64,000 bases of DNA from Alphaproteobacteria bacterium (GTDB taxonomy: Bacteria; Pseudomonadota; Alphaproteobacteria; Micavibrionales; Micavibrionaceae): contig NVTV01000002.1 in assembly GCA_002401695.1 (NCBI GenBank), positions 496,001 to 560,000 on the forward strand, written 5' to 3'. The position numbers and the translations under genes are program-made. Positions 1 to 64,000 of this stretch are shown one piece after another. Position 1 is the stretch's first letter, and every line of letters begins with the position of its first letter. A model generated the notes under the pieces. It made no database searches. It was not told where the DNA came from and saw nothing but the letters and a program-made list of their open reading frames with translations.

Positions 1-1020
1 AAATTGCAAGCCAAGCAAGCGATTATTGCGGATGAAACGCAGGAACCCGCGTTACGAAATTTATTGAAATCACATGATATAGAGGTTTTAGCGGGAGCCA
101 AAGCCATAGAAGAGGCGGCACGTACATCCGTCGATTTGGTTATGGCGGCAATTATGGGATTCGCAGGCTTGCGTCCTATTCTATGTGCGTTAGAGCAAGG
201 CACAAATGTTGCCATTGCGAATAAAGAACCGCTTGTTGCCGCAGGCGCGCTTATCATGGAAACAGCGCGTAAGAATAACGCAAAAATACTTCCTGTTGAT
301 AGCGAGCATAATGCGATATTCCAAGTACTTGAAGAGCATAACAGGACGTCCATTGATAAAATCATCCTGACCGCATCAGGTGGCCCTTTCCTGAATTGGA
401 GCGTAAAAGACATCGCCGCCGCAACGCCGGAGCAAGCAATTGCCCACCCCAACTGGACAATGGGCAAAAAAATATCAGTAGACAGTGCAACAATGATGAA
501 TAAAGCTCTGGAAATCATCGAGGCCGTACATCTGTTTAATATGCCGCCTGATATGATAGATGTGTTGATTCACCCGCAATCGACAATCCATTCCATGGTG
601 TCTTATATTGACGGTTCTATCCTCTCGCAAATGGGGGCGAGCGATATGCGTACACCTATCGCTTACGCCCTCGCATGGCCGCAACGTATGGACAGTGCAG
701 GCAATAAACTGGATCTAAAAACCTTATCCGAATTAACATTCCAGCAACCGGATTTTGAAAAATTCCCAGCACTCAGTTATGCTTATAAATGTGTGAAGCT
801 GGGGCAGGGTGCATGTATTACTCTGAACGCTGCGAATGAAGTTGCTGTTGATCAGTTTCTAAACGGAAAGATAGGTTTCGCGGATATTATGAAGAGCGTC
901 GCCTACGCTGTTGATGAATTCTATCCGGAGATATCGACAATTACGCTAAAAACGGTTGAAGATATAGAAGAATTAGATAACACTGTGCGGCAAGCTGTCG
1001 AACGTTATAATCAAGTATAA
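1..1020 (+). CDS. dxr: 1-deoxy-D-xylulose 5-phosphate reductoisomerase, 5' truncated
   Basis: Converts 1-deoxy-D-xylulose 5-phosphate to 2-C-methyl-D-erythritol 4-phosphate with NADPH, the first committed step of the MEP isoprenoid pathway, in the cytosol. The reading frame is open to the left edge. About 338 residues are visible against roughly 390 for the family, so the N-terminal nucleotide-binding glycine loop is missing from the window. Visible family signatures include ANKEPLVAAG, the metal-binding PVDSEHNAIFQ stretch, TASGGPF, and the catalytic-domain segment around VDSATMMNKALEIIEA. The dxr-rseP-bamA order is the usual proteobacterial one, and ispDF and ispG of the same pathway lie elsewhere in the window. 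The TTG near base 4 is not a real start; it only reflects the window edge. Confidence 0.96.
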   Translation, partial: KLQAKQAIIADETQEPALRNLLKSHDIEVLAGAKAIEEAARTSVDLVMAAIMGFAGLRPILCALEQGTNVAIANKEPLVAAGALIMETARKNNAKILPVDSEHNAIFQVLEEHNRTSIDKIILTASGGPFLNWSVKDIAAATPEQAIAHPNWTMGKKISVDSATMMNKALEIIEAVHLFNMPPDMIDVLIHPQSTIHSMVSYIDGSILSQMGASDMRTPIAYALAWPQRMDSAGNKLDLKTLSELTFQQPDFEKFPALSYAYKCVKLGQGACITLNAANEVAVDQFLNGKIGFADIMKSVAYAVDEFYPEISTITLKTVEDIEELDNTVRQAVERYNQV

Positions 1021-1042
1021 TGATAAGGGAATAAATTAAGCC

Positions 1043-2425
1043 ATGGATATTTTGAGTCTTCTTCAAGAAACCGGACAGAATATATGGATCTACGGTGGAG
1101 CGTTTATCATCGTTCTCAGTATTCTCGTTTTTGTGCATGAGTGGGGGCACTATATCGTCGCGCGTATGTGCGGGGTGCATGTTAATATGTTCTCTATTGG
1201 CTTTGGTCGAGAGATTTGGGGTTTTAACGATAAATCCGGCACGCGGTGGAAACTGTCTTTGATCCCTTTGGGTGGCTATGTACAGCTTTTCGGGGACACT
1301 GATCCGGCCAGTGCAGGACACAGCGATTCTGTGGAAGGCGAAGATGGCGAAGTCCGTGAAATGACGCAGGCGGAAAAAGAAATGGCTTTCTTCACTAAAC
1401 CGTTATGGCAACGCGCTGCGGTTGTTTTTGCAGGGCCTGCTATTAACTATATTTTTGCGGTTATTTTGTTGACCGGCCTCTATGTTGCACATGGAAAACC
1501 GATCTCTCCGCCAACTGCCGCCGCCATTATTGGAGAGAGCAGCGCAGATAAACACGGCTTTATGCCGCATGATATTATTGTTTCAATTGATGGCAAGCGT
1601 ATAGATTCTTTCGGCGATATCCGTCGTGAAATGATGGTTGCTTTGGATGAAGAAAGGCATTTTGTTATCAAGCGTGGTGATGAACGTGTCGATATACATG
1701 CAAGACCCGAACGTATGGCAATGGAGGATCGCTTTGGCTTTAAAAGCTCCATTGGTCTTTTGGGCTTAATCAGTGCAGAGCAAGGTATTTTGATCAGCAG
1801 GATCACACATGTGAACGGTGTCGCTGTTAACAGCCCCGAAGCCGCCTTGACCGAAATCGAAAATCGTTTGGACACGACCTTCATCATTAGCATGAAGCGC
1901 GGTGATGATACGCAGAACTTAACCATCAGTCCGGTTTCCAGCATGAACCAACATTTGGGAACAGCGGCAAGCGTGGAAGAAGAGGCGCTCTATCTTTCTA
2001 ATCTTCCTGCCAAAACATATTCACCCCATACCGTGATGACTGCAATACAGGCCGCGATCAATGAAACATATGTTATGACACGCAGCTCTTTAGAGGCGTT
2101 ATGGCAGATGGTTGTTGGTGTTAGAAGCGCGACAGAGCTTGGCGGTATTATTCGCATTGGTGCAATCGCGGGCGATATGGCGCAACAAGGTCTGGTGCCG
2201 TTGATCTTATTAATGGCTCTGCTTTCTATTAATCTGGGTTTTATTAATTTATTGCCAATTCCGATGTTAGATGGTGGGCATTTATTGTTTTATTCCTTCG
2301 AAGCAGTATTGGGCAAACCTGTACCGGAACAATTTCAGGACTACGCTTTTAGGGCAGGGTTTGTCTTCTTGATTGGATTAATGGCTTTTGCAAACTTAAA
2401 TGATCTCTATCAACTGCTTATATAG
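1043..2425 (+). CDS. rseP: RseP-type site-2 zinc metalloprotease (first tandem copy)
   Basis: Intramembrane M50 protease that cuts membrane-embedded anti-sigma factors or remnant signal peptides. The 460-residue protein has HEWGH at residues 32-36 inside the first membrane helix (two zinc ligands plus the catalytic Glu). A PDZ domain follows at about 155-235, and there is a C-terminal NLLPIPMLDGGH at about 402-413 whose Asp is the third zinc ligand. It lies 22 bp after dxr and 26 bp before a second M50 gene, so the three are probably co-transcribed. The family pattern (HExxH, PDZ, LDGG) is complete, so this copy should be active. It could equally be called MmpA/RasP-like; which anti-sigma factor it cuts cannot be seen here. 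Confidence 0.93.
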   Translation: MDILSLLQETGQNIWIYGGAFIIVLSILVFVHEWGHYIVARMCGVHVNMFSIGFGREIWGFNDKSGTRWKLSLIPLGGYVQLFGDTDPASAGHSDSVEGEDGEVREMTQAEKEMAFFTKPLWQRAAVVFAGPAINYIFAVILLTGLYVAHGKPISPPTAAAIIGESSADKHGFMPHDIIVSIDGKRIDSFGDIRREMMVALDEERHFVIKRGDERVDIHARPERMAMEDRFGFKSSIGLLGLISAEQGILISRITHVNGVAVNSPEAALTEIENRLDTTFIISMKRGDDTQNLTISPVSSMNQHLGTAASVEEEALYLSNLPAKTYSPHTVMTAIQAAINETYVMTRSSLEALWQMVVGVRSATELGGIIRIGAIAGDMAQQGLVPLILLMALLSINLGFINLLPIPMLDGGHLLFYSFEAVLGKPVPEQFQDYAFRAGFVFLIGLMAFANLNDLYQLLI

Positions 2426-2451
2426 TTTCAATATAGGTTTCAGGATGTTTT

Positions 2452-3852
2452 ATGGATACGCTATTACTTCTTGGTGAAAACGCTGCGGAAAACATGTTTT
2501 TCTTTGGCTTTATGTTTGTCGTAACACTTGCCATTGTCATTATTGTTCATGAATTCGGTCATTATTGGGCGGCGCGGCGATGTGGCGTTCATGTTGAACA
2601 ATTTGCTTTTGGCTTTGGTAAAGAGCTATTCGGTTTTGGTAGTGGCGATCTAAAAACACGATGGTCATTTTGCCTTTTCCCCTTCGGTGGCTATGTGAAG
2701 CTGTTTGGCGATGTCGATAGAAATAATCCTGTTGTTTGGGATAGTGACAATGACTGCACACGAACATTAACCGAAGAAGAGCTGAAGCATGCATTTTGCA
2801 CCAAGTCAGTCTGGCAGCGCATTTTTATTATTGCGGCGGGGCCTTCTATTAATTTCCTTTTGACGTTCCTCATCTTTTTTCTGGTTTTTGCAACATATGG
2901 GCAACTATCAAAGCCGTTAATTATTAATGGTTTAGCTGTTGATTCTCCGGCCTATGATGCCGGTATTAAAACGGGTGATGTTTTTATAGAGATGGACGGA
3001 AGGAAAATTCGCCGTTTGGAAGATGTCTACGACCTGACATGGTATGAGCTTCCCCCTCAACCGCATGAATATATGATATTACGCGATGATCAGGTTGTGA
3101 ATATTGGTTTTACAGCGCGGCATATCGAATACATAAACAAAAAAGGTGTCCCTAAAAGCCATGGGCAAACCGGAATGATCCGTTTGAATGCCATAAAGTT
3201 TGAGGATATAGTGTCTGTTGAAGGTGTGCCAACAGAAGATCAGCCGGGTAAAGCCAGAGAATTACTTTTAAAAAGCATGAATAGAGATATTCTAGTTGGC
3301 TTGCCTTTTAAAAAAGAGCGTGTGGATGACTATGTCCTACATATTCCTTCTGCTGTGAATGATCATCTAAGTGATCCTGACCATGAATATTATGACCGCG
3401 TATTGCTCTCTGATCCAGATAACCAATATTTTCTGCGTTTAGGTCCTGTGGAGGCTTTTGGACGTTCATTATTCTTGATTCAAAAAATTATGGTCGATGG
3501 TTATAAATTGATTAGTGTTGCCCATAAAGGCCTGACGGATGAGCCGCTTATTGGCGGTATCGGTAAAATAAGCCAGCAAACGGCACGCGCCGCCAAGGCA
3601 GGAATCTATAATTATATCATGTTTGTTGCCGGATTTTCACTTATGATTGCGGTGATGAATTTGTTGCCTATTCCTGTGCTTGATGGTGGTTATTTGATAT
3701 TTTTGGCTTATGAGGTGATCAGGGGGAAACCTGTTTCTATGCGTGTGCAAAATATTGCAATGATAATAGGATTGGTAATTCTTGGGGGCATCATGATAAT
3801 CGCAAACGTTAGTGACTTGATTTCTATGTTAAGTGATATAAACTCCAAATAA
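2452..3852 (+). CDS. RseP-type site-2 zinc metalloprotease (second tandem copy)
   Basis: A second M50 intramembrane protease of 466 residues, directly downstream of the first and clearly homologous along its length. HEFGH sits at residues 33-37 and NLLPIPVLDGGY at about 403-414, so all three zinc ligands and the catalytic Glu are kept; the usual final His of LDGGH is Tyr. The PDZ region is at about 160-235. The central periplasmic part, about 240-340, is acidic and poorly conserved against copy one. Both copies end in a similar hydrophobic C-terminal helix pair. The tandem arrangement suggests duplication followed by divergence in substrate choice. Its start ATG follows a plausible AGGATGTTTT leader. 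Confidence 0.9.
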   Translation: MDTLLLLGENAAENMFFFGFMFVVTLAIVIIVHEFGHYWAARRCGVHVEQFAFGFGKELFGFGSGDLKTRWSFCLFPFGGYVKLFGDVDRNNPVVWDSDNDCTRTLTEEELKHAFCTKSVWQRIFIIAAGPSINFLLTFLIFFLVFATYGQLSKPLIINGLAVDSPAYDAGIKTGDVFIEMDGRKIRRLEDVYDLTWYELPPQPHEYMILRDDQVVNIGFTARHIEYINKKGVPKSHGQTGMIRLNAIKFEDIVSVEGVPTEDQPGKARELLLKSMNRDILVGLPFKKERVDDYVLHIPSAVNDHLSDPDHEYYDRVLLSDPDNQYFLRLGPVEAFGRSLFLIQKIMVDGYKLISVAHKGLTDEPLIGGIGKISQQTARAAKAGIYNYIMFVAGFSLMIAVMNLLPIPVLDGGYLIFLAYEVIRGKPVSMRVQNIAMIIGLVILGGIMIIANVSDLISMLSDINSK

Positions 3853-3877
3853 GAATTTTATTAAAAACAGGCTTATC

Positions 3878-6160
3878 ATGAAATTTCCAATACACCCTAA
3901 ATTATGTGTTCTTCGTTCTGCTGTGTTAATGGCAGGGCTTGTTATGCCCGTGAATGTTTATGCCGCGCAAATGGTCAAGAAAATTGAAATCTCGGGTGTG
4001 CAGAGAATTGAAGAATCAACTATTGCATCTTACATGGATTTAAAAGTGGGTGATCCCGTTGACAACACTGCGATGGATAGAGCGTTGAAAAGCTTGTTCT
4101 CCACAGGTTTGTTTGCCGATGTTAAAGTGCAGCAATCTAATGGCGTTGTTTCGGTTCAGATTATTGAAAATCCGGTGATAAATATTATCCGTTTTGAAGG
4201 AAACGATGCGATTGATGATGGAGAGCTTCTTGCCGAGGTGCAGTTGCGTCAAAGACAGGTGTTCACCCGATCTAAAGTTCAATCGGATGTAAGCCGTCTT
4301 TACCAAGTCTACAGAAGGCAGGGGCGTTTCTCTGTTCTGATACAGCCGCAAATCATACAGTTGGATCAAAATCGTGTGAACCTTGTCTTTGAAATACATG
4401 AGGGCGGCGTTACGGATATCAAGAGTATAAAATTTATCGGTAACAAAAATTACGGTGATGGCAAACTTCGTAGCGTTATCAGCACAAAAGAAAGTGCGTG
4501 GTATAAGTTTTTATCCAGTAATGATCGCTTTGATGCAGATCGTTTGTCTTATGATCAGGAACTTCTAAGAAGTTTTTATGAATCACAGGGTTATGCGGAT
4601 TTTAATATCTTATCGTCCGTTGCTGAGCTTTCAAACGATAAAGACAGCTTTTTCATAACCTTTACGGTTGAAGAGGGCAGGCGTTATAAAATCTCCGGAA
4701 CAGAAATTTTGTCCAGCATTCCGAATTTTGATGAAACAGCTTTAAATGAGTCTATAACGTTTGATGCGGATGATTGGTATGACGCAGAAGATGTCAAATT
4801 AACTGTTCAGAAGATGACTGATCAGCTTGGTGATCTTCAATATGCGTTTGTTGATATACGTCCGGATATTAGAAAAGATCGCGAAAACCAAACCATAACA
4901 GTTGTATTTGCAATTAATGAAACACCGCGTGTGTTTGTTGAGCGTATTAATGTTAATGGGAATATCCGTACGCTGGACAAGGTCTTGCGTAGGGAACTGG
5001 AAGTTGTTGAAGGCGACCCCTTTAATCGTTCCAAAATTGCTAAGTCAGAGCAGAATATCAAAAACCTTAATTTCTTTGAGAAAGTAAATTTAAGAGTTTC
5101 CCAAGGGTCTGCTCCCGATAAAACCGTCATTGATATTGATGTGCAGGAAAAATCAACTGGTGAACTATCAATCGGTGCTGGTTTTTCATCCTCTGATGGA
5201 CCCCTTGCTGACCTTCGTATCAGAGAGCGTAATTTATTAGGTAAAGGGCAAGATTTATTGCTATCCACGGTTCTTGCCGGCGAAAAAAGCCAAATCAATT
5301 TTTCTTTCACTGAGCCGTATTTCCTTGGGCGCGATATTTCCGCAGGAATTGATTTGTTTCACGTAACGCGCGATTTGCAAGATGAAAGCTCATACGATCA
5401 GAAACGTACAGGGGGAGGGCTGCGCATTGGGTATCCACTGTCTGAGCACTGGAGGCAGACACTTCGTTATCGTATCACGCGTAATGAAATTACGGATGTC
5501 GGTAGTGATGCGTCACGTTTCATTAGCGATCAAGAAGGGCAACGTACGACTCTCGCATTCTCACAGCGTCTATTCTACGATACGCGCGATAGCTCTCTTT
5601 TAACCACAAGTGGTATGACATATTGGCTTGATACTGAACTTGCAGGTTTGGGCGGAGATGCAAAATATGTATCGGCTAAAACCGGCGTGTCTTATTTTCA
5701 TCCATTGGCAGATCGATGGAGTATTAATCTATTGACGGAAGTTGGTGCTATTCAAGCCTATGGTGATGCTGATGTTGAAATTAATGAGCGTTATTTCTTG
5801 GGTGGCTCTACGCTTCGCGGGTTCGAGAGATCAGGTGTCGGTCCGCGTGATACTGTCACGAACGATTCCCTTGGAGGGAATTACTTCTATCGTGGCAGTG
5901 TTGAAACATCATTTCCTCTTGGGTTGCCAAAAGAGCTTGGTATAAAGGGGCATGCGTTTAGTGATTTTGGATCGCTTTGGGATATTGACGAAACTGGATC
6001 AGATATTTCAGAGAAAAATTCTATTCGTGCGACTGCAGGGCTTGGTTTATCATGGAAATCACCGTTTGGTCCCATACGTATGGATTTTGCAATTCCATAT
6101 CTGAAAGAGGACTTCGATGAGGAAGAACATTTCAGGTTTGATTTTGGCACTCGTTTTTAA
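3878..6160 (+). CDS. bamA: Outer membrane protein assembly factor BamA
   Basis: Core of the BAM complex, which folds and inserts beta-barrel proteins into the outer membrane. The 760-residue precursor starts with a signal peptide ending around VYAAQ (residue 30). Five POTRA-like repeats run to about residue 420, followed by an Omp85 16-strand barrel. The barrel contains the lid-loop type motif YFLGGSTLRGF at about 640-650, and the protein ends in the outer-membrane C-terminal signature FDFGTRF with terminal Phe. Length is normal. It sits between the site-2 proteases and skp, the conserved alphaproteobacterial order, linking barrel assembly, periplasmic chaperoning and lipid A synthesis. Confidence 0.97.
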   Translation: MKFPIHPKLCVLRSAVLMAGLVMPVNVYAAQMVKKIEISGVQRIEESTIASYMDLKVGDPVDNTAMDRALKSLFSTGLFADVKVQQSNGVVSVQIIENPVINIIRFEGNDAIDDGELLAEVQLRQRQVFTRSKVQSDVSRLYQVYRRQGRFSVLIQPQIIQLDQNRVNLVFEIHEGGVTDIKSIKFIGNKNYGDGKLRSVISTKESAWYKFLSSNDRFDADRLSYDQELLRSFYESQGYADFNILSSVAELSNDKDSFFITFTVEEGRRYKISGTEILSSIPNFDETALNESITFDADDWYDAEDVKLTVQKMTDQLGDLQYAFVDIRPDIRKDRENQTITVVFAINETPRVFVERINVNGNIRTLDKVLRRELEVVEGDPFNRSKIAKSEQNIKNLNFFEKVNLRVSQGSAPDKTVIDIDVQEKSTGELSIGAGFSSSDGPLADLRIRERNLLGKGQDLLLSTVLAGEKSQINFSFTEPYFLGRDISAGIDLFHVTRDLQDESSYDQKRTGGGLRIGYPLSEHWRQTLRYRITRNEITDVGSDASRFISDQEGQRTTLAFSQRLFYDTRDSSLLTTSGMTYWLDTELAGLGGDAKYVSAKTGVSYFHPLADRWSINLLTEVGAIQAYGDADVEINERYFLGGSTLRGFERSGVGPRDTVTNDSLGGNYFYRGSVETSFPLGLPKELGIKGHAFSDFGSLWDIDETGSDISEKNSIRATAGLGLSWKSPFGPIRMDFAIPYLKEDFDEEEHFRFDFGTRF

Positions 6161-6206
6161 TAGAGTTGCTGGCAATAATATATATTTTTTAAAATAGGGA
6201 TTTAAT

Positions 6207-6749
6207 ATGAAGTTTGCTTATGTACGAACTATGTTTTTCGTGGTTGCTGCGGTGTTGTGCATGTTTTCTACACATGCTTATGCAGAGGTTAGTATTGCTG
6301 TGGTTGATATAGATATGGTTCTTGTTGAATCTAAAGCGGCGAAATCAATACAAAAACAAATCGCTGAGAAACGTAAAACTTTTCTTGCGGAGGTTAAAAC
6401 GGCCGAAGATAAGTTACGCGCTGAACAAAAGGCTTTGGAAAAGCAACGTGGTGAATTATCAAAAGAAGCACTTATGAAAAAAGTTCAGGAATTTGAAAGC
6501 CGACGCATAACCGCACGGAACACTATTCAAACTAAGAAACAAAAGCTGGAAAAGGCTTATGTAACCGCCATGAACTTATTGACCAAATCAATTTATGAAG
6601 TGTGCCAAAAGGTCGCTGCGGAAGATAAAATTGATCTGATTATCACACGTCAAAATATTGTTGTAGGCAGTATGTCTTTGGATATAACCAAGGCCGTGAT
6701 GGAGCGATTGAATAAAAAGTTACCTACTTTGTCTCTTACAGTAAAATAG
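6207..6749 (+). CDS. skp: Periplasmic chaperone Skp/OmpH family
   Basis: Holdase that binds unfolded outer-membrane proteins in the periplasm and delivers them to BamA. The 180-residue precursor has an N-terminal signal peptide cut near HAYAE (about residue 27). A conserved beta segment ([12 protein letters not shown]) follows, then a long charged helical arm at about 45-120 rich in Lys, Glu and Ala, and a closing strand region around [14 protein letters not shown]. This is the standard Skp architecture. It lies 46 bp after bamA and 11 bp before lpxD, as in many proteobacteria. Sequence identity in this family is low, so the call rests on architecture and context together. Confidence 0.9.
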
Positions 6750-6760
6750 ATTATACGCAA

Positions 6761-7792
6761 ATGGCTGATCCTCGCTTTTTTCAAAAATCAAAGGGCTTTT
6801 CTATTTCTGAAATAGCAGAGATATCTGGGTGTGTGTGTTCCGATACCGCTGATCTCGACTTTATTTTGGATGATGTCGCGCCGCTCCATAATGCGGAGAA
6901 AAACCACCTCTCTTTTTTGGATAACGTTAAATATAAAGATGATTTTTTAAGCACGAAGGCTGGTGCATGTTTTATTTCTCCCGCGATGGAGGAATATGCC
7001 CCTGCGGATACGGTTTGCCTTATCACTCCGACGCCATATAAGGCGTATGCTTTGGCGGCGCAGGCTTTTTATCCGGAAGACTATTCAGCAGAAGATGCAC
7101 AAATCGCTGAAACTGCGGTTATTGATGAAACTGCGGATATTGGCGCATTTGTCACACTTGGTCATCATGTTGCCATCGGCCGGAATGTGGTTATTGGTGA
7201 GCATACATGCATTGAAGCCAACACAGTTATTGAAGATAACGTCAAAATTGGCGCGCATTGCCGCATCGGCAGCAATGTCACCATATCTCATGCACTGATC
7301 GCCGATCACGTGCGTTTATATCCCGGTGTTCGTGTCGGTCAGGATGGCTTTGGCTTTGCGATATCGCCAACAGGGCATATAAAGGTGCCGCAATTAGGGC
7401 GCGTTATTTTGGAAGATCATGTCGAAATAGGGGCAAATACAACAATAGACCGTGGCGCAGGGCCTGATACGGTTATCGGGCAAGGGACTTGGGTTGATAA
7501 CCTTGTACAAATTGGCCACAATGTAACAATTGGCCGTGGCTGCATTATTGTCGCGCAGGTCGGTATATCAGGTTCAGCAAAGATAGAAGACTATGTCGCG
7601 ATAGGTGGGCAAGTCGGTATCGCAGGACATATAACACTTGGAATGGGGGCTAGAATTGGCGCGCAGGCCGGTGTAATTTCTGATGTTCCGGGGGGCCAGG
7701 AATACCTCGGATCTCCTGCCTTCCCAAAATCACAATTTTTCAGACAGGTAGCGGCGTTAAATCGCTTGATTAAGAAGAAAAAACACGATTAA
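6761..7792 (+). CDS. lpxD: UDP-3-O-(3-hydroxyacyl)glucosamine N-acyltransferase
   Basis: Third step of lipid A synthesis: adds the N-linked 3-hydroxyacyl chain from acyl-ACP to UDP-3-O-acyl-glucosamine. The 343-residue protein has the N-terminal LpxD-specific uridine-binding domain ([12 protein letters not shown] near 50-60). A left-handed beta-helix of hexapeptide repeats (IGxNV and similar) runs from about 110 to 320. Two histidine motifs match the known active-site region: IGHNV (about 250) and AGHIT (about 290). It lies 11 bp after skp and upstream of fabZ and lpxA. The [14 protein letters not shown] stretch is typical of the family. Length is normal. Confidence 0.96.
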
Positions 7793-7835
7793 CTGCGGTT
7801 ATTATGCGCGATATACAAAAATAGAAGGTGTAAAG

Positions 7836-8303
7836 ATGAGCGAAGACAATAAAACCCAAATTGATATCAATGGAATCATGGATATGATCCCACATCGTTA
7901 CCCTATGTTGTTAATTGATCGTATTCTTGAACTAACGCCGGGGGAAAGTGCGATAAGTCTTAAAAATGTTACAATGAACGAGCCGCATTTTACTGGCCAT
8001 TTTCCCGGATTTCCTGTGATGCCCGGTGTATTGATTATTGAGGCAATGGCACAGACTGCGGCTTTGGTTGTTGTTGATTTTCTTGGTAAAGACGCCGAAG
8101 GAAAAGTTGTATATTTTATGACGATAGATAATGCACGTTTTCGTCGCCCCGTTACACCAGGTGATAGTATGCATGTACATGTTGAAAAAATACAATCACG
8201 CGGCCCCGTTTGGAAATTCAAAGGTGTGGCGACTGTTGATGGCAAAGTCTGCGCCGAAGCAAAGTTTAGTGCGATGATTACAGAAACAGAATCTACGACT
8301 TAG
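7836..8303 (+). CDS. fabZ: 3-hydroxyacyl-ACP dehydratase FabZ
   Basis: Dehydrates 3-hydroxyacyl-ACP to trans-2-enoyl-ACP in fatty acid elongation, competing with LpxA/LpxD for 3-hydroxyacyl-ACP. The 155-residue hot-dog-fold protein has the signature [11 protein letters not shown] at residues 20-30 and the active-site stretch [20 protein letters not shown] with His55 and Glu69. It lies between lpxD and lpxA as in most Gram-negative bacteria. The gap to lpxA is 126 bp, much wider than the other junctions of this cluster, and holds a palindrome and an inverted repeat (see separate entries). The ATG is preceded by an AAGGTG ribosome binding site. Confidence 0.96.
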
Positions 8304-8362
8304 AAAATCCTCGGAAAACTCATAGGTAAATTTGAAATTTTTCGTAACAAAGCGTGATTTGT

Positions 8363-8378
8363 TCTTTCACGTGAAACT
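8363..8378. promoter_or_regulatory. parS-like palindrome between fabZ and lpxA
   Basis: The 16-mer TCTTTCACGTGAAACT contains the perfect 12-bp palindrome TTTCACGTGAAA. It matches the widely conserved ParB-binding parS consensus TGTTTCACGTGAAACA at 14 of 16 positions; the mismatches are positions 2 and 16. It lies in a non-coding gap. If TTGTTC at 8359-8364 is a -35 box and TATCAT at 8381-8386 a -10 box (16-bp spacer), the palindrome would fill the spacer of an lpxA promoter. It could therefore be a genuine chromosomal parS site or an operator for another dimeric regulator. No parA/parB is in the window. Confidence 0.45.
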
Positions 8379-8384
8379 ATTATC

Positions 8385-8408
8385 ATGGTTAAATATATAG
8401 ATAACCAT
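8385..8408 (+). promoter_or_regulatory. Inverted repeat in the lpxA leader
   Basis: ATGGTTA (8385-8391) is followed by a 10-base AT-rich loop and then TAACCAT (8402-8408), a perfect 7-bp inverted repeat that ends 21 bp before the lpxA start. There is no run of T after it, so it is not a typical intrinsic terminator. It may be an operator or a leader hairpin. Confidence 0.35.
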
Positions 8409-8429
8409 CCAACCTTCTAAAGATATTTT

Positions 8430-9224
8430 ATGCCTTCAAAAATTCATTCAACTGCAATTATTCATGATGGAGCAACAATTGGCGACAATGTTGAAATTGG
8501 CCCTTATTGTGTTGTTGAGGAAAATGTAAGCCTAGCTGACAATGTTACGCTTCGCTCTCATGTGCATATAGAGGGGCTAACATCGATTGGTGAGGGGACA
8601 CAAATTTTCCCTTTTGCATCTTTAGGGACGCCGCCGCAAGATTTAAAGTTTGCAGGTGAGAAAACCAAGCTCATAATTGGAAAAAACAACACTATTCGGG
8701 AGCATGTCACAATGAATCCCGGCACGAAACATGGGGTGATGGAAACGGTTATCGGTGATAATTGCTTGTTCATGATGGCGGCGCATGTCGCGCATGATTG
8801 TATTGTGGGTGATAATGTTATTATGGCGAATAATGCGACGATTGCAGGACATGTAGTTGTTGGTGATTTTGTTGTTATTGGTGGCCTTTCCGGCGTACAT
8901 CAATTTGCCCGTATAGGAGATCATGCGATTATTGGCGGTATGTCAGGCGTTGAGAACGATGTTATCCCTTATGGTCGTGTAAAGGGAGAGCGTGCGTCTC
9001 TTGCAGGATTAAACTTAATCGGTCTGGAGCGTCGCGGCTTTGAAAAGGCTGAAATAAGACAGCTTCAACGCGCGTTTAATCAGTTATTCGGTGATGAAGG
9101 AACGTTGGAACAACGCCTCGACATGGTTTCTACAGATTTCTCCGATGATAAGTTGATAATGTCGATTGTCGACTTTGCCCGTGCAAAAAGTAGTTTTCCG
9201 TTATGCCAGCCACGCAAGAAATAA
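8430..9224 (+). CDS. lpxA: UDP-N-acetylglucosamine O-acyltransferase LpxA
   Basis: First step of lipid A synthesis: transfers 3-hydroxyacyl from ACP to the 3-OH of UDP-GlcNAc in the cytosol. The 264-residue protein is made of hexapeptide repeats forming a left-handed beta helix over about residues 1-190. The conserved HVAHDC motif is at 119-124, with His122 equivalent to the E. coli catalytic His125. A C-terminal helical domain follows, with GLERRGF at about 198-204. The 3' end overlaps lpxI by 22 bp, so the two are translationally linked. The upstream gap carries the parS-like palindrome and an inverted repeat, so this gene may have its own promoter. Confidence 0.97.
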   Translation: MPSKIHSTAIIHDGATIGDNVEIGPYCVVEENVSLADNVTLRSHVHIEGLTSIGEGTQIFPFASLGTPPQDLKFAGEKTKLIIGKNNTIREHVTMNPGTKHGVMETVIGDNCLFMMAAHVAHDCIVGDNVIMANNATIAGHVVVGDFVVIGGLSGVHQFARIGDHAIIGGMSGVENDVIPYGRVKGERASLAGLNLIGLERRGFEKAEIRQLQRAFNQLFGDEGTLEQRLDMVSTDFSDDKLIMSIVDFARAKSSFPLCQPRKK

Positions 9225-10081
9225 ACATTCAGAAATTGGGGCTTATTGCGGGCGGTGGAAACTTGCCTGCTTATCTTCTATCTATCTGTAAAGATAAAGG
9301 AATAGAGCCGTTTATTGTTGGCTTTGATGGGCAAACAGATTCGGAACTTATGGATGGACACTGTCATCAATGGGCAGAATTTGGCGCTGTTGGTAAAATA
9401 ATTTCATTCTTTAAATCCAATGATGTAACAGATCTTGTCATGATTGGTGGGGTCAAACGCCCGCCGCTTACACAAATAAAGCCTGATTTGAAGGCCGTAA
9501 AAATACTGTCCCGTTTGGGGCTTCGTGCATTAGGGGATAATGATCTTCTCAGCGTACTAAAAGAAGAATTAGAGGGGGAGGGGTTCACGCTTCACGGTAT
9601 ACAGGATTTTTGTGACCGCTTGCTGGTGCAAGAGGGTGCGTTAGGGCGTTTTCAACCTGAGGCCGATGATTGGATTGATATAGAGCTCGGCTTAAAGGTG
9701 TCACAAGAGATTGGCAGCCTTGATATTGGGCAATCTGTCATTGTTCAAAATGGTATGATCGTTGGTGTTGAGGCGGTTGAGGGTACGGATGCGTTAATCG
9801 ATAGATGTTCTGCGCTTCAACAAAATGGACGTGGCGGCATTCTTATTAAAACCCGTAAACCGCAGCAAGATAAAGCATTGGATATGCCGACAATTGGTGT
9901 GCAAACCATTGTAAATGCACATAAGGCTGGATTGGCAGGTATTGTGTTACATGCTAATAATGTTATTGTTGCTGATATAAAAACCGTTGCTAAGTACGCA
10001 GATAAATATAAACTATTTGTGATTGGTGCACCTATCGATAAAAAAAGTAAATCCGTAACTGAAAGAACCCCCAAAGCATGA
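9203..10081 (+). CDS. lpxI: UDP-2,3-diacylglucosamine pyrophosphatase LpxI (DUF1009)
   Basis: Hydrolyses UDP-2,3-diacylglucosamine to lipid X, doing the LpxH job in most alphaproteobacteria. The 292-residue protein carries the LpxI start GLIAGGGNLPAYLL (about 13-26), IGGVKRPPL near 80, LGDNDLL near 110, and the C-terminal GRGGILIKTRKPQQD and LPTIG-like region (DMPTIGVQTI). It overlaps lpxA by 22 bp and shares a 4-bp ATGA overlap with lpxB, which fits co-translation of consecutive pathway steps. No lpxH is present in the window. The first ATG was chosen because it keeps the family-typical short N-terminus. Confidence 0.95.
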   Translation: MPATQEINIQKLGLIAGGGNLPAYLLSICKDKGIEPFIVGFDGQTDSELMDGHCHQWAEFGAVGKIISFFKSNDVTDLVMIGGVKRPPLTQIKPDLKAVKILSRLGLRALGDNDLLSVLKEELEGEGFTLHGIQDFCDRLLVQEGALGRFQPEADDWIDIELGLKVSQEIGSLDIGQSVIVQNGMIVGVEAVEGTDALIDRCSALQQNGRGGILIKTRKPQQDKALDMPTIGVQTIVNAHKAGLAGIVLHANNVIVADIKTVAKYADKYKLFVIGAPIDKKSKSVTERTPKA

Positions 10082-11232
10082 AGCTCTTTTTTATTACCGG
10101 AGAAAACTCGGGAGATTCCTTGGCAGCCCCGCTTATTGAGGCTTTGAAAGAACAATATGGCGATGATGTCGAATGTTTGGGGATCGGTGGTCCGTTGATG
10201 AAGGCAGCAGGATTTGATGAATTGTTACCTCTGGATCAGATTTCCGTCATTGGTATATGGGAAGTTATTCCAAAAATTCCACGATTATTGAAACTCAATA
10301 AGTCCATTGTTGAGGAGATCGAAAAGCAAAAACCCGATGCCGTTATCACTGTAGATTTCCCGGATTTCAATTTTATCTTGGCTAAGTCACTTAAAAAACG
10401 AGGGATTTATAAGGGTAAAATTATTCATTATGTTGCGCCAAGTGTTTGGGCATGGCGTCCTGGGCGCGCTAAAAAAATAGCGGGCTTTATGGATGGCATG
10501 ATGTGCCTTTTCCCTATGGAGGTTGAATATTTTACAAAACATGGCATGAAGGCCGCGCATGTTGGACACCCTCTTGTGATGAGTAATTCTCGTGATGCCA
10601 CAGGTGATGAATTCCGTAAAGAAAATAATATCAAAGAAGATGCCAAAACCATCGGTTTGTTTTTTGGTAGTCGCGAGAGAGAGTTCAAAAACCTGAGCGC
10701 CGCTATTAAAGAGGCGGCTCTATTGGTTAATGATATTGAAACAGGTATTCATATTATTGCGCCAACATTGCCAGATTTAGAATATAACGTTCAGAAACTT
10801 CTGGAGGATTTTAAGCTGCCTATTTATGTTGTGGCGAATCCGAAAATGAAATGGGAAGCGATAAAAGCATGTGACGTTGCAATTGCTGTTTCAGGAACAA
10901 TGGGTCTGGAACTGGCCTATGCCGGTGTACCACATGTTATTGCATATAAGATTAATCCTATAACGGCACTTATTCTGCGCGTTCTTGTGAAAGTGAAGTA
11001 TGCGCATTTGGCCAATATTCTTCTTGATAAGGGTATTGTTCCTGAGTGTTTGCAAGGCAAATGTACATCTAATAATATCGCGCAAGAGGCACTTGATTTA
11101 TTACAGGATGAAGAAAAAAGGAATTTGCAGAAAGAGTCATTCCTTGCTTTGGGGGAAATACTGGGAGATAAAAATGCAATGTCTCCGTCACAAAGGGCGG
11201 CAGAGTTTATAGCTGCGACAATTAAGTCATAA
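10078..11232 (+). CDS. lpxB: Lipid A disaccharide synthase LpxB
   Basis: Family 19 glycosyltransferase that condenses UDP-diacylglucosamine with lipid X to give the tetraacyl disaccharide of lipid A at the inner face of the cytoplasmic membrane. The 384-residue protein begins with the signature FITGENSGDSLAAPLI and has the GIGGPLM stretch near 37-43. It also has VDFPDFNF near 95-102, YVAPSVWAWRPGR near 125, and AVSGTMGLELAYAGVPHV in the nucleotide-sugar-binding half. Start and lpxI stop overlap as ATGA. It is the last gene of the plus-strand envelope cluster; a strong hairpin follows. Confidence 0.96.
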   Translation: MKLFFITGENSGDSLAAPLIEALKEQYGDDVECLGIGGPLMKAAGFDELLPLDQISVIGIWEVIPKIPRLLKLNKSIVEEIEKQKPDAVITVDFPDFNFILAKSLKKRGIYKGKIIHYVAPSVWAWRPGRAKKIAGFMDGMMCLFPMEVEYFTKHGMKAAHVGHPLVMSNSRDATGDEFRKENNIKEDAKTIGLFFGSREREFKNLSAAIKEAALLVNDIETGIHIIAPTLPDLEYNVQKLLEDFKLPIYVVANPKMKWEAIKACDVAIAVSGTMGLELAYAGVPHVIAYKINPITALILRVLVKVKYAHLANILLDKGIVPECLQGKCTSNNIAQEALDLLQDEEKRNLQKESFLALGEILGDKNAMSPSQRAAEFIAATIKS

Positions 11233-11250
11233 TATCCTATACCCGTAATA

Positions 11251-11286
11251 AAAAATAAGAGGGGTTTTTATGCCCCTCTTATTTTT
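11251..11286. terminator. Bidirectional intrinsic terminator between lpxB and gltA
   Basis: A perfect 14-bp stem (AAAAATAAGAGGGG at 11251-11264 with its complement at 11273-11286) surrounds an 8-base loop. The GC-rich core is flanked by A-tracts on one side and T-tracts on the other, so it can terminate both lpxB (+) and gltA (-), which converge here. Confidence 0.92.
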
Positions 11287-11310
11287 TATCAACGTGTTTA
11301 GAATTTTGCT

Positions 11311-12618
11311 CTATCTGTCATCAAGGTCAACATAAGGTCTTTGCGTTGGCCCTGTATAGAGTTGTCTCGGACGACCAATACGCAAGGCTGGCTCCTCAAT
11401 CATTTCTTTCCACTGTGAAACCCAGCCAACCGTACGTGCTATGGCAAACAATACCGTAAACATACTGGTTGGAAATCCCATGGCTTTCAGAATAATACCG
11501 GAATAGAAATCAACATTCGGGAAAAGCTTTCTTTCAATGAAGTAGGGGTCTTCTAGTGCGATGCGTTCAAGTTCCATGGCCAGTTCAAGTCTTGGGTCAT
11601 TGATGCCCAAATCCTCAAGAACCTCATCGCATGCCGCTTTCAACACATTTGCGCGTGGGTCAAAGTTTTTGTAAACACGGTGGCCAAAGCCCATGAGGCG
11701 GAACGGATCATCCTTGTCTTTTGCACGTGCTATAAATTCAGGGATATTTTCAACAGAGCCAATTTCATCCAGCATTTCTAAAACAGCTTGGTTTGCGCCG
11801 CCGTGACTTGGTCCCCAAAGGCATGCTATTCCCGATGATACACAAGCGAACGGATTGGCTTGTGATGATCCGGCCAAACGTACTGTTGATGTTGATGCAT
11901 TTTGCTCGTGGTCAGCATGTAGAATAAAGATCTTATCCATTGCCCTGGCAAGAACAGGGTTTACTTTGTAAGGCTCCGCTGGAACCGCAAAACACATATA
12001 GAGGAAATTCTCGGCAAAAGATAAATCATTGCGTGGATACATAAAAGGCTGACCAATCGAGTATTTGTGGGTCATCGCGCCTAATGTTGCGACTTTTGCA
12101 ATCAGGCGGTGCGCGGAAATTTCACGTTGCGCCGGATCATGAATGTCTAGTGAGTCATGATAGAATGCAGACAGCGCACCAACCACGCCACACATAATTG
12201 CCATTGGATGCGCGTCACGTCTAAAGCCGCGGTAGAAGAAGTTCACTTGTTCATCAACCATCGTGTGATAGGTGATATTATGTTCAAATTCTTCTTTTTG
12301 CTGTTTGTCGGGCAGGTCGCCATTCAGTAACAAATATGAAACTTCTAAAAAATCGCTCTTTTCTGCGAGATCGGCAATGTCATAGCCGCGATGTTGTAGA
12401 ATACCTTTTTCACCATCAATGAATGTTATTCTGGATTTGCAGCTTCCCGTTGCGGTAAAGCTTGGGTCAAAGGTGAAATGCCCCGTTTGGGCATAAAGCT
12501 TACGGATATCTAACACTGGCGGGCCTGCGGTACCTTCCAAAACAGGCAATTTAATAGAATCACCAGTTTGGTCATTTGTCAGAGTGAATGTCTTATCGGT
12601 TTTAGGGTTCTGCGTCAT
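11311..12618 (-). CDS. gltA: Citrate synthase (type II, GltA)
   Basis: Condenses acetyl-CoA and oxaloacetate to citrate, entry to the TCA cycle. The 435-residue protein fits the hexameric Gram-negative class. It has an N-terminal beta-rich domain ([19 protein letters not shown]) followed by the helical catalytic domain. Active-site blocks are [12 protein letters not shown] (His, about 270), [14 protein letters not shown] (His, about 310-323) and the Asp in [10 protein letters not shown] (about 365-374). It is alone on its strand, ends at the shared terminator with lpxB, and has a good promoter upstream at 12733-12761. Confidence 0.97.
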
Positions 12619-12732
12619 CGTTCGATCCTCGATTAATAGGGCTATAGGGAGTAAGTATACGCAGAATAGTAATCTTGATTATCATCGTGCCAAAGGACTC
12701 GGCAACGGAAGGGGTGTCACAAGGACAAGACG

Positions 12733-12761
12733 ATTGTAGTATAAAAAACAATCATCATCAA
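12733..12761 (-). promoter_or_regulatory. Predicted sigma-70 promoter of gltA
   Basis: Read on the minus strand: -35 TTGATG (12756-12761), 17-bp spacer, -10 TACAAT (12733-12738). The start of transcription would lie near 12726, giving a leader of about 107 nt before gltA. A perfect DnaA-box nonamer (TTATCCACA on the minus strand, 12771-12779) lies just upstream, but a single box is within chance for this length. Confidence 0.6.
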
Positions 12762-12788
12762 TGCTTTAGTTGTGGATAAGTACTTTTT

Positions 12789-14192
12789 CTATCGATCCAG
12801 CGCGGCCTGAATACGATTGCACACCTCATCAGAGCCGAAAATTTCAGCCGCATGGAAAATAGACGGAGAGACTGTCGTTCCTGTCAGTGCTGCCCGCAAC
12901 GGCATAGCAACCTTGCCCAATTTACCGTTCATATGCTCAGCGGCGATGGCCTTGCAAATCTCTTGTACTTTATCAGCATCAAGCGTGTCAGCGGCTTCGA
13001 AAGATGTTTTTAGGGCGCGTAATATGTCTTCTGCGCCGTCAAGGTTTTTGAGTGCTTTTTCATCGAATTGCAAAGGTATTGATTTGGCATAAAACACTGA
13101 TTCGTCAACGAATTGCAACAATGTCTTCGCACGCGACTTTAATTCATCAATACCTTGTGTGATACGTTGTTTACCGAGATCATTGAGCGCCATACCATGG
13201 CGTTCCTTATAGAAAGGCAGAGCTTGGGTGATCAGCTCCTCTGCGCTGGATTCGTTGATATAATGCGCGTTTAAGCTATCCAGTTTCGCAAAATCGAATT
13301 TTGAAGGCGCTTTGCCGATATTCTCAAGGTTAAACCATTCAATGGCTTTGTCGCGCGGAATAATCTCGTCATCACCGTGTGACCAACCAAGGCGCAGCAA
13401 ATAATTAAGCAGAGCTTCGGGCAAATATCCCATTTCTCTGAACTCTTGAATGCTCTGCGCGCCATGACGTTTAGAGAATTTTCCACCATCCGCACCATGG
13501 ATCAATGGCGCATGCGCAAATTCCGGTACATCCCATCCCATGGCATCAAAGATAACTTTCTGACGGAAGGTGTTATTCAAATGGTCATCGCCGCGTATAA
13601 TATGTGTGATGCCCATATCGTGGTCATCCACAACAACGGACAGCATATATGTTGGCGTGCCGTCACTGCGCAGAATAATGAAATCATCCAGTTGATCATT
13701 GGCCACGCTGACTTCACCTTGAACCTTATCTTTAATAGTTGTTTGTCCCTCCAGTGGTGCTTTGATACGCACAACAGGTTTCACATCTGCGGGCGCAGTT
13801 GTTGGATCTGCGTCTCTCCAGCGGCGATCGTAAAACGTTTTTTGGCCTTCTGCACGCGCTTTTTCACGCATATCATTCAGCTCTTCAGGGCTGCAATAAC
13901 AGTAATAAGCTTGCCCCTTGGCAATCATTTCCTCTGCAACGCCCGTATGGCGATCACGTTGTGCAAATTGGGAAAGCACTTCGCCATCATAATCAAGGCC
14001 AAGCCATTTAAGGCCGTCCATAATTGCGGCGACCGCTTCTTCCGAGTGGCGTTTTCTGTCTGTGTCTTCAATACGGACAACAAATTTTCCGCCTTTATTG
14101 CGTGCGTAGAGCCAATTGAAAATCGCTGTGCGTGCGTTACCAACATGCATAAAGCCTGTAGGGGAGGGAGGGAAACGTGTTACAACAGTCAT
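12789..14192 (-). CDS. gltX: Glutamyl-tRNA synthetase
   Basis: Charges tRNA-Glu (and in many alphaproteobacteria one of two paralogs handles tRNA-Gln) with glutamate. The 467-residue class I synthetase has the HIGH-type motif as HVGN at residues 16-19 in FPPSPTGFMHVGNAR. The KMSKS-type loop is KFSKRHG, near residue 240, and a helical anticodon-binding C-terminal half follows. The glutamate-specific FVVRIEDTDRKR block is at about 38-49. Alphaproteobacteria often carry two copies; only one is in the window. Upstream lies comEC, divergent, with about 50 bp between the starts. Confidence 0.95.
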   Translation of the reverse strand: MTVVTRFPPSPTGFMHVGNARTAIFNWLYARNKGGKFVVRIEDTDRKRHSEEAVAAIMDGLKWLGLDYDGEVLSQFAQRDRHTGVAEEMIAKGQAYYCYCSPEELNDMREKARAEGQKTFYDRRWRDADPTTAPADVKPVVRIKAPLEGQTTIKDKVQGEVSVANDQLDDFIILRSDGTPTYMLSVVVDDHDMGITHIIRGDDHLNNTFRQKVIFDAMGWDVPEFAHAPLIHGADGGKFSKRHGAQSIQEFREMGYLPEALLNYLLRLGWSHGDDEIIPRDKAIEWFNLENIGKAPSKFDFAKLDSLNAHYINESSAEELITQALPFYKERHGMALNDLGKQRITQGIDELKSRAKTLLQFVDESVFYAKSIPLQFDEKALKNLDGAEDILRALKTSFEAADTLDADKVQEICKAIAAEHMNGKLGKVAMPLRAALTGTTVSPSIFHAAEIFGSDEVCNRIQAALDR

Positions 14193-14242
14193 ATCTTTGT
14201 GCCTTACATATCAATACGAATTACAGAATTTGGGACACTACC

Positions 14243-16435
14243 ATGCAAATTACGCCACGCATAGATCAGACAGAGGGGAGCACGCCATTTTCCACGCACG
14301 TCTCTTCTGTTTTCGAGTGGCTGGAGTACAAATTTTTCGTACAAAAGGAAAACTTATTCCTATGGGTGCCTGTGTTCTTTGCCTGTGGCGTGGCGCTTTA
14401 TTTCTCTCTGCCGTTTGAGCCGCCTGCCGTTTTATCTGTATTTGCGATGTGCTTTTGGTTGGCTGTTCATTTACTGATCCGCCCCATTGGTGCGCGGAAC
14501 ATCTTGGGGAAGTGCGTTGTTACCGCGTCCTTTATTGTATTGTTGGCTTTTTCGGGATTTTCCGCAGCGACCATTCGTACAGCTAATATTGCGACACCTG
14601 TCCTCGCCAAAAGGCTAGGTCCTGTAACGGTTAGCGGCATGGTTTTGTCAATTGAGAAGATGGAAGAAGGGGACGGCAGTAGGATAACATTATCTGATTT
14701 GAGCATAGAAAAATTGTCTCTGGAGGAAATACCACGCAAAATCAGGGTGCGTTTGCGTAAAGATGGCAATGTTAAAATTGGGCAACAGATCAGAGTGTTG
14801 GCGTTGTTAAATCCACCATCACCTCCGTTATTCCCTGATGGTTTTAATTTTAGGCGTTACCTCTATTTTCAAAGCATCGGCGCGGTAGGGTTTATCTATA
14901 ATGAGCCTGAAATTATTTCAGAAGGCCGTGCGAGGTTTTGGAATATAGAGCCCCTGCGCCACAATATAGCCACCAGAATTACGCAAAGCCTGAATGCAAA
15001 ACAGGCGAGCATCGCTCTCGCTTTGATCGTGGGACAGAAAAATGCGTTATCCGATGCAGACCGCAGTGCAATTCGTGATGCGGGTTTAGCGCACATGCTG
15101 GCGATATCGGGGCTACATGTCGGGCTGGTAGCCAGCGTTTTATTTTTCTTTCTTCGCTTGATTTTGGTGATGATTCCAAATTTTGCACTGCGCTATCCTG
15201 TCAAAAAGATGGCTGCTGTGTTCGCGTTGTGCGGCGCTATATTTTACATGTTGCTGGCTGGAGCGACGATCCCGACGCAACGCGCGGTCATGATGATCGC
15301 GATTGTATTTCTGGGAATTATTCTCGATCGTTCGCCTATTTCCTTGCGGTTGGTTGCATTATCGGCTCTGGTGGTTTTGACTATTGCCCCTGAAAGCATA
15401 ATGTCGGCGAGCTTTCACATGTCGTTTGCAGCAGTAACCTGTCTGATTTATTTCTACGAAGTAACACGGAAATTCTGGATGTCTTGGTATAAGAAACGCG
15501 GGTGGCATCGGAAATTCCTGCTCTATTTTATCAGTGTTTGTATGACGACGTTAATTGCCAGTTTCGCCACCGCGCCGTTCGCACTTTATCATTTCGGGCA
15601 AGTTTCTTATCTGGGGTCGCTTGCGAATTTTGTGGCAGTGCCGCTGTTGGCGTTTCTGATTATGCCTTTTGCGCTGCTTAGTCTGGTTGCCATGCCCTTT
15701 GGTCTTGATTATTGGCCTCTTCAAATTGTCGGGCTAGGGGTTGGTTATATATTGGAGATCTCCTATTGGGCCGCGTCATTGCCCGCCGCGGTTATCCATG
15801 TTGGCTCTTGGGGGTTTCCTTCCTTTGTTATCTTGGTGCTGTCTGCATTGTTTGTCGTTCTGTGGAAAGGCTGGGGAAAGCTTTGTGTTGTGCCTTTTGT
15901 TGTTCTGTCTTTTATTCTCGCACAAGCACAGGTACAGCCAGATATTTTGATATCCTCCTCACATAAACTATTCGGCTTTAAGGATCGTAATGGCGCGCTG
16001 TATGTTTCTACGCGGCGGCGCGAGCGGTTTGTCCTAAAAAACTGGGAGAGGTTTTACGGGCTGGAGAAAAAGTCAGCGCAATTATTGCCTTACAAGGGTT
16101 CCCAAAAAGATATCAATAATTTTTATAGCTGCGGAGCTGAGGGTTGCCGCTTTACGATTAATGGACAAAATATTTCATTTATTCGAAATCCATATATTCA
16201 AAATGATGAATGTGGGTGGGCGGATATTATGATCTCTACCAAAACAATCGAAAAAATTTATAAACGAGAAAATCACTGCAAAGCGCGCGTTATTATTGAT
16301 AAATTTGATAGTTGGAGAAACGGCGCTCATGCGATATGGGTCGGCGGTGATGGCGACGTAACTCTTAGAAATGTTGCAGAAGCGACATCAAATCGCCCCT
16401 GGTCTGCATACCCACCAAAACCTAAAACACACTGA
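14243..16435 (+). CDS. comEC: ComEC/Rec2 family DNA-uptake channel protein
   Basis: Inner-membrane channel that passes single-stranded DNA into the cytoplasm during natural transformation. From ATG 14243 the protein has 730 residues. It has an N-terminal membrane pair with the DUF4131 region, then a soluble OB-like segment (about 120-210). The multi-helix Competence domain follows, with GLAHMLAISGLHVGLVA and the GATIPTQRAVMM block. The last 160 residues end in NRPWSAYPPKP; a complete metallo-beta-lactamase HxHxDH motif is not visible, which is common in alphaproteobacterial ComEC. An upstream in-frame GTG/TTG-type start at 14177 would overlap gltX and is less likely. The stop codon touches the lexA stop from the opposite strand. 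Confidence 0.88.
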   Translation: MQITPRIDQTEGSTPFSTHVSSVFEWLEYKFFVQKENLFLWVPVFFACGVALYFSLPFEPPAVLSVFAMCFWLAVHLLIRPIGARNILGKCVVTASFIVLLAFSGFSAATIRTANIATPVLAKRLGPVTVSGMVLSIEKMEEGDGSRITLSDLSIEKLSLEEIPRKIRVRLRKDGNVKIGQQIRVLALLNPPSPPLFPDGFNFRRYLYFQSIGAVGFIYNEPEIISEGRARFWNIEPLRHNIATRITQSLNAKQASIALALIVGQKNALSDADRSAIRDAGLAHMLAISGLHVGLVASVLFFFLRLILVMIPNFALRYPVKKMAAVFALCGAIFYMLLAGATIPTQRAVMMIAIVFLGIILDRSPISLRLVALSALVVLTIAPESIMSASFHMSFAAVTCLIYFYEVTRKFWMSWYKKRGWHRKFLLYFISVCMTTLIASFATAPFALYHFGQVSYLGSLANFVAVPLLAFLIMPFALLSLVAMPFGLDYWPLQIVGLGVGYILEISYWAASLPAAVIHVGSWGFPSFVILVLSALFVVLWKGWGKLCVVPFVVLSFILAQAQVQPDILISSSHKLFGFKDRNGALYVSTRRRERFVLKNWERFYGLEKKSAQLLPYKGSQKDINNFYSCGAEGCRFTINGQNISFIRNPYIQNDECGWADIMISTKTIEKIYKRENHCKARVIIDKFDSWRNGAHAIWVGGDGDVTLRNVAEATSNRPWSAYPPKPKTH

Positions 16436-17122
16436 TTAGTGATATGTGCGCAGTAAACTGGCCAATCGTCCTTGGATTTTAACGCGTTCTGGTTCTAAAA
16501 TACGGGGTTCATAAGCATCATTTTCAGGCTCAAGAACAATTTTATTTCCGGCGCGGCGCAGACGTTTTAAAGTAACTTCCAGATCATCAACCAATGCAAC
16601 AACGATTGTGCCGTTTTCTGCGCTGTCACAGCGTTTAATGATAACAGTATCCTGATCGTGAATACCGGCATTAATCATGGAATCGCCGTCAACGGTGAGG
16701 GCGTAATGGTCGCCATGCCCAACAAAGCCTTGTGGAACTTGTAAAACCTCCCCCTCATTACGAATGGCTTCTATTGGTGTGCCTGCGGCGATGCGGCCAT
16801 ATAAAGGTATTTCATCCAGCGCGGCAAAGCCTGCGGCTTCGTGTGTGGCTGTGATCTCGTTGGATAGTTTTGCAACGGCACTCTGATCGCTTTTTGCGGA
16901 TTTAAATCCTTCCGGTAGGCGTTTTATTTCAAGGGCGCGGGCACGGTGCGGTAATCGCTCGATATAACCGCGCTCCACCAAGGCCGATATAAGGCGGTGA
17001 ATGCCGGATTTGGATTTCAAGCCCAAGGCATTCTTCATTTCTTCGAATGACGGTGGAATGTCATCCTCAGACAATTTTTGATGAATATAGAGGAGTAAAT
17101 CTTTTTGTTTTCTTGTCAGCAT
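16436..17122 (-). CDS. lexA: SOS repressor LexA
   Basis: Represses DNA-damage genes and self-cleaves with RecA. The 228-residue protein has an N-terminal winged helix (LTRKQKDLLLYI, then PPSFEEMKNALGLKSKSG, about 3-40). The S24 peptidase domain carries the cleavage bond Ala113-Gly114 in RIAAGTPIEA, the nucleophile Ser148 in DGDSMINAG, and the general base Lys186 in LEVTLKRL. All catalytic elements are intact. A perfect alphaproteobacterial SOS box lies 42-56 bp upstream of the start, consistent with autoregulation. The gene sits between comEC (convergent, no gap) and the trp genes, a position known from other alphaproteobacteria, although moaC and moeA that often lie here are absent. Confidence 0.97.
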   Translation of the reverse strand: MLTRKQKDLLLYIHQKLSEDDIPPSFEEMKNALGLKSKSGIHRLISALVERGYIERLPHRARALEIKRLPEGFKSAKSDQSAVAKLSNEITATHEAAGFAALDEIPLYGRIAAGTPIEAIRNEGEVLQVPQGFVGHGDHYALTVDGDSMINAGIHDQDTVIIKRCDSAENGTIVVALVDDLEVTLKRLRRAGNKIVLEPENDAYEPRILEPERVKIQGRLASLLRTYH

Positions 17123-17163
17123 TTTTAATAAATCCCTATTCTAGGCATTGATATACACCATTT

Positions 17164-17178
17164 GTTCTATTTTAGTTC
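17164..17178. promoter_or_regulatory. LexA-binding SOS box of lexA
   Basis: GTTCTATTTTAGTTC is an exact match to the alphaproteobacterial direct-repeat SOS box GTTC-N7-GTTC. It lies 42 bp upstream of the lexA start codon and 38 bp from the trpC stop, so lexA is probably self-repressed from its own promoter and not just read through from the trp genes. Confidence 0.88.
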
Positions 17179-17215
17179 ACCTTTTGTGTCAAGAGTAAGT
17201 TTTATTATATTGGCT

Positions 17216-17995
17216 TTATTTCTTTAATAAATCATGCACTGCGGCCTGAATATCATCCTGACGCATCAGGCTTTCACCAACAAGAAATCCATCATATCCA
17301 ACGCTTTCCAGCTTTTTAATTGTTTCATTTGATTCTATTCCGCTTTCCGATATTTTATACGTTGTGGAGGGTATGTTCATGGAAAGTTCAAAAGATGTCG
17401 TTATATCGACATCCAATGTTTTCAAGTTGCGGTTATTTATGCCCAACATCATCGGATTTAATCTTAATGCGCACTCAAGTTCGGATAAATTATGCACTTC
17501 GACCAGGACATCCATACCAAGCCCAACGGCGGTTTCGTAAAGTTCCCGCGCCATTGTGTCATCCAGTGCGGCGATGATCAGTAAAATACAATCTGCACCT
17601 AACGCACGTGACTCGTATATTTGATAGGGATCAATCATGAAGTCTTTGCGTAATACTGGAATATCAACGGCTTTTTTTATGTTTATTAGAAAATCGTCAT
17701 GGCCTTGGAAATATGGTTCATCCGTTAGGACGGAAAGACAGCTAGCGCCCGATTCTTTGTATATTTTAGCAATGTCTACAGGATCAAAATCTTCACGGAT
17801 AATGCCTTTACTGGGGGAGGCTTTCTTAACTTCTGCTATCAGGGATGTTCCTTTTGTGCGTTTCATTTTGCTTAGGAAACCCGATGGCAGTGGTTGCTCG
17901 GAGGTGATGTATTCTAAATCAGCGAGGGAGCGTAAGGATTTTTTATAGGCGATATGCTCTTTCTTTTTATTACATATTTTCTCTAAAGTATTCAT
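17216..17995 (-). CDS. trpC: Indole-3-glycerol phosphate synthase
   Basis: Closes the indole ring: converts 1-(2-carboxyphenylamino)-1-deoxyribulose 5-phosphate to indole-3-glycerol phosphate. The 259-residue TIM barrel has the signature LIAEVKKASPSKGII (about 52-66) with the catalytic Lys. Other blocks are VLTDEPYFQG near 93-102, LRKDFMIDPYQI near 115-126, GINNRNLKTL near 180-189 and the phosphate loop SESGI near 210. The start codon abuts the trpD stop (both at 17995), so trpG-D-C are one minus-strand operon. It is a stand-alone enzyme, not fused to trpF. Confidence 0.97.
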   Translation of the reverse strand: MNTLEKICNKKKEHIAYKKSLRSLADLEYITSEQPLPSGFLSKMKRTKGTSLIAEVKKASPSKGIIREDFDPVDIAKIYKESGASCLSVLTDEPYFQGHDDFLINIKKAVDIPVLRKDFMIDPYQIYESRALGADCILLIIAALDDTMARELYETAVGLGMDVLVEVHNLSELECALRLNPMMLGINNRNLKTLDVDITTSFELSMNIPSTTYKISESGIESNETIKKLESVGYDGFLVGESLMRQDDIQAAVHDLLKK

Positions 17996-19017
17996 CAGGC
18001 GGTGGCTCCATGCTCTTGTGTGAAGGCTTTGTATTGATTGAGTAATTCTAACGCGCGGCCAGTGTCGATGGCTTGTTTTGCAGTTTCGGCGGCGTGCTCT
18101 AAATCACTTTCCTTATCGGCAATAATCAGAACGGCTGCTGTATTGGCAACGACAATGTCTCTATATGCATTTTTTGCGCCGTCCATAATGTTGAGCAAGG
18201 CTTGTGCGTTCATTTCAGGCATTCCACCAATAAGATCATCGGGATTGCTTTGTGGAAGGCCGAAATCACTTGGTGTTAGCGTTGCTTCGGTGATTTTACC
18301 ATTCTTCAGCTTGGTGATATATGTTTCGCCTGTTGTTGTAATTTCATCCAGCCCGTCAGAGCCATGCACCACCCATGCGCTTGTCGTGCCGAGATTCTGC
18401 AAAACCTGCGCAATGGGTAAAACCAAGGCGCGATCAAAAACGCCGAGTAATTGATGTTTCGTTTTGGCAGGATTGGCAAGCGGCCCCAAAATATTGAAAA
18501 TCGTCCGTGTGCCGAGGGCTTTACGCGCAGGGGCAACATATTTCATGGCTCCATGATGGCGCGGTGCCATAAGAAAAGCGAAGTTGTAGAGCTTTAAGGC
18601 CTCTTCCAGCTTACCTTGCGGCACATCCAGATTAATGCCCAGAGCTTCCAGTACGTCCGCGGCGCCAGACTTTGAACTAGCACTGCGGTTTCCATGTTTT
18701 GCAACTGGCACGCCGCACGCGGCCGCAACAATCGCCACTGCCGTTGAAATATTATAAGTGCCTGACTTATCACCACCCGTGCCGCAGCAATCAACCGCGC
18801 CTTCGGGGGCATTGATGGGCAAGGCTTTCTCGCGCATGACATTTGCGGCGCCTGTAATTTCTGCAACGCTTTCTCCGCGTTTGGATAGGCCAACAAGGAA
18901 TTCTGTGATTTGCGCATCGCTCCATTGGCCTTCCATGATGCCGGACATGGCGGCGCGCATCTCATCCTCGCTCAGCGTATTGCCGTTTTTAATTGTCTCT
19001 AAAACCTCATCAATCAT
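17995..19017 (-). CDS. trpD: Anthranilate phosphoribosyltransferase
   Basis: Transfers phosphoribose from PRPP to anthranilate, the second committed step of tryptophan synthesis. The 340-residue protein has the family signatures VDCCGTGGDKSGTYNIST (PRPP-binding, about 79-96) and VAKHGNRSASSKSGAADVLEALG (the KHGNR block is near 108-112). It also has FLMAPRHHGAMKYV and RTIFNILGPLANP. It overlaps trpG by 4 bp and abuts trpC, so it is translationally coupled on both sides. Length is normal, with no fusion to the glutamine amidotransferase. Confidence 0.97.
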   Translation of the reverse strand: MIDEVLETIKNGNTLSEDEMRAAMSGIMEGQWSDAQITEFLVGLSKRGESVAEITGAANVMREKALPINAPEGAVDCCGTGGDKSGTYNISTAVAIVAAACGVPVAKHGNRSASSKSGAADVLEALGINLDVPQGKLEEALKLYNFAFLMAPRHHGAMKYVAPARKALGTRTIFNILGPLANPAKTKHQLLGVFDRALVLPIAQVLQNLGTTSAWVVHGSDGLDEITTTGETYITKLKNGKITEATLTPSDFGLPQSNPDDLIGGMPEMNAQALLNIMDGAKNAYRDIVVANTAAVLIIADKESDLEHAAETAKQAIDTGRALELLNQYKAFTQEHGATA

Positions 19018-19586
19018 TGTGTTAGCCTGACAAAATTCTCCAATAAAGCGTGACCATGTTCGGTTGCAATGCTTTCAGGGTGGAATTGTACGCCGTGGAT
19101 TGGCTTTTCCTTGTGGGATAGTGCCATAATAACGCCGTCATCTGTTTCTGCCGTAATCTCCAGACAATCAGGAAAGCTTTCTCTCTCTGCGGTCAAGGAA
19201 TGATAACGCGTCACGGTATAGGGCGAGGGGATCTCTTTAAACATCTTTTTCCCGTTATGGGTAATGACGGATGTTTTTCCATGAAACGGTTCAGGCGCGC
19301 GGATAATCTTGCCCCCAAAGGCTTGCGCAATGGACTGATGTCCTAAACATACGCCGAACAGAGGCACATTATTCTCCGCCGCAAGTACTATTGTATCCAG
19401 ACAAATACCCGCATGATCAGGGTCGCTTGGCCCCGGAGAGATAAGGATACCCGATGGCTTCTCGTCTATAATATGCTGCGCCGTAACCTCGTCATTGCGG
19501 TATATTTTGACCTCTGATTTCAAATCTCCGAGATATTGAACCAGATTATATGTGAAGCTGTCATAGTTATCTATTAATGTAATCAT
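19014..19586 (-). CDS. trpG: Anthranilate synthase glutamine amidotransferase subunit
   Basis: Supplies ammonia from glutamine to TrpE for anthranilate synthesis; in some bacteria the same subunit also serves p-aminobenzoate synthase. The 190-residue class I amidotransferase begins with IDNYDSFTYNLVQYL. Its nucleophile Cys79 lies in FGVCLGHQSIAQAFGG, and the His-Glu pair is in HGVQFHPESI near 168-177. It is the first gene of a trpG-D-C unit on the minus strand. TrpE lies 1.4 kb upstream on the same strand but is separated by an oppositely oriented deacetylase gene, so trpG needs its own promoter. Confidence 0.96.
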   Translation of the reverse strand: MITLIDNYDSFTYNLVQYLGDLKSEVKIYRNDEVTAQHIIDEKPSGILISPGPSDPDHAGICLDTIVLAAENNVPLFGVCLGHQSIAQAFGGKIIRAPEPFHGKTSVITHNGKKMFKEIPSPYTVTRYHSLTAERESFPDCLEITAETDDGVIMALSHKEKPIHGVQFHPESIATEHGHALLENFVRLTQ

Positions 19587-19675
19587 GGATTTGTTATGCC
19601 GTTCTGTGTTAGAAAAAGCAAGCGCGCAGGTAAACCTTATTTCAATGATCTGCGTTTAATGAGTAGTGTAGCACC

Positions 19676-20965
19676 ATGGAACATCAAGAACGCAACAGCA
19701 ACCCATTCAAAATCATAGTCTTCCTCTTAATCGGTGGAGCCTTGGTTATTTTGACGGACTTGTTTATTCTTGATAAAAATCACACCGTGTTCAACAGCTT
19801 TATTTCAAGTGATATGGGCGAGTCTTTAGTTATCTCGAACCTCAAAATACATCATAAATCCTATATGGAGGAGGGGATAGAGATAGAACCTGAGATGTTG
19901 TCCCTTGTGCATGCAATGCCGCCACCTATGACCGATGATAAGGTCGAAGTCGTGAATATTGATGTACTGGCAATGGGAGGTGCACCGAGGGAAGAAAAAG
20001 AAGCAACGCTTTTGTCCGCGATAGAACCTGCGGTCGGTGTTGATAGAACTACACAAGATATAGAACGCTACTTTAAGCAAAAGCCTTTGGTCGAAACCGC
20101 GCTTTATAAAGAAGAAAAAAGTATGTCAGATATAATATCTGATCTTCATGCTCCTGAAAAGCCAGAGATGGGGACACCTTCCACGATCGAAACGTCTTCT
20201 ATGCTGGATGACGTTATATCGGGCGTAGAGGAAAACCTTGTGAAACACCACTACAGCGAGCCAAAAGGGGCGGGCATGGTGGTTATTATTATCGATGATA
20301 TGGGAATCACCCTGCGCAGCAAGCAAGTGGAGGTTTTGCCGGGGCCGTTGACCTTGGCTTATCTTCCATATGCAAAGAATTTGAGTGAGCGCACAAAGCG
20401 TGCCTTTGCAAATGGGCATGAGCTTATGCTTCATATGCCGATGGAACCGATGAATGGCAGCCTTGATGGTGGTCCTCATGTCTTGACGACAGATCAGGGC
20501 GAGGCAGCCTTTATAGAGACTCTGCAATGGGGGCTGGATAGTTTTGATGGCTTTGTCGGTGTGAATAACCATATGGGTAGCCGTTTGACCAAGGATGCGC
20601 TTTCCATGCATCGCTTGATGGATCACCTTAAGAATAAAAATTTGTATTTTATCGATTCAAAAACTATAGGCTCTTCCGTGGCCGCGCGCATTGCCCGTGA
20701 GACGGGCATCCCTTATGCGGTGCGTGATGTTTTTCTGGATCATGAAATTGATGCAGAATTCATAAAGGATGCTTTGAAACAATTAGAGCGCACCGCACGC
20801 ACGCAAGGCTATGCCATTGCGATTGGGCATCCACATAAGGAAACAATCGCTGCGTTAAAAGAATGGTTGCCGACATTAGAGGGAAAAGGGTTAACTCTTG
20901 TGCCTGCCAGTAAGGTCATAAAATACCCCGTTCAGATGGATGGTGATATCGCATCTGTCGAATAA
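19676..20965 (+). CDS. Divergent polysaccharide deacetylase family protein (YibQ/DUF610)
   Basis: Probable envelope-acting enzyme of the divergent polysaccharide deacetylase family; the substrate is unknown. The 429-residue protein has one N-terminal membrane helix (about 13-31). A long low-conservation linker runs to about 195, followed by the family domain. Visible blocks are VVIIIDDMGI (about 202-211), HELMLHMPMEP (about 250-260), GVNNHMGSRLT (about 295-305) and the YFIDSKT block, consistent with metal-binding NodB-like geometry. In many proteobacteria the relative follows a murein peptidase gene (envC); here it lies alone and inverted between trpE and trpG. It is convergent with trpE (58-bp gap) and divergent from trpG. 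Confidence 0.85.
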   Translation: MEHQERNSNPFKIIVFLLIGGALVILTDLFILDKNHTVFNSFISSDMGESLVISNLKIHHKSYMEEGIEIEPEMLSLVHAMPPPMTDDKVEVVNIDVLAMGGAPREEKEATLLSAIEPAVGVDRTTQDIERYFKQKPLVETALYKEEKSMSDIISDLHAPEKPEMGTPSTIETSSMLDDVISGVEENLVKHHYSEPKGAGMVVIIIDDMGITLRSKQVEVLPGPLTLAYLPYAKNLSERTKRAFANGHELMLHMPMEPMNGSLDGGPHVLTTDQGEAAFIETLQWGLDSFDGFVGVNNHMGSRLTKDALSMHRLMDHLKNKNLYFIDSKTIGSSVAARIARETGIPYAVRDVFLDHEIDAEFIKDALKQLERTARTQGYAIAIGHPHKETIAALKEWLPTLEGKGLTLVPASKVIKYPVQMDGDIASVE

Positions 20966-21023
20966 TTAAATTCAAAAATGCTAATATACAATACGTATCG
21001 GATTTTATAATTTATTCAATATT

Positions 21024-22556
21024 TTAATGTGTGCGGAACTTTTGAATAACCAATTCCGCGGCATGAAATACGGCCTTGGCCTTGTTACAGCATTCCTGAT
21101 ATTCTAACTCTGGGTCACTATCGGCAACAACGCCGCCGCCAGCCTGCACATAGATTTTACTATCCTTTACCAGAGCCGTACGGAGCGCAATACAGCTATC
21201 CATAGAATTTTCGGAGAAGTATCCAACGCCGCCCGCATATGTTCCGCGGCGACTAACTTCCAGTTCATCAATGATCTCCATAGCGCGGATTTTTGGCGCG
21301 CCGCTGACTGTTCCTGCGGGAAATCCTGCGAACAAAGCATCAACAATATCAAGGCCTTTGCGCAACTTCCCCTCCACATTAGAGACAATATGCATAACGT
21401 GAGAGTATAGCTCTATCTGAAACTGATCAGTGACATTGACGCTACCGATTTCTGCCACGCGCCCAACATCATTACGCCCAAGATCGAGCAGCATCAAATG
21501 CTCGGAACATTCCTTCGCATCACTCAACAAATCATCTGCCAGTGCTTTGTCTTCTATCGCGTTCTTGCCACGCTTTCGTGTGCCAGCGATGGGGCGAATG
21601 GTCACCATATCATCGCGCACGCGCACTAATATTTCAGGACTGGAGCCAACAAGGGCAAATCCTTCGAAGGACAGGTGAAACAAGAAGGGTGAGGGATTTA
21701 CGCTACGCAGAGACCTATATAGCTCAAATGAAGGCAAATCAAAATCAATCGAAAATCTTTGCGAAGGGACAACTTGAAAAATCTCGCCCGCATGAATGTA
21801 TTCTACAGCCTTTTTGACGGCGGCTTTGTAATCTTCTTTTGGTGTATTGGATGTGATTTCCTGCCCATTTTGTAAAAGCGTTTTGTGATCCAATAATGTT
21901 CGATCAAGTGGTGCATTAATTGACTTCAAAGCATTTTCAATGCGCGTGCGTGCATCACTGTAAATCATATCAACTGGAAACTCTGAATTACCTGCATGGG
22001 CATAGACGGGCGTTGCAACGCAAATCATGTTTTTGACATTATCAAAAATCGCCAAAATGGAGGGACGACTAAGGATGCTGTCGGGTACTTGTAGGTCATC
22101 GGGGTTTGTATCAGGGATGTTTTCTACCAAACGGATCATGTCATACCCAATATAGCCAAACAGGCCAAGTCCGCACATTGGCGGCAAGCCTTCGGGCACG
22201 ATATCAATGGAGCTGGTCGCTATATTCTCTTTCAGGGAGGCTTTCGCGCAAACGTTTTGTGGTGTCCATGCACTGTTTGGGTCGGATTTTATTTCGACCT
22301 TACCGCCTTGGGTGCATTTCCATAGGAAATCGGGATTTGTGCCAATAACCGAATAACGCCCCAATGTTGCGCCGCCCTCAACGGATTCCAGCAGAAAGGA
22401 GTAGGCGGTATAACCACATAGTTTCAAATAAGCAGAAACCGGCGTCTCAAGATCGGCTGAAACCCATTCCCAGATAAGCTGCGTTTTATGATCTGCAAAA
22501 TTTTGCCTGAAGACATCAGGATGCGGATTAAAACTATGCTCTTTTTGTAGGGGCAT
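21024..22556 (-). CDS. trpE: Anthranilate synthase component I
   Basis: Makes anthranilate from chorismate using ammonia delivered by TrpG. The 510-residue protein shows the N-terminal feedback-binding block with FLLESVEGG (about 54-62). The chorismate-binding domain has EIFQVVPSQRFS, RSVNPSPFLFHL, PIAGTRKRGKN, DLGRNDVGRVAEIGSV, and the block FPAGTVSGAPKIRAMEIID near 420-438. It follows ppiD by 12 bp on the minus strand and probably shares its promoter. No leader peptide or attenuator is evident between ppiD and trpE. Fusion to trpG, seen in some alphaproteobacteria (trpEG), is not present. Confidence 0.96.
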   Translation of the reverse strand: MPLQKEHSFNPHPDVFRQNFADHKTQLIWEWVSADLETPVSAYLKLCGYTAYSFLLESVEGGATLGRYSVIGTNPDFLWKCTQGGKVEIKSDPNSAWTPQNVCAKASLKENIATSSIDIVPEGLPPMCGLGLFGYIGYDMIRLVENIPDTNPDDLQVPDSILSRPSILAIFDNVKNMICVATPVYAHAGNSEFPVDMIYSDARTRIENALKSINAPLDRTLLDHKTLLQNGQEITSNTPKEDYKAAVKKAVEYIHAGEIFQVVPSQRFSIDFDLPSFELYRSLRSVNPSPFLFHLSFEGFALVGSSPEILVRVRDDMVTIRPIAGTRKRGKNAIEDKALADDLLSDAKECSEHLMLLDLGRNDVGRVAEIGSVNVTDQFQIELYSHVMHIVSNVEGKLRKGLDIVDALFAGFPAGTVSGAPKIRAMEIIDELEVSRRGTYAGGVGYFSENSMDSCIALRTALVKDSKIYVQAGGGVVADSDPELEYQECCNKAKAVFHAAELVIQKFRTH

Positions 22557-22568
22557 GGGTGGCTATTC

Positions 22569-24488
22569 CTAATTTTCATCATTTTGCTGGCCATAGACAC
22601 GCGCTAACAATTGGCCGTTAATTGTCGCTTTATATTTCTTGCTTAGCATATGCAGATAAGAAAGAAGAGCCTCTTCTTTGGCTTCTGAAGCAAGCCTTTC
22701 TTTAATGACGGCGAATGCTTTTTCACCACTTACATCCATTTTGGGGATGTCATAGCCGGCAACTTTCATCAACGCATATTGCCCGTCAAGTAGAAGGGCT
22801 TGGTAATCGCCAAGTGCTGTCTTGAATATCATAGGACGATTACTTGCCACGAGAGGGGCTGGAATATCACCTTCTATTTTTATGGCCCTTACCGTTTTAA
22901 TTTTCTTGTTGTTATCTTTGGCTATGCTTTCAAAGGTAGACCCTTTTACATCAAGTTCAGCAAGGTATTTATCCATGCGTTTCTTGTTTTCAATGCGTTT
23001 TTGATCCGCCATGAATTTATCGGAAATCTCTGCGCGAACGCTTTCGAAGGGTTTGTATGTTTTATCCTCTTTGAATAGAAGGCTGAGGCTCGCAAATTTA
23101 CCGCTTGGCAATTCTTCAAGAAGAGGCGGTGTATCTTCTTCTAAGGCGAAGGCCATTTCAACCAATGCGGCTTTGTCTGTTTTATCGAATGTTTCAAGTC
23201 CTGACTTATCTGACTTATCTACGCCTGTCGCATCAATCAAGCCAATTGAAGATATAGAGATATCAATTTCTTTCGCGATATTTTCAAAGCTGACCTCATC
23301 ATTAAGCAGCTCTTCAAATGTTGTTGAAATGCCATAGAGGTGATCGGATTCTTTAGTCTCCAGCAGCTCTTTCTTGATTTGCGTCGCTACACTTGCCAGA
23401 GGCTGCGTTGAGGGGGGTAAGACTTTCATTAGCTTTATGATATGATAGCCGAGCGTTGTCTTGGTCGGACGCATGACCTTGCCAATTTCCCTGTCTTTTA
23501 CAGACTCAGCCAAGGCAGGCAACATCATCGCGGTTTCGAAAGGGATATTTTCTATATATCGGGCATTGTCCTTCATGATTTGCGTCGTAGCATCTTTTAG
23601 GCTTGTGCCTTTTTCAACAAGAGCATAGATGTCGTTTGCTTTTTGTTCATCATCCAAAATAGCTTGCGTGAGCACAAATTGCTCTCCCACGGCGAAGCTC
23701 TGTTTATTCTCATCATAGAATATTTCTATTTCTTCCTCGGAAACAGAAAAGTCAATTTCGATACTTTCAGGGTCGAAAATAGCAATATTAACGCTGCGAT
23801 ATTCGGGGATTTCGTATTGCGCGAACTTTGTAGATTCGTACAGACGCTCTAACGCTTCGGTTTGTGCTTCGGGAATACCTGTTATCTCGCTGTCCTTAAA
23901 CAGGATCAAATCAATATCGCGTGTTTGTTTTTGAAACGCATACAGATCCTTTGCAAGTAAATTTGTGGCGGGGGTGAAGCCCGTTTGGATCGCTGTACTT
24001 ATGATGTCACCAGAGACTTCACGTTTAATGCCGTTGATAAAGTCTCTTTCGTTCATGCCTTGGCGACGCAGAATGTTTTCCAGAGCATCTTGCAGAGTTT
24101 CTCCTTCTTGCTTATGTGGGGCAATTACCTGTCCAATGCGTTTTGCAAGTTGAGCCTGATCTATTTCTATCCCTAGACTTCCTGCTTCTTCTTGCATGAA
24201 ATATGCACGAATTTCACCCGCGAGAATATCTTCTGCCATGCCGATTTTATAGGCTTGCTGCGTAGACATGTTATAGCGCGCCAAAGCCCGCCGTAATGTA
24301 AGGTCGAATTGTCTGACTGTGATGGTTTTCTCTTCTATTCTTGCAACATCGTTGCCCCCGACGCTGCCGCCGCTAAATGATCCACTTAAAACCAATCCAC
24401 CGACAGCCATCCCGAGAAGGCCGAAAATAACATATTTTAAAAAGCCGCCGATTTTTCCGCCACGCATAGATCTCATAACCATACTCAC
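22569..24488 (-). CDS. ppiD: PpiD/SurA-like membrane-anchored peptidyl-prolyl isomerase
   Basis: Periplasmic folding factor anchored in the inner membrane at the Sec exit. The protein has up to 639 residues, with a membrane helix at about 15-36. A SurA_N-like chaperone region (about 40-230) is followed by a parvulin PPIase domain (about 255-365; YHIIKLMKV near 350), then a SurA-like second helical region. Several starts are possible (GTG 24488, ATG 24482, ATG 24476); the AAGTGAG before 24476 fits that one best. In alphaproteobacteria ppiD commonly precedes trpE and tpiA is its divergent neighbour, exactly as here. Its promoter is predicted at 24526-24554. Confidence 0.88.
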   Translation of the reverse strand: MSMVMRSMRGGKIGGFLKYVIFGLLGMAVGGLVLSGSFSGGSVGGNDVARIEEKTITVRQFDLTLRRALARYNMSTQQAYKIGMAEDILAGEIRAYFMQEEAGSLGIEIDQAQLAKRIGQVIAPHKQEGETLQDALENILRRQGMNERDFINGIKREVSGDIISTAIQTGFTPATNLLAKDLYAFQKQTRDIDLILFKDSEITGIPEAQTEALERLYESTKFAQYEIPEYRSVNIAIFDPESIEIDFSVSEEEIEIFYDENKQSFAVGEQFVLTQAILDDEQKANDIYALVEKGTSLKDATTQIMKDNARYIENIPFETAMMLPALAESVKDREIGKVMRPTKTTLGYHIIKLMKVLPPSTQPLASVATQIKKELLETKESDHLYGISTTFEELLNDEVSFENIAKEIDISISSIGLIDATGVDKSDKSGLETFDKTDKAALVEMAFALEEDTPPLLEELPSGKFASLSLLFKEDKTYKPFESVRAEISDKFMADQKRIENKKRMDKYLAELDVKGSTFESIAKDNNKKIKTVRAIKIEGDIPAPLVASNRPMIFKTALGDYQALLLDGQYALMKVAGYDIPKMDVSGEKAFAVIKERLASEAKEEALLSYLHMLSKKYKATINGQLLARVYGQQNDEN

Positions 24489-24525
24489 TTAAATTTAATA
24501 TCTAACAATTTCACTTTGATCCAGC

Positions 24526-24554
24526 ACTATAAGCAGCTCGTACCAAGGGGGCAA
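24526..24554 (-). promoter_or_regulatory. Predicted sigma-70 promoter of ppiD-trpE
   Basis: On the minus strand: -35 TTGCCC (24549-24554), 17-bp spacer, -10 TATAGT (24526-24531). It would start transcription about 30 bp upstream of the ppiD start codon. Confidence 0.5.
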
Positions 24555-24594
24555 GCCTTCAAATAGGCTGCGTTATAAAAACAAGTGTTAAAAA

Positions 24595-24623
24595 TTGCTT
24601 TCCACGGTAAAGCGATATAGATA
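24595..24623 (+). promoter_or_regulatory. Predicted sigma-70 promoter of tpiA
   Basis: TTGCTT (24595-24600), 17-bp spacer, TAGATA (24618-24623) extended as TATAGATAAT. It points toward tpiA about 50 bp downstream and is back to back with the ppiD promoter. Confidence 0.5.
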
Positions 24624-24672
24624 ATGTCACTACGTTGATGTATTAACTGCATTAAAATACAAGGATATAGAT

Positions 24673-25431
24673 ATGAAAAAGTTGATTGCCGGAAACTGGA
24701 AAATGAATGGAAACTTGGGGCAGGCCGAAGAACTTGTATCTTCTATTGCTGCAAAAATTCAAGAGCAACCGAGTATAATAGATTCGTATGAGTTTTTGAT
24801 TTGTCCGCCATTCCTTTATATGCCAGCGATAAAAGATATCTGTGCAAAACATGGAATCGTGTTTGGCGCGCAGGATTGTTCTGTGCATGAGGCTGGTGCT
24901 TATACGGGGGAAATATCGGCGCAAATGATTGCTGATTGTGGCGGCACTTATGTTATTCTCGGCCATTCAGAGCGCAGACAATATCATGGGGAAACCAGCC
25001 AGCTTGTCGCGCAAAAAGCAACAGCCGCCCATGGTGCAGGCTTGGTCGCTGTTATTTGCGTTGGAGAAACAGAGAGCGACCGCGATGCAGGTAAGGAAAA
25101 TGAAATTGTTGGGGCGCAGCTACAGGCTTCGCTGCCCGAAGGTGCAAACGCCGAAAACACCGTTATTGCGTACGAGCCTGTTTGGGCCATCGGCACAGGA
25201 AAAACCGCAAGCAGCGACGATGTTGCAAACATGCACAGTTTTATATGCGCTCAATTGAAAGAACAGCTTGCAGATTCTAAAAATTTGCGTATTTTGTACG
25301 GCGGTTCGATGAAGCCTGAAAACGCGCATGCTCTTTTGTCTACGCCTCATGTTGATGGTGGTTTAATTGGCGGTGCCAGTTTGAAGGCCGAACAATTTAT
25401 TGGCATTGCTGTTGCTGCCGAAGAAGGTTAA
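24673..25431 (+). CDS. tpiA: Triosephosphate isomerase
   Basis: Interconverts dihydroxyacetone phosphate and glyceraldehyde 3-phosphate. The 252-residue TIM barrel starts with IAGNWKMNGN. The catalytic His is in ILGHSERRQYHGE (about 94-106), the catalytic Glu in AYEPVWAIGTGKTAS (about 168-182), and the phosphate-gripping ILYGGSMKPENA block near 210-221. The start ATG follows AAGGATATAG. It is followed by secG, a pairing that is conserved across many bacteria. Length and motifs are all normal. Confidence 0.97.
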   Translation: MKKLIAGNWKMNGNLGQAEELVSSIAAKIQEQPSIIDSYEFLICPPFLYMPAIKDICAKHGIVFGAQDCSVHEAGAYTGEISAQMIADCGGTYVILGHSERRQYHGETSQLVAQKATAAHGAGLVAVICVGETESDRDAGKENEIVGAQLQASLPEGANAENTVIAYEPVWAIGTGKTASSDDVANMHSFICAQLKEQLADSKNLRILYGGSMKPENAHALLSTPHVDGGLIGGASLKAEQFIGIAVAAEEG

Positions 25432-25527
25432 GTCAAAAAGTGATGTTAAGTTAATTTTATCGCTGGTCTTTGAAGGCAATAAACCGTATAAACTGTGTTA
25501 AACACACAAAGAAAAAGTATTTAAACT

Positions 25528-25983
25528 ATGGAATCCGTTATTCTGGTAATACATCTTATTTTGGCGTTGCTTATTATTGCGCTCGTCCTTCTTCAACGTT
25601 CCGAAGGTGGTGGCCTTGGTATCGGTGGCGGTAGCGGCGGTCTTGGCGGTCTTGCTTCTGCGAAGGGTACGGCGAATGCCCTGACCAAAATGACGGGCTT
25701 ATGTGCGGCTGGGTTTTTTATTACCTCACTGACACTGGGGGTTCTGGCCAGCCAGCAAAGCCGCATTAATCAAGGTATCCTTGAAAATGTCAGTGCTGCC
25801 GAGATACAGGCGCTGGATGTAACTGCGCCAACGGGCATCACCTATACACCGCCGATGGATATCCCGTCTTTGGATGTAGAGACAAAGAATATCGAAATCC
25901 AAGACGTTACAGAAACAAAAGATGTTAATGTAATGCCCCCGAAAACCGCTAACACGCCGGAGCCTTCAGCACCGGTAGAGTAA
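25528..25983 (+). CDS. secG: Preprotein translocase subunit SecG
   Basis: Small auxiliary subunit of the SecYEG channel. The 151-residue protein has two membrane helices (about 3-22 and 55-76). They are linked by the glycine-rich cytoplasmic loop [18 protein letters not shown], with [11 protein letters not shown] typical of the family. A long acidic/proline-rich C-terminal tail (about 90-151) extends beyond the E. coli length, as is usual in alphaproteobacteria. It lies 96 bp after tpiA and 4 bp before pyrG. Confidence 0.92.
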
Positions 25984-25987
25984 AGTT

Positions 25988-27616
25988 ATGACACGATTTA
26001 TTTTTATTACAGGCGGCGTTGTTTCCTCATTGGGAAAGGGTCTTGCCTCCGCTTCGCTTGCCTCGTTATTGCAGGCCAGAGGTTATACTGTTCGCCTTTG
26101 TAAACTCGACCCATACCTGAATGTTGATCCCGGCACGATGAGCCCATTCCAGCATGGTGAAGTTTTTGTCACTGATGATGGCGCGGAAACTGACCTTGAT
26201 TTTGGACATTATGAACGCTTTACGGGTGTTCCGGCCAAAGCCACAGATAACACAACAACAGGGCGCATCTATACCAGTGTTCTACAAAGAGAGCGTCGCG
26301 GCGAATATCTAGGCGCGACGATCCAAGTTATTCCGCACATAACCAATGAAATTCAAGATTTTATTCGTGAAAAAGAGGGCTCTGCAGATTTTGTTTTATG
26401 CGAGATCGGCGGGACTGTCGGCGATATCGAGAGCCTTCCTTTCCTGGAGGCGATTCGCCAATTCGGGAATGATGTCGGGCGCGATCGTGCGATTTTCATT
26501 CATGTGACTTTGTTGCCCTACATTCCTGCGGCGGGTGAATTGAAAACCAAGCCAACCCAGCATTCGGTTAAAGAATTGATGAGCTATGGTATTCGTCCGC
26601 AAATCCTTCTATGCCGTGCGGATCGCGAGATTACAGATGCTGAACGTTGTAAAATTGCACTATTTTGTAATCTGGATGAAAAAAAGGTTATTCCTGCGCT
26701 GGACGTGTCATCGATTTATGAAGTGCCGCTGACGTATCATGCGGAAGGCCTTGATGTACAAGTGATGGAGAGTTTCGGTCTTGAGGATAACATCGATCTT
26801 GATTTATCAAAATGGGAAAAGATCGCAGAAACGATCAAAGCTCCTGAAGGTGATGTCACAATTGCAATTGTTGGTAAATACACGAATTTGGCGGATAGCT
26901 ATAAATCTTTGAACGAAGCCCTGATCCATGGCGGAATTGCCAATAAGGTCAAAGTGAATTTGAAGTTTATTGAGGCTGAAATCTTCGAATCAGAAGATCC
27001 CGAGGTCTATTTGTCAGGCGTAAACGGCATTATTGTACCCGGCGGTTTTGGTGATCGTGGTGTTGAGGGTAAAATTCTTGCCGCGCAATATGCCCGGGAA
27101 AAGAAAATCCCGTATTTTGGCATTTGTTACGGTATGCAAATGGCGGTTATTGAGGCCGCGCGTAATCTCTGCGCTATTAAGGGCGCGGCGTCCAGTGAAT
27201 TTAAAGTCTGTGATGTACCTGTTATCGGTTTGATGACCGAATGGGTGCAAGGTGATGAAAAGCAAGAGCGCGGCAAAGATGGTGATCTGGGCGGAACAAT
27301 GCGCCTTGGTGCATATCCTGCGGTTTTGGCAAAAGGCTCTAAGGTTGCTGAAATCTATGGAACGAAAAACATTAGTGAGCGTCACAGACATCGTTATGAG
27401 GTCAACACAAATTATATTGAGCAACTGGAAAAGGGCGGCTTGAAATTCTCGGGTATGTCACCTGATGGGATGTTGCCTGAAATTGTGGAATATGAAGATC
27501 ATCCTTGGTTTATCGGTGTGCAATTCCATCCAGAGCTAAAGTCAAAACCTTTTGATCCACATCCGTTATTCATCTCCTTCATTGCAGCAGCAGTTGAAAA
27601 TGGAAGATTAGTGTAA
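25988..27616 (+). CDS. pyrG: CTP synthase
   Basis: Amidates UTP to CTP with glutamine and ATP. The 542-residue protein has the N-terminal synthase domain, starting [20 protein letters not shown] (ATP loop) and with [21 protein letters not shown] near 140. The C-terminal class I glutamine amidotransferase domain has nucleophile Cys in [11 protein letters not shown] near 380 and the His-Glu pair in [12 protein letters not shown] near 516. It starts 4 bp after secG and is followed by kdsA 51 bp later; the pyrG-kdsA-eno order is widely conserved in proteobacteria. Confidence 0.98.
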
Positions 27617-27667
27617 AAGGTCTCTTTTCCGCTTGCATCATCCCGCATATAAAAATATCTTGGGCGC

Positions 27668-28492
27668 ATGGAAAAAATTATAAAAGTTGACCAGCTTCGA
27701 ATTGGTAATAAACAGCCCTTAACAATTATTGCAGGCCCTTGCCAGATAGAGAGCAAGGATCATGCCTTTGAAATGTGCGAAGCGTTAAAACAATTGACGC
27801 AGAAGATAGGGCTGCAATTTATATTTAAAAGTTCATATGATAAGGCGAACCGTACATCCCTTTCCGGTGTAAGGGGCGTTGGGATCGATAAGGGACTGCA
27901 AATTCTGTCCGATATTCGAGAGCATTTCGGCGTACCTGTAATTACAGATGTGCATACGGAGGAGCAATGTGTCCGCGCGGGCGAGGTTGTCGATGTTCTT
28001 CAAATCCCTGCATTTTTGTGTCGTCAAACTGATTTGCTGATTGCGGCGGCGAAAACTGGAAAGGCAATCAATATTAAAAAGGGACAATTCCTTGCACCTT
28101 GGGACATGAAAAATGTTGCGAAGAAAGTATCAGAAAGCGGTAATGATAATATTATGCTGTGTGAGCGCGGGGCGAGTTTCGGGTATAATACGTTGGTCTC
28201 CGATATGCGCTCCTTACCGATTATGAAGGAAACCGGCTATCCTGTTATTTTTGATGCAACGCATTCTGTGCAACAACCGGGCGGGCTTGGCGGATCATCA
28301 GGCGGTGATCGCACGATGGTGCCTGTTCTTGCGCGCGCCGCAGTGGCGATTGGTGTGGCGGGTGTTTTCATTGAAACGCACCAAGACCCTGATAACGCGC
28401 CATCTGATGGCCCGAATATGATTAAGTTGAGCGAGATGCCCGCGTTGCTTGAAACATTGATGAAATTTGATAAGCTGTCTAAATCATGTTAG
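27668..28492 (+). CDS. kdsA: 3-deoxy-8-phosphooctulonate synthase (Kdo-8-P synthase)
   Basis: Condenses PEP and arabinose 5-phosphate to Kdo-8-phosphate for the LPS inner core, complementing the lpx genes at the left of the window. The 274-residue barrel shows [10 protein letters not shown] (about 19-28) and [12 protein letters not shown] (about 55-66). It also has [39 protein letters not shown] and [12 protein letters not shown]. The Cys in IPAFLCRQ is common to the family, and the Asn of NIKKGQ, in place of Cys-type metal ligands, suggests a metal-independent class; this is tentative. It sits between pyrG and a small unknown gene. Confidence 0.96.
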
Positions 28493-28525
28493 AATAGTTA
28501 TATTAATCAGCAGGAGGCTGAGTTT

Positions 28526-28942
28526 ATGCCGCGTATAGCCGGATCATCACAATACCTAAATCAAGCGACCCTCGCGAATAAGCAGGGGTCTACTTACGTG
28601 CCTGCGGATATTCTGTCGTTGAGCAGTTCTGCCAGTTTATTGGACGCAGGGCGCGGTACGGCGGTATCGGGTATTGGTATTTCAGCAAGAGCGCGTCAGC
28701 TTAATAACCAGATTATCGCAAATAATTCATCATCATATAATAAGCTTTTTTCACTTTCGGGTGGGGCGAGCGCGACAACCGCTGCGGCTCAAATACAAAT
28801 TGCAGGTCTTGCCTCAACGGCATTAACCTCTCGTAGTGTCACACTTCAGGATGACGGTTCATTCTCAAGCGGTTTTCTTGATGTTGATGATGGTTCTGTC
28901 GCAAGCAGTGCCCTTGGCACAGAAGTTGATGAAACAGCCTAG
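28526..28942 (+). CDS. Small Ser/Ala/Gly-rich protein of unknown function
   Basis: I do not recognise this 138-residue protein. It is rich in Ser, Ala and Gly, has no Cys and no obvious signal peptide or membrane helix. A mildly basic middle (GISARARQLNNQIIANN, about 50-66) is followed by Ala/Thr-rich and then acidic segments (LDVDDGS, EVDETA). The bias resembles exported or surface-assembled proteins, or a disordered adaptor, but that is only an impression. A strong AGGAGG ribosome binding site stands at 28512-28517, 8 bp before the ATG, so it is probably translated well. It is inserted between kdsA and eno, which are often adjacent. Reading frame and RBS support a real gene. Confidence 0.7.
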   Translation: MPRIAGSSQYLNQATLANKQGSTYVPADILSLSSSASLLDAGRGTAVSGIGISARARQLNNQIIANNSSSYNKLFSLSGGASATTAAAQIQIAGLASTALTSRSVTLQDDGSFSSGFLDVDDGSVASSALGTEVDETA

Positions 28943-29020
28943 CCTCGTTCCTGCTTTCGTGAAAGAAATCTCTCTTTTTCCTTTATTTTTCTGCATTTTT
29001 CGCTAAAACATCTTACATAA

Positions 29021-30349
<1,329 letters not shown>

Positions 30350-30399
30350 AGATATAAACCTAATCTGAAAATTCTGAATTTTTTGCTATAGTCTTCTCT

Positions 30400-30987
30400 A
30401 TGGATATGCAGAAATTAAAAAGCGCAAAAATATATTTTCTGTTGGCGGCAGTTTTTCTTGCTTTGCCTAGTGTTCTTGGTTTTTACAAAGGGCATACCGG
30501 CAGAATTCTGATTGCGACGGAGCGGTTGGATTCTGATCAGAATTTTGCGCAAACGATTATATATATATTTGATCACTCTGTTTGGGGCGCGCAGGGGATA
30601 ATTCTAAATCGGCCCCGACAATCCCCTCGTTTAAAAGAGCGTTTGTTTAAGGATCAAGATGTTGCGTTTTATCAGGGCGGGCCGGTTTCATTTCCTGCGA
30701 TGCGCCTTGTTGCAATGAGCAGGCTCAAGGCGATATCACCTTGGCGAACTCAAAGTTTATATGTTGTTCGATATAAAAAATTCAAGAAATTATTTCCTAA
30801 AGAGGCGGAGCGTGGCTTTGATCTGTATCTAGGCTACACTGGATGGGGGACAGGGCAATTGGAAAAAGAGATGCGTGATGGCGCATGGGTTGTTGGTGAA
30901 TATTCCCATGAAATTTTTGAAAAGGCCGCAAGGCAGAGTCTTTGGGCTGACTTGTCGGAAAATAATTTAAGAAAACGGCAATATTAA
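30400..30987 (+). CDS. YqgE/AlgH family protein with N-terminal membrane anchor
   Basis: Member of the YqgE/AlgH (DUF179) family, whose molecular role is not settled. The 195-residue protein has family blocks RILIATERLDSDQNFAQTII (about 31-50) and GAQGIILNRP (about 64-73). It also has FYQGGPVSFPAMRL and the C-terminal GYTGWGTGQLEKEMRDGAWVV (about 146-165). Unlike the usual soluble members, it begins with a hydrophobic stretch (about 12-28, IYFLLAAVFLALPSVLGF) that looks like a signal anchor or signal peptide, so the domain would face the periplasm. It is placed between eno and ftsB. The alternative, a mis-chosen start, is unlikely because the helix is directly joined to the domain. Confidence 0.82.
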   Translation: MDMQKLKSAKIYFLLAAVFLALPSVLGFYKGHTGRILIATERLDSDQNFAQTIIYIFDHSVWGAQGIILNRPRQSPRLKERLFKDQDVAFYQGGPVSFPAMRLVAMSRLKAISPWRTQSLYVVRYKKFKKLFPKEAERGFDLYLGYTGWGTGQLEKEMRDGAWVVGEYSHEIFEKAARQSLWADLSENNLRKRQY

Positions 30988-31105
30988 ATAAGTGAATCAA
31001 ATGAGTCACTTACTTCACCTTGTTCTTTTTATGTTCACGTTAAGCCTTTGACGCAAATACATTTTTTAACTTGATCCACAGGGCAGGATATGATTCTATA
31101 GCTCC

Positions 31106-31417
31106 ATGGATACTCTAAGAGACATTCGAATGACGTTTCATCGCAAAATACCACTGTTTGTGGGGCTTTGCCTGTGTCTTTATTTCTCATATCACACCAT
31201 TTCAGGACAGCGTAGTTACACACGTCTTTCAACGTTGACATCTATGTCCTATGAAAAACAGCGAACGTTAGATGTCTTGAGGCTGGAAAAAAAGGCCGTT
31301 CAGGTGAGCGTTGTGCGGATGCGTCCGGGCTCTCTTTCTGCTGATATGCTTGAAGAGCGCGTGCGCTTTGTTCTTGGTTATAAGCATCGGGACGAGGTCA
31401 TAGTTCTTGGGCATTAG
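31106..31417 (+). CDS. ftsB: Septum formation initiator FtsB/DivIC family
   Basis: Small bitopic division protein that works with FtsL and FtsQ at the septum. The 103-residue product has one membrane helix at about 15-30 and a periplasmic helical segment with Leu and charged residues (about 40-75). It closes with the family-like MLEERVRFVLGYKHRDEVIVL block near 82-101, the FtsB/DivIC C-terminal pattern that ends in a basic residue before hydrophobics. Position between eno and pdhA is the conserved alphaproteobacterial one. An alternative ATG at 31130 would remove eight residues and has a better spaced AAGAGA upstream; both starts are possible. Confidence 0.82.
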   Translation: MDTLRDIRMTFHRKIPLFVGLCLCLYFSYHTISGQRSYTRLSTLTSMSYEKQRTLDVLRLEKKAVQVSVVRMRPGSLSADMLEERVRFVLGYKHRDEVIVLGH

Positions 31418-31569
31418 ATGCTACAATGTATTAAACTTTCTTTATATTACAATATGTTGCACCGCACAAAACGGCTTTTTGCACTAGTAATGCCGTGTAA
31501 AATGGTGTAGCACATTCTATATATATTCGAATAGCTTTGATGTGTTCGGCATCAGGAGGAAATAAATCT

Positions 31570-32619
31570 GTGGCAGCATCTAAAACAAAGAAAAAACCAG
31601 CACCTAAAAAACCCTCTCAGAAAGCCTCGAAAAAGACTGTGGGGAAAACTGATAAGGCCGGATTAGAACAACTTAAAAAGTTCTATTACGATATGCTGAT
31701 GATCCGTCGCTTTGAGGAAAAAGCAGGCCAGCTTTATGGTATGGGCTTGATTGGCGGGTTTTGTCATCTTTATATCGGGCAAGAGGCCGTTGTTACAGGC
31801 ATCAGCTCGGTGCAGGAGCCTCAGGATACGGTTGTAACCTCTTATCGTGATCATGCACATATGTTGGCGTGTGGGATGGACCCTAAGGGGATTATGGCAG
31901 AGCTGACAGGGCGCATTGATGGATATTCCCGTGGTAAGGGCGGCTCCATGCATATGTTCTCTCGGGAAAAGAATTTCTTTGGCGGTCACGGTATTGTCGG
32001 TGCAGGAACATCTATTGGCGCAGGGCTAGGTTTTGCGCATAAATATAAGGGCGATAACGGTGTCGCGGTTGCCTATATGGGCGATGGGGCGTCTAACCAA
32101 GGGCAGGTTGCTGAATGTTATAATATGGCCGCGCTTTGGGATTTGCCGGTTCTGTTCGTGATCGAGAATAACCAGTATGGTATGGGAACAAGTGTTTCTC
32201 GTTCCTCTGCCGGTCAATTATATCGCCGTGGTGAAGGCTATGGTATTCCGGGGGAGCAAGTTGATGGTATGGATGTCTTTGCCGTTCAAAAGGCAGCGGA
32301 GCAAGCCTTGGGCTATATTCGTTCCGGTAGCGGGCCTTATATTCTGGAGGTTATGACTTATCGTTATCGTGGCCATTCCATGTCCGACCCTGCTAAATAC
32401 CGCAGTAAGGAAGAGGTTTCGACCATGAAAACTGAGCGTGACCCAATTACACAAGTAAAAGATATGTTGCAAAAGCAGGGTATAGAAGAAGCAGAACTTA
32501 AACAAATCGACAAAGACATCAAAGCAATCGTAGGCGCCGCGGCGGAGTTCGCCCAAGTAAGCCCCGAGCCGCATGTTGATGAGCTTTGGACCGATATTCT
32601 AGTGGAGGTACAGGACTGA
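31570..32619 (+). CDS. pdhA: Pyruvate dehydrogenase E1 component alpha subunit
   Basis: With PdhB forms the thiamine-diphosphate-dependent E1 that decarboxylates pyruvate and acetylates the lipoyl arm of E2. I choose GTG 31570 because AGGAGGA (31554-31560) is spaced 9 bp before it; upstream TTG/ATG codons at 31537/31540 lack an RBS. The 349-residue protein starts with a Lys/Pro/Ala-rich tail. The E1-alpha domain follows, with SYRDHAHMLACG, the TPP-binding MGDGASNQGQVAECYNMAAL (about 170-190) and IENNQYGMGTS. The phosphorylation-loop type block YRYRGHSMSDPAKYRSKEE is also present. Its TGA overlaps the ATG of the next small gene. Confidence 0.97.
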   Translation: MAASKTKKKPAPKKPSQKASKKTVGKTDKAGLEQLKKFYYDMLMIRRFEEKAGQLYGMGLIGGFCHLYIGQEAVVTGISSVQEPQDTVVTSYRDHAHMLACGMDPKGIMAELTGRIDGYSRGKGGSMHMFSREKNFFGGHGIVGAGTSIGAGLGFAHKYKGDNGVAVAYMGDGASNQGQVAECYNMAALWDLPVLFVIENNQYGMGTSVSRSSAGQLYRRGEGYGIPGEQVDGMDVFAVQKAAEQALGYIRSGSGPYILEVMTYRYRGHSMSDPAKYRSKEEVSTMKTERDPITQVKDMLQKQGIEEAELKQIDKDIKAIVGAAAEFAQVSPEPHVDELWTDILVEVQD

Positions 32620-32837
32620 TGGCGCCCATGAGTTTGAGGACTGTATATTCATCCAACGCGATATCTTCGGCGACTACGTTGCTGTTGGTTTTGGTTCTGT
32701 ATGCTCTATCCATTAAGTTTAGTTTTGGGGATCGTCTTGCTTTTCCGTTTATTGCAACTATCTCGGCGATTTTGGTTAATCCGATCGTTCATGTTTTTTA
32801 TATTCATTTTTTTGTTAACAAAAGGGCGTGTTCATAA
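32619..32837 (+). CDS. Small two-helix membrane protein coupled to pdhA and pdhB
   Basis: I do not recognise this 72-residue protein. It has two predicted membrane helices (about 15-33, [11 protein letters not shown]; and about 38-64, [20 protein letters not shown]) and a short basic tail ending NKRACS. Its ATG overlaps the pdhA stop (TGATG at 32617-32621), and its TAA overlaps the pdhB ATG (TAATG at 32835-32839). Translation is therefore likely coupled on both sides. Frame, hydrophobicity and junctions argue that it is real; no family is visible. In most alphaproteobacteria pdhA and pdhB are adjacent without such a gene. Confidence 0.65.
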
Positions 32838-34276
32838 TGCCAACAAATATACTTATGCCGGCGTTATCGCCAACAATGACCGAGGGAAATTTGGCCAAAT
32901 GGTTGAAGGCTGAGGGGGATACCATTGAGTCCGGTGATGTTATTGCGGAAATCGAAACCGATAAAGCCACGATGGAGGTTGAGGCTGTTGATGACGGTAT
33001 CCTTGGTAAAATCCTTGTGAGCGAAGGTACGGAGGGTGTGCCGGTTAATTCGCCAATCGCTATTCTTTTGGAAGAGGGTGAAAGTGTGGATGATATCGGT
33101 GATACATCGGCTGCGGTTATTCCTGCTCCCTCTAATGATGATGCCGCTGTTGACGTAAGTGCGCCTGTCGTTCAATCGTCCTCTGATGTGGCGCAAGCCG
33201 CGGGCACGATTATTGAAAATCGTGATATTCTCTACGCGCAAGGTAAAGTGATAGAGCCCCCGCCTTTTGATGAGGCTTCTTTTTTCACTGACACAATTAA
33301 CCAAACTGTTCGTGACGCGTTGCGTGATGCGATGGCGGAAGAGATGCGCGCTGATGATCGTGTCTATCTGATGGGTGAGGAAGTCGCGGAATATCAAGGT
33401 GCATATAAGATTTCTCAAGGTCTATTGGACGAATTCGGCGCACGTCGCGTTATCGATACTCCAATTACTGAACATGGTTTTGCCGGTATGGCGGTTGGTT
33501 CTGCGATGAATGGCTTGAAGCCGATCATCGAATTTATGACGTGGAACTTTGGTATGCAGGCGATTGACCATATTATCAATTCTGCGGGTAAAACGCTGTA
33601 TATGGCGGGCGGAAAGCTCGGTTGTCCGATTGTTTTCCGTGGGCCTAATGGCGCGGCGTCCCGTGTTGGCGCACAGCATTCCCAGTGTTATGCCAGTTGG
33701 TATGCGCATGTTCCCGGCCTAAAAGTTGTTGCGCCGTGGTCAGCTGCTGATGCGAAAGGTTTGCTGAAAGCCTCTATCCGTGATCCGAATCCGATTGTTT
33801 TCCTTGAAAATGAGATGATGTACGGACAAAGTTTTGACGTTCCGACATCCGAAGATTTTGAAATTCCAATTGGGCGTGCAAAAATTGAGCGAGCAGGTGC
33901 AGATGTAACCATCGTTGCGTATTCCATTATGGTGGGTAAAGCATTAGAGGCAGCCACTGAACTTGCAGAGCAGGGCATTGATGCGGAGGTCATAAATCTT
34001 CGTACAATTCGTCCGCTTGACCGTTGGACCATTCTTGAAAGTGTCAAGAAAACAAATCGTATCGTATCAGTTGAAGAGGGTTGGCCTTTCGCGGGTATCG
34101 GCGCAGAGATCGCTGCACTTTGCGGTGAACATGCCTTTGATTATCTGGACGCACCTGTCACCCGTGTTTGCGGTGCAGATGTGCCAATGCCATATGCGGC
34201 TAATCTGGAAGACTTGGCTTTACCCAAGCCTAAGGATATTGTGAATGCAGTAAGAAAGGTTTGCTATGCTGATTAA
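32837..34276 (+). CDS. pdhB: Pyruvate dehydrogenase E1 component beta subunit with N-terminal lipoyl domain
   Basis: Beta subunit of E1 for pyruvate oxidation. From ATG 32837 it has 479 residues. An N-terminal lipoyl domain (about 1-80) carries the lipoylated Lys in [13 protein letters not shown] near 43. An acidic/Ala-rich linker (about 85-140) leads to the E1-beta domain. Its family blocks are [50 protein letters not shown], and a C-terminal transketolase domain with [13 protein letters not shown]. The lipoyl-E1beta fusion is a known alphaproteobacterial trait. A GTG at 32828 is possible, but ATG at the TAATG junction fits better. The lipoyl domain closely resembles that of pdhC. Confidence 0.96.
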
Positions 34277-34298
34277 TATGATTAAGTCTGGGGATGCC

Positions 34299-34802
34299 AT
34301 GGCTAAATTATTTAAATATACATTATGCTTTATGCTGGCCTTTGCTGCCTTTGCTCCCCTTTCGTATGCGGAGCCTTCGGAGACGACCAAAGAAAAGGGT
34401 CAGATTCATTTAGAAATGGTGCAACAACAGAGCGAAAGAATGAAGAAAATGAAGGCTGAGCGTTGTAAAAAACGTGAAAACGCAACCATTGGAATCAAGC
34501 TTATTCGTACAGCGGGTAGTTTTAAAGAGCTAAGTGATTATGTTCAAAAGACAAAAATTACTATTGCCGAGAAAGGTAAATCGTTGGGTATAGATGATCT
34601 TATTTCTAGGAATGAAAACTTTTCAATACGGTCGGCAAATAATTATCGTTCTATGGGAAATCAAGATAAGTACACTTTGAACGGTAATATAGGTTTTGAA
34701 ACGAAGATGGTTGATAAGGCGATTGAGCTTGCAGAATCAATGAGTGAAATGGGTTATAATACGACCTATAAACATACGATGAATCAGCCGCGTTGTTATT
34801 AA
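34299..34802 (+). CDS. Secreted protein of unknown function in the pdh operon
   Basis: From ATG 34299 (GGGG 8 bp upstream) the protein has 167 residues. A clear signal peptide (KLFKYTLCFMLAFAAFAPL, then a cut near SYAEP, about residue 24) points to the periplasm. The mature part is highly charged and helical at first (MVQQQSERMKKMKAERCKKRE). A region resembling the alternating pattern of SIMPL/DUF541 domains follows (KLIRTAGSFKELSDYVQ ... NFSIRSANNYRSM ... NGNIGFETKMVDKAIELAESM). That similarity is weak and only by eye. Two Cys may form a disulfide. An upstream ATG at 34266 would overlap pdhB by 11 bp. It lies between pdhB and pdhC, an unusual place for a secreted protein. Confidence 0.7.
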   Translation: MAKLFKYTLCFMLAFAAFAPLSYAEPSETTKEKGQIHLEMVQQQSERMKKMKAERCKKRENATIGIKLIRTAGSFKELSDYVQKTKITIAEKGKSLGIDDLISRNENFSIRSANNYRSMGNQDKYTLNGNIGFETKMVDKAIELAESMSEMGYNTTYKHTMNQPRCY

Positions 34803-34852
34803 TATATTGAATTGTACTATGATTAAAACTTTAGAATGAACAGGTATCACTA

Positions 34853-36130
34853 ATGCCAATAAACATTACAATGCCGGCTTTATCGCCAACAATGACGGAT
34901 GGAACGTTATCCAGATGGTTAAAAGCCGAGGGTGATACAGTTGAATCTGGTGATGTGTTGTGTGAAATTGAAACCGATAAAGCCACAATGGAAGTCGAGG
35001 CCGTTGACGAGGGTATTCTCGGAAAAATTCTTGTCGCGGGAGGAACTGAAAATGTTCCTGTTAATGACGTGATTGCGGTTTTACTGGAAGATGGAGAGAG
35101 TGCGGATGACATCAGCGATGTTTCTACTGCGCCAGCTGTTGTTGCAAAAGCTGCACCTCAGGCAGAAAGTAAGCCACAGGCAGAAAAGTCTGCACCTGTA
35201 TCAGCGTCGGCTCCAACGCCAACACCAACGCCGCAAAATTCTTCCGGTGATCGTGTTTTTGCATCCCCCTTGGCGCGTCGTCTTGCACAAAATGCAGGCA
35301 TTGATCTGGCAAATATTAAAGGCTCCGGTCCGCATGGGCGTATTGTAAAAGCAGATATAGAAAACGCAGGAACGGCTTCTGCAGCAAGCACAACGCAAGC
35401 TGTTACCTATGACGATCCATCAATTAAAACCAATGTCTTTGGCATGGCCTATACGGAAATCCCGAATAACAATATCCGTAAAGTTGTTGCAAGACGTTTA
35501 TCAGAATCAAAGCAGACAGTGCCGCATTTCTATCTCACCGTAGAATGTATATTGGATAATTTGCTGGCTGCACGTAAGGATCTGAATGATGCGGCGAATG
35601 GCGCGTATAAAATTTCCGTGAATGATTTTATTATCAAGGCCTCTGCGGCGGCATTAAAAGCGTATCCTGCGGCGAATGTGTCATGGACTGATGACGCGAT
35701 CCAACAATTTGTGACGGCTGACATCTCGGTGGCTGTTTCCACGCCAACCGGGCTGATTACGCCAATTATAAAGGCCGCAGAAGATAAAGGCTTGCGTGAT
35801 ATCTCAGTTGAAATGAAAGATTTGGCAGGACGCGCCCGCGAAGGTAAATTGAAACCTGAAGAATTTCAAGGTGGGTCATTTTCTATATCCAATCTTGGAA
35901 TGTTCGGCGTAAAAGAATTTGCCGCGATTGTTAATCCACCGCAAGGCTGCATTCTTGCCGTTGGTGCGGGGGAGCCTCGCCCCGTTGTGATTGATGGTAA
36001 AATCGAAATCAGAACCGTGATGAATTGCACATTATCTGTAGATCACCGTAGTGTTGATGGTGCTGTCGGTGCTGAATTTTTGAAAGTATTTAAGCAATAT
36101 ATTGAAAACCCTGTAGCAATGCTTGTATAG
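34853..36130 (+). CDS. pdhC: Pyruvate dehydrogenase E2, dihydrolipoamide acetyltransferase
   Basis: Core of the complex; passes acetyl groups from E1 to CoA. The 425-residue protein has one lipoyl domain (about 1-80; lipoyl Lys in [13 protein letters not shown] near 43). An Ala/Pro/Lys linker leads to the peripheral-subunit-binding domain (VFASPLARRLAQNAGIDLAN, about 135-155, with GSGPHGRIVKADIE). The catalytic domain ends with the active-site LSVDHRSVDGAVGAEFL, where His and Asp are both present. It follows the secreted gene by 50 bp and has a clear leader. Lipoylation would depend on LipA encoded about 4 kb downstream. Confidence 0.97.
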   Translation: MPINITMPALSPTMTDGTLSRWLKAEGDTVESGDVLCEIETDKATMEVEAVDEGILGKILVAGGTENVPVNDVIAVLLEDGESADDISDVSTAPAVVAKAAPQAESKPQAEKSAPVSASAPTPTPTPQNSSGDRVFASPLARRLAQNAGIDLANIKGSGPHGRIVKADIENAGTASAASTTQAVTYDDPSIKTNVFGMAYTEIPNNNIRKVVARRLSESKQTVPHFYLTVECILDNLLAARKDLNDAANGAYKISVNDFIIKASAAALKAYPAANVSWTDDAIQQFVTADISVAVSTPTGLITPIIKAAEDKGLRDISVEMKDLAGRAREGKLKPEEFQGGSFSISNLGMFGVKEFAAIVNPPQGCILAVGAGEPRPVVIDGKIEIRTVMNCTLSVDHRSVDGAVGAEFLKVFKQYIENPVAMLV

Positions 36131-36144
36131 AGGAGAATGATTAA

Positions 36145-36681
36145 ATGGCCGTAAATAGATATCCGATTGTCGGTGTAATGGGCTCTCATGAGAAGTCATG
36201 GCATGATTTTTCGTATCCGGTTGGTGAATTGCTCGCAAACAGAGGTTATAATTTATTAACTGGTGCGGGTGGCGGTGTTATGACCGAAGTTGCACGCGGA
36301 TTCACCGAAGTTGAAAATCGCAAAGGTGTTGCGATCGGTATTTTGCCTGCTGTTGACTATAAAGGGCAAAAATTGGATACGGAAGAATATCCAAATACAT
36401 ATATTGAAGTACCAATGATAACGCCGTTAAGTGCCAAAGCACAGAGCGATCAAATGCCGTTCAGCCGTAATTTGGTGAATGTGATGACGGCGAAGGCGCT
36501 GGTGATTATGCCCGGATCTCATGGAACGCGTAACGAGGTTTCCCTCGCCCTGATGTATAATAAGCCTATGGTTTTGTTCGGACCGGAAGAAGAATTTACA
36601 AAATTCCCCGAAGATCCTTTACGTGCGCAAACGATTGAGCATGTAGAGCAATTTCTTGATGATGTGTTGAGCAAACAGTAG
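36145..36681 (+). CDS. LOG-like Rossmann-fold nucleotide-binding protein
   Basis: Resembles the LOG/TIGR00725 group of Rossmann-fold proteins (includes cytokinin-riboside-monophosphate hydrolases and Moco-carrier-like proteins). The 178-residue protein begins IVGVMGSHEKSW, has the loop LLTGAGGGVMTEVARGF (about 36-53), and a later PGSHGTRNEVSLAL (about 121-134). LOG enzymes have PGGxGTxxE there, so one Gly is replaced by Ser-His; the catalytic Arg/Glu pair appears kept (TRNE). The reaction cannot be stated. A GAGGAG ribosome binding site is well spaced before ATG. It lies 14 bp after pdhC and 14 bp before the next gene, so it is very likely within the pdh operon. Confidence 0.72.
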   Translation: MAVNRYPIVGVMGSHEKSWHDFSYPVGELLANRGYNLLTGAGGGVMTEVARGFTEVENRKGVAIGILPAVDYKGQKLDTEEYPNTYIEVPMITPLSAKAQSDQMPFSRNLVNVMTAKALVIMPGSHGTRNEVSLALMYNKPMVLFGPEEEFTKFPEDPLRAQTIEHVEQFLDDVLSKQ

Positions 36682-36695
36682 AGGGGATTAACACG

Positions 36696-36956
36696 ATGGC
36701 TAAAGATCTTAAAGCCGCGATATCTAGCTTAGAAGAAGCCTTCTCTGCTGTTGCAGATGCTGTAAAAACAGAGCATCCTGAAGTCTGGAACAAGGCAGAA
36801 GAGGTGTTTGAAAATGAAGACTTGGCAGTTAAATGGTTGATAAGTGATGTGATTGCTTTGGGTAATAAAGCACCTTATGAGGTTCTCACTGAATCTGATA
36901 AAGGTGTCGAGGCCGTTATAGATACTCTTGGGCGTATAGAGCATGGCGTATTTTGA
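36696..36956 (+). CDS. Stand-alone MbcA/ParS/Xre-type antitoxin toxin-binding domain protein
   Basis: The 86-residue protein matches by eye the C-terminal toxin-binding domain of MbcA/ParS/Xre antitoxins (DUF2384). It has A-E-E-V-F near residues 33-38, then AVKWLISDVIALGNKAPYEVL (about 44-64), then G-V-E-A-V-I-D-T-L-G-R-I-E-H-G-V at the end. This is the pattern A..WL....ALG...P...L....G...V...L.RI.HG. The preceding helix (about 5-30) is short, and no Xre DNA-binding region is present. No RES-domain or other toxin gene adjoins it. It lies 14 bp after the LOG-like gene and 71 bp before lpd, so it is inside the pdh operon. Its partner, if any, is unknown. Confidence 0.72.
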   Translation: MAKDLKAAISSLEEAFSAVADAVKTEHPEVWNKAEEVFENEDLAVKWLISDVIALGNKAPYEVLTESDKGVEAVIDTLGRIEHGVF

Positions 36957-37027
36957 ATATGGTCATTTTAATTTTTGCATAATAAATAATATTCTTTAGT
37001 AGGTTTTTTCAGTCAGGATTTCAATAA

Positions 37028-38425
37028 ATGAGTAAAAGTTTTGATATTGTCATTATTGGTGGTGGCCCAGGTGGCTATGTTGCCGCAATCCGCGCGGCGC
37101 AGCTTGGTATGAACGTTGCCGTAGTCGAAGCGCAACATTTAGGTGGGATTTGTTTGAATTGGGGCTGTATCCCGACTAAGGCTTTGCTGCGCTCCAGCGA
37201 GATATACCACATGCTGCATAATCTGGATGAGTTTGGGTTATCTGCAAAGGATGTCAGTTTTGATATCAAAAAAATTGTTAAACGTTCACGCGGTATCGCG
37301 GGGCAGCTTTCGGGCGGTATTGCGCACCTTCTGAAAAAGAATAAAGTCACGGTTTTTGATGGCTGGGGCACGTTGCAAGGCGGCGGCAAGGTTGTAGTTG
37401 AGAAAGACGGTAAGCTTATAGAAATATTGTCTGCGAAACATATCATCGTTGCGACAGGCGCACGAGCGCGGGTCTTGCCGGGGATTGAGCCGGATAAGAA
37501 ATTAGTATGGACATATAAAGAGGCAATGGTGCCGGAGGAAATGCCAAAATCATTGTTGGTGATTGGATCAGGCGCAATTGGTATTGAGTTCGCGAGCTTC
37601 TATCGCTCTATGGGCGCAGAAGTAACCGTTGTCGAGGTGATGGATCGTGTATTACCTGTCGAGGATGCTGAAATATCGGCTTTGGCGCACAAGGCCTTTA
37701 AAAAGCAGGGAATGAATATTCTGACCAATGCGAAGGTTTTGAAGTTAGATAAATCAAAAACCAACGTAAAAGTCACTGTGGAAACAGCTAAAGGTAAGCA
37801 GGAAATTACCGTTGATGTTGTGATTTCTGCCGTTGGTATCGTGGCAAATACAGAAAATATTGGTTTGGAGAAAACGAAGATTAAACTGGATCGTGGGCAC
37901 ATTATCACCAATGAATGGCTGGAAACCGATGAAAAAGGTATCTATGCGATTGGTGATGTGACGGGCGCACCGTGGTTGGCACATAAAGCATCCCATGAAG
38001 GTATTATCTGCGTCGAGAAAATTGCAGGACAAAAGGGCGTTCATCCACTGAATAAATCCAATATTCCAGGCTGTACCTATTGTCATCCGCAAATTGCATC
38101 TGTTGGCATGACAGAACAAGCGGCGAAGGATCAGGGCTATAAAATCAAGGTTGGGCGTTTTCCATTTATCGGTAATGGTAAGGCTGTCGCTTTGGGAGAG
38201 ACGGATGGCTTGGTCAAAACCATCTTTGATGAGAAAACCGGAGAGTTGCTCGGCGCGCATATGATCGGCGCAGAGGTCACGGAAATGATCCAAGGATACG
38301 TTGTTGCCAAAACGATGGAAACCACGGAAGCAGAACTGATGCACACCATCTTCCCCCATCCGACATTATCTGAAATGATGCATGAAAGCGTTTTGGATGC
38401 CTATGGAAAAGTCATACATTTCTAG
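37028..38425 (+). CDS. lpd: Dihydrolipoamide dehydrogenase (E3)
   Basis: Flavoprotein that reoxidises dihydrolipoyl groups with NAD+. The 465-residue protein has the FAD-binding IVIIGGGPGGYVAAIRAAQLG start. The redox-active disulfide is in GGICLNWGCIPTKALL (Cys residues about 41 and 46). The NAD-binding VIGSGAIGIEFASF is near 178, and the dimer-domain active-site His is in HTIFPHPTLSEMMHE near 445. It is the last gene of the pdh set; the next gene has its own strong promoter. Lpd probably serves other 2-oxoacid complexes as well. Confidence 0.97.
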   Translation: MSKSFDIVIIGGGPGGYVAAIRAAQLGMNVAVVEAQHLGGICLNWGCIPTKALLRSSEIYHMLHNLDEFGLSAKDVSFDIKKIVKRSRGIAGQLSGGIAHLLKKNKVTVFDGWGTLQGGGKVVVEKDGKLIEILSAKHIIVATGARARVLPGIEPDKKLVWTYKEAMVPEEMPKSLLVIGSGAIGIEFASFYRSMGAEVTVVEVMDRVLPVEDAEISALAHKAFKKQGMNILTNAKVLKLDKSKTNVKVTVETAKGKQEITVDVVISAVGIVANTENIGLEKTKIKLDRGHIITNEWLETDEKGIYAIGDVTGAPWLAHKASHEGIICVEKIAGQKGVHPLNKSNIPGCTYCHPQIASVGMTEQAAKDQGYKIKVGRFPFIGNGKAVALGETDGLVKTIFDEKTGELLGAHMIGAEVTEMIQGYVVAKTMETTEAELMHTIFPHPTLSEMMHESVLDAYGKVIHF

Positions 38426-38442
38426 GGGTTAGAGAAGATGAA

Positions 38443-38471
38443 TTGACATAATGGAATGTGCTCCTTAAAAT
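38443..38471 (+). promoter_or_regulatory. Strong sigma-70-type promoter upstream of a 69-residue gene
   Basis: TTGACA (38443-38448), a 17-bp spacer and TAAAAT (38466-38471): an exact -35 and a near-exact -10 at optimal spacing. Transcription would start near 38478, about 26 bp before the small gene. Confidence 0.75.
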
Positions 38472-38503
38472 CCATCAATAAATATAAACCAGAGGAATAA
38501 AAC

Positions 38504-38713
38504 ATGAAAGTAACAAAAGAGTTCTACGGCGCAGCGCAAGAAGAAGCGAGCCAAACAGGTAAAACTTTAAAGTTCGAGCAAAACCAAATAGAGAGCATGT
38601 CCGTTGAAGGCGGTTTTGTGCATTATGGCCCCGGAGAGAACCTCGTTGGCAAAACCTCTGTTCCCGATGGTGGACAGCCTGAGCATACATTTGAAGAAAT
38701 GTTCGTTGCTTAG
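38504..38713 (+). CDS. Small soluble protein of unknown function
   Basis: I do not recognise this 69-residue protein. It is acidic and soluble-looking, with no Cys and no membrane helix. It begins MKVTKEFYGAAQEEASQ and ends HTFEEMFVA, with a Gly-rich middle (VEGGFVHYGPGENLVG). An AGAGGA ribosome binding site precedes the ATG by about 7 bp, and a near-consensus promoter stands at 38443-38471, so it should be well expressed. Downstream genes (methyltransferase, secreted protein, lipA) follow on the same strand and may share this promoter. Confidence 0.65.
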   Translation: MKVTKEFYGAAQEEASQTGKTLKFEQNQIESMSVEGGFVHYGPGENLVGKTSVPDGGQPEHTFEEMFVA

Positions 38714-38755
38714 GTCTTTATTGCGAGATAGGCATAATGCCGATAAGGGGTGTTT

Positions 38756-39478
38756 ATGGATTTAAAAGAAGAAGATATCCTCGGGGATAAAATTCATGGC
38801 CATTGGTACTATGTATCAAAGGGTAAAGCGATGCGCAGTTTTCTGGGCAATATAAAGGCCAACGAAGTTCTTGATGTTGGGGCGGGCTCAGGCATATTTT
38901 CACGTCAATTGCTGGATCACAATATTTGCCAAAGCGCGGTTTGTGTTGATCCCAATTATGCAGAGGAAAAAGAAGAGAGCCAAAACGGTAAATCTATAAA
39001 ATTTGTGAAATCCATTGATAAAACAACGCAAGGCCTAACTTTGATGATGGATGTCTTGGAACATGTAGAGGACGATGTTGCGTTGCTTAAGGAATATGCG
39101 GACACGATGCCCGAGGATGGAAAAATTCTAATTACCGTTCCGGCCTTTCAGTTTATGTGGTCAGGTCATGATGTGTTTTTGGAGCATTATCGCCGCTATA
39201 CGATTGAGATGATGGAAAAAACCATTCGTGATGCGGGGCTGCGCCCTGTCAAAAGTCGTTATTTCTTTGGTGCTTTATTTCCTGTGGTTGCGGTTGTTCG
39301 TTTTGTTAAAAAAATATTGTTTAATCAAGGGAAGATTGAAGGGAAGAGCGAACTTAAACTTTATTCCGATGGCGTTAATAACACTTTGATTGCCTTACAT
39401 GATATAGAGCGTGTGAGCTTGTTTTCGTTTAATAAATTATTTGGTCTTAGTGTCTTTTGTTTATGTGAAAAAGTTTGA
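38756..39478 (+). CDS. Class I SAM-dependent methyltransferase
   Basis: Probable small-molecule or lipid-linked methyltransferase; the substrate is unknown. From ATG 38756 (AAGGGG upstream) the protein has 240 residues. SAM motif I is VLDVGAGSGIFSRQLL near 38-53, an acidic residue after CVDPN serves as motif II, and MMDVLEHVEDDVALLKEYA near 100 is motif IV. A helical insert with HYRRYTIEMMEKTIRDAG follows, then a hydrophobic stretch (FFGALFPVVAVVRFVKKI, about 178-195) that may touch the membrane. This pattern is common in methyltransferases near polyprenyl glycosyltransferases, none of which is adjacent. A GTG at 38750 is a less likely start. Confidence 0.8.
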   Translation: MDLKEEDILGDKIHGHWYYVSKGKAMRSFLGNIKANEVLDVGAGSGIFSRQLLDHNICQSAVCVDPNYAEEKEESQNGKSIKFVKSIDKTTQGLTLMMDVLEHVEDDVALLKEYADTMPEDGKILITVPAFQFMWSGHDVFLEHYRRYTIEMMEKTIRDAGLRPVKSRYFFGALFPVVAVVRFVKKILFNQGKIEGKSELKLYSDGVNNTLIALHDIERVSLFSFNKLFGLSVFCLCEKV

Positions 39479-39489
39479 GGGAGAATATC

Positions 39490-40056
39490 ATGCGTTTCGT
39501 AAGCCTTGTGTCATATGTGTTCATGATGATGTTTGTGTCTCTGCCGTCACATGCACAATATATGACTGGTTTGGAAATAGAGAAATTCTTCCGTAAATCA
39601 GAAGAGCTCTATACTCAAACTAATCCGAATATGGATGAAATTATAAAATTTACGATACGCCATACAGTTAAAGATGCGATTATAAGGCAAGAAACAAAAT
39701 CTAATAAGGGTGCGCGCATTATTAAGGAAGTGCTGACACGCGAGGAAATATTGGCAAATATGAAAAAAACGTCCGGTGAAATATTCGATTCCAAGCTTTC
39801 ACGTACGATTACGGGTATTGAATATTCGGAGGATAAAATAAGTGCAAAGGTTGAATACACCTCATTTTTAATTGCAACAGTAGAGTTGTCAGAAGAAGCC
39901 AAAAAACAAAAAGAATATTTGGGGATGACTGTCTTACCATTTAAGTCATTGTCAGTATGCAGTGAGGAATTCAAACTTGTCGATGATGTTTTGAAAATTT
40001 TGGAAACGGATTGTAAAACAGAAATATTATATGGCAAAGCGCGCGCAATTAGGTAA
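39490..40056 (+). CDS. Secreted protein of unknown function upstream of lipA
   Basis: No family recognised. From ATG 39490 (GAGGGAG 7 bp upstream) the precursor has 188 residues, with a signal peptide cut near SHAQY (about residue 23). The mature protein begins TGLEIEKFFRKSEELY and has a central beta-like part with alternating charged and hydrophobic residues (RTITGIEYSEDKISAKVEYTSFLIATVELSE). It contains two Cys near the C-terminus (SVCSEE and ETDCKTE) that could pair. The shape resembles small NTF2-like or cystatin-like secreted proteins, without firm evidence. It follows the methyltransferase by 11 bp and precedes lipA by 11 bp. Confidence 0.7.
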   Translation: MRFVSLVSYVFMMMFVSLPSHAQYMTGLEIEKFFRKSEELYTQTNPNMDEIIKFTIRHTVKDAIIRQETKSNKGARIIKEVLTREEILANMKKTSGEIFDSKLSRTITGIEYSEDKISAKVEYTSFLIATVELSEEAKKQKEYLGMTVLPFKSLSVCSEEFKLVDDVLKILETDCKTEILYGKARAIR

Positions 40057-40067
40057 GATGAGATATT

Positions 40068-41033
40068 ATGACCTATAATCCAAAATTGTTAGACAAGGCT
40101 AAACGCCACCCTGAGAAGCAGAAAAACCCTGATCGCCCTGCCGGACGTAAACCGGACTGGATACGCGTTCGTGCGCCGCAAGGAAAGATTTATTCCGAGA
40201 CAAAGGATATTGTCCGTAAGCAAAGATTGACGACAGTGTGTGAAGAGGCTGGATGCCCGAACATTGGTGAGTGCTGGCAGCAAAAACACGCGACTTTCAT
40301 GATTTTGGGAGAGGTCTGCACCCGCGCTTGCGCGTTTTGTAATGTTGCAACGGGAAAACCCGATGAAGTTGATAAGATGGAGCCGTTGCGCATTGGCGTG
40401 GCAACTATGCAAATGGGACTTAAACACGTTGTGATTACGGCGGTTGATCGTGATGATTTAGAAGATGGTGGTGCAGATCACTTTGCCAAAACCATTATGG
40501 CGATCCGTATGAAAACGCCCGATACTACGGTTGAAATCCTTCCTGGTGATTTTAAGGGTAATATCAAAGATATCGACCATGTCATCGCCGCGAAGCCTGA
40601 CGTATTTAACCATAATTTAGAAACCGTTCCGCGTTTGTATCAAACGATTAGACCGGGGGCGCGGTATTTCCGTTCTCTGCGTTTGTTGGAACGCGTTAAA
40701 GATGTTGATCCATCCATATTCACAAAGTCCGGCATGATGGTCGGTTTGGGTGAAACAATGGAAGAGGTTTCACAAGTAATGGATGATATGCGCGCCGCCC
40801 GTATTGATTTTATTACCATTGGGCAATACCTACAACCAACACCAAAGCATGCACCGATTATGAAATGGTGGACACCTGAAGAATTTGAAAAGCTGACCAA
40901 AATGGCGAAAAGAAAAGGGTTTCTTATGGTTTCTGCCTCACCGCTTACGCGCTCTTCCCACCATGCGGGTGAAGATTTCGAAAATCTGAAAGCTGCCCGC
41001 GAAGAGAAATTTGGGGCGATTGCCGCCGAGTAA
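40068..41033 (+). CDS. lipA: Lipoyl synthase
   Basis: Radical-SAM enzyme that inserts two sulfurs into octanoyl-lysine of E2-type proteins, completing lipoate on PdhB, PdhC and others. The 321-residue protein has the auxiliary-cluster motif [12 protein letters not shown] (about 62-73) and the radical-SAM motif CTRACAFCN (about 84-92). The family block [16 protein letters not shown] is near 127, and the final [10 protein letters not shown] provides the Ser ligand. It lies downstream of the pdh genes, matching its substrate, and 20 bp before the coq10-like gene, a conserved alphaproteobacterial pair. Confidence 0.97.
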
Positions 41034-41053
41034 ATTTAATTTTCTATGATCCT

Positions 41054-41512
41054 ATGACAACACACGCCGAAAAACGAAATCTTCCTTATACGCCGGAGCA
41101 GCTCTTTGATCTGGTCGCCGATGTTGCGCGCTATCCTGAATTTTTGCCGTGGTGTATCAGCAGCCGTATCACAAAACGAGAAGGAGATGATATATTTTAT
41201 GCTGATCTGGTTATCGGCTATAAAAGAGTGCGCGAGAAATTTGGCTCAAAGGTTGTTTTAAGTGCCCCTGATCATCTGCATGTTGAATATCTCTCTGGCC
41301 CGATGCGGTATTTGTCCAATCACTGGAAATTTATTCGAGAGGAGGATGGCTCCTGTACGATTGATTTTTTTGTGGATTTTGAATTCAAGAACAAATTGTT
41401 GCAAAATCTTATCGGTGTATTTTTTACCGAAGTGATGCAGCACATGGTCGGTGCCTTTGAAAAGCGTGCAAGGCAGTTATATGGTGTGAGTGGTCTCGAT
41501 CAAAAGGTGTAA
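41054..41512 (+). CDS. Coq10/RatA-type START-domain protein
   Basis: START-like lipid-binding protein, likely a ubiquinone-binding factor (Coq10 in mitochondria); in E. coli the relative is RatA. The 152-residue protein has the family blocks YTPEQLFDLVADVARYPEFLPWC (about 12-33), YKRVREKFGSKVVLS and the W-containing NHWKFIREEDGSCTIDFFVDFEF (about 95-117). A C-terminal helix contains QHMVGAFEKRARQLYG. It follows lipA directly, the usual order. Its last 36 bp overlap cinA on the opposite strand. Confidence 0.9.
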   Translation: MTTHAEKRNLPYTPEQLFDLVADVARYPEFLPWCISSRITKREGDDIFYADLVIGYKRVREKFGSKVVLSAPDHLHVEYLSGPMRYLSNHWKFIREEDGSCTIDFFVDFEFKNKLLQNLIGVFFTEVMQHMVGAFEKRARQLYGVSGLDQKV

Positions 41513-41956
41513 GGCTTTTTCGCAGGCTTGTTTGCGCACATCAGCCCGCGTACCTGAAAAATGACATTCCGTGACGTCTGGCTCTCTTCCCATAACAACA
41601 ATGCCTATGTAAACAAGGCCGACGGGTTTTTCATCCGATCCTCCACCAGGGCCTGCGATGCCGGTAATGGAAACTGCAATATCTGCATTACTGTTTTTTA
41701 ACGCACCAATAGCCATTGCATCGGCGCATTGCATGCTGACCGCGCCGTAATTGTTTAATATATTGGGCGATACGTCCAGATGCTTTTGTTTTGCCGCGTT
41801 GGAATAGGTTACAAATCCCCCTTCGAAGATCGCCGATGCACCTGCGCGTTCTGTCATCGCGACGCTTATCATGCCGCCCGTACAACTTTCGGCAGTCACC
41901 AGCCATAATTCTTTTTCCAGAAGGGCTTTGCTTAATATATCAACAAGGTTATCCAT
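41477..41956 (-). CDS. pncC: CinA-family nicotinamide-nucleotide amidohydrolase (PncC domain)
   Basis: Hydrolyses nicotinamide mononucleotide to nicotinic acid mononucleotide for NAD recycling. The 159-residue protein is the C-terminal CinA domain alone, with ELWLVTAESCTGGMISVAMTE (about 16-36), GGFVTYSNAAK (about 46-56) and GIAGPGGGSDEKPVGLVYIG (about 99-118). The long N-terminal CinA domain is absent, as in most proteobacterial PncC. It lies 28 bp after pgpA on the same strand; the 3' end overlaps the Coq10-like gene by 36 bp, so the transcripts converge. Confidence 0.92.
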   Translation of the reverse strand: MDNLVDILSKALLEKELWLVTAESCTGGMISVAMTERAGASAIFEGGFVTYSNAAKQKHLDVSPNILNNYGAVSMQCADAMAIGALKNSNADIAVSITGIAGPGGGSDEKPVGLVYIGIVVMGREPDVTECHFSGTRADVRKQACEKALHLLIETTHTI

Positions 41957-41984
41957 AGAGTTATCCTATATTGTTAAAGGGGTA

Positions 41985-42473
41985 CTATAAAACAATTGAG
42001 AGACCAACCACACAAATTGCAGCAAACAGACCTGCGAGAATATCATCCCCCATAACGCCGAGTGCGCCTGGCACTTTTTTATCAATAAAGCTGATCGGCC
42101 ATGGTTTAAGGATATCAAAAAAACGGAATAAAATAAAGGCAAACAGGATTAAAATAGGATTTAAAGCCGCAGGGATTAGGGCTATCCATTGTCCTGCAAC
42201 TTCATCAATTACAATCATTTTGGAGTCATGCCCGTCCATTGCTTTGTCGAATTTATCAGCAGACCATAAACCAACGAGTGTGATGATAAATGCCGCCACA
42301 GCAAGGCCATATGCGCCGCAAACCATGTAAAGGATAATGCCGAAAGGCAATGCACCTAAACTACCCCACGTGCCGGGTGCGGGATTAATAAAACCACAGC
42401 CAAACCAACTGGCGAGCCAGACATAAGGTTCTTTCGTATCAAGCTGCCCGGGGACTTTGTAATTGAATTTCAT
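41985..42473 (-). CDS. pgpA: Phosphatidylglycerophosphatase A
   Basis: Dephosphorylates phosphatidylglycerol phosphate in the inner membrane to give phosphatidylglycerol. The 162-residue protein has the PgpA blocks WFGCGFINPAPGTWGSLGALP (about 23-43) and the metal-binding KMIVIDEVAGQWIAL (about 84-98). It also has FRFFDILKPWPI and the C-terminal GALGVMGDDILAGLFAA. Several membrane helices separate the loops. It starts 6 bp after the ispDF stop and precedes cinA, so the three genes form a minus-strand operon. Confidence 0.94.
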   Translation of the reverse strand: MKFNYKVPGQLDTKEPYVWLASWFGCGFINPAPGTWGSLGALPFGIILYMVCGAYGLAVAAFIITLVGLWSADKFDKAMDGHDSKMIVIDEVAGQWIALIPAALNPILILFAFILFRFFDILKPWPISFIDKKVPGALGVMGDDILAGLFAAICVVGLSIVL

Positions 42474-42479
42474 GTGTCT

Positions 42480-43679
42480 TTAATCCTTGTCCAAAGATGG
42501 CAGAGAAACGGAAACTGCGGCTTGGGCTGCGATGCCTTCTTCGCGCCCTGTAAAGCCGAGCTTTTCAGAAGTTGTGGCTTTAATGTTAACCCGTTTGGGG
42601 GATACTTCAAGGATTTCTGCAACGCGGGCAACAATCTGCTCACGATAAGCTCCAATCTTTGGGCGTTCACAAATCAATGTTACATCGGCATTAATCAGTG
42701 CGCCCCCTTTATCGCGCAGCAGTTTCATTGCATGTTCTAGAAACACGGCGCTGTTCATGTTCTTGAAATCCATATTGCTTGGCGGAAAGTGTAGGCCGAT
42801 GTCGCCTTCACCAATTGCGCCCAATATTGCATCGGTTAAAGCGTGCAGGCCGACATCGGCATCGGAATGTCCCTTTAATTTTCGGTTATGGGCTATATCC
42901 ACGCCGCAGAGGCGTATATGAGTGATATCTTTTGCATTATCATCAAAAGCATGCACGTCATAGCCTAAGCCTGTGCGTATATCTGTGGATAACCTCGTGG
43001 ATAAAATATGTTCTGCCAATGCTAGATCCTCAGCTAGTGTGATTTTGAAATTACTTTTGCAGCCCTCAACAAACTTTACGGCAATATCCAGTGCGGAGAC
43101 AAGGGCTGTATCATCCGTATAGCTCTTACTCTCATCGCATTGCGCGTGCGCTTGTTCCAGGATGCCATAATGGAAGGCTTGCGGGGTTTGAACGCTCCAT
43201 AAATTTTCGCGTGAAATGCGGGAGGTCGTGAAATTATCCTGATCGCAATAGCTTAAGCTATCGGTAACGCGGTGGGCGAGGCTTGCGGCTTTATGATGTT
43301 CCATGGCGGTGATTAGTGTTTTAATCTCTGCTTCTTGCACAAAAGGGCGCGCGGCATCATGTATCAAAACGATATCATCATCCTTTAAATGAGAAAAAGT
43401 TTTTATTCCGTTATAAACACTATCTTTTCTTTCGTCTCCGCCAAGGCAGAACTTGATGTTGTCCAAGCCCACTGTCGCGCTTTGGAATAAGGCCTTATGC
43501 GCTGGATTAATAACAACGCAAATTTCTTGCAAAGCGTTCATTTCCACGAATATATCAAGTGTATGGCGCAAGATAGTGCGTCCGCAAATTTCTATATATT
43601 GCTTCGGAATATCTGCAGCCAGCCGCGTTCCACCACCGGCGGCAACTATAATAACACTGAATTGGGGAAGGGAGTGCAT
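42480..43679 (-). CDS. ispDF: Bifunctional IspD/IspF (MEP cytidylyltransferase / MECDP synthase)
   Basis: Two non-consecutive MEP-pathway steps on one chain: CTP-dependent activation of MEP and cyclisation to MECDP. The 399-residue fusion is typical of alpha- and epsilonproteobacteria. The IspD part (about 1-230) has VIIVAAGGGTRLAADIPKQY and IHDAARPFV. The IspF part (about 237-399) has GLGYDVHAF (Asp and His zinc ligands) and KGHSDADVGLHALTDAILGA. It ends near TTSEKLGFTGREEGIAAQA. The start ATG lies 116 bp from ntrY, which diverges from it. With dxr and ispG it places three MEP genes in the window. Confidence 0.97.
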   Translation of the reverse strand: MHSLPQFSVIIVAAGGGTRLAADIPKQYIEICGRTILRHTLDIFVEMNALQEICVVINPAHKALFQSATVGLDNIKFCLGGDERKDSVYNGIKTFSHLKDDDIVLIHDAARPFVQEAEIKTLITAMEHHKAASLAHRVTDSLSYCDQDNFTTSRISRENLWSVQTPQAFHYGILEQAHAQCDESKSYTDDTALVSALDIAVKFVEGCKSNFKITLAEDLALAEHILSTRLSTDIRTGLGYDVHAFDDNAKDITHIRLCGVDIAHNRKLKGHSDADVGLHALTDAILGAIGEGDIGLHFPPSNMDFKNMNSAVFLEHAMKLLRDKGGALINADVTLICERPKIGAYREQIVARVAEILEVSPKRVNIKATTSEKLGFTGREEGIAAQAAVSVSLPSLDKD

Positions 43680-43795
43680 AGGGGCTATACCTTTGAAACG
43701 CCGAATTTTGTTGTCTTTTTATGTAATGCGTTGTAAAAATGCAACACTCTTAATGTGTAAGCATATAAACGCAATTACTTATAGCAGGATCACTT

Positions 43796-46117
43796 TTGTC
43801 AATACACATAAAAAATACAGATCAGGCAATCGCGCAGGACATTCAGGGAAATCGGCTCACATTCAGGGAGATGGTTTTTAAGGCGTTTTCCGGCATGCAT
43901 TTCTCGCGGTTGAAATATAGGTCATGGCGTACAAAGGTTGGCATATTATTGGTGATCGCGTCGATCATCAGCGGGTTTGTCACCTATGCCGCTTTGACGA
44001 AAACGCCGCCCTTTGGCGATGATCCGAACCTGGTTATTACATTATTGAACATCGATCTTATCATTCTATTGTTGCTGGTATCGTTAATCGCGCGCCGTAT
44101 TGTCAGCGTCTGGAGTGGGAAAAAGCGCGGCATTGCAGGCTCTCATCTGCATGTACGGCTGGTTTATATTTTTAGTCTTCTGGTGGCCGTACCGACCATT
44201 CTTATGACGGTGTTTTCGGCATTTTTCTTTCACTTTGGTATAGAGGCATGGTTTTCACAGCGCGTTCAAACTGCAATCCATGAATCCCAAGCGGTAGCAG
44301 AATCATATATGGAAGAGCATAAGCAGGTTATCCGCGCCGATACTCTGGCAATGGCAAAGGATTTAGACCGACAGGCGGATTGGCTATTATTAGATCTGAA
44401 AGTGTTTTCAAAGGCGATTGACACCCAATCTTTCTTTAGAAACCTGTCCGAAGCCATTGTGATCGAGAAAAGTGGTCGGGTTTTGGCGCGTTCCTCGCTA
44501 AGCTTCACCCTTGAATATGAAATCCCGCCTGATTACATCTTGGCACAAGCCGATCAGGGAGATGTCATTTTGATGATGGCTGAGAACCAAGATAAGGTCA
44601 GGGCGCTGGTCAGGCTCAAAAACATGGCGGATACGTATCTTTTTGTCGGGCGAATGGTTGATCCGAAAGTCTTACAGCATCTCAATGCGGCGAAGCTGGC
44701 CATAGAAGATTACGACAATTTACAAACTAGATATTCAGGTATGCAAATCACGGTGACAATGATTTTTGTTGTTGTTGGGTTACTGCTGCTGCTTGCTGCT
44801 ATTTGGTCGGGACTGTTGCTCGCGCGTCAACTTGTAAACCCTATTGGAGAGCTGATTAATGCCGCAGACCGTGTCAGAGCAGGGGATCTGACATCACGTA
44901 TCCCCAATGCAAAACGCTTGGAAGAATTTGAGTATCTGGCGCGTGCCTTCAACCGAATGACTAGCCAAATTCAAAGCCAAAGAGATGAGCTGGTTGAGGC
45001 AAACAGGCAACTTGATAGCCGAAGACGATTAACCGAAACGGTGTTGGCGGGCGTATCGTCTGGCGTTGTCGGTGTTGATAATAGTGGAAACATCAATCTT
45101 GCTAATCAATCTGCCTTGAATCTTCTTTCTATAAAACAGAGTGAAATTACGGGACATTACATTCTTGATGTCTTGCCGGAGCTAAAGGATGTGCTGGATA
45201 AGGTTGCTTGTAATCCTAGAAAAGAAATACAGGAACAAATTCAAGTTCTGTCCAATAACGGTAATCAGCGTAGTTTCTTGTTTAATATTGTGATTGAGCA
45301 ACTGGAAGAAAACACCACTGGCCTAATTATTACTTTTGATGATATTACCGAATTACAAGCAGCGCAGAGGAAGGCCGCATGGTCGGATGTTGCGCGCCGT
45401 ATTGCCCATGAAATTAAAAACCCATTAACGCCAATCCAGCTTTCTGCGGAGCGACTAAAGCGTAAATACCTTAAAGAAATAACTGTAGATCCTGACACTT
45501 TTGCGCAATGTACTGATACGATCATAAAGCATGTCGGTGATATTGGACGCATGGTTGATGAATTTTCGTCCTTTGCACGCATGCCTAATCCGGTGTTAAA
45601 GGTAGGGGCTTTGAGCAAGCATATCGAAGAGTCTCTCATTTTATCAAAGCAGGCACATGCTGATATCCAGTTTAACTTTATCAAAAGTGATGATGATATT
45701 ATCGTCAGTTTCGATGCGCAGCAGCTTCGTCAGGTTTTAACAAATTTGCTACAAAATGCGATTGATTCAATCCATACAAAACACGGCGTGTCTAAAGAAG
45801 GGGCAGGGGAAATTGATATTCTGATTGGCCAGCATAATGACAGCGAGGTGTTCGTCGCAATTACAGATAACGGCTTGGGCTTCCCTAAAGGGGAAGATGT
45901 CGCAAAACTGACAGAGCCCTACATTACGCATAAACCGAAAGGCACTGGCCTTGGCTTGGCTATTGTTAAGAAAATCATGGAAGACCATAACGGCGATATA
46001 TTTTTGGGCGCACCCGAATGGTTGTCTTCTACCACTGCGAATTGGCAAGATAGGGGCGGTGCGTGCGTTGTCTTAACCTTCCCAAAGACACAAATATCAT
46101 CAAAGGATAAAATATAA
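43796..46117 (+). CDS. ntrY: Nitrogen regulation sensor kinase NtrY
   Basis: Membrane histidine kinase pairing with NtrX, implicated in nitrogen and redox responses in alphaproteobacteria. The 773-residue chain has N-terminal membrane helices (about 50-70, 82-100, 125-145). A periplasmic domain (about 145-315) is followed by a further helix near 320-345, HAMP (NPIGELINAADRVRAGDLTSR), and PAS (about 415-510). The HisKA block is ARRIAHEIKNPLTPIQLSAERL with the phospho-His near 540. The ATPase has LLQNAIDSI, TDNGLGFP and GTGLGLAIVKKI. The start is TTG 43796 with AGGA 6 bp upstream; the next ATG would cut 25 residues. It is followed by ntrX 1 bp later. dusB, ntrB and ntrC, which often precede ntrY, are absent. 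Confidence 0.93.
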   Translation: MSIHIKNTDQAIAQDIQGNRLTFREMVFKAFSGMHFSRLKYRSWRTKVGILLVIASIISGFVTYAALTKTPPFGDDPNLVITLLNIDLIILLLLVSLIARRIVSVWSGKKRGIAGSHLHVRLVYIFSLLVAVPTILMTVFSAFFFHFGIEAWFSQRVQTAIHESQAVAESYMEEHKQVIRADTLAMAKDLDRQADWLLLDLKVFSKAIDTQSFFRNLSEAIVIEKSGRVLARSSLSFTLEYEIPPDYILAQADQGDVILMMAENQDKVRALVRLKNMADTYLFVGRMVDPKVLQHLNAAKLAIEDYDNLQTRYSGMQITVTMIFVVVGLLLLLAAIWSGLLLARQLVNPIGELINAADRVRAGDLTSRIPNAKRLEEFEYLARAFNRMTSQIQSQRDELVEANRQLDSRRRLTETVLAGVSSGVVGVDNSGNINLANQSALNLLSIKQSEITGHYILDVLPELKDVLDKVACNPRKEIQEQIQVLSNNGNQRSFLFNIVIEQLEENTTGLIITFDDITELQAAQRKAAWSDVARRIAHEIKNPLTPIQLSAERLKRKYLKEITVDPDTFAQCTDTIIKHVGDIGRMVDEFSSFARMPNPVLKVGALSKHIEESLILSKQAHADIQFNFIKSDDDIIVSFDAQQLRQVLTNLLQNAIDSIHTKHGVSKEGAGEIDILIGQHNDSEVFVAITDNGLGFPKGEDVAKLTEPYITHKPKGTGLGLAIVKKIMEDHNGDIFLGAPEWLSSTTANWQDRGGACVVLTFPKTQISSKDKI

Positions 46118-46118
46118 A

Positions 46119-47495
46119 ATGCATGAAAAAATACTGATTATTGATGATGAAAAAGACATCTGCATGTTGATACAGGGCTTGTTGGAGGATGAGGGCTATA
46201 CCACTCTTGCGGCGCATAACAGTGAGGATGCCTATGCCATTATTGACAATGATGCGCCCGATTTGATTATTCAAGATATCTGGCTACAAGGCAGTCAGGA
46301 TGATGGCATCAAGATATTGAAAACGATCAAAGAAGCATATCCGATCTTGCCCTTCATTATGATTAGTGGGCATGGGACTGTTGAAACGGCGGTTTCTGCC
46401 ATAAAACTTGGTGCGTATGATTTTATTGAAAAACCATTTCAAAGTGACCGCCTGTTACTCATGATCCATCGTGCGTTGGAAAATGCAACGCTGAAACAGC
46501 AAAATAAAGACCTAAAGCAACGCACAGTGCAACGTGGTCAAAACTTTACAGCAGAAATACCGGAACAAGTTCGCCAAACGCTGGATAAGGTTGCCCCAAC
46601 AAACAGCCGTATCCTGATCACAGGTGAAGCAGGCAGCGGCAAGAATATTTCCGCGCAATACATACATGAAAAATCCTCCCGCGCGGCTATGCCATTCATG
46701 GTGCTGAATTGCGCAAGCATGGATTTTGAAAAGCTAGAGGTAGAACTGTTTGGAACCGTACAAAACAGCGGGGATAAAGGCGTTAAGTCCGGTTTGCTAG
46801 AGCTGGTTGACGGCGGAACATTATTGCTTGATGAGGTGATGAGTTTACCAATTGAGACACAAGGCAAGGTTCTAAATTTTCTACAAGATGCGGCTTATCA
46901 TAAAGTAGGGTCAAACCATAAAATTCCCGCGGATATCCGCGTTATTGCAACAACCAGCGCAGATGTTGATGAAAAACTGGACGACAATGCTTTCCGTGAA
47001 GATTTATACTATCGCCTTAATGTTGTGCCTATACATATGCCGCCCTTGCGCCAAAGAAAACAGGATATTATAGAGCTGATCGCGCATTACTCGTCCTATA
47101 CGTTTTCCGAATTGGCTATGGCTAAATTACGAGCCTATCAATGGCCGGGTAATATCAAGCAATTGCATAATGTCTTGGAGTGGATTTCCATTATGAATGA
47201 AAATCTTGATAAACCAATTGATATTGAAGACCTTCCCCCTGAATTCGGCGGCGGCGCGGTCAATAATGGAGATCAAGGCGAGGAGAATATATCCTTGTTT
47301 GTCGATACAATGATGCAAATGGGATTGCGTGAAGCCAGAGAATGCTTTGAGCGGCATTATTTGCTATCGCAGGTGAATAAATTTGACGGTAATATATCAA
47401 AGACTGCCGAATTCGTTGGTATGGAGCGTTCTGCCTTGCACAGAAAATTAAAGTCACTGGATGTTTTTTCTAATGATAAACAGAGCGTAGCATAG
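46119..47495 (+). CDS. ntrX: Response regulator NtrX
   Basis: DNA-binding partner of NtrY. The 458-residue protein has a receiver domain (DDE near the N-terminus; the phospho-Asp in LIIQDIWLQG is about 54), then an AAA+ domain and a C-terminal Fis-type helix-turn-helix (SKTAEFVGMERSALHRKLKSL, about 428-448). The AAA+ Walker A is TGEAGSGKN and the Walker B region is GGTLLLDEV. The GAFTGA loop used to contact sigma-54 is missing: the region after ELFGT reads VQNSGDKGVKSG. Loss of GAFTGA is known for alphaproteobacterial NtrX, so it probably does not drive sigma-54 transcription in the classic way. Confidence 0.93.
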   Translation: MHEKILIIDDEKDICMLIQGLLEDEGYTTLAAHNSEDAYAIIDNDAPDLIIQDIWLQGSQDDGIKILKTIKEAYPILPFIMISGHGTVETAVSAIKLGAYDFIEKPFQSDRLLLMIHRALENATLKQQNKDLKQRTVQRGQNFTAEIPEQVRQTLDKVAPTNSRILITGEAGSGKNISAQYIHEKSSRAAMPFMVLNCASMDFEKLEVELFGTVQNSGDKGVKSGLLELVDGGTLLLDEVMSLPIETQGKVLNFLQDAAYHKVGSNHKIPADIRVIATTSADVDEKLDDNAFREDLYYRLNVVPIHMPPLRQRKQDIIELIAHYSSYTFSELAMAKLRAYQWPGNIKQLHNVLEWISIMNENLDKPIDIEDLPPEFGGGAVNNGDQGEENISLFVDTMMQMGLREARECFERHYLLSQVNKFDGNISKTAEFVGMERSALHRKLKSLDVFSNDKQSVA

Positions 47496-47555
47496 TACAC
47501 TGCTTTTCAAATCAAATTCGGGCCTTATCAAACCCGCGCACATGAGAGAAAAATT

Positions 47556-48932
47556 ATGAGAGTTATTATTTGTGGTGCTGATTTAGTTGGCTCAAGTATC
47601 GCGGCATATCTTTCCAAGGAAGATAATGACGTCACTGTCATTGACCCTGAAAGTGATCGGCTTGTTCAAATCCATAATATTATGGATGTGAATACGGTGA
47701 CGGGGCATGCCTCTGATCCCGATATATTGAATGCCGCTGGTGCAAATGATTGTGATCTAATTATTGCTGTGACAGAAAATGATGAAATTAATATGATTGC
47801 GTGCCAAATCGGGCATTCCCTTTTTGGTATTCCAAAGAAAATCGCACGTATTCGCAGACAGGCTTACCTTGACCCGTCATGGTCAAATTTGTTCAGTCGT
47901 GCGCATATGCCCATTGATGTTATTATCTCTCCCGAAACCCTTGTCGCGCAAAGTATTCTGCAAAAACTTGCTATTCCGGGGACAACAACCGCACTTCGCC
48001 TTGCTGATGGTAAAGCCTATTTAATCGGTGTTGTGTGCATGGAAGATTGTCCAGTTTTACATACACAGCTTTGCCAATTTGATAAATTATTCCCTGATTT
48101 ATCTTTTTCTATCGTATCGATTGCCAGAGGGCCACAGAATATTATTCCCGATGATGATGATATGCTGGAGGTTGGTGATGAAGCTTACATCGTTGTTGAC
48201 AGTAAACATTTGCGCCGTGTTATGGCAGCCTTTGGTCATTTAGAAAAAGAAGCCCGCCGTATTATCATTTCAGGCGGCGGAAATATCGGACTTTCCTTGA
48301 TTAGGAAACTTCAAGAGGAGGTCTCCGGCCTTCAGTTGAAGGTGATTGAGCATAATGAAAAGCGTGCACAATATTTAAGCGAGCAACTGGAAAATATTAT
48401 CATTCTAAACGGAGACACGCTGGAACGCGGTATTATGGAGGAGGCTTCCGTTGCTACGGCGGAAACATATATTGCCTTGATGAATGATGATGAAAGCAAT
48501 ATTCTCGGTTCGTTACTGGCCAAACAATATGGGTGCCAACGTGTTATCACCTTGGTTAATAATCATGCTTATTATCCTTTGGTTGGGCCGCTTGGTATTG
48601 ATGCGATGATATCCCCTAAATCCATTATTGTTGCCAGTATCATGCAACACGTCAGAAGAGGGCGCATTAAAGGTATTCACAATATCCGCGATGGTGAATT
48701 TGAACTCATGGAAATCGAGATATCTGATTCATCCAGCATCGCAAATAAGAATATACAAGATTTGGATCTGCCTTCAGGCGTAGTCATTGGCGCAATTATT
48801 CGTGATGGTGAAGTCATTATTCCTAAGAATAATTGTAGTATTCTACCCAAAGATCATATCATTATTCTTGCTTCATCAGAAAAAGCGCGCTTAGTTGAAA
48901 AAATGCTCTGTGTGCATGTCGATTTATTCTAG
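47556..48932 (+). CDS. trkA: Trk potassium transport regulator TrkA
   Basis: Cytosolic NAD-binding regulator of Trk potassium channels. The 458-residue protein has two tandem RCK-N/RCK-C units. The first Rossmann fold begins VIICGADLVGSSIAAYL with acidic residue in VTVIDPES. The second begins RRIIISGGGNIGLSLIRKL (about 231-249) with KVIEHNEKRA and ILNGDTLERG. The C-terminal part contains the TrkA-C fold. It lies downstream of ntrX, the conserved alphaproteobacterial order, though the 60-bp gap may hold its own promoter. No trkH/trkG is in the window. Confidence 0.94.
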   Translation: MRVIICGADLVGSSIAAYLSKEDNDVTVIDPESDRLVQIHNIMDVNTVTGHASDPDILNAAGANDCDLIIAVTENDEINMIACQIGHSLFGIPKKIARIRRQAYLDPSWSNLFSRAHMPIDVIISPETLVAQSILQKLAIPGTTTALRLADGKAYLIGVVCMEDCPVLHTQLCQFDKLFPDLSFSIVSIARGPQNIIPDDDDMLEVGDEAYIVVDSKHLRRVMAAFGHLEKEARRIIISGGGNIGLSLIRKLQEEVSGLQLKVIEHNEKRAQYLSEQLENIIILNGDTLERGIMEEASVATAETYIALMNDDESNILGSLLAKQYGCQRVITLVNNHAYYPLVGPLGIDAMISPKSIIVASIMQHVRRGRIKGIHNIRDGEFELMEIEISDSSSIANKNIQDLDLPSGVVIGAIIRDGEVIIPKNNCSILPKDHIIILASSEKARLVEKMLCVHVDLF

Positions 48933-48944
48933 GGGCATAAATGC

Positions 48945-49784
48945 ATGAAACTCGGTATTTTTGATTCAGGTTTAGGCGGCTTATTGATTGCAAAATCAAT
49001 TCGCGAACATCTGCCGGATATAGATATTATATATTTCGGCGATACGTTGCACTTGCCCTACGGCAATCGCTCGAAAGAGACAATTTATGAATATAGTAAG
49101 CGCGGGATTGAGTTCTTATTCGCGCAAGACTGTAATTTGATTATCACCGCATGCAATACGGTCAGTGCATCTGCTCTGCGAACATTACAGCAGGAATACC
49201 TGCCCGCCAGCCAATATTCAGATCGCCGTATCTTGGGCGTGGTTGTGCCGACATTGGAATGCGCGCGGGATGACGGGTATAAACGCCTCGGCCTTATCGC
49301 AACCAATTATACGGTGCATTCCAATGTGTATGAGGAGGAGCTTCAAAAGCTGGAGCCGGATATTCAGATATTTCAGGCGCAAACTCCTTTACTTGTTCCT
49401 TTGATTGAACATGAGGGCATGCCTTGGGTTCCCTCTGTCTTGGAACATTACCTTCGTCCGTTATTAAGCAACGATATAGAGTGCCTTATCTTGGGCTGCA
49501 CGCATTATCCATTTTTGAAAGATGAAATTCGCCGCATTATCGGCGGAGATATTGCCTTGATTACGCAAGATGAAATTATTCCGCAAAAGCTGAAGGAATA
49601 TCTTGATCGTCATCCTGAAATGTCAGAAAAAATAACACATCAAGGCCGTGAAGAGTTTTTGGTAAGCGACATTACCGACAGCTATAAAAAGACTGCGTAT
49701 AAGATATATGGTGATGTTATAGATATCGAACAGGCCTGTTTTTCAATGAAACAGAATCACTACATACGGGGTAATACAAAATGA
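48945..49784 (+). CDS. murI: Glutamate racemase
   Basis: Makes D-glutamate for peptidoglycan. The 279-residue protein has the family start IFDSGLGGLLIAKSI (about 5-19), the YFGDTLHLPYG block, and catalytic Cys in ITACNTVSASAL (about 67-78). The second catalytic Cys is in LILGCTHYPFL (about 182-192). It starts 12 bp after trkA and overlaps the HAD gene by 4 bp (ATGA). In many alphaproteobacteria hfq follows trkA or a D-amino acid aminotransferase gene, and murI plus the HAD gene occupy that gap here. Confidence 0.94.
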   Translation: MKLGIFDSGLGGLLIAKSIREHLPDIDIIYFGDTLHLPYGNRSKETIYEYSKRGIEFLFAQDCNLIITACNTVSASALRTLQQEYLPASQYSDRRILGVVVPTLECARDDGYKRLGLIATNYTVHSNVYEEELQKLEPDIQIFQAQTPLLVPLIEHEGMPWVPSVLEHYLRPLLSNDIECLILGCTHYPFLKDEIRRIIGGDIALITQDEIIPQKLKEYLDRHPEMSEKITHQGREEFLVSDITDSYKKTAYKIYGDVIDIEQACFSMKQNHYIRGNTK

Positions 49785-50446
49785 GTGTAAAGCAGACTAT
49801 CCAACGACCTGACGCTGTATTTTGGGATTGGGACGGAACTTTGGTGGACAGCTATGGCTTCTTAAATGACGCACATAGCCATACGTTGGTGGCTTTGGGG
49901 TTGAAGCCATTTAAGGATGGGGAATATAAACAATACTTTGGTAAGCCAAGAGAAACATTGTATCCGGCGATATATAAAGATAAATGCGAAGAGGCCAAAC
50001 AGATCTTCGGCAAATATGTCGTGGAAAACAGCCATAAAATACCAATCATAGCGGATGGAAAAATAGTATTGGACTATTTCTATGCGCAAAATATCCCTAT
50101 GGGGATTGTGAGTAATAAAAAAGCCGACCTTATTGCACTGGAAGTTGCACATTTAGGATGGCAGAAATGTTTTAAAACAATTGTCGGGGCGGGGGACGCA
50201 GAGGCTGATAAGCCATCACCCACACCGCTTCTGCTTGCGTTAGGCCGGCTAGGCATCGATCCAAAAACCAGCAACATCTGGTATATTGGTGATACAGAAA
50301 ATGATCTTGCTTGTGCACAAAGTGCAGGGTGTAAGTCTTTGTTCCTGACAGGGCATGACGATACGCAGGTATTGCTTCAGAAATACGCTCCAATCATCAC
50401 TTTTGAGAGTTATTCTCAATTAAAAGAGATTTTAGTTGCAATATAG
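49781..50446 (+). CDS. HAD-superfamily hydrolase, phosphoglycolate phosphatase-like
   Basis: Probable phosphatase for a small phosphorylated metabolite. The 221-residue protein has HAD motif I FWDWDGTLVDS (about 14-24) with the nucleophile Asp, motif II VSNK, motif III Lys near KPSPTPLL, and motif IV IGDTENDLACAQSAGCKS (about 166-183). The cap is of the helical C1 type, as in Gph. Substrate cannot be read from sequence. It overlaps murI by 4 bp, so it is translated with it. Confidence 0.85.
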   Translation: MSVKQTIQRPDAVFWDWDGTLVDSYGFLNDAHSHTLVALGLKPFKDGEYKQYFGKPRETLYPAIYKDKCEEAKQIFGKYVVENSHKIPIIADGKIVLDYFYAQNIPMGIVSNKKADLIALEVAHLGWQKCFKTIVGAGDAEADKPSPTPLLLALGRLGIDPKTSNIWYIGDTENDLACAQSAGCKSLFLTGHDDTQVLLQKYAPIITFESYSQLKEILVAI

Positions 50447-50532
50447 ATGAATTACTCTAAGAATGTGATGTGCCTGACATTGGTGGGGCATATAATTAAA
50501 TCGTAGAATAACAAGAGCTTAGGAAATTTAAA

Positions 50533-50778
50533 ATGGCCGATAAAATACAACATGTACAAGATGTTTTTCTGAATAGAATTCGTAAAGAAAAAATGTCTGT
50601 CACAGTTTTTCTAGTGAATGGTGTAAAACTTCAGGGAATCGTAACATGGTTCGATAACTTCTCGGTTCTATTGCGCCGTGATTCACATGTTCAGCTTATT
50701 TATAAGCATGCTATTTCTACGATTATGCCAGGTGGCCCATTAAGCCTTCATGACGAAGATGATACACCATCCGAGTAA
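50533..50778 (+). CDS. hfq: RNA chaperone Hfq
   Basis: Hexameric Sm-like protein that pairs small RNAs with mRNAs. The 81-residue protein has Sm1 ([27 protein letters not shown]) and Sm2 ([12 protein letters not shown] with the YKHA motif), then a short acidic tail. The start has TAGGAAATTTAAA upstream. It is followed by hflX, the conserved pair. A TATAAT at 50491-50496 upstream is a possible -10 box without a clear -35. Confidence 0.97.
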
Positions 50779-50811
50779 TGCTTAATTACGTCCCATTTGA
50801 GGTCTGAGCCT

Positions 50812-52137
50812 TTGGCTAAAAAAGATAAAATGCATATTGGTACTCAGGCACAAGACCCTGATACTGTGTATATCCTACAACCGATTGATAAACGCGTCTT
50901 CGCGCAGCGTGATGTTGAAGATGTTCTGGAAGAAGCCGAAGGACTGGCGCGGGCGATTGATCTTGATGTTGTTCAAACACGGGTCGTTAATTATTCTAAA
51001 ATCAATGCTGGCAGTTTCTTTGGTAAAGGAACGCGCGCAGATATTGGCGCAGAAATCGCTGAACTTGATCCTACTCTCGTCGTTATAAATTGTGCCTTAA
51101 GTCCGGTTCAGCAACGTAACCTTGAAAAAGAATGGGATGCGAAGATCATTGATCGAACGGGTTTGATCCTTGAGATATTCGGGGCACGCGCACAAACAAA
51201 AGAAGGACGCTTGCAAGTTGATCTTGCGGCACTGGCCTATCAGAAGTCCCGACTTGTCAGATCATGGACTCATCTGGAGCGTCAACGCGGTGGTTCAGGG
51301 TTTATGGGTGGTCCGGGCGAGCGGCAAATTGAACTTGATCGCCGGATGATTGCCGATAAAATTATCCGCCTTAAGAAGGATCTTGAAAATGTTCGCAAGA
51401 CCCGTGATTTAGGACGTAAAAGCCGTGAACGCGTGCCTTTTCCGATTGTATCACTGGTTGGGTATACCAACGCGGGTAAGTCGACTTTATTTAATAAGAT
51501 CACCAATGCCGATGTCTTTGCTGAAGATTTGCCCTTTGCTACGCTTGATCCAACGATGCGACGCGTGACATTACCGCAAAATCAGGATGCTATTTTGGCC
51601 GACACCGTTGGGTTTATTGCCGATCTTCCAACCCATTTGGTGGCGGCTTTCCGCGCCACGTTAGAACAAATAACCCACGCCGATGTTATTGTGCATGTCA
51701 TTGATATATCACGTAAAGATTACATGGCGCAAAAAAATGATGTCATAAAAATTCTGAATGATTTGGGTGTTGAATATGAATCTGATGAACGTATTATTGA
51801 GGTCTACAATAAAGCCGATTTATTGGGTGAAGATGCTTATGCTGAATTTTCCAGACAGCATAAAGTTTCGGCAATTCCGATGGCGTTAATTTCTGCCTAT
51901 AACGGGCAGGGTATTGATGATTTATTAGATCAAGTCGTTGAAATTACCGCCAAAAATCGTCAGGATATTGCATTCAAGATCGATATTACGGACGGTAAAG
52001 CTATGGCATGGCTGTATGCGCATGGTGATGTGTTAGAGCGCACGGATGGGGAAGAGCATGTTGAGCTTTCTCTACGTTTAAGCGCAGCCGATCAGGAAAA
52101 ATTTCAAAAAGAATTCGGCTACAAAGTTTCTGAATAG
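50812..52137 (+). CDS. hflX: GTPase HflX
   Basis: Ribosome-splitting GTPase that rescues stalled ribosomes after heat stress. From TTG 50812 it has 441 residues; GAGG at 50799-50802 is spaced well for it, whereas TTG 50797 has no RBS. The N-terminal HflX domain has GKGTRADI and RTGLILEIFGARAQTKEG. A glycine-rich linker (RQRGGSGFMGGPGE) follows. The GTPase domain has the P-loop VGYTNAGKSTLFN (about 215-227), DTVGFIADLP as G3 and NKAD as G4. It follows hfq by about 33 bp. It converges with mazG, with only 16 bp between the stops. Confidence 0.93.
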   Translation: MAKKDKMHIGTQAQDPDTVYILQPIDKRVFAQRDVEDVLEEAEGLARAIDLDVVQTRVVNYSKINAGSFFGKGTRADIGAEIAELDPTLVVINCALSPVQQRNLEKEWDAKIIDRTGLILEIFGARAQTKEGRLQVDLAALAYQKSRLVRSWTHLERQRGGSGFMGGPGERQIELDRRMIADKIIRLKKDLENVRKTRDLGRKSRERVPFPIVSLVGYTNAGKSTLFNKITNADVFAEDLPFATLDPTMRRVTLPQNQDAILADTVGFIADLPTHLVAAFRATLEQITHADVIVHVIDISRKDYMAQKNDVIKILNDLGVEYESDERIIEVYNKADLLGEDAYAEFSRQHKVSAIPMALISAYNGQGIDDLLDQVVEITAKNRQDIAFKIDITDGKAMAWLYAHGDVLERTDGEEHVELSLRLSAADQEKFQKEFGYKVSE

Positions 52138-52153
52138 TACAGGGTTTTCTAGC

Positions 52154-52960
52154 CTAGCGAATTTTTTCCAAATCCTTTTGTCTGTTCCATGCCTTTTCCA
52201 TTTCTTCCAATGATGCATCAGCAACGGAGGAGCCACTTTCTTTTATATCTTGCTCAAGTCCCCTAAAACGACTTTCAAATTTGTTGTTACATTGTCGTAG
52301 GGCTTCCTCACTATTAATACCAAGCATCCGCCCATAATTGGCAAGTAAGAACAGCAAGTCTCCCAATTCTTCTTGTTGGTTTTCCGCATCTTTGTTGGTA
52401 ATGGCGACGCGCATTTCCTGTATTTCTTCTTCCAGCTTATCCAGAACATGCGACACATCCGGCCATTCAAACCCAACCTTAGCAGCCTTCTTCTGTAGCT
52501 TCTGTGCTTTGAGAAGAGAGGGTAATGCCGCCGTTACGCCGTCTAAAGCACTTTTAGTCTTATCACCATCTTGCGTTTTTTCGGCTTGTTTTTGTGCATC
52601 CCAAATCTTATCAACATCCGCAGCCGAGCTTGCCTTTAGATCACCAAAAACATGCGGATGGCGCGATATCATCTTTGCCGTTACATCATGGATAACATCG
52701 TGAATATCAAAATGTCCGGCTTCTGACGCCATTTGTGCGTGATAGATGGGTTGGAATAATAGGTCTCCCAATTCCTCCCGCAAATCAGGCATAGAACCAC
52801 GATCCACCGCATCGGCTACCTCATACGCTTCTTCCAGCGTGTAGGGAATAATGGTTTTGAAATCTTGTTCTATATCCCAAGGGCAGCCAGTCTCAGGCGT
52901 TCTCAGGTCTTCCATAACCTTGATAAGGTCGTGAATATCGTGTTTTTTTTCAGTGCTCAT
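52154..52960 (-). CDS. mazG: Nucleoside triphosphate pyrophosphohydrolase MazG
   Basis: Removes unwanted NTPs and affects ppGpp-linked survival in E. coli. From ATG 52960 the protein has 268 residues, with start MSTEKKHDIHDLIKVME and the CPWDIEQDFKTI block near 27. Two all-alpha MazG repeats carry metal-binding EELGDLLFQPIYHAQM (about 60-75) and QEELGDLLFLLANYG (about 195-210). A GTG at 52996 is possible, but E. coli MazG also starts just before the RDPENGCPWD-like block. It is followed at the 3' end by the convergent hflX, the usual alphaproteobacterial neighbour. Confidence 0.93.
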   Translation of the reverse strand: MSTEKKHDIHDLIKVMEDLRTPETGCPWDIEQDFKTIIPYTLEEAYEVADAVDRGSMPDLREELGDLLFQPIYHAQMASEAGHFDIHDVIHDVTAKMISRHPHVFGDLKASSAADVDKIWDAQKQAEKTQDGDKTKSALDGVTAALPSLLKAQKLQKKAAKVGFEWPDVSHVLDKLEEEIQEMRVAITNKDAENQQEELGDLLFLLANYGRMLGINSEEALRQCNNKFESRFRGLEQDIKESGSSVADASLEEMEKAWNRQKDLEKIR

Positions 52961-53011
52961 GAAAAAGTCATAGCATATCTGCGCCGTTGTTAACACTCCA
53001 TTTTAATGGGG

Positions 53012-54058
53012 CTAAACAACGTGAATGCGTTGCTCATCCATCCCCATCGCATAGAGGATAGGGGTTTGCCCCTTTTGTCGTTCGATGAAGTCGGCTTTGC
53101 AGTGCAGCCCATCCCATCCAATTTGGATAAGGCTCTGCGCGATTGCGCCGCCTAGCGTCGTGCCGGGTCCAAGGACTATAATGCAATCAGGGGCAAACTC
53201 TTTCATACCAACCTGAATGGCGCGTGTGAAATCATAATATTGGCAAACCTGATGATTAAAGGTGTAGCTTTCTATATCGATTTGGTCTGTTGCATGTGGT
53301 CGCCATATATGTCCGCGCCCGTCAATCAAGGGAACAGAAGGTGCGGAAAAAATATCGGCAGAGAAAAGACCTAGAGCCTTGTCTGAGATTGGTTTTTGTA
53401 AAGATGTATGAAACGCCGCATGATTGGGTAATATAAGTGGGAAGCGGTCTTGCACCGTGGGTAAACGTTTGTGCAGCTCTTTAATTGCTGCGTCATTGCC
53501 GCTATAAACGACAAATCCGCCTAACATGATGGAGGTGTGAAGCGTGCATCCCTTCACTGCATTAATATCAACAACAATACGTGCCAGTTCCGCTTCTTTG
53601 CCCTCAATGATATTCCAGCTATCATCAACAATCGGATAGATAAGTTGCCCACCGATAAGGGAGTCCTGCATCATTGTGCCCATCGTGTTAATAACATCGG
53701 TTGTGCTGGTTTCGGACAGGGCTTTGCCGCAGCCAAGCGCAATATACCAGCCCATAGAATTACCCGTAATAGCGACAATGTCGAATTTATCCTTGTCGAT
53801 AGAGAGGTAATCGCCATAGGCACAAGCATAAATAAGGGGCGAAGCATTATCGCCGCGCGTATGTTCCTTCAAATTATAGGTGGGTTTGCCATCAAGGTCA
53901 GAGATCGTGATTTGATCTTTCGATGTTCGGTACGTATCAATCATAGAGATAAAACCAGCATTATCCGCGTGATGTTTCTGCAAATAGCCAAGCTCTGCCT
54001 TGTTGTATGTTCCTCTGCCCGGTGCGATAACTAAGGCTCTTTTCTTTGATACGGGCAT
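53012..54058 (-). CDS. FabD-like acyltransferase lacking the malonate-binding Arg
   Basis: Resembles malonyl-CoA:ACP acyltransferases. The 348-residue protein has the nucleophile elbow ITGNSMGW (Ser101), the general-base His in HAAFHTSLQ (His217) and the late GPGTTLGGA block (about 297-305). The FabD Arg that binds the malonyl carboxylate lies in a MRGKFMQ-type block; here the aligned segment is TMGTMMQ, with Met126 in that place. That is expected for enzymes using neutral acyl groups, not malonyl, but substrate is inferred. The gene starts 2 bp after the stop of a fused E1 gene, so they are one operon. The first 60 residues are unusual for FabD. Confidence 0.75.
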   Translation of the reverse strand: MPVSKKRALVIAPGRGTYNKAELGYLQKHHADNAGFISMIDTYRTSKDQITISDLDGKPTYNLKEHTRGDNASPLIYACAYGDYLSIDKDKFDIVAITGNSMGWYIALGCGKALSETSTTDVINTMGTMMQDSLIGGQLIYPIVDDSWNIIEGKEAELARIVVDINAVKGCTLHTSIMLGGFVVYSGNDAAIKELHKRLPTVQDRFPLILPNHAAFHTSLQKPISDKALGLFSADIFSAPSVPLIDGRGHIWRPHATDQIDIESYTFNHQVCQYYDFTRAIQVGMKEFAPDCIIVLGPGTTLGGAIAQSLIQIGWDGLHCKADFIERQKGQTPILYAMGMDEQRIHVV

Positions 54059-54060
54059 GT

Positions 54061-56283
54061 TTATTCCTCACCTAACAGTTCAAGTGCGCTTTGGATGATT
54101 GAGTCTTTGCTGGGCAGCGTCGTCGCATAGGCTTTCCCCAAGGGGATAAAACAATCATCCGCGGTTAAGCGTTCAATCTTGGGCATTGGTGACATGTTTT
54201 CCATCACCATGCTCATCAAAGCTTCGCTGATCGAGCCACTGCGTCTGCACTCATCAACAATCAATATATGTTTACAGGGTTTGAGGGCTTTCAAGATGGC
54301 AGTCTCATTCAGGGGTGCCAGCCAGCGTAAATCAATCACGCGCAGCTTAATCTTGTGCTCTTTTTCCAATACATGCGCCGCTTGGCGGGATAGGTAATAG
54401 CCGTTACCGTAGGTAAGAATACAAAGCTCTGTCCCTTTACCGTGGACATGGATATCACCAAAGGCGATCGGTTTGGCGTTCTTAGGTTCTAGGTAAGGGA
54501 ATGTCCAAAGCCCATCTTTTTCGGCGTGTAAGTCACGCGCCATATAGAGCGCGATAGGCTCTAGAAATACGACAATGCGTTGCTCTTCGCGTGCCAATCT
54601 AACGGCCTCGCGCATCATCTCCACTGCGTCCGCGCCATTGGATGGGCAGGCGATAATAATGCCGGGAATATCGCGCAAAACGGCAAAGGAATTATCATTG
54701 TGGAAATGCCCGCCAAAGCCTTTCTGATAGGCTAACCCAGCCACACGGATCACCATTGGGTTTGTATATTGCTTGTTCGAGAAAAAGCTGAGCGTTGCGG
54801 CTTCGCCCCTTAACTGATCCTCCGCATTATGTAGATAGGCGAGGAATTGGATTTCGGGAATTGGTAGGACACCATTATGTGCCATACCAATCGCAAGACC
54901 CAGAATGGTTTGCTCGTCTAGCAATGTGTTGATAATGCGGTGCCCACCAAACCTATCATGTAGCTTAGAGGTAACATTGTATACACCGCCTTTCGGCCCA
55001 ATATCCTCACCCGCCATCACGATATTGTCATGTGACAGCATAAGGTCGTGTAACGCCCAATTGATAAGGCGCGCCATATGTTGTGGCTGTTTCATCGTCT
55101 GAATTTCCCGGCCAAAACTTTTTTCGCGGACTTTGGTAGTCGGCAACGCCACAGGCACAATATCTTTAACCACATCAGGGATAATGCTTTCTTGCACGCT
55201 CAAGGAGGTTGTGAGTTTTGGGCGGTTAATAATGTGCCGTGCTGCGCTCTCAACGCGCACGCCAATTTCACTATAAATATCGAGAATTTGCGCTGAGGTT
55301 AGAATATTATTCTGGATCATCAAGCTGGCAGTATGCAGGAGTGGGTCTTGCGCCTCGGCTTGTTCAACTTGCTCTTTGCTCATATAAGCGGTTTGCACAT
55401 CCGGCCCTGCGTGACCATACAGGCGCACACATTTTTTATGCAGGAAGACGGGGGCTTTATGCGTGCGGGCATAGGCGGCGGCCTCTTGCGTCACCTGATA
55501 AGTTTCCAACGCGTTCAAACCATTACAATAGAAATATTTTAATCCGGGGCGATTTTTGAAATTATTATACACCCAGTTTTTCGGTGTTGGGGTTGATATG
55601 CCAATGTCATTATCTTCGCACAGGAAAAGCAGCGGCAGGGCAGAGCCTTTATAAGACGCCCAACCCGCAGCATTAAACGCCCCTTGCGCGGTGGAGTGAT
55701 TAACCGATGCATCACCGAAGCTGCAAAATATAAGGCCGTCGTTTGGAATTTCGTTGTGCTTATTAATCTTGGTATTCAGCCCGATGCTGTGCGCCGCGCC
55801 GACGGCTTTGGGGAGATGCGATGCAATGGTGCTGGTTTGCGGCGGAATGTGCAGAGCTTTGCTGCCCAACACTTTGTGCCGTCCCGCAGAAATTGGATCT
55901 TCACTGGAGGCGGTAAAGCTGAGCAGCATATCCCATAAAGGCGTTTGCCCCGCCAGCTTTTTGGAGCGTTGAATAAAAAACGCGGCATCGCGGTAATGTA
56001 GGAATGCCATATCATCAAGGCGCAGAGCAGCAGAGACCGCGGCGTTACCCTCATGCCCTGAACTGCCAATCGTATAAAATCCTTCGCCAATAGATTGAAG
56101 ATTACGTGATTCCATATCAAGGCGGCGGCTTAAGATTTGGCTTTCAAATATTTCGGTAAATTGTGCGTTTGTAAGACCCACGGCATCAGGAGATATGAAA
56201 TCCGTATTTGGTAAATCCTCGTCTTGAATCCGACGAAGAAAATTTTCATGAACAATTTTAGCGCGGTCTTTCATGGGCTGCAC
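54061..56283 (-). CDS. Fused alpha-beta 2-oxoacid dehydrogenase E1
   Basis: Thiamine-diphosphate enzyme with alpha and beta subunits on one 740-residue chain (or 737 from ATG 56274). The alpha part (about 1-380) has FYTIGSSGHEGNAAVS, HYRDAAFFIQ, the TPP/Mg block CSFGDASVNHSTAQGAFNAA (about 188-207) and CEDNDIGIS. The beta part (about 400-740) has MAGEDIGPKGGVYNVTSKLH, LLDEQTILGLAIGMA, EIQFLAYLHNAEDQLRGE and a C-terminal transketolase domain. It resembles branched-chain 2-oxoacid E1 fusions; the exact substrate is unknown. No E2 is adjacent. The 2-bp gap to the acyltransferase gene suggests a shared role. It is divergent from gcdH (61 bp between starts). Confidence 0.85.
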   Translation of the reverse strand: MQPMKDRAKIVHENFLRRIQDEDLPNTDFISPDAVGLTNAQFTEIFESQILSRRLDMESRNLQSIGEGFYTIGSSGHEGNAAVSAALRLDDMAFLHYRDAAFFIQRSKKLAGQTPLWDMLLSFTASSEDPISAGRHKVLGSKALHIPPQTSTIASHLPKAVGAAHSIGLNTKINKHNEIPNDGLIFCSFGDASVNHSTAQGAFNAAGWASYKGSALPLLFLCEDNDIGISTPTPKNWVYNNFKNRPGLKYFYCNGLNALETYQVTQEAAAYARTHKAPVFLHKKCVRLYGHAGPDVQTAYMSKEQVEQAEAQDPLLHTASLMIQNNILTSAQILDIYSEIGVRVESAARHIINRPKLTTSLSVQESIIPDVVKDIVPVALPTTKVREKSFGREIQTMKQPQHMARLINWALHDLMLSHDNIVMAGEDIGPKGGVYNVTSKLHDRFGGHRIINTLLDEQTILGLAIGMAHNGVLPIPEIQFLAYLHNAEDQLRGEAATLSFFSNKQYTNPMVIRVAGLAYQKGFGGHFHNDNSFAVLRDIPGIIIACPSNGADAVEMMREAVRLAREEQRIVVFLEPIALYMARDLHAEKDGLWTFPYLEPKNAKPIAFGDIHVHGKGTELCILTYGNGYYLSRQAAHVLEKEHKIKLRVIDLRWLAPLNETAILKALKPCKHILIVDECRRSGSISEALMSMVMENMSPMPKIERLTADDCFIPLGKAYATTLPSKDSIIQSALELLGEE

Positions 56284-56344
56284 TTTATCATCGGGGGGGA
56301 GTGATGTATAGTTCCCGACAGATATAAAATGAGGAATATACGTT

Positions 56345-57529
56345 ATGAGTCGCTCCGTTTTTCAATGGGAAGATCCGCTATTATTAGAAACATGTTTAAG
56401 CGAAGATGAGCGCGCCATACGCGATGCAGCGCATGCTTACGCGCAAGATAAGCTAGCCCCCCGCGTGCTGGATGCTTACAGAGATGATCACTTTGATCCC
56501 GATATTCTAAAGGAAATGGGCGAACTAGGTTTGCTGGGTTCTACCTTGCCGGAGAAGTATGGCGGGGCGGCTGTAAATTACGTATCTTATGGCCTAATTG
56601 CGCGTGAGATTGAGCGCGTAGATTCTGGCTATCGCTCTGCTATGTCGGTGCAATCCTCGTTGGTGATGTATCCGATTTATGCATGGGGTTCGGAAGAGCA
56701 ACGTATGAAATATTTGCCGAAACTAGCCAGTGGCGAACATATTGGGTGCTTTGGCTTGACCGAGCCTGATGCTGGTTCTGATCCGGGATCAATGCTGACC
56801 CGCGCCGAAAAAGTTGATGGAGGGTATAAGCTGACCGGTTCGAAAATCTGGATCAGTAATTCACCCATTGCTGACGTGTTTGTCGTGTGGGCTAAATCTG
56901 TGGCGCATGACAATAAGATCAAAGGCTTTATCCTTGAGAAAGGCATGAAGGGGCTGTCCGCTCCTAAAATAGGCGGGAAGCTATCATTACGAGCTTCGAT
57001 CACGGGTGAAATCGTGATGGATGGCGTTGTCGTCTCGGAAGACCATCTCCTATCTAAGGCCGAAGGCTTGCGCGGCCCATTTGAATGCCTTAACCGTGCG
57101 CGTTACGGCATTGCATGGGGCGTTATGGGCGCGGCGGAATTCTGCTGGCACGCGGCGCGACAATATACGCTGGATCGTAAGCAATTTGATAGGCCGCTTG
57201 CCCAGACGCAATTGGTGCAGAAAAAACTGGCTGATATGCAAACTGAAATTACTCTGGGTCTGCACGCGGCTCTGCAAGTCGGGCGTTTGATGGATGATGA
57301 TAATTTTGCGCCTGAAATGATTTCTCTGATTAAGCGCAATAACTGCGGCAAAGCACTCGATATCTCACGTATGGCGCGGGATATGCACGGTGGTAATGGT
57401 ATCTCTGATGAGTTCCACGTTATGCGTCATATGTGTAATCTGGAATCCGTGAACACTTATGAGGGGACGCATGACGTGCATGCTCTCATATTAGGGCGCG
57501 CGCAAACGGGTTTGCAGGCATTCTTTTAA
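56345..57529 (+). CDS. gcdH: Glutaryl-CoA dehydrogenase-like acyl-CoA dehydrogenase
   Basis: FAD enzyme that oxidises and decarboxylates glutaryl-CoA to crotonyl-CoA, used in lysine and tryptophan breakdown. The 394-residue protein has the family-specific [22 protein letters not shown] block with the glutarate-binding Arg (about 94). Other blocks are [16 protein letters not shown], and [18 protein letters not shown] with the catalytic Glu near 375 and the His that GCD-type enzymes show. The C-terminal ending [11 protein letters not shown] is typical of GcdH. Upstream lies the E1 fusion on the other strand. It precedes ispG by 35 bp but is unrelated in pathway. Confidence 0.88.
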
Positions 57530-57564
57530 TTGCCACGCCCTGCGTTTTATAATACAAAACCTCT

Positions 57565-58797
57565 ATGGTCGCGATTTCAGAAATAAAACGTCACAAAACC
57601 CACGCCGTAAAAGTCAGGCATATCACCGTTGGCGGTGGTGCGCCCGTTGTTGTGCAATCCATGACCAACACAGATACTGCAGACCTCGATAAAACATTTG
57701 AGCAAGTGAAGCAGCTCTATCTGGCAGGGTCAGAAATTATCCGCGTGACGGTGAATAATGATGAAGCCGCCATCGGCGTTGCAAAACTGCGTGATCGTTT
57801 GGACAAAGAAAATCTGGAAGTGCCGCTGGTTGGGTGTTTTCATTATAATGGTCATACACTGCTTAATGACCATCCATCAATGGCGCAAGCTCTTGATAAG
57901 TATCGTATTAATCCAGGTAATGTTGGTTTTGGTAAAAAGCGCGATTCGCAATATGAGCAAATGATTGAAACCGCCATAAAATACAATAAAGCGGTGCGTA
58001 TTGGTGTAAACTGGGGCAGTCTGGATCAGGCTTTAGCCACCAAGTTAATGGATGAAAATGCCAAGTTCGATACGCCGCGTTCCTCCGATGAAATTATGCG
58101 CGAGACTCTGGTTGAGTCTGCTTTGATGAGCGCAGAAAAAGCGCAGGAAATCGGGCTATCTAAAGATAAAATTATCCTCTCCGCAAAGGTTAGTCGTGTG
58201 CAGGATCTAATTGCCGTTTATGGCGCGCTTGCTGATCGCTCGAATTATGCATTGCACCTTGGCTTGACCGAGGCAGGCATGGCCTCTAAGGGTATTATTG
58301 CCACTGCGTTGGGTGAGGGGATTTTACTGCAACAGGGAATAGGGGACACAATCCGCGCCTCTTTAACGCCTGAACCGAACGGTGATCGTACGCTTGAAGT
58401 GCGTGTTTGTCAGGAAATTTTACAAGCCTTAAATATTCGTTCATTCATGCCCGAGGTCAGTGCTTGCCCCGGTTGCGGACGAACAACCAGCACATATTTT
58501 CAAGAACTCGCCCAAGATATTCAACGTCACCTTGATATTAACATGCCGATCTGGGCAAAAGATTATCCCGGCGTTGAAACTATGAAGGTCGCGGTTATGG
58601 GTTGCATCGTGAATGGCCCCGGCGAAAGCAAGCATGCGGATATCGGAATCAGTTTGCCCGGTACAGGAGAATCACCTGTTGCGCCCGTATTCACGGATGG
58701 CAAAAAGAGCCACACGCTGCGCGGTGATAATATTGCGCAAGAATTCCATGATTTGGTTGATAATTACGTGAAGAACCGTTTTGGCAATGCAGCATAA
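57565..58797 (+). CDS. ispG: 4-hydroxy-3-methylbut-2-en-1-yl diphosphate synthase
   Basis: Iron-sulfur enzyme of the MEP pathway converting MECDP to HMBPP. The 410-residue bacterial-type protein starts [30 protein letters not shown] (family signature about 9-38). It has [11 protein letters not shown] near 150, and the cluster Cys pair in [10 protein letters not shown] (about 298-307). The third Cys is in [19 protein letters not shown] near 345. The insertion domain of plastid enzymes is absent. It works with dxr and ispDF in the same window, though they are not in one operon. Confidence 0.97.
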
Positions 58798-58867
58798 TTT
58801 ACACTGGATCGCCCATTCTTCTTATCGTAGACTGCCCACAAATATATAACAGAGGAGTATTTAGATT

Positions 58868-59989
58868 ATGCGCATTGGTGTTCCCAAGGAAATAAAAACG
58901 TTAGAATATCGTGTTGGACTTGTGCCTTCGTCGGTTAAGGAATTCGTGTCTCGTGGGCATGAGGTCTTGATTGAAACCAGTGCAGGTGAGGGAATTAATT
59001 TCAGTGACGCTGATTATGAAGAGGCGGGTGCGACAATAATCGCAACAGCTAAAGAAGTTTTTGAACAAGCTGATATGATCATGAAGGTTAAAGAGCCGCA
59101 AGCGCAGGAATGCAAGATGATGCGCGAGGGGCAAATTTTGTTCACCTACCTTCACTTGGCGGCGGATAAAGCACAAACACAAGGATTGATTGATTCTGGC
59201 TGTGTAGCAATTGCCTATGAGACAGTGACAGGGCCAAATGGCCACGGATTGCCATTGTTAGAGCCGATGAGTGAGATCGCAGGACGTTTATCCATACAAG
59301 TCGGTAGTTTCTACCTTCAGAAACATATGGGTGGCTTAGGGCGCCTTATTGGCGGTGTTCCGGGTGTGAAACCGGCTGATGTGTTGATTCTTGGTGGTGG
59401 TGTATCGGGGTTTCATGCCGCACAAATGGCAACAGGGCTTGGCGCGAATGTTACAATTTTGGAGCGGTCAAATCCGCGCATGCGCTTTTTGGATGAATAT
59501 TTCCATGGGCGGGCAAATGTTGTTTACTCCAACCTTGATACGTTAGAGCGCGCGGTGGCGGAAGCTGACCTTATAATTGGCGCGGTTTTAATACCCGGTG
59601 CCTCTGCGCCTAAGTTGATTACCAGAGCTATGCTTTCTACCATGAAAAAAGGTGCGGTTATGGTTGATATTGCGATTGACCAGGGTGGTTGTTTCGAAAC
59701 CAGTAAAGCCACGACACACGCAGACCCAACATATGTTGTGGATGATATCTTGCATTATTGTGTGGCGAATATGCCAGGCGCGGTGCCACTGACTTCTGCT
59801 TTGGCGTTAAATCATTCTGTTTTGCCGTATGCCTTGCGTCTTGCGGATAATGGTTGGAAAGAGACATTGAAGAATGATCCTAATTTCCTGAATGGCCTTA
59901 ATGTATGTGCCGGAAAAATTACGAACCAGCCTGTTGCAGAGGCTTTGAGTATGGAAAGCATACCTGCGGAAAGTGCTTTGAATAGCTAG
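58868..59989 (+). CDS. ald: Alanine dehydrogenase
   Basis: NAD-dependent interconversion of L-alanine with pyruvate and ammonia. The 373-residue protein starts MRIGVPKEIKTLEYRVGLVP. The catalytic Lys is in VKEP (about 75) and catalytic His in FTYLHLAADKAQT (about 96). The NAD-binding fold is LILGGGVSGFHAAQMATGLGANVTILERS (GxGxxG-type, about 170-190). The family block VVDDILHYCVANMPGAVP is near 300. GAGGAG stands 8 bp before the ATG. It is followed after 102 bp by tRNA-Asp. Confidence 0.96.
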   Translation: MRIGVPKEIKTLEYRVGLVPSSVKEFVSRGHEVLIETSAGEGINFSDADYEEAGATIIATAKEVFEQADMIMKVKEPQAQECKMMREGQILFTYLHLAADKAQTQGLIDSGCVAIAYETVTGPNGHGLPLLEPMSEIAGRLSIQVGSFYLQKHMGGLGRLIGGVPGVKPADVLILGGGVSGFHAAQMATGLGANVTILERSNPRMRFLDEYFHGRANVVYSNLDTLERAVAEADLIIGAVLIPGASAPKLITRAMLSTMKKGAVMVDIAIDQGGCFETSKATTHADPTYVVDDILHYCVANMPGAVPLTSALALNHSVLPYALRLADNGWKETLKNDPNFLNGLNVCAGKITNQPVAEALSMESIPAESALNS

Positions 59990-60045
59990 GAGGCTGTGAA
60001 GTGTGAAATAAGATGCATTATTTTATGTTTTTCGCGAGATGATGC

Positions 60046-60074
60046 TTGACGAAAGATACGCATCCTAATATAAA
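60046..60074 (+). promoter_or_regulatory. Predicted sigma-70 promoter of tRNA-Asp
   Basis: TTGACG (60046-60051), 17-bp spacer, TATAAA (60069-60074). Transcription would begin about 10 bp before the tRNA at 60092. Confidence 0.75.
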
Positions 60075-60091
60075 CTCTTCATCTCAAATGC

Positions 60092-60168
60092 GCGGGTGTA
60101 GCTCAGTTGGTTAGAGCGCCGCCCTGTCACGGCGGAGGCCGCGAGTTCAAGTCTCGTCACTCGCGCCA
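60092..60168 (+). tRNA. tRNA-Asp (anticodon GTC)
   Basis: A 77-nt cloverleaf with an encoded CCA. Acceptor GCGGGTG pairs with CACTCGC (one G-T pair). The D arm is around GCTCAGTTGGTTAGAGC. The anticodon stem is CCGCC/GGCGG with loop CTGTCAC, anticodon GTC at 60126-60128. The T arm is GCGAG/CTCGT with loop TTCAAGT. The discriminator is G followed by CCA. A promoter and a terminator flank it. Part of its 3' half is duplicated at 60239-60278. Confidence 0.98.
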
Positions 60169-60185
60169 TTGGAGATTAAGAAAAT

Positions 60186-60207
60186 CCGCAGAAATGCGGC
60201 TTTTTTT
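60186..60207 (+). terminator. Intrinsic terminator after tRNA-Asp
   Basis: CCGCA (60186-60190), a GAAA tetraloop, TGCGG (60195-60199), then C and seven T. It is a short stem with a stable GNRA-type loop and a U-run, suited to ending the tRNA transcript. Confidence 0.85.
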
Positions 60208-60238
60208 ATGCCTGAATTTTGTGATAATACCTCAATTA

Positions 60239-60278
60239 GGCGGAGGCAATGAGTACACGCCTCGTCACTCGCGCCATT
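60239..60278 (+). repeat. Partial duplicate of the 3' half of tRNA-Asp
   Basis: This 40-bp block matches bases 60131-60170 of the tRNA gene and its flank at 34 of 40 positions. The last 18 (CTCGTCACTCGCGCCATT) are identical, including the CCA end. It has lost the T-arm pairing and the rest of the cloverleaf, so it is not a working tRNA. It starts 108 bp after the corresponding tRNA bases. It may be a decayed second tRNA-Asp or an attachment-site scar left by an integrated element. Confidence 0.8.
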
Positions 60279-60299
60279 TAAGAATATTTTATTATATAT

Positions 60300-61196
60300 T
60301 TAAGTTACAATAATGGTGGAAGAGTCTTCTAAGCCCCATTCACTCCATGATCCATCATAGACGGCAACGTTGCCTTTGTAGCCAGCGTTATAGAGGGCGA
60401 GCGATAGAGCGCACGCAGTAATGCCGCTGCCGCATGTTGTGATGATTGTCTCCGGTTCGCCATAGCCGATTTTGATACCAATATCTTTCAATAAGGCCTC
60501 TAGTGCTGCCGTGTCTTTAAATTGCCCATCTTCGGTAACTAAAGAGGAGCAGGGCATGCTCATGCTGTTAGGGATATGGCCACTGCGCATTCCTTCCCGT
60601 GGTTCAGGTGTGGAGCCGTCAAAGCGCACAAGTGGGCGTGCATCGATGATCGCGTGAGTGCTTTTCGCCGATATCTCGATTAATGTTTTCATATCCATCA
60701 GCATAGCGCTTTGAAACTCAGAGGCGGAATATGCTGTTTTTGTAAATGGTCTCGGCTCACTTATATCGGTTTCGTATCCTGCCTTCTCCCAAGCCGGCAG
60801 GCCGCCATTTAGAACTATAACATTCCGATGTCCGTATCCCTTCATCATCCACCAAATGCGCGCAGGCCCCATAATCATGCCGTGCTGTCCGTAAAGTATG
60901 ACAATATCATCATTGCTTACGCCCAAATGGGATAAAGCATTTTCAAAGTCCCCTTTATTCGGCAGCATATGGGGTAGGGGACTGTTTTTATCTGCAATGT
61001 CTTTGATGTCGAAAAATCGGGCATTCTGAATGCGTTTTTTCTTAAAATTATCAGCGATATTTTCCGTCGATGTCGGAAGAACAAATGTTGTATCCAAAAA
61101 TATTATGCGCTTCTTATCATCTTCTTTAACATATTGTTTTAACGTGTTGATATGTTCAGGATCAATAATGCCTGCATGTATAAATTTCTCAATCAT
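60300..61196 (-). CDS. Sulfurtransferase with two rhodanese domains (SseA-like)
   Basis: Transfers sulfur from thiosulfate or 3-mercaptopyruvate to acceptors. The 298-residue protein has two rhodanese domains (about 15-140 inactive, 160-295 active). Domain one has the interdomain-type LYGQHGMIMGPARIWWMMKGYG and VLNGGLPAWEKAGY. Domain two has AIIDARPLVRF, MRSGHIPNSMSMP, and the active loop TTCGSGITA with catalytic Cys near 256. The CGSGxTA loop is of the 3-mercaptopyruvate type. The gene is alone on its strand, its stop 22 bp from the tRNA scar. Length is normal. Confidence 0.87.
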   Translation of the reverse strand: MIEKFIHAGIIDPEHINTLKQYVKEDDKKRIIFLDTTFVLPTSTENIADNFKKKRIQNARFFDIKDIADKNSPLPHMLPNKGDFENALSHLGVSNDDIVILYGQHGMIMGPARIWWMMKGYGHRNVIVLNGGLPAWEKAGYETDISEPRPFTKTAYSASEFQSAMLMDMKTLIEISAKSTHAIIDARPLVRFDGSTPEPREGMRSGHIPNSMSMPCSSLVTEDGQFKDTAALEALLKDIGIKIGYGEPETIITTCGSGITACALSLALYNAGYKGNVAVYDGSWSEWGLEDSSTIIVT

Positions 61197-61270
61197 ATTG
61201 AGAATATACGCTATTTATGCTTATGTTGGTAGTGGATAGTCTTATCATTATTCAAAGAAGGTAATATCTA

Positions 61271-62029
61271 ATGGAAGTAACGAGAGCGGGAATAGATAAA
61301 ACTTTATCTGTAATGATAAGGGGGTTGTTTGGTTGCCTAATGGTTTTGATGTTTTTCGCATTTGTTTCGATAGAGGCAAATAAAAAGCCTGATGAAGAAA
61401 TCGCACAGATATTAGAAGAACAAAGAAAAATGCGGATTATTTTGGCCACAGTGTCGAAAGGCAATGAGAACCTTCCTGAAGTCTGGCCGGCTAAAATGAA
61501 TGTTGCTTATCCGGATTTCGAGTTATTTGACCAAAAAGGTGAGAAATTCCTCCTTTCCAGTCTGGAAGGGCGCGTTATTATTCTTGAATATATTGATATT
61601 TCTTCGCCGGTATCACAGGCTCAGTCAGGCTCCGCCGCTGTGGGCGTGTATTTCGGGGCGAAGTCTCAAGAGCTCAATAAGGAAGCACAACCATTCTCTA
61701 ATGTTATAAAAAAAGTAACCAATGGGGCATTTATGTTGCCCAATGATAATATATTGGAGCTTAAGATTATTGTATATGGTGCGGATGGTGCGCCTGGCTC
61801 TCGTGATGACGCGGAACAATGGGCGCAACATTTTAAAATCGCAGAATCTGAAAATGTTATTGTTGCTGTTCCTGCTTTGGATATGCGCAGCGAGGAAAGC
61901 CAATCACTTGTCAGGGGGTTTCAATTGCTTGATAAAAATTTGATTTTACGTGTTGATTCCTCTGGTGTCATGCCAAAGCATAATCTTGAAATGACGCTTG
62001 TGCCTCTCGTCCCTAAACTTATTAACTGA
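61271..62029 (+). CDS. Membrane-anchored redoxin-fold protein without catalytic cysteines
   Basis: The 252-residue protein has one N-terminal membrane helix (about 17-35) and then a linker to about 75. A thioredoxin/AhpC-like start follows: YPDFELFDQKGEKFLLSSLEG, then RVIILEYIDISSPVSQAQSG at about 98-117. In TlpA/AhpC proteins the redox Cys would follow that strand; here the loop reads SSPVSQ, and the only Cys of the chain is in the membrane helix. So it probably binds or scaffolds and does not catalyse thiol exchange. AAGG lies about 10 bp before ATG. It is the first of three genes in the same direction (PhnD-like, then a sensor-type protein). Confidence 0.65.
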   Translation: MEVTRAGIDKTLSVMIRGLFGCLMVLMFFAFVSIEANKKPDEEIAQILEEQRKMRIILATVSKGNENLPEVWPAKMNVAYPDFELFDQKGEKFLLSSLEGRVIILEYIDISSPVSQAQSGSAAVGVYFGAKSQELNKEAQPFSNVIKKVTNGAFMLPNDNILELKIIVYGADGAPGSRDDAEQWAQHFKIAESENVIVAVPALDMRSEESQSLVRGFQLLDKNLILRVDSSGVMPKHNLEMTLVPLVPKLIN

Positions 62030-62093
62030 TAGCCATATAGTTTCAATATGCGTTTTATTGTGTTCGTAAATTGCATTTTAAGGAGCTTATGAA

Positions 62094-63005
62094 GTGCTGT
62101 TCAACAAAAATATGTTTATTATATTTGTCATTGCGTTGTTCTTTTCACTGTTCATTTGGTCTAAGTATGGAATGCAAGCCAATGAATATAAGAATCATAC
62201 AGAAATTAGTGTTTTGCGGGTTGGGCTCATCCCTGATGAGGGGGATAATAAAACGTATGAGCAGGCAAAAGAAATTCTTGATCGTTTCTCACTTCAAACG
62301 AAGATCCCTTATGAATTCGTACCATCTGAATCTTATAAAGATATTTTAAAGAAATTTATCAATGAAGAAGTGGATTTTGCCTTTTTAGGGGCTGTCACTT
62401 ATCTTAAAGCACATAAGTCTGCAAACGCCATTCCTCTTGTTATTCGCGATATTGATATGGAGTTCACGACCAGCTATTTGGTCGCAATGGATAGTTCGGC
62501 TAAAACTATTGCGGATTTAAAAGGTAAGAAACTAGCTTTCGGCTCGAAACTTTCTACATCGGGGCATGTTATGCCACGTTTTTTCCTTTCTGAAGAGGGT
62601 ATCGTACCAGAACAATTTTTTAGCGAGATTATTTATTCCGGTGCGCATGATAAGACAGCATTTCTGGTTGAAAATGGGCGTGTTGATGTGGGAACTGTGA
62701 ATTCTGATATCGTCAACAACCTGTTCAAGTATGGAAAACTGGATTCCAAAAAGGTAAGGGTGCTGGATAAAACAGCGGCATATCCGAATAATTTATGGGT
62801 CATTCAGCCTTATATTTCAAAGGATATTCGGACTGTCCTGCAACAAACATTTACGGCTCTTATTCCTAATAATGAAGAAGATAGAGAACTGTTGGATAAG
62901 ACAGGCACAGCATTTTTTCTTCCTGCGGATCATATGGATTTCAAACAGATTGCGGAGGCATTGGATAGCTTAGGGCTGGGAGTGATCAGATATGAATTTC
63001 AATAA
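62094..63005 (+). CDS. PhnD-like phosphate/phosphonate-type solute-binding protein
   Basis: Resembles periplasmic PhnD-family binding proteins. From GTG 62094 (AAGGAG at 62080-62085, 8 bp upstream) the protein has 303 residues. A hydrophobic N-terminal segment at about 7-22 is followed by a bilobed domain. Its blocks are LRVGLIPDEGDNKTYEQA (about 41-58), VDFAFLGAVTYLKAH (about 92-106), ADLKGKKLAFGSKLSTSGHVMPRFFL (about 138-163) and VGTVNSDI. No lipobox is seen. An ATG at 62089 is out of frame. No PhnC/PhnE transporter genes are in the window; the next gene overlaps it by 14 bp and looks like a sensor, suggesting ligand sensing and not uptake. Confidence 0.78.
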   Translation: MLFNKNMFIIFVIALFFSLFIWSKYGMQANEYKNHTEISVLRVGLIPDEGDNKTYEQAKEILDRFSLQTKIPYEFVPSESYKDILKKFINEEVDFAFLGAVTYLKAHKSANAIPLVIRDIDMEFTTSYLVAMDSSAKTIADLKGKKLAFGSKLSTSGHVMPRFFLSEEGIVPEQFFSEIIYSGAHDKTAFLVENGRVDVGTVNSDIVNNLFKYGKLDSKKVRVLDKTAAYPNNLWVIQPYISKDIRTVLQQTFTALIPNNEEDRELLDKTGTAFFLPADHMDFKQIAEALDSLGLGVIRYEFQ

Positions 63006-64000
63006 AAGCACCTATGTACGCTTGGCAATCGTTGTTATCTTTATTTTACCTTCTGCGTTGTTTCTTTTATCACTGAATAGAAATTATTCTGAGGACATTC
63101 ATAGAACGGAGAGGAAGATTCATGGTTTAGCTTATAATTCTGCCCTGTTTGATTTTATAATTTACCTTCAGGAATTTAGAGGCATTAACAATATGCACGT
63201 GGCGTATATATCAGATGATGGGTCACATATGAGTGTTGATGATCATAGCAAGCATGCTGTTATTGAAAATAAAATTACAACGGTGCTTGGCTCTCTGAAA
63301 TCCCAGAAAAATATTATAGCTCATTTAAGCGATGAGAACGTTCTGGATATAGGTTTGCAATGGGATATATTATCTGCTGAATACGATACAGTAATAAAAA
63401 ATGCATTAGAATCTTCACAAGAGAATGACTTTAAGAAAATAACCTCTATTATTGAGAGCGCTATAACACTTATCGACTATGTATCTATTACATCCGGGCT
63501 GGTTTTGGATGATTCCGCTCAACGTCACTATATTACTGATCTCAATATAAATATTTTACCGAAAGTATCCGAGCTTTTCGCACGTGTCCGAGGATTGGGG
63601 GTAGGGTATATCAATCACATAAGCCAATCGAAATCTACAGATGGGAGTTTTGTGTGGGGGCTGAATCAGGCCTATATCACTATGGTGCAAAATGACGCTG
63701 CGTTTAATCGGTCTATGCAAACTATTTTTCTTTATAATAATAACTTTAAACAAAAACTTTTGCATGCTTACAGAGACACGGTGCATAGTGACCGTGCGTT
63801 TGATGATGCCGTTGAAAACTTAATTGAGAACAATTCTTCAATTGACGAAAATGAGTTTTTTGACATTGCAACAGAGGCTATTCAAGGTCTTATTGATGTA
63901 TATCACCAATCAAAGGAAATATTAGATGAAGATCTACGGAAATTTATAGACCAAACTCGTTCTATACAAAAGATAGTGAACGGTTTTAGTGGCATAGCCT
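62992..64000 (+). CDS. Sensor-type membrane protein, 3' truncated by the window edge
   Basis: An open frame from ATG 62992 to the right edge (336 codons, no stop), overlapping the PhnD-like gene by 14 bp. One membrane helix (LAIVVIFILPSALFLLSL, about 11-28) is followed by a mostly helical extracytoplasmic region of about 300 residues. The segment SGLVLDDSAQRHYITDL (about 168-184), followed by a LPKVSELFARVRGLG block, resembles the ligand-binding part of many histidine kinases and chemoreceptors. The output domain lies beyond the window, so kinase, cyclase or chemoreceptor cannot be told apart. Placement after a binding-protein gene suggests the two form a receptor pair. Confidence 0.7.
   Translation, partial: MNFNKSTYVRLAIVVIFILPSALFLLSLNRNYSEDIHRTERKIHGLAYNSALFDFIIYLQEFRGINNMHVAYISDDGSHMSVDDHSKHAVIENKITTVLGSLKSQKNIIAHLSDENVLDIGLQWDILSAEYDTVIKNALESSQENDFKKITSIIESAITLIDYVSITSGLVLDDSAQRHYITDLNINILPKVSELFARVRGLGVGYINHISQSKSTDGSFVWGLNQAYITMVQNDAAFNRSMQTIFLYNNNFKQKLLHAYRDTVHSDRAFDDAVENLIENNSSIDENEFFDIATEAIQGLIDVYHQSKEILDEDLRKFIDQTRSIQKIVNGFSGIA

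Follow-up and report, generated by a model that had tools for sequence, protein, structure and literature searches.

Organization of the locus

The window analysed here is a 64,000-nucleotide stretch of an alphaproteobacterial contig from the Micavibrionaceae (NVTV01000002.1, positions 496,001 to 560,000). On its minus strand lies an ORF (54061-56283) whose domain profile matches identify a ThDP-dependent E1 with fused alpha and beta portions, proposed below to act on 2-oxoadipate. Only 2 bp beyond it is the gene for a 348-residue acyltransferase (AT; 53012-54058, minus strand), which was assigned to the FabD fold from its ORF, predicted structure and residue alignment. Divergent from E1, on the plus strand, is a glutaryl-CoA dehydrogenase (GCDH; 56345-57529) that matches the solved GCDH entries 3d6b (628 bits) and 1siq (580 bits). 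Its Arg97, Ser98 and Glu373 are retained in 66 of 66 aligned proteins; we take the Arg-Ser pair to be the glutarate site and the Glu to be catalytic. The sequence-only reading of this DNA, which covered E1 and AT, did not mention GCDH, a neighbour that changes the meaning of the pair. The divergent E1/GCDH intergenic region spans 61 bp (56284-56344) and holds one weak promoter-like match on the plus strand (56285-56312, 9/12) in the promoter scan; the scanned region that includes it scored below the shuffle mean, with no excess of promoter- or terminator-like elements. In public records the E1 is named ‘alpha-ketoacid dehydrogenase subunit alpha/beta' or ‘thiamine pyrophosphate-dependent enzyme', and AT is named ‘ACP S-malonyltransferase'.

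The E1 and its acyltransferase partner

Counted from a GTG, the E1 ORF comprises 740 residues; the alignment consensus of relatives favours an ATG three codons in, at 56274, giving a protein of 737 residues. E1_dh (PF00676; 1.8e-25, 89.9 bits), Transket_pyr (PF02779; 1.1e-21, 77.7 bits) and Transketolase_C (PF02780; 8.3e-18, 64.9 bits) all match one chain above their gathering scores, in keeping with the initial view of a single-chain alpha-beta E1. These domains are common to the heterotetrameric E1s of the PDH/BCKDH type (1um9, 1w85 and 1dtw), from which the window E1 differs in the fusion of alpha and beta and in having no adjoining E2 or E3. The OGDH-type architecture, as in DHTKD1, is absent, the three domains above being the only matches at E ≤0.001. 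Asp191, Asn225, Glu457 and His528, to which we assign presumed catalytic roles, are invariant in the aligned E1 proteins, and the predicted structure has a pLDDT of 85. Pocket residues were considered as proof of a dicarboxylate substrate and discarded; 1um9 also has histidines where His156 and His526 align, and for this reason the pocket is not taken to be specific for 2-oxoadipate.

AT has no Pfam match, and its similarity to TIGR00128 (fabD) is weak (29 bits), below the family cut-off of 260.9. The AlphaFold model (pLDDT 96.5) superposes on entries for malonyl-CoA:ACP transacylase (MCAT/FabD) over 283-300 residues at 2.1-3.1 Å (Z 31-34) with 14-20% identity, and the FabD likeness first read from the sequence is thus borne out across the whole fold. 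The nearest families are FabD and MdcH, the epsilon subunit of malonate decarboxylase (TIGR03131), the latter matched by 58 of 60 AT proteins with a best E of 2e-16; no malonate decarboxylase gene appears among the annotated AT neighbours, as judged from annotation rather than a targeted search. AT also shares its fold, and a weak sequence match, with the PksD-type trans-acting acyl hydrolase, but no polyketide genes are annotated among its neighbours. Having the FabD fold and no Pfam match, AT contains no E2 catalytic, lipoyl or E3-binding domain; its likeness to a dihydrolipoyl acyltransferase (E2) may therefore be one of working and not of membership. We know of no FabD-fold lipoyl acyltransferase.

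Ser101, His217 and Met126 are each unchanged in 60 of 60 AT relatives (the alignments A3 and A4 hold 60 and 45 of the available proteins, respectively). The Ser and His align with the FabD pair in all 11 FabD proteins from related genomes, and Met126 aligns with Arg in the same 11, a correspondence that the profile alignment to PDB FabD sequences reproduces; no other Arg of AT falls in the carboxylate column. The intact Ser-His pair and the Arg-to-Met change reported for the window thus stand. The substitution is one of three, as Arg15, Asn100 and Met126 in 60/60 AT proteins replace Gln, His and Arg in 11/11 FabDs, at positions that we take to be Gln11, His91 and Arg117 in E. coli numbering. 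AT also carries a three-residue insertion near 246-249. Because the three pocket residues change together, the loss of the Arg is no argument for neutral acyl groups, and Arg15, which takes the place of FabD Gln11, might bind the carboxylate of a glutaryl group.

Linkage of E1, AT and GCDH across genomes

The pairing seen in the window holds among its relatives, of which 80 of 338 were kept. Of the 71 related loci whose upstream sequence is long enough to tell, 70 have E1 immediately before AT. The two genes overlap by at most 16 bp or are separated by at most 13 bp at 59 of 68 junctions, and in 51 of 69 loci GCDH lies no more than 600 bp from E1. Co-occurrence was scored at E 1e-40 for AT, 1e-100 for E1 and 1e-180 for L-piperidine-6-carboxylate (P6C) dehydrogenase, and at more than 400 bits for full-length HGLS. 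Among 398 Proteobacteria all 16 AT-bearing genomes carry E1, within about 130 bp by match coordinates, and the pairing is not due to chance. In a set of 58 relatives, seven of nine AT genomes have E1. AT occurs with no detected E1 in G004/L039 and G042/L038, both incomplete. The E1-AT pair occurs in many marine bacteria of the Alpha- and Gammaproteobacteria.

The reverse dependence does not hold. Three loci (L131, L132 and L134) contain GCDH-E1 without AT, and their genomes (G393, G064 and G140) have no AT at E 1e-40; the Legionella adelaidensis locus likewise has E1-GCDH and no AT within the locus, and E1 is present without AT in a deep clade. AT is dispensable, since several E1-GCDH loci exist without it. 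Branch lengths suggested faster E1 change after AT loss, an idea that was rejected against GCDH distances, because the mean residuals of the AT-loss loci (-1.6 to -2.3, n=3) fall inside the range of AT-bearing loci (-2.6 to +3.3). Four E1 positions invariant in the presence of AT are each changed in one AT-loss protein, and none in two.

A tblastn search of the 80 AT loci with three E2s of the window's genome gave no E2, consistent with the earlier remark that none lies beside the pair; the same search over 102 loci gave one E2 match, in the AT-less locus L142. The window's genome contains three genes with E3-binding domains, all away from E1-AT, the nearest about 19 kb off in the PDH cluster of the window. 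The 24 AT-bearing genomes scanned include 10 with two E3-binding-domain matches, 11 with three and one with four, and a dedicated, unlinked E2 is therefore possible in the 12 that have three or four.

Lysine and tryptophan pathway neighbours

The lysine and tryptophan routes converge on 2-oxoadipate, and E1 is linked in genomes to enzymes that form this compound and to the enzyme that uses glutaryl-CoA. Neighbour families were identified by search for some clusters and judged by first residues for some others. In locus L038 an ELFV-type amino-acid dehydrogenase, a saccharopine/lysine-dehydrogenase-like gene and a P6C dehydrogenase (832 bits, cut-off 730) run together with AT and GCDH. P6C dehydrogenase is present in 13 of 82 clustered loci, 0 to 8 kb from AT where measured, and all 13 proteins match NF050084 with E values no higher than 1e-150. 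In four of the 16 AT genomes (G192, G286, G445 and G447) the gene follows AT at a distance of no more than about 130 bp, and in the window's own genome it is present outside the window (C34:18215, 798 bits). With shared ancestry ignored, P6C dehydrogenase occurs in 19/29 E1 genomes and 64/369 others, and 3-hydroxyanthranilate dioxygenase (3-HAO) in 15/29 E1 genomes and 1/51 control genomes that were hand-picked and non-random. At the thresholds used, P6C dehydrogenase is absent from 10 of the 29 E1 genomes, and both enzymes are absent from six; 3-HAO has a role in NAD synthesis as well. Among genomes with P6C dehydrogenase, full-length HGLS shows no tendency to accompany or to avoid E1. Short HGLS genes lie beside the cassette only in L047 and L050 and are cautious pathway evidence, because the copies in L113, L116 and L118 sit away from it. 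In L113 and L116 the short HGLS adjoins genes that resemble ast genes, as judged from sequences without a family match.

In support of a lysine pathway, the lysine dehydrogenase and aminoadipate-semialdehyde dehydrogenase of Ruegeria pomeroyi have been re-annotated on function (PMC4334477). Results from Phaeobacter count against it: 13C-lysine label was found in 2-aminoadipate and glutaryl-CoA, but 2-oxoadipate escaped detection, and a cadaverine-glutarate route operated in parallel (PMC5653290). In bacterial lysine degradation, 2-oxoadipate and glutarate can also enter the HglS (DUF1338) and GcdG/CaiB routes (PMC7286885 and PMC7645780), which differ from the E1-AT proposal in that HglS yields 2-hydroxyglutarate and CaiB activates free glutarate. 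The portion of PMC9007349 seen contains nothing on the conversion of 2-oxoadipate to glutaryl-CoA.

Proposed function and alternatives

The substrate of E1 is very probably 2-oxoadipate, with the product feeding GCDH in lysine and tryptophan catabolism. On balance we favour a catabolic module for these amino acids in which AT is predicted to pass glutaryl to CoA. E1 would decarboxylate 2-oxoadipate and reductively acylate a lipoyl domain, and because no E2 is encoded with E1 we propose that this domain is borrowed from another complex. AT would take the glutaryl group onto Ser101, with His217 as base, and hand it to CoA; the adjoining GCDH would convert the resulting glutaryl-CoA to crotonyl-CoA. 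The direction of the AT reaction, from lipoyl to CoA with glutaryl as cargo, is put forward tentatively. The broader reading, in which a FabD-fold enzyme replaces the acyl-transfer step of E2, its carboxylate Arg relocated from position 117 to 11, to give a 2-oxoadipate dehydrogenase without an E2 core of its own, is conceivable but rather doubtful.

The dispensability of AT and its position after E1 would also suit an editing hydrolase that clears glutaryl or other dead-end acyl groups from lipoyl domains, CoA or ACP while E1 uses the shared E2 of the 2-oxoglutarate or pyruvate complex, which would thereby stay active. The structural and sequence matches of AT include PksD, an acyl hydrolase that shares its fold, and human OGDH has its lipoylated E2 maintained in working order by the serine hydrolase ABHD11 (PMC7426941), although the fold of ABHD11 differs from that of AT. 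Such a role is unlikely, as hydrolysis would waste the thioester needed by GCDH, and the invariant Arg15 together with the strictly kept threefold replacement suggests specificity for one acyl group. We likewise give a low probability to AT being a co-regulated passenger, such as an enzyme salvaging CoA thioesters, that plays no part in the reaction of an E1 acting on 2-oxoadipate. The lineages with E1-GCDH and no AT, the lack of a clear excess of E1 change upon AT loss and the scattered changes at the four AT-linked positions all agree with a passenger; the adjacency of E1 in every AT genome of the 398 and the tight junctions argue against it.

FabD and MdcH, the families nearest to AT, use ACP acceptors, and AT might instead shuttle glutaryl between CoA and ACP, for instance towards pimeloyl-ACP for biotin, with the glutaryl-CoA from E1 serving both GCDH and biosynthesis. 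According to PMC7645780, Alphaproteobacteria build pimeloyl-ACP from glutaryl-CoA via BioZ, and 2-oxoadipate is converted to biotin by resting cells of Agrobacterium; BioZ, however, takes glutaryl-CoA directly. Of the AT genomes scanned, only 4 of 18 have BioC above its cut-off, versus 8 of 10 AT-less E1 genomes, but this contrast largely follows the alpha and gamma classes, and no biotin gene is present among the neighbours as annotated (no targeted search). As four AT genomes (G183, G375, G377 and G440) have BioC, biotin cannot be the general role of AT, and we regard the shuttle as quite improbable overall; AT may serve biotin synthesis in Alphaproteobacteria.

Acyltransferases that lack the malonate-binding Arg can accept neutral acyl groups. 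The sequence-only reading had suggested that such a transferase could pass on a unit made by E1, for example as a primer for fatty acids; in this view E1 makes a short neutral acyl group and AT supplies it for priming fatty acid or polyketide synthesis. In one locus, L035, the gene after AT matches enoyl-ACP reductase and is followed by chorismate synthase, an arrangement that does favour a primer. We set this reading aside as very improbable because of the conserved GCDH, the recurrent lysine-pathway genes and Arg15, which may replace the lost Arg; moreover, among those recurring neighbour clusters that family searches covered there is no ketosynthase or ACP. The acyl unit is likely to be glutaryl, a dicarboxylic group.

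Human DHTKD1, an OGDH-type E1, has no E2 of its own. The human 2-oxoadipate dehydrogenase complex, in which DHTKD1 shares DLST and DLD, carries out the reaction proposed here (PMC9367764) for the window E1, which by contrast is of the PDH/BCKDH type and has AT as a partner. The open-licence literature searched yielded neither a bacterial E1 devoted to 2-oxoadipate nor a partner resembling FabD. If the glutaryl-transfer module is correct, it would account for how many marine Alpha- and Gammaproteobacteria convert 2-oxoadipate to glutaryl-CoA, put right a misannotation and provide an oxoacid dehydrogenase with a non-canonical acyl-transfer step that is directly testable.

Gene organization and conserved neighbourhood

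The E1 gene (54061-56283, minus strand) is a 740-aa ORF in which E1_dh, Transket_pyr and Transketolase_C lie on a single chain; in the alignment consensus its relatives begin three codons later, at 56274. The acyltransferase (AT) gene (53012-54058, minus strand; 348 aa) starts two bases past the E1 stop, and the ORFs and domains bear out the pairing of a fused E1 with AT proposed in the sequence-only reading. A plus-strand gene 61 bp from E1 (56345-57529) encodes a 394-aa acyl-CoA dehydrogenase, whose top structure match, 4w9u (680 bits), is deposited under that general name. By sequence the protein is a glutaryl-CoA dehydrogenase (GCDH), because it matches 3d6b (deposited as GCDH, 628 bits) and 1siq (human GCDH, 580 bits), and because the functional Arg-Ser and Glu positions of GCDH are conserved in 66/66 aligned proteins.

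A scan of genome contigs returned 338 AT relatives, of which 80, from records named Alpha- or Gammaproteobacteria or unclassified Proteobacteria, were kept; the nearest named contigs were from Micavibrio and unclassified Alphaproteobacteria. E1 was present in 76/80 and GCDH in 54/80 AT loci. Where at least 2.6 kb was available upstream of AT, E1 lay directly upstream in 70 of 71 loci, showing that the pair is linked in other genomes; at 59/68 junctions the two genes overlapped by up to 16 bp or were separated by up to 13 bp (starts chosen mechanically). The exception, L039/L031 (genome G004, contig C14), encodes an AT 89% identical to that of the window, with mazG adjoining as in the window, a FolB gene upstream and neither E1 nor GCDH beside it, reflecting either a deletion or an assembly join. 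Of the 69 loci in which E1 is preceded by 1.5 kb or more of sequence, 51 have GCDH no farther than 600 bp from E1, in 46 of them on the E1 strand. A LysR-type regulator gene occurred in 37/82 clustered loci, always on the strand opposite to AT (37/37).

A gene for L-piperidine-6-carboxylate (P6C) dehydrogenase occurred in 13 loci; every one of the 13 hit NF050084 with an E value of 1e-150 or lower, and two members scored singly were above its cut-off. Saccharopine/lysine-dehydrogenase-like genes occurred in nine loci, and an ELFV amino-acid dehydrogenase and an aspartate-type aminotransferase in four each. In L038, which lacks E1, an ELFV dehydrogenase, a lysine-dehydrogenase-like gene, P6C dehydrogenase, AT and GCDH adjoin one another. 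In Ruegeria pomeroyi, a function-based re-annotation lists SPO0234 as lysine dehydrogenase and SPO0235 as aminoadipate-semialdehyde dehydrogenase (PMC4334477). The P6C dehydrogenase beside AT at G447:C2:904215-905627 contained two in-frame stops in the search output, which are absent from the corresponding gene of G445, the sister genome. Short DUF1338/HGLS-type genes adjoin the E1-AT cassette at L047:5482-6279 and L050:10679-11482.

E1 co-occurrence points to 2-oxoadipate

Among 398 Proteobacteria genomes AT was found in 16 and E1 in 29, with E1 in 16/16 AT genomes and within about 130 bp by match coordinates (hypergeometric 5e-21, ancestry ignored). P6C dehydrogenase was present in 19/29 E1 genomes versus 64/369 others, and lay no more than about 130 bp downstream of AT in 4/16 AT genomes; the window's genome carries it outside the window (C34:18215-19636, 798 bits). 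3-Hydroxyanthranilate dioxygenase, which serves tryptophan catabolism and NAD synthesis alike, was present in 15/29 E1 genomes versus 1/51 controls, which were not randomly drawn. One or other enzyme was encoded by 23/29 E1 genomes. The degradation routes of lysine and tryptophan converge on 2-oxoadipate, and GCDH acts on the expected product of its oxidation. From this co-occurrence, pathway convergence and GCDH specificity, E1 very probably acts on 2-oxoadipate. In Phaeobacter fed 13C-lysine (PMC5653290), label entered 2-aminoadipate and glutaryl-CoA, 2-oxoadipate was undetected and a cadaverine-glutarate route ran in parallel. An E1 homologue of about 45% identity occurs in Nonomuraea gerenzanensis (L127, NZ_LT559118.1, 11.85 Mb), a record filed as a plasmid in PLSDB but probably a chromosome.

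AT has a FabD fold with an altered pocket

The window AT (ACYLTRANSFERASE) matched no Pfam family, PF00698 was detected in just 4/60 AT relatives at E 0.01, and the fabD family score was far under the cut-off, placing AT outside FabD. Its AlphaFold model (pLDDT 96.5, 60 aligned sequences) nevertheless superposes with MCAT/FabD entries (Z 31-34, 283-300 residues, 2.1-3.1 Å), and the predicted fold is clearly MCAT/FabD. In an alignment with 11 FabD proteins of related genomes, the catalytic Ser and His fall on Ser101 and His217 of AT, whereas Met126 replaces the FabD Arg, Arg15 a Gln and Asn100 a His, each in 11/11; all five residues are identical in 60/60 AT relatives. The intact catalytic pair and the loss of the carboxylate-binding Arg, both noted from the sequence, are thus upheld, the Arg-to-Met change being, in these alignments, one of three linked changes. 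Arg15, an Arg introduced into the PGQG loop of FabD, may bind the distal carboxylate of a longer diacid.

The E2 partner and the role of AT

The window's genome contains three E3-binding-domain genes. The one in the window belongs to the pyruvate dehydrogenase (PDH) cluster and is some 19 kb distant from E1; a second, on C19, is close to a split E1; the third, on C31, is taken by elimination to be the 2-oxoglutarate dehydrogenase (OGDH) E2. With these three E2s as tblastn queries no E2 was found in the 80 AT loci, in agreement with the initial view that none adjoins E1. The sole match among 102 loci was in the AT-less L142 (G359), about 6.6 kb from E1 and 58% identical to the C31 E2. By match coordinates, two congeners of G359, namely G151 and G450, have an E3-binding domain about 11 kb from E1, but in the related G088, G454 and G147 the distance is 44 to 228 kb. 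The short distances weakly hint that AT-less E1s share the OGDH E2. Across 24 AT-bearing genomes, E3-binding-domain matches (some weak, counted irrespective of E2 type) numbered one in 2, two in 10, three in 11 and four in 1; where there are only two, they are probably those of PDH and OGDH.

On the favoured reading, E1 would load glutaryl onto a lipoyl domain borrowed from another complex, AT would transfer it via Ser101 to CoA, and GCDH would convert the glutaryl-CoA to crotonyl-CoA. The transfer role of AT is a tentative proposal that we rate at somewhat under even chances. AT may instead be an editing hydrolase, by analogy with ABHD11, a serine hydrolase that keeps a lipoylated E2 working (PMC7426941), or a co-regulated passenger. 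It could also move glutaryl to ACP, for instance towards the pimeloyl-ACP made by BioZ (PMC7645780). BioC over the cut-off is rarer in AT genomes (4/18) than in AT-less E1 genomes (8/10), perhaps a class effect, but because four AT genomes carry BioC, biotin synthesis is weakened as a general role. The sequence-only reading, in which AT hands on the E1 unit as a fatty acid primer, stands in its observations and only in part in its interpretation; the primer itself is now the least likely option, favoured by one locus, L035, where an enoyl-ACP reductase-like gene and then chorismate synthase (L035:11497-12708) follow AT, with no recurring cluster.

E1 also occurs without AT. L131, L132 and L134 keep GCDH-E1 and lack AT, which was not found at E 1e-40 in the remainder of their genomes, and in Legionella adelaidensis (L128) E1-GCDH has no AT beside it; these loci are natural controls for AT function. 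A deeper AT-less clade (L135-L143; G147, G454, G341, G270, G211, G088, G151, G359, G450) has fused E1s about 44-48% identical, and all nine genomes encode P6C dehydrogenase and 3-hydroxyanthranilate dioxygenase. GCDH-like genes, 48-50% identical to the window GCDH, lie about 1.5 to 6.5 kb from E1 in 5/9 sampled loci. Conversely, G004 and G042, incomplete genomes (86 and 90%), have AT without a detected E1. On the E1 tree AT presence requires three changes, for which a single gain with two losses would account, the deep part being unsure owing to long branches. As E1, with or without GCDH, occurs without AT in several lineages, its reaction has no strict need of AT, which either improves that reaction, replaces a transferase that takes another form elsewhere, or acts beside it. 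The pair consists of a fused E1 of the PDH/BCKDH type, whose substrate is probably 2-oxoadipate, and a partner that has the FabD fold but falls outside the FabD family.
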